10,198 nt of DNA. Source: Candidatus Calescibacterium sp. GTDB taxonomy: Bacteria > Calescibacteriota > Calescibacteriia > Calescibacteriales > Calescibacteriaceae. The notes under the pieces were generated by a model. The model saw only the letters and a program-made list of their open reading frames with translations, ran no database searches and had not been told where the DNA came from. Positions 1 through 10,198 of this stretch are shown here, in pieces (position 1 is the stretch's first letter; each line of letters starts with the position of its first letter). The stretch covers positions 1 through 10,198 of the forward strand of contig JANXBU010000027.1 of assembly GCA_025060505.1 (NCBI GenBank), written 5' to 3'. The position numbers and the translations under genes are program-made.

Positions 1-294
1 GATATAACAATAGATCTTACGAAGCTGAGGCTGTTTAGGGAGGCATTTGAGAAGACACGAAAACAGGCTATTGAGGAGGGAATTGAACAGGGCAGAAAAG
101 AAGGTATTGAAAAAGGATTAAAAGATGCCATAGAGTCAATTTTGATTGTGAAGTTCGGTAGAAGAGATAAAAAATTGTTGGCAAAGATAAAAAAGATCAA
201 AGACATTGACCTCCTAAGAAAAATAAAGACCGAAGCGATGAGAACAAAAAGTTTCAATGAATTTATCAAGAAGATAGAAAAACTGAAAATATGA
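1..294 (+). CDS. Rpn/PD-(D/E)XK nuclease-family transposase-like protein, C-terminal part (5' end outside window)
   Basis: The reading frame is open from the first base and ends at TGA 292-294, giving the last 97 residues of a protein. What is visible is a very charged helical stretch with repeated Glu-Gly-(Ile/Arg)-(Glu/Lys) units (EEGIEQGRKEGIEKGLKDA, about residues 25-43). It is followed by SILIVKFGRRDKKLLAKIKKI and a basic C-terminus ending KKIEKLKI. This combination is typical of the C-terminal tail of Rpn/YhgA-like proteins (PD-(D/E)XK nuclease-family transposases), which act as DNA nucleases that promote recombination. The catalytic nuclease core would lie upstream and cannot be seen, so the assignment rests on tail style only. 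A different protein with a charged helical tail is possible. It ends 48 bases before the copper operon and has no evident functional link with it. Confidence 0.55.
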   Translation, partial: DITIDLTKLRLFREAFEKTRKQAIEEGIEQGRKEGIEKGLKDAIESILIVKFGRRDKKLLAKIKKIKDIDLLRKIKTEAMRTKSFNEFIKKIEKLKI

Positions 295-298
295 GAAA

Positions 299-327
299 TT
301 GAATGATTTTGGCCAGCTAGTTATTAA
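299..327 (+). promoter_or_regulatory. Possible sigma-70-type promoter of the copper operon
   Basis: TTGAAT (299-304) and TATTAA (322-327) are separated by 17 bases, each matching the consensus at 4 of 6 positions. A second -10-like word, TATAAA, lies at 328-333. Both sit in the only gap (295-342) between the upstream gene and the first gene of the operon. Transcription would start around 334-340, leaving almost no 5' leader before ATG 343. No CueR, CopY or CsoR type operator was recognised. In AT-rich DNA such matches arise easily, so this is tentative. Confidence 0.25.
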
Positions 328-342
328 TATAAAACAAAGAGC

Positions 343-708
343 ATGTCTTCGCTTGTTAAGTTCCTCAGATTTTTATTTATATTATCAATCTCTATTGAGC
401 TTCTGATGCCAATCTGTTCGGTTTCACTAGCCTCGGAAATATCAATGGAGTTTTTTGGTGCTTCAAACCACTCCTGTTGCGGTAAAAAGAAGGATAAGGA
501 TGCCCAAATTGAGCAAGATCAACCAAGCTCCCAAAATACGAAATTCGGTTGCGATTGCGGGATGTACTGTTGTAGTAATTACAGGGTAAAAAGTGAAAAC
601 AAACTTGAATTTCATTTGGAGAAGATCGGTGATATTTTTTACAGAAATGACTACAAGAGTAGATTGTTTGAAGTAAAGATTCTTAAACCTCCTTCCCTTA
701 TCTCATAA
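343..708 (+). CDS. Small secreted cysteine-rich protein, first gene of the copper/silver efflux operon
   Basis: This 121-residue protein has a clear N-terminal signal peptide: a Lys/Arg start, a hydrophobic core at about residues 7-24, and a likely signal peptidase I site after SVSLA (residue 30). The mature part carries six cysteines in two clusters: HSCC (C45, C46) followed by KKKDKD, and CDCGMYCC (C70, C72, C76, C77). It ends with a KPPSL motif. No Pfam family is recognised with certainty. The layout (signal peptide, CC clusters, CGM, then PP near the end) resembles small proteins often found beside heavy-metal RND genes, such as the HYC_CC_PP group known from Bacteroidetes, but this is a resemblance and not a proven homology. 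Paired Cys plus Met in an oxidising compartment suits binding of Cu(I)/Ag(I), which is inference. It lies 69 bases upstream of the TolC gene on the same strand. ATG 343 has only a weak GAG-type ribosome site, unlike the strong sites of the genes that follow. An alternative is a secreted protein stabilised by disulfides with no metal role. Confidence 0.7.
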   Translation: MSSLVKFLRFLFILSISIELLMPICSVSLASEISMEFFGASNHSCCGKKKDKDAQIEQDQPSSQNTKFGCDCGMYCCSNYRVKSENKLEFHLEKIGDIFYRNDYKSRLFEVKILKPPSLIS

Positions 709-761
709 CTTACTTCGTTCTTACACTGGATCATACATAAAAAGCAAAAAACAACAAACAG

Positions 762-769
762 AAAGGAGG
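762..769 (+). promoter_or_regulatory. Strong Shine-Dalgarno site fixing the start of the TolC-family gene
   Basis: AAAGGAGG, followed by T, lies 8 bases before ATG 778. No ATG, GTG or TTG exists in frame between the preceding stop (706-708) and 778, so this site fixes the start even though the resulting signal peptide is short and has no Lys/Arg. Near-identical AAGGAGGT sites precede the adaptor (about 1947-1955), the RND pump (about 3596-3604) and the SCP2 gene on the minus strand (about 7262-7270). Confidence 0.8.
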
Positions 770-777
770 TATATTTT

Positions 778-1968
778 ATGGCTTTATTATTTACAATTTT
801 ATTTTTGTCCTTCAATCTGAAGGATTTAATTGAGGAGGCAAAATCAAACAATTTGGAGATAATTTCGGCAAGGTATGAGGCATTATCAAAAAATTATGTA
901 AAGAGTTATATCACAGCTTTACCTGATCCATCTTTTGGATTGGGTTACAGAAAAACTCCGGAGTTTTTTATCAGGCAAAAGATTCCCTTTCCCTCAAAGC
1001 TCAAAAATCTTGGTGAGTCCGCGGCTTTGCAGATAGATTATTACAGATACTCCCTTGCAATAAAGGAGGCTGAAATAATATCTGATCTTAAATCTAAATA
1101 CTATGAACTCTGGTATTTATATCAGGAACGAAGAGCACTTGATGAACTTCTGAATATACTTTCTGACCTTGAAAGATCAGCGGATGCTCTTTACAGATTA
1201 GATAGAACTGATTTGCAGTCTGTGATACGAACAAGGGTTGAAAGAGAACTCACGTTAGCAAAGTTAAGCTTTATAAACTCGGAAATATCAAGAGTAATAG
1301 CTCACCTTTCTTATATTACGGCAAAAGAAAGGAAGGATGGCTGGGATTTGGTCGCAGATCAGAGAGTTGAACCTTATTTTATTGATCTGGATGACATTCG
1401 TGAAATAGCTATCAGAAATTCTCCATTCATTGGTATTCAGCTCATATCCTCCAAAATATCTGAGTTTGAACTTGAATATGAGAAATTATCTTATGTTCCA
1501 GACCTGGTTTTGTCTTTTGATACTATGATGGGAGCACCTGCTTTTTTTGTTGAGATAGAGATTCCTATATGGTTCTGGAAGAACCAGAAAAACAGAGTGC
1601 TTGAAAAACAGAAAAATCTTCTCTCATCGCAAAGCTTGTATGAATCTGAAAAGTTGAGGATTCTCTCAACCGTAGAATCGCTCAAAAATACTATAAACTC
1701 TTTTTATGAGTTCTCTGTGGCATATGCAAAGGCTATTGAGCAGACCTACGCTGCATTTGAGTCCGCTAAAGCATCTTGGATGCTGGGTAAATCACCTTTC
1801 TCAGATGTTATAGATCTTCTTGTTCTTCTATATAACTACAAGATAGATCTTGCTAATAAAATATACCTGAACAGAGCATATACAGCGGAGCTTGAAAAGT
1901 ATCTGGGTCTTGAAATAGAAAAGTTAGTCTCGCCGGGTCAGATGAAAAAGGAGGTACAAAAGCCATGA
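778..1968 (+). CDS. TolC/CusC-type outer-membrane efflux channel of the copper/silver system
   Basis: This 396-residue protein is predicted to form the trimeric outer-membrane channel and periplasmic tunnel through which the RND pump releases metal. Family marks are the N-terminal helix LIEEAKSNNLEI, the ALPDPSFGLGYR segment followed by an Arg-Gln-Lys-Ile-Pro-Phe-Pro element (about 48-75), and long heptad-like helices (about 78-135 and 290-340). The second half repeats the first, with VPDLVLSFD near residue 240. Near the C-terminus is LGKSPFSDVIDLLVLLYNYKI, the usual TolC equatorial/helix pattern. The length is at the short end for CusC-like proteins, which are often 420-460 residues. The N-terminus MALLFTILFLSFN is a brief hydrophobic stretch with no basic residue and no clear cleavage site or lipobox. 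It is followed by the adaptor gene with a 4-base ATGA overlap (1965-1968), showing translational coupling. The family call is firm; the copper role comes from the neighbours. Confidence 0.9.
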   Translation: MALLFTILFLSFNLKDLIEEAKSNNLEIISARYEALSKNYVKSYITALPDPSFGLGYRKTPEFFIRQKIPFPSKLKNLGESAALQIDYYRYSLAIKEAEIISDLKSKYYELWYLYQERRALDELLNILSDLERSADALYRLDRTDLQSVIRTRVERELTLAKLSFINSEISRVIAHLSYITAKERKDGWDLVADQRVEPYFIDLDDIREIAIRNSPFIGIQLISSKISEFELEYEKLSYVPDLVLSFDTMMGAPAFFVEIEIPIWFWKNQKNRVLEKQKNLLSSQSLYESEKLRILSTVESLKNTINSFYEFSVAYAKAIEQTYAAFESAKASWMLGKSPFSDVIDLLVLLYNYKIDLANKIYLNRAYTAELEKYLGLEIEKLVSPGQMKKEVQKP

Positions 1969-3596
1969 GAAAGTATCTTTCAGGGAAATGTCTTTTATTT
2001 TTGATTACATTTTCGGTTTTGATTTTGTTAGCGTCACATTCTGTAATTCAGAGTTGCTCAGAAAAAGCTTTATCAGAAGCTCAGTTTTCTCAGGTTATGA
2101 ACAAAGAAACCAAAAAGAATGAGTATTTCTGCCCAATGCATCCGGAGGTTATATCTCCAAAGCCTGTAAGGTGTCCAAAGTGTGGAATGAACCTTACAAA
2201 AGAGAAGAAGCAGTATATCTGCCCGATGCATCCGGATATAGTATCAGAAGAATTCGGGAGATGTCCAAAATGTGGTATGAACCTTGTTCCAAAAGAATCA
2301 AGCAAAAAGCACCATAGCCACACCGGGCATCAGGAGGACGCAGAGCATCAGGATACTGCTGAGATTGGGGGAGCTGAGCATAAGCCTGAGCAAAACATCA
2401 AAGAATTCAAAGATATTCAGACTAAACAGACTTCGCAATCTCAAAAATACATATGTCCAATGCATCCAAGTTATGTTTCTGATAAACCTGGCAGTTGTCC
2501 AATATGTGGAATGAACTTGGTTCCTTTTGGTCAGAATACAGAAGAATCTGATCAAGCAGGTATTCAGGTATCAACTTACAAGGAGCAACTGATTGGAGTA
2601 AGCTATGGGAAAGTTTCATTTCATGATTTCAGAAAAGAGATAAGAGCTGTTTTGGAAATAAGATACGATGAGACAAAAGTTTATTCTATAACTCCGAAGT
2701 TCTCTGGTTGGATTGAAAAGCTCTGGGCAAACTTTGAAGGAAAATTCATAAAAAAGGGAGATCCACTTTTTGATATATACTCACTGGATATCGAATCTGC
2801 CTTGGAGGAACTCAGAATACTTCAGAGAAATGATTTTTTGAGCTCTGCAAAGGAGAAAATGTTGCTGTTTGGATTTTCTGAAGCTGAGATACAAAAACTT
2901 ATCAGCGAACCGAGAAAAAAAAGAATCGTAACATTTAGATCACCATATCAAGGATTCGTAATAAGCAAAGATGTTTTTGAGGGACAGTTTATTGAGCGTG
3001 GAAAGGAAATTTTTCGTATCGCAGATCTATCGCGAGTGTGGGGTGTTGCTAAAATACCACAATCTGATCTTCCATACATCAAAAAGGGGCTAACTGTTTT
3101 TCTGAACATCAGAGGATATGGTCAGCTTTCTGGCAAAGTATCGTATATATATCCTTACTCTCGGGAAAGAAGTTTTGTATTCGATGTTCGTGTTGAACTT
3201 ATAAACAGAGACTTCAAGTTGAAACCGGGACTTTATGGTATATCGCAAATTTATGTACCAATTGGCAAAAAACTCGCAGTTCCAAAAGACTCTGTTATAT
3301 TCTCTGGCGAGAAAAACTATGTTCTTGTGAGACAAAACGGAAGAATTTTGCCCAAAGAGATAAAAATCGGTGTTCAGGATGAAAAATATGTTGAGGTAAT
3401 TGGTGGAGTTGCCGAGGGCGAAGAAGTTGTTCTTTCCGCAAATTTCCTTATAGATTCAGAAAGCAGACTTCAGGAAGCTTTCAGATCTTTTGGATCTGAA
3501 ATACCAGATGAGAAAAAAGATGCGCAAATTAAAGATAAATCTCATAGGCAAATCCAAACAAAGGAATCACCAAAAACTCACATACATCAGCACTGA
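1965..3596 (+). CDS. cusB: CusB-type periplasmic adaptor (membrane fusion protein) with three N-terminal heavy-metal-binding domains
   Basis: This 543-residue protein should link the RND pump to the TolC channel and hand metal to the pump. The N-terminus is a membrane-targeting segment (residues 9-26) with a possible lipobox ending at Cys31 (VIQSC). Three HMBD modules follow, each of the form [FI]CPMHP...CPxCGMNL: residues 54-77 (C56, C70, C73), 84-107 (C86, C100, C103) and 162-185 (C164, C178, C181). Between the second and third lies a His/Glu/Gln-rich linker (about 112-150, including HHSHTGH). The adaptor core starts near 207: a barrel-sandwich half at 235-270, an unusually short helical hairpin (about 274-312), the second half ending with FEGQFIERGKEIFRIADLSRVW (337-359), a beta-barrel, and a membrane-proximal domain (about 436-500). 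The tail is His-rich (THIHQH). E. coli CusB has no HMBD and relies on a separate CusF. The start overlaps the TolC stop and has an AAAAGGAGGT site 9 bases upstream. Copper/silver specificity fits the CusA-type partner. Confidence 0.93.
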   Translation: MRKYLSGKCLLFLITFSVLILLASHSVIQSCSEKALSEAQFSQVMNKETKKNEYFCPMHPEVISPKPVRCPKCGMNLTKEKKQYICPMHPDIVSEEFGRCPKCGMNLVPKESSKKHHSHTGHQEDAEHQDTAEIGGAEHKPEQNIKEFKDIQTKQTSQSQKYICPMHPSYVSDKPGSCPICGMNLVPFGQNTEESDQAGIQVSTYKEQLIGVSYGKVSFHDFRKEIRAVLEIRYDETKVYSITPKFSGWIEKLWANFEGKFIKKGDPLFDIYSLDIESALEELRILQRNDFLSSAKEKMLLFGFSEAEIQKLISEPRKKRIVTFRSPYQGFVISKDVFEGQFIERGKEIFRIADLSRVWGVAKIPQSDLPYIKKGLTVFLNIRGYGQLSGKVSYIYPYSRERSFVFDVRVELINRDFKLKPGLYGISQIYVPIGKKLAVPKDSVIFSGEKNYVLVRQNGRILPKEIKIGVQDEKYVEVIGGVAEGEEVVLSANFLIDSESRLQEAFRSFGSEIPDEKKDAQIKDKSHRQIQTKESPKTHIHQH

Positions 3597-3612
3597 AAGG
3601 AGGTAATCATAA

Positions 3613-6600
3613 ATGATAGAAAAAATAATTGAGTTTTCTTTCAAAAAGAAGTTCTTTGTTATTCTTGTGTTCTTCTTTATATCGGTCTGGGGTGTTTTCA
3701 TTCTCAGAAAGGTTCCAATAGATGCTATTCCGGATCTTTCTGATCCACAAGTCATTCTCTTTGCAGAGTGGGCCGGTCAGTCTCCGCAGACTGTTGAGGA
3801 TCAGATAACATATCCTGTTGTATCAAAGCTATTTTCCGCACCAAAAGTTAAAAGTGTCAGAGGTTTTTCATACTTCGGTTTATCCATAGTATACGTAATC
3901 TTTGAAGATGGAGTTGATCTTTACTGGGCAAGGTCTCGTGTTGTTGAGTATATTCAGGGTATCGAGCTTCCGGAGGGGGTTGAATTCAGGCTTGGTCCAG
4001 ATGCAACGGGAGTTGGTTGGGGACTTCAATATGCCCTTGTTGATGAGGATGAAAAATGCGATTTGTCTTGTCTCCGAACTCTGAACGACTGGTACGTTAA
4101 GTTTGTACTGAGGTCTGTTCAGGGAGTTGCAGATGTTGAATCTGTTGGAGGTTTTGAAAAGCAGTATCAGATAATCGTTGATCCAATAAGAATTGCAGCA
4201 TATGGTTTGTCTTTATCTCAAATAATTGACTCCGTGAGAAATTCGAATTCGGAGGTTGGTGGGAGAATACTTGAGCTGTCTCAGAGAGAATATTTCATAC
4301 GCGGTAGAGGATATATCAAAGACATCAAGGAAATAGAAAACACAACAGTTGGTTTTTACGACGGAGTTCCGGTTTACCTGAAAGACGTAGCTGATGTTGT
4401 ATTAGGTCCAGAGATCAGGCGGGGAGTTGCTGATCTTGATGGAAGAGGAGATGTGGTCGGTGGGATAGTTATTGTAAGGTTTGGAGAAAACATGTATGAT
4501 GTGATAAAGCGTGTAAAAGATAAAATAGAGGAAATTAGAAACACAATTCCGGCAAAAATTTTAATTGTGTATGATAGATCTGATCTCATACGAAGGGTTA
4601 TAGATCATCTGAAAGATAAGCTCACGGAGGAGATCATTTTTGTTCTGATCGTTTGCGGCATTTTTCTTTTACATATTGGGGGAGCTCTTGTGATAACCAT
4701 ATGTTTGCCAGTTGCTGTTCTTATGAGCTTTATAGCTATGTATCATCTTGGTATAGTTTCAAACATCATGTCTTTGTCTGGCATTGCCATAGCTATTGGA
4801 ACTATGGTAGATGCCATGATAATTCTGGTTGAAAATGTTAGCAAGAGGCTTGAGAAGGAACCTTCAAAATCTGATTTGATTCTTCAAGCGATGAAGGAGG
4901 TTGGAGTTCCTATTTTCTTCACTCTGCTTGTCATAACAGTTTCGTTTCTACCGGTGTTTGCATTAGAAGCTCAGGAGGGAAGACTTTTCAAACCGCTCGC
5001 ATATACCAAAACTTTGGCTATGCTTTTTTCAGCTGTTGTTGCTATAACTCTGGCTCCTGCGCTTGTAGCTATTTTCATAAGAGGAAAGGTTCTACCGGAA
5101 GAAAAGAATCCGGTTTCCTTTTTCCTGATGCGTATTTATGAGCCAGCTTTGAGGTTCTGTCTGAGATATAAATTTGCACCGATTTTGATTTCTGTTTTAC
5201 TTTTGATTTTTGGGATTTTGTCTTTCAGAAAGCTTGGAAAGGAGTTCATGCCGTCTTTCAATGAAGGAACCTTGCTTTATATGCCAACCACACTACCTGG
5301 AATTTCCATCACAGAGATTTCAAGGATTATGCAGATACAGGATAGGATAATAAAATCTTTTCCGGAGGTTCTGACAGTCTTTGGAAAGGCCGGAAGAGCT
5401 GAGACTCCAACAGATCCAGCTCCGCTTTCTATGATAGAAACCACGATAATTTTGAAACCAGAAGATCAGTGGCCATGCCGAGTGACCAACACAGGTATAA
5501 AGAGTCTTTTTGAAAAATGCAGAAGGTGGAATATTCAGGAACTCATCTCCCATCTTGACTACTCATTGCGTATGCCGGGGGTTGTAAATTCTTGGGGGTT
5601 CCCAATAAGAATAAGAATAGATATGCTAACGACCGGGATCAGAACTCCGCTTGGAATAAAAGTTTTTGGAAGCGATATATACGAAGTAGAAAGATTAGCA
5701 AAAAACATAGAGAATGTTCTGAAGAGAGTTTATGGAACAAGGTCTGTTTACGCTGAAACAGTTGAGGGCGGATACTACCTTGATATAGAAATAAAGAGAG
5801 ATAAGCTTGGTTTGTATGGACTTTCTATTCAAGATGTTCAAAACATTGTGAGCTTTGCTCTGGGAGGATACACCATAACGAAAACAGTAGAAGCTAGAGA
5901 GAGATACAGCGTTCAGATAAGGTATGCAAGAGATTTCAGAGATGATCCTGAGGATATTTCAAGAATTCTTATTCCAGCCGGAGACTCTTTCGTTATGCTT
6001 TCTGATGTTGCTGAGATAAGATTCACCGAAGGCCCTTCTTTTCTGAAAAACGAAAACGGTTTTCTCACACTGTGGATATACATAGATGTTGATGATAGCT
6101 TGGTTTCTTTGGGAGAGTATGTTAGCACCGCGGATAAGCTCATAAAGAGTAATGTACAAATTCCTTCTGGATACTCATACCAGTGGTCTGGTCAGTATGA
6201 GTACATCAAGAGAGTAGATGAAAAACTGAAATTCCTGATACCAATGACCTTATTTTTGGTTTTTGTTTTAATTTACATAAACACGGGTTCATTTTTCAAG
6301 ACCTTTTTTGTTTTTTTAGCTGTTCCTTTTTCTGTTGCAGGCTCATTCATTTTCCTTTATCTACTTGATTATAACCTGAGTATAGCTGTTTGGGTTGGGA
6401 TAATAGCACTTGCTGGACTTGATGCTGAGACGGGTGTCATTATGCTTTTATATCTTGATCTTGCTTATGAGAAATGGAAGAAAGAGGGCAGGTTGAATTC
6501 TTCTGCGGATTTGATAGATTCAATAGATTTTGGAGCGGTCAAGCGTCTTAGACCTAAGGCAATGACGGCTCTGACGATAATTTTCGGATTGATTCCGATC

Positions 6601-6741
6601 ATGTGGTCGGAGGGAACCGGAGCAGAGATAATGAAGAGGGTCTCTGCTCCACTTTTAGGTGGTATTATTACAAGTTTTTTGGTTGAGCTTTTCCTTTATC
6701 CGGTTATATTTTATCTTTGGAAGAAGAAAGGGTTAAAATAG
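3613..6741 (+). CDS. cusA: CusA-type heavy-metal efflux RND pump, Cu(I)/Ag(I) specific
   Basis: This 1042-residue inner-membrane proton/metal antiporter is full length for the HME-RND family. TM1 is at about 12-32, followed by the family sequence VPIDAIPDLSDPQV and the porter domain. TM4 has GTMVDAMIILVEN with D400. The second half has ALAGLDAETGV with E939 and RPKAMT with K982. These match the proton-relay Asp405, Glu939 and Lys984 known from E. coli CusA. The three copper-site methionines are also present: M557 (LLYMPTTLPG), M607 (APLSMIETT) and M671 (RIDMLTTG), equivalent to Met573/623/672. Against E. coli CusA there is an insert of about 15 residues between M607 and M671, holding C622 and C636; a second pair, C149 and C153 (KCDLSC), lies in the N-terminal porter region. 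ATG 3613 has AAAGGAGGT 8 bases before it and starts 16 bases after the adaptor stop. Substrate choice is inferred from conserved residues and operon context, and is stronger than a general heavy-metal call. Confidence 0.96.
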   Translation: MIEKIIEFSFKKKFFVILVFFFISVWGVFILRKVPIDAIPDLSDPQVILFAEWAGQSPQTVEDQITYPVVSKLFSAPKVKSVRGFSYFGLSIVYVIFEDGVDLYWARSRVVEYIQGIELPEGVEFRLGPDATGVGWGLQYALVDEDEKCDLSCLRTLNDWYVKFVLRSVQGVADVESVGGFEKQYQIIVDPIRIAAYGLSLSQIIDSVRNSNSEVGGRILELSQREYFIRGRGYIKDIKEIENTTVGFYDGVPVYLKDVADVVLGPEIRRGVADLDGRGDVVGGIVIVRFGENMYDVIKRVKDKIEEIRNTIPAKILIVYDRSDLIRRVIDHLKDKLTEEIIFVLIVCGIFLLHIGGALVITICLPVAVLMSFIAMYHLGIVSNIMSLSGIAIAIGTMVDAMIILVENVSKRLEKEPSKSDLILQAMKEVGVPIFFTLLVITVSFLPVFALEAQEGRLFKPLAYTKTLAMLFSAVVAITLAPALVAIFIRGKVLPEEKNPVSFFLMRIYEPALRFCLRYKFAPILISVLLLIFGILSFRKLGKEFMPSFNEGTLLYMPTTLPGISITEISRIMQIQDRIIKSFPEVLTVFGKAGRAETPTDPAPLSMIETTIILKPEDQWPCRVTNTGIKSLFEKCRRWNIQELISHLDYSLRMPGVVNSWGFPIRIRIDMLTTGIRTPLGIKVFGSDIYEVERLAKNIENVLKRVYGTRSVYAETVEGGYYLDIEIKRDKLGLYGLSIQDVQNIVSFALGGYTITKTVEARERYSVQIRYARDFRDDPEDISRILIPAGDSFVMLSDVAEIRFTEGPSFLKNENGFLTLWIYIDVDDSLVSLGEYVSTADKLIKSNVQIPSGYSYQWSGQYEYIKRVDEKLKFLIPMTLFLVFVLIYINTGSFFKTFFVFLAVPFSVAGSFIFLYLLDYNLSIAVWVGIIALAGLDAETGVIMLLYLDLAYEKWKKEGRLNSSADLIDSIDFGAVKRLRPKAMTALTIIFGLIPIMWSEGTGAEIMKRVSAPLLGGIITSFLVELFLYPVIFYLWKKKGLK

Positions 6742-6798
6742 TTTTTCGGTGTGTGTTTTTGTTTCTCTGATGTATCTGCTCCGTTGGAGGATGAAAGA

Positions 6799-6827
6799 GG
6801 AGAGGGTTTCCCCTCTCCGTGTTTTTT
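6799..6827 (+). terminator. Rho-independent terminator of the copper operon, between convergent genes
   Basis: GGAGAGGG (6799-6806) pairs perfectly over 8 bp with CCCTCTCC (6811-6818) around a TTTC loop, and is followed by GTGTTTTTT (6819-6827). It starts 57 bases after the pump stop. The T-run includes the first two bases of the reverse-complement stop codon of the minus-strand SCP2 gene (6826-6828). Read from the minus strand the same stem is followed by a weaker CTCTTT tract, so it may work in both directions. Confidence 0.88.
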
Positions 6828-7251
6828 ATCTCATAAGCTGTGCGAGACGCATTATAAGTCCCATGTCTCCACTGATTTTGAGGAGACCCTGCATAAATGC
6901 CATCTGTGGGTCAAGCTGTCTTGTTTGTATTTTCTTGAATGTATCTAAGCTTTGTGTTATTGTAGCGTTAGCTGGTGATGATGGTTCTCCTTTTCCTCCT
7001 TCAATAACACCGTCTGTTATCTTTAACCAGTAAGTTCCGCTCCCATCTATTACGAATTTAACGACTCCATTGACACCTTTGAGCTTCTGCTGTACAGATG
7101 GGTCGTTATTGGCAGCAGTTGGAAGTATTACGCAGTATGCTTCTTCTGGTTCAGCGTTCTTTGCTATTTCCTGAACTGCTGCTCTGCCACCGGTTTTGAC
7201 TGCCTCTTCTACTTTTTTCTTGAGTTCTTCTGGTGAAAGTCCAGTTGCCAT
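6826..7251 (-). CDS. SCP2 (sterol carrier protein 2)-like lipid-binding domain protein
   Basis: This 141-residue protein consists almost wholly of one SCP2 domain. An N-terminal helix (SPEELKKKVEEAVKTGG, residues 6-22) is followed by beta strands with VVKFVIDGSGTYWLKITDG (63-81). Next comes a strand with ATITQSLDTFKKI (96-108), then the family's C-terminal pattern: QLDPQMAFMQGLLKISGDMG (112-131) and a final amphipathic helix LIMRLAQLM. SCP2 folds hold a lipid or acyl chain in a hydrophobic tunnel. In bacteria the ligand is usually unknown, and no fused enzyme domain is present here. No signal peptide is seen, so it is probably cytoplasmic. An AAAGGAGGT site lies 10 bases before ATG 7251; an ATG at 7256-7254 is out of frame. 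It is convergent with the copper operon and lies downstream of tRNA-Leu on the same strand, 93 bases away. No functional link to copper export is evident. Confidence 0.88.
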   Translation of the reverse strand: MATGLSPEELKKKVEEAVKTGGRAAVQEIAKNAEPEEAYCVILPTAANNDPSVQQKLKGVNGVVKFVIDGSGTYWLKITDGVIEGGKGEPSSPANATITQSLDTFKKIQTRQLDPQMAFMQGLLKISGDMGLIMRLAQLMR

Positions 7252-7344
7252 ATCATTATATACCTCCTTTCGCTTTGTATGTTAATTTATGGATAAAATA
7301 AGCAATTAAAAAACAGGAAAAATTTTGAATGTTTGTTCAAATTG

Positions 7345-7431
7345 TGCCGAGGGCGGGACTCGAACCCGCAAGAGGCTTTGAACCCCAGGGGATTTTGAGT
7401 CCCCCGCGTCTACCAATTCCGCCACCTCGGC
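7345..7431 (-). tRNA. tRNA-Leu (anticodon CAA)
   Basis: Read on the minus strand from 7431: acceptor stem GCCGAGG pairs with CCTCGGC, and the D arm contains AATTGGTAGA. The anticodon stem GGGGA/TCCCC encloses loop CTCAAAA with anticodon CAA (7397-7395). A long variable arm (GGGG...CCTC) is typical of the leucine class. The T arm is GCGGG-TTCGAGT-CCCGC. The discriminator is A (7345). The next bases are CAA, so the 3' CCA is not encoded and must be added after transcription. Confidence 0.97.
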
Positions 7432-7468
7432 TATACTAAAATCATTAAAAATCCGCTCATCAAAAAGT

Positions 7469-7477
7469 GTTATATCA
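7469..7477 (-). promoter_or_regulatory. Possible extended -10 promoter for tRNA-Leu
   Basis: On the minus strand the sequence TGATATAAC (7477 down to 7469) matches an extended -10 element (TG-N-TATAAT with one mismatch). It would place the transcript start about 30 bases before the tRNA 5' end. No convincing -35 box is seen. Tentative. Confidence 0.25.
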
Positions 7478-7670
7478 GTTTCTTTCAAACAAAATAAAAA
7501 GTTCTCATCCAATAAAATGGGTTCGAAAAAGTTCTGAAAGCATTCTCATAAGTGCAAAGTAGTCTGTTCCGAAGATATACTGAAAAACTTTTAATTTTTA
7601 GGCTATTTTTTGTTATGGAAAATTAAACACTATCGATAAAAAGTTTTTGTAAAAGATTAAAATATTATCA

Positions 7671-7699
7671 TTGGGATATTAACCACAGGAGGGTATAAT
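7671..7699 (+). promoter_or_regulatory. Promoter-like boxes ending 6 nt before the DctP-like start codon
   Basis: TTGGGA (7671-7676), a 17-base spacer and a perfect TATAAT (7694-7699) form a good sigma-70-type promoter. Initiation 6-7 bases after the -10 box falls on ATG 7706, which predicts a leaderless mRNA. The same spacer contains AGGAGGG (7687-7693), which resembles a ribosome site but sits 12 bases from the ATG, further than the 8-10 used by other genes here. Either the promoter or the ribosome site may be the working element. Confidence 0.45.
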
Positions 7700-7705
7700 A
7701 ATAAA

Positions 7706-8737
7706 ATGAAGCTAATTAAGAATTATTTTATTTTTATTTTTTGGCTTATTTCTGTGAGACTTTTTTTTCCTTTTACTTTGTCAACATTCTTGTTTGTTCC
7801 TCTTTCATATTCGCAGGATATTTGGAAATGCGGAACTATTGCTCCTCCGGGCAGTGAATATGAGAAGGTTATAAATCGTATCATAAAGGAAATAAACAAG
7901 GTTATCAATGTAGAAGTTAAGGTGTATTATGCTAATTCCTTCGGCGATGAAATAGACATAGCAAAAGAACTAAAAGCTGGTAAGCTTGATTGCGGAATAC
8001 TTACAGGTAATGGTCTTGGGTATATTTCTCCATACTCAAGGGTTCTTGAATTACCTTTTCTTATAAAGACGAGAAGTGAGTGGGAGCGGGTTAGACCTCG
8101 TCTAACAGTAATACTAACGAATGCTATGCGGAGTGAGGGATGGGAACTTTTTGGGCTGTTCGGTATTGGTTTTGTATATTTTCTATCTAAGTATCCAATT
8201 GAAAACTTGCAGGATTTTTCAGGTAGAACTTTTTGGGTTTGGAAAACAAATATAATTCAGATTGAATCCTACAATGTTCTAAAAATTTTCGGAGCAAAGC
8301 CTCTTGAAATAAGTGTTCTTGATATTCCAGCATTTTACGACTCATTAGATATAATGTGGGGACCAAAGTATGCTTTTGTTGCTTATGGTTGGTATAGATA
8401 CTTCAAATATATTATGTATCCTCCTACTTTGTATTTCCCCGGAGGTATAGTTGTTTCATCGGAGAAGATAAGAAAATACTCACCTGAGCAATTAGCGCGC
8501 CTGAGGGATATGTTTGAAAGAGAAATAAGAAATATCACAAACGAACTGGAGCAACTAAATGAAAAATCCCTTGAAATTTTGCTGAGATCAGGAATAAAAA
8601 AAGTAGAAATAAAAGATGCTGATAAACTCGAACACGCTTTCAAGTCTTCTATGTATGAATCATTCAAGAAGTATATTCCATCTTGGTTAATTGTTTCTGT
8701 TATGGAGGAAGTTCTTAAAGTCAGAGACACAAAATAA
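7706..8737 (+). CDS. DctP-like TRAP transporter solute-binding protein, orphan
   Basis: This 343-residue protein has a long hydrophobic signal segment (residues 7-36; possible cleavage after LSYS) and should work in the periplasm. The mature chain follows the DctP receptor pattern: WKCGTIAPPGSEYEKVI (40-56), YYANSFGDEIDIAKELKAGKLDCGIL (74-99), ELPFLIKTRSEWERV (115-129), a hinge region with FSGRTFWVWKTN (171-182), KIFGAKPLEISVLDIPAFYDSLDI (193-216), and a helical C-terminus (YSPEQLARLRDMF, 258-270). In typical DctP proteins the sequence after the conserved Gly is KIRV, whose Arg binds the substrate carboxylate. Here the aligned residue appears to be W176, so the ligand may not be a simple organic acid anion. 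A Trp-bearing DctP subgroup is known to me from other Gram-negatives. No DctQ or DctM membrane genes lie in the window; a tRNA and phage-like DNA follow. The family is well supported and the ligand unknown. Confidence 0.82.
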   Translation: MKLIKNYFIFIFWLISVRLFFPFTLSTFLFVPLSYSQDIWKCGTIAPPGSEYEKVINRIIKEINKVINVEVKVYYANSFGDEIDIAKELKAGKLDCGILTGNGLGYISPYSRVLELPFLIKTRSEWERVRPRLTVILTNAMRSEGWELFGLFGIGFVYFLSKYPIENLQDFSGRTFWVWKTNIIQIESYNVLKIFGAKPLEISVLDIPAFYDSLDIMWGPKYAFVAYGWYRYFKYIMYPPTLYFPGGIVVSSEKIRKYSPEQLARLRDMFEREIRNITNELEQLNEKSLEILLRSGIKKVEIKDADKLEHAFKSSMYESFKKYIPSWLIVSVMEEVLKVRDTK

Positions 8738-8769
8738 ATCCGTTGATTTTTGTATTTGTGTTTTGCTTT

Positions 8770-8849
8770 GTTATAATTTTTAAACTTTTTCTGTTATAAT
8801 TTTTAAATTATAATTTTATTTATAATTTTTAATATTTATAATTTTTAAT
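8770..8849. repeat. Cluster of imperfect TTATAATTTTTAA direct repeats
   Basis: Five imperfect copies built on TTATAATTTTTAA occur at about 8770-8784, 8793-8807, 8808-8818, 8820-8832 and 8836-8849. The first two share the 15-base word GTTATAATTTTTAAA. AAATTATAATTT (8805-8816) is a perfect palindrome. Each copy contains TATAAT, the consensus -10 word. The cluster fills most of the gene-free stretch between the DctP-like gene and tRNA-Asn (8738-8875). It could serve as promoter material for the tRNA, a protein-binding or easily melted site, or simply be slippage-prone AT DNA. Confidence 0.7.
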
Positions 8850-8875
8850 TTTTATATTATGATGTCTATAAACAT

Positions 8876-8952
8876 TCCCCGGTAGCTCAATTAGGCAGAG
8901 CGGGCGGCTGTTAACCGTCAGGTTGCAGGTTCGAGTCCTGCCCGGGGAGCCA
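8876..8952 (+). tRNA. tRNA-Asn (anticodon GTT) with encoded CCA
   Basis: Acceptor stem TCCCCGG (8876-8882) pairs with CCGGGGA (8942-8948). The D arm is GCTC-AATTAGGCA-GAGC. The anticodon stem GGCGG/CCGTC has loop CTGTTAA with anticodon GTT (8910-8912). The T arm is GCAGG-TTCGAGT-CCTGC. Discriminator G (8949) is followed by an encoded CCA (8950-8952), unlike the tRNA-Leu in this window. Phage-like DNA starts right after it, so its 3' half is a candidate integration (att) site. Confidence 0.97.
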
Positions 8953-9263
8953 TATTTTTCTCTTTTTTATCCACCTAACATCAGAAGAAGCATTTGAACT
9001 TCTGGAAGTGTTTAAATCCTCTGAATAATGGTTTATCTAGATCTGCAGATGCGTTTATTAAGGAAATTACAATGAAGGTGGAATGGATTGAAGATTTAGG
9101 AGACAAAAGGATAGTAGGGAATAACATTTTAGCTTCTGATAACAATTCTGATCTGAAAAATTCTGAAAGATTTATAATAGAGACTTTTGGTTCTGCAATC
9201 TCAAAGGTTTTTTCAAGGTGACTTTTTAAAAATTTTTATAAAATAAAAAGTTATAATTTCTGT
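8953..9263. other. Junction region between tRNA-Asn and the capsid gene, with possible broken coding remnants
   Basis: No confident gene is present in these 311 bases. In one frame 8978-9028 reads TSEEAFELLEVFKSSE then stop, without a start codon. In another frame sequence from about 9029 reads through SRSADAFIKEIT into the small ORF at 9072-9221. Joining the two needs one frame change near 9010-9030, so this may be a decayed gene. From 9222 to 9263 the DNA is almost pure A/T. No integrase, portal, protease or scaffold gene is recognised. Confidence 0.4.
9072..9221 (+). CDS. Small hypothetical ORF upstream of the capsid gene
   Basis: This short reading frame of 49 residues starts at ATG 9072, with AAGGA 7 bases before it, and ends in TGA 9219-9221. 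The product (MKVEWIEDLGDKR at the N-terminus, FGSAISKVFSR at the C-terminus) is acidic in the middle, has no transmembrane segment and matches no family I recognise. The frame stays open upstream to a TTG at 8994, but that start has no good ribosome site. It is in the same frame as the capsid gene, separated by one stop and 42 A/T-rich bases. In T4-like phages the scaffold gene precedes the capsid gene, but this is too short and too unlike a scaffold to name. It may be the end of a broken gene. Confidence 0.3.
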   Translation: MKVEWIEDLGDKRIVGNNILASDNNSDLKNSERFIIETFGSAISKVFSR

Positions 9264-9920
9264 ATGATGTATAATGAAATAGACGAATCAAAGGTTTATT
9301 CCGAAACACCGCAAACTTTAATTTCACAAATAGAAGGCAAAATCGCTAACGACAAAGAGGTTCCTGATGAATTCCGCAAAATTGGACACAAAAGAAGAAG
9401 TCTGGCTACTGTTATAGCAAACACTTATCATGTTTGCAAGAGGGTAGCTGAGCAAAGAGGAATTGATTTGGACAGCTACCTTGCAGAGCAAGCTAACCTA
9501 GGACCGCAAGCTCCTATTACTGCTTCTGATGTAGGACCATTCTTGAAGTTTGTGTTTCCAACTGTAAAAAGGCTCTTTCCCAAAGCTCTGGCACATGAGC
9601 TTGTTTCTGTTCAGCCTATGACAGCTCCGCTTGGTGTAGTCTTCTTCATGAGAAGAACCTACAATACCACAAAAGGAGCTACTCCTGCTGGAACAGAGAT
9701 GATTGTTAATCTTGATATCGATTACACTTCTCCGGCTGTTGCAGAGCATGTTACAATCACAGGCAACACTGGTTCAATGACAGCAAACTGGACTCCGATT
9801 GTAAGGAGAACATCGAAGATCTATGTTGATAACCAGCTTGTTGCACAGGATTATGAGAACGGCAATATTTCGGGTCATTACCAGAGCAACCCAGTTACAG
9901 GAACTGTTGCACAGGTGTAA
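9264..9920 (+). CDS. T4 gp23-type major capsid protein, N-terminal part ending at a premature stop
   Basis: These 218 residues form the first part of a phage major head protein with the HK97-type fold. The diagnostic stretch, at about residues 91-130, is SDVGPFLKFVFPTVKRLFPK and then VSVQPMTAPLGVVFFMRRTY. It lines up with T4 gp23 around IGPAVMGMVRRAIPNLIAFD and CGVQPMNSPTGQVFALRAVY. The N-terminal part is charged and helical, as expected for the arm that phage proteases often remove. Translation ends at TAA 9918-9920, immediately followed by a second TAA, but homologous sequence continues in the -1 frame. T4 gp23 has 521 residues, so this product alone is far too short. The start ATG-ATG (9264, 9267) has no Shine-Dalgarno site, but TATAAT lies exactly 6 bases before it. 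It lies about 310 bases after tRNA-Asn, suggesting a prophage or remnant. An encapsulin is less likely because the motifs are gp23-like. Confidence 0.8.
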   Translation: MMYNEIDESKVYSETPQTLISQIEGKIANDKEVPDEFRKIGHKRRSLATVIANTYHVCKRVAEQRGIDLDSYLAEQANLGPQAPITASDVGPFLKFVFPTVKRLFPKALAHELVSVQPMTAPLGVVFFMRRTYNTTKGATPAGTEMIVNLDIDYTSPAVAEHVTITGNTGSMTANWTPIVRRTSKIYVDNQLVAQDYENGNISGHYQSNPVTGTVAQV

Positions 9921-10198
9921 TAAACATAACAAATATACAAAACGTTCCGGCAGGTGCAAGGGTGCTTGTAAGATACTACTACCAGAATGAGGCAACAGGC
10001 AGAATCGTCAGAATCGAAGGACGAAGTATTACTGTCAGAGCTCAGAGCAGAAAAGTCGTTGTTGAAGAATTACTGGAAACAATTGGAGGTACTCGTTCAC
10101 CTGCGAACATAGATCTGCCTACACTTGTTGAATCAGCTACTAATGATATCATGGTAGAGATAGACAGAGAGATAATACAGACGTTAAGACAACACGCT
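9914..10198 (+). pseudogene. Continuation of the gp23-type capsid gene in the -1 frame (runs off the window)
   Basis: From 9914 the -1 frame reads GVINITNIQNVPAGARVLVRY and remains open for 95 codons to the window end. It contains EGRSITVRAQSRKVVVEELLE and, near the end, SATNDIMVEIDREIIQTLRQ. These match the T4 gp23 segments around VIEAKSRQLKAAYSIELAQDL and ATEIMLEINREVVDWI. So it is the next part of the same capsid protein. This frame is open back to 9857, hence the frame change lies somewhere in 9857-9920. No classical slippery heptamer is visible there, so mutation or a sequence error is more likely than programmed frameshifting. Without correction no complete capsid protein can be made. 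Confidence 0.75.

Follow-up and report, generated by a model that had tools for sequence, protein, structure and literature searches.

A CusB-type adaptor from Calescibacterota with a tandem-plus-one arm of three HMBD metal-binding modules

Introduction

Metal efflux pumps of the CusCBA type depend on a periplasmic adaptor, CusB. In a cus operon of Candidatus Calescibacterium sp., a hot-spring bacterium, this adaptor has an N-terminal arm with two metal-binding (HMBD) modules in close succession, a long linker and a third module next to the adaptor core. Is such an arm peculiar to this protein, and what may it do for the pump? The original prediction considered the arrangement unusual and proposed that it could serve as a built-in metal collector in place of the chaperone CusF. 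Throughout, "the window" is the whole stretch of DNA analysed (10,198 nucleotides). The host phylum is Calescibacterota (EM19/Calescamantes), of which five genomes, each 82-86% complete, were compared.

Results

The operon encodes a CusA-type pump with a conserved Met triad

The operon is cusCBA, with the gene order Cys-rich ORF, channel, adaptor and pump. The features discussed below are the following:

343-708, + strand: small exported Cys-rich ORF, a leader peptide candidate, first in the cus operon of 5/5 Calescibacterota genomes
778-1968, + strand: outer-membrane channel of the CusC/TolC type, OEP (PF02321, E 2e-21)
1965-3596, + strand: CusB-type periplasmic adaptor, 543 aa (PF16576, HlyD_D23, 168.1 bits, cut-off 30)
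2124-2201, + strand: HMBD module 1 (PF19335, 49.7 bits, E 1.3e-12; expected ligands M58, C73, M75)
2214-2294, + strand: HMBD module 2 (PF19335, 53.4 bits; expected ligands M88, C103, M105)
2286-2453, + strand: disordered linker rich in His, Glu and Gln, 56 residues separating the cores of modules 2 and 3
2445-2525, + strand: HMBD module 3, core-proximal (PF19335, 57.5 bits; expected ligands M166, C181, M183)
2589-3482, + strand: adaptor core with barrel-sandwich, beta-barrel and membrane-proximal domains (alignment, PF16576, pLDDT mostly 85-95)
3540-3593, + strand: disordered, His-containing C-terminal tail (pLDDT <50 over residues 506-543)
3613-6741, + strand: CusA-type RND pump (CusA/CzcA-type; TIGR00914, 1043.7 bits, cut-off 701)

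The pump can be aligned with E. coli CusA along its full length. Its residues M557, M607 and M671 fall on the periplasmic Met triad of E. coli CusA, the metal-binding residues M573, M623 and M672, whose positions were checked on the alignment. Retention of this triad argues for Cu(I)/Ag(I) as the substrate and against divalent metals. Elsewhere in the genome, there is a P-type ATPase with a CPC motif (a CPC-type Cu+ ATPase) and a second RND adaptor, which lacks an HMBD.

Beyond the operon, a GC-rich hairpin that resembles a terminator on the + strand lies at 6799-6818, where the cusA and SCP2-family genes converge. Toward the end of the window, an ORF at 9264-9920 (+) partly matches the T4-type major capsid protein Gp23 (39.4 bits), with a gene for a TRAP-transporter binding protein nearby (7706-8737); the Gp23-like ORF is possibly the edge of a prophage or virus.

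The adaptor is a CusB relative with three HMBD modules

The closest solved relative of the adaptor is E. coli CusB (E 7e-34), and CusB in structure 3ne5 is the top structural match of its AlphaFold model (E 5e-24). The NCBIfam model for enterobacterial CusB, PRK09783, scores the adaptor at 136.4 bits, under its cut-off of 390, and the Pfam scan of the adaptor did not report PF16572 (HlyD_D4, the long alpha-hairpin), which is present in E. coli CusB. By its sequence matches, the adaptor is a CusB relative that stands outside the narrow enterobacterial CusB subfamily.

The three modules expected from the original prediction are all present, at coordinates and residue numbers that had been correct to within two residues. 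Each scores above the curated PF19335 cut-off of 23.6 bits, a Pfam scan of the protein gives HMBD 132 bits over three stretches, and the whole genome holds exactly three PF19335 matches, all within the adaptor ORF. The CPMHP...CGMNL cores occupy adaptor residues 56-77, 86-107 and 164-185, with a gap of only 8 residues between the first two. Any two modules are identical at 15/22 positions in protein (68%) and at 68-73% in DNA; because all three are equally dissimilar, a split into distal and proximal modules is invisible by identity alone. The linker before module 3 has the predicted composition, with 6 His, 7 Glu and 7 Gln in its 53 residues (108-160), and is predicted to be disordered (pLDDT about 30-40 over residues 113-158). 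The predicted His-rich tail has 4 His in the final 18 residues; His-containing tails are usual among the relatives of the adaptor. Altogether, the evidence supports the reading as a CusB-type adaptor whose metal-binding arm is of the tandem-plus-one form, with putative ligand residues that would fit Cu(I)/Ag(I). As for other metal binders, no YHS domain was found in the five Calescibacterota genomes. A literature search, weak in that most subscription journals were outside its scope, returned no paper naming PF19335 or multi-module adaptors.

E. coli CusB has a Met-only version of the same module

In the solved Ag+ form of the HMBD module of Legionella CopA, the ligands are M44, C59 and M61, and the two remaining Cys do not coordinate the metal (PMC11970713). 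These Met-Cys-Met positions are present in 3/3 modules of the adaptor in our alignment. The module of SilB has the same rubredoxin-knuckle fold with Met replacing Cys (PMC11970713). Because the HMBD module is also compatible with Zn2+ and Hg2+ (PMC11970713), the identity of the metal in the present system rests on the pump.

The original prediction held that E. coli CusB has no HMBD. This is wrong: its N-terminus, with the sequence taken from the PDB alignment, matches PF19335 at 46.8 bits, twice the cut-off. Moreover, its residues M49, M64 and M66, which bind Cu(I) and mediate contact with CusF (PMC6715271), align with M166, C181 and M183 of module 3; in mature numbering, the copper Met residues of CusB are M21, M36 and M38 (PMC6235853). 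The three-way alignment of Legionella CopA, E. coli CusB and the window module was assembled in the present analysis, and PMC11970713 does not name CusB. Based on the PF19335 match, the placement of M49, M64 and M66 on the Met-Cys-Met positions and the Ag+ ligands of Legionella CopA, we conclude that E. coli CusB, judged by sequence, has the same metal site in a Met-only form with a single module. This corrects the notion that the HMBD is foreign to classical CusB, and it brings the Legionella CopA module, SilB and the Met site of E. coli CusB under a single ligand scheme.

Module number varies widely among adaptors

Across the five Calescibacterota genomes, the module counts per adaptor are 1, 1, 2, 2 and 3, the last belonging to the adaptor in the window. 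In a panel of 35 adaptors gathered among the sampled genomes by adaptor core or by HMBD, modules are absent in 1, single in 20, double in 12 and triple in 2, the window included; hence two or more modules occur in 14/35 core-selected adaptors. A scan with the arm as query and one genome per species, a sample biased towards arms, gave 64 adaptors among the matches listed, of which 10 have one module, 25 two, 18 three, 8 four, 2 five and 1 six. The modules were counted using an HMM built from motif-bearing modules at >=8 bits, and degenerate modules are therefore included. Accordingly, the view that more than one HMBD is unusual does not hold, and three modules are not unique, as three to six are present in 29/64 adaptors among the matches listed, from at least four phyla. 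The set with three or more comprises Shewanella, Ferrimonas, Thiotrichaceae, Thiodiazotropha, Bacteroidota, Acidobacteriota and Myxococcota. The original prediction had named a finding that three HMBDs are common in the family as evidence against its reading; they are common in several branches and not in others.

In a quick tree of 95 adaptor cores, there are at least 14 switches between three or more modules and fewer. The adaptor in the window and three of the four others from Calescibacterota form a group (99% SH-aLRT) apart from the gammaproteobacterial arrays. Thus, three modules are a recurring minority state, and the adaptor, although its module count is less common, is a protein of an ordinary kind, an example of a recurring design and not a new protein type. 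The adaptor core of the remaining Calescibacterota genome (G002; L025, 4380-6289) is apart from the other four in the core tree, and in this genome a leader-like ORF directly precedes the adaptor, with no channel gene between; the G002 adaptor may possibly have a separate origin.

The tandem-plus-one layout recurs

Of 28 adaptors in which at least three modules were anchored, the window included, 22 have their longest linker before the last module, and the distal modules are more alike to one another than to the last one in 23/26 untied cases; many of the 28 adaptors are from Shewanella and Ferrimonas, and these cases are therefore not independent, so that the Wilcoxon p value calls for caution. 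Tandem-plus-one is thus a repeated layout among multi-module adaptors. The linkers measure 8 and 56 residues in the window, a close match to the 8, 8 and 50 of Ferrimonas kyonanensis and the 8, 8, 8 and 50 of F. sediminum. In a tree of the 26-residue modules, module 3 falls among core-proximal modules and modules 1-2 join the distal module of one of their kin, with weak support. The Ferrimonas/Shewanella adaptors (e.g. L047, L044 and L061) share the distal tandem, the long linker and the core-proximal module with the adaptor in the window; they differ in belonging to a separate lineage of the core tree and, in these examples, in having four to six modules.

In several Shewanella loci (L050, L051, L061, L064, L079, L086 and L109), the adaptor is immediately preceded by a separate small ORF that encodes three HMBD modules. 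These frames are about 180-200 aa long and about 0.5 kb upstream of the adaptor; the encoded protein is possibly a free HMBD metal carrier.

A candidate copper leader peptide heads the operon

The leader-like ORFs of the five Calescibacterota genomes all have an N-terminal hydrophobic stretch, three Cys pairs and a PP 3-4 residues before the end, the last Cys and PP being 38-41 residues apart (5/5). The signal peptide of ORF 343-708 was judged by eye. This ORF matches no Pfam or NCBIfam family, DUF2946 and CopL models included, and its Calescibacterota counterparts likewise have no family match. Some of the leader counterparts in gammaproteobacterial multi-module operons match CopL NF033807, with L092 at 48 bits (cut-off 40) and the others lower. 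CruR has a CXXC, 45 residues and RAPP three residues before the end (PMC9426467), and the anatomy of CutF is comparable (PMC9973294); both are leader peptides that sense copper and, while being translated, control the gene that follows (PMC9426467, PMC9973294). By this shared anatomy, ORF 343-708 looks like a copper leader peptide of the CruR/CutF/CopL type outside the known families.

In the stretch 682-780 (+), the KPPS codons ACCTCCTT of ORF 343-708 could pair without a mismatch, over 8 bases, with the cusC ribosome-binding site AAGGAGGT. An anti-Shine-Dalgarno pairing of the PP codons with cusC is nevertheless no more than a lead, as the fold is no better than those of shuffled sequences (z 0.40) and most kin lack the pairing.

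Discussion

Based on the data reported here, we favor, with some confidence, a model in which the adaptor is an ordinary adaptor of a CusCBA-type Cu(I)/Ag(I) pump, module 3 is the metal-entry site and modules 1-2 are a tethered collecting array. In this model, module 3, beside the core, would be the conserved metal-entry module of nearly every CusB-like adaptor of the group and the counterpart of the N-terminal copper site of E. coli CusB, and each module would, by homology, hold one Cu(I) or Ag(I) through Met-Cys-Met. Carried by a long disordered tether, modules 1-2 would make up a distal array that captures periplasmic metal, raises the local metal concentration at the pump and hands the metal to module 3. 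Module 3, in turn, would pass the metal to the Met triad of CusA and help to switch the pump on.

Comparison with known systems indicates what is familiar and what is different in this adaptor. E. coli CusB (CusCFBA; PDB 3ne5, 3h94) shares with it the core fold, the operon partners, the N-terminal location of PF19335 and the Met triad of the pump. However, the single module of E. coli CusB carries Met where the ligand Cys would be, and its system includes CusF as a separate protein, whereas the adaptor in the window has three Cys-bearing modules and CusF was not found in the genome. The HMBD of Legionella pneumophila CopA (PDB 8OVL, 3rfu) is of the same module family with the same Met-Cys-Met positions, but is present in one copy at the cytosolic end of a P-type ATPase, while there are three on a periplasmic adaptor here. 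Cupriavidus metallidurans SilB is likewise an adaptor that carries a Met-type module of the HMBD fold at its N-terminus (PMC11970713); it differs in having a C-terminal CusF-like domain (PDB 5a4g), where the tail of the adaptor in the window is short, disordered and His-containing.

The suggestion that the arm replaces the chaperone CusF specifically draws on the CusF domain (CusF_Ec, PF11604) being absent from 5/5 Calescibacterota genomes and from 16/19 genomes with multi-module adaptors, the three others having it inside a frame of 516-567 aa. Against this, the five Calescibacterota genomes are incomplete to the extent given above, and PF11604 is absent from 58/60 sampled genomes whatever their adaptor, with only one match over the cut-off. 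As this background absence is nearly total, the lack of CusF is uninformative and cannot be credited to the array. Moreover, the Calescibacterota kin with a single module are likewise without PF11604. One-module adaptors thus also live without CusF, and extra modules are not needed for dispensing with it. We therefore consider a role as a dedicated substitute for CusF to be quite improbable.

Two further explanations concern the distal modules. They may mainly act as a sensor or regulator, with metal on the arm reshaping the adaptor and turning the pump on while nothing is handed on. The N-terminal module of SilB and the Legionella CopA module have both been proposed as sensors (PMC11970713), and binding of Cu(I) alters the shape of E. 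coli CusB, a change that is blocked by mutation of M64 (PMC6715271). For sensing, however, one module would suffice, and buffering or collection would better explain arrays that reach six modules; in addition, the N-terminal fragment of E. coli CusB swaps metal directly with CusF (PMC6235853). On balance, we regard a sensor that passes nothing on as unlikely. About equally doubtful is that module number simply drifts in a nearly neutral manner, with short modules that are easily duplicated and lost and three having no special function over one. The variation from one to three modules inside one small family and the repeated switches in the core tree would agree with drift, and recent duplication is evident from the identical tandem modules of one Ferrimonas adaptor. 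Yet the ligand residues are all intact in the three modules of the window even though these are only 68% identical, which argues for selection on each. A tethered collecting array that feeds module 3 remains our preferred reading.

Array length has changed widely and repeatedly, and the adaptors therefore offer a natural series of one to six modules for measuring the role of the arm. The leader-peptide candidate may merit more interest than the arm itself. More generally, and as a tentative suggestion, CusB-type adaptors may repeatedly have built a tethered relay instead of a free periplasmic chaperone, with the copy number of the modules tuning capture capacity. If this is true, a distal HMBD array would load metal and feed a fixed core-proximal module.
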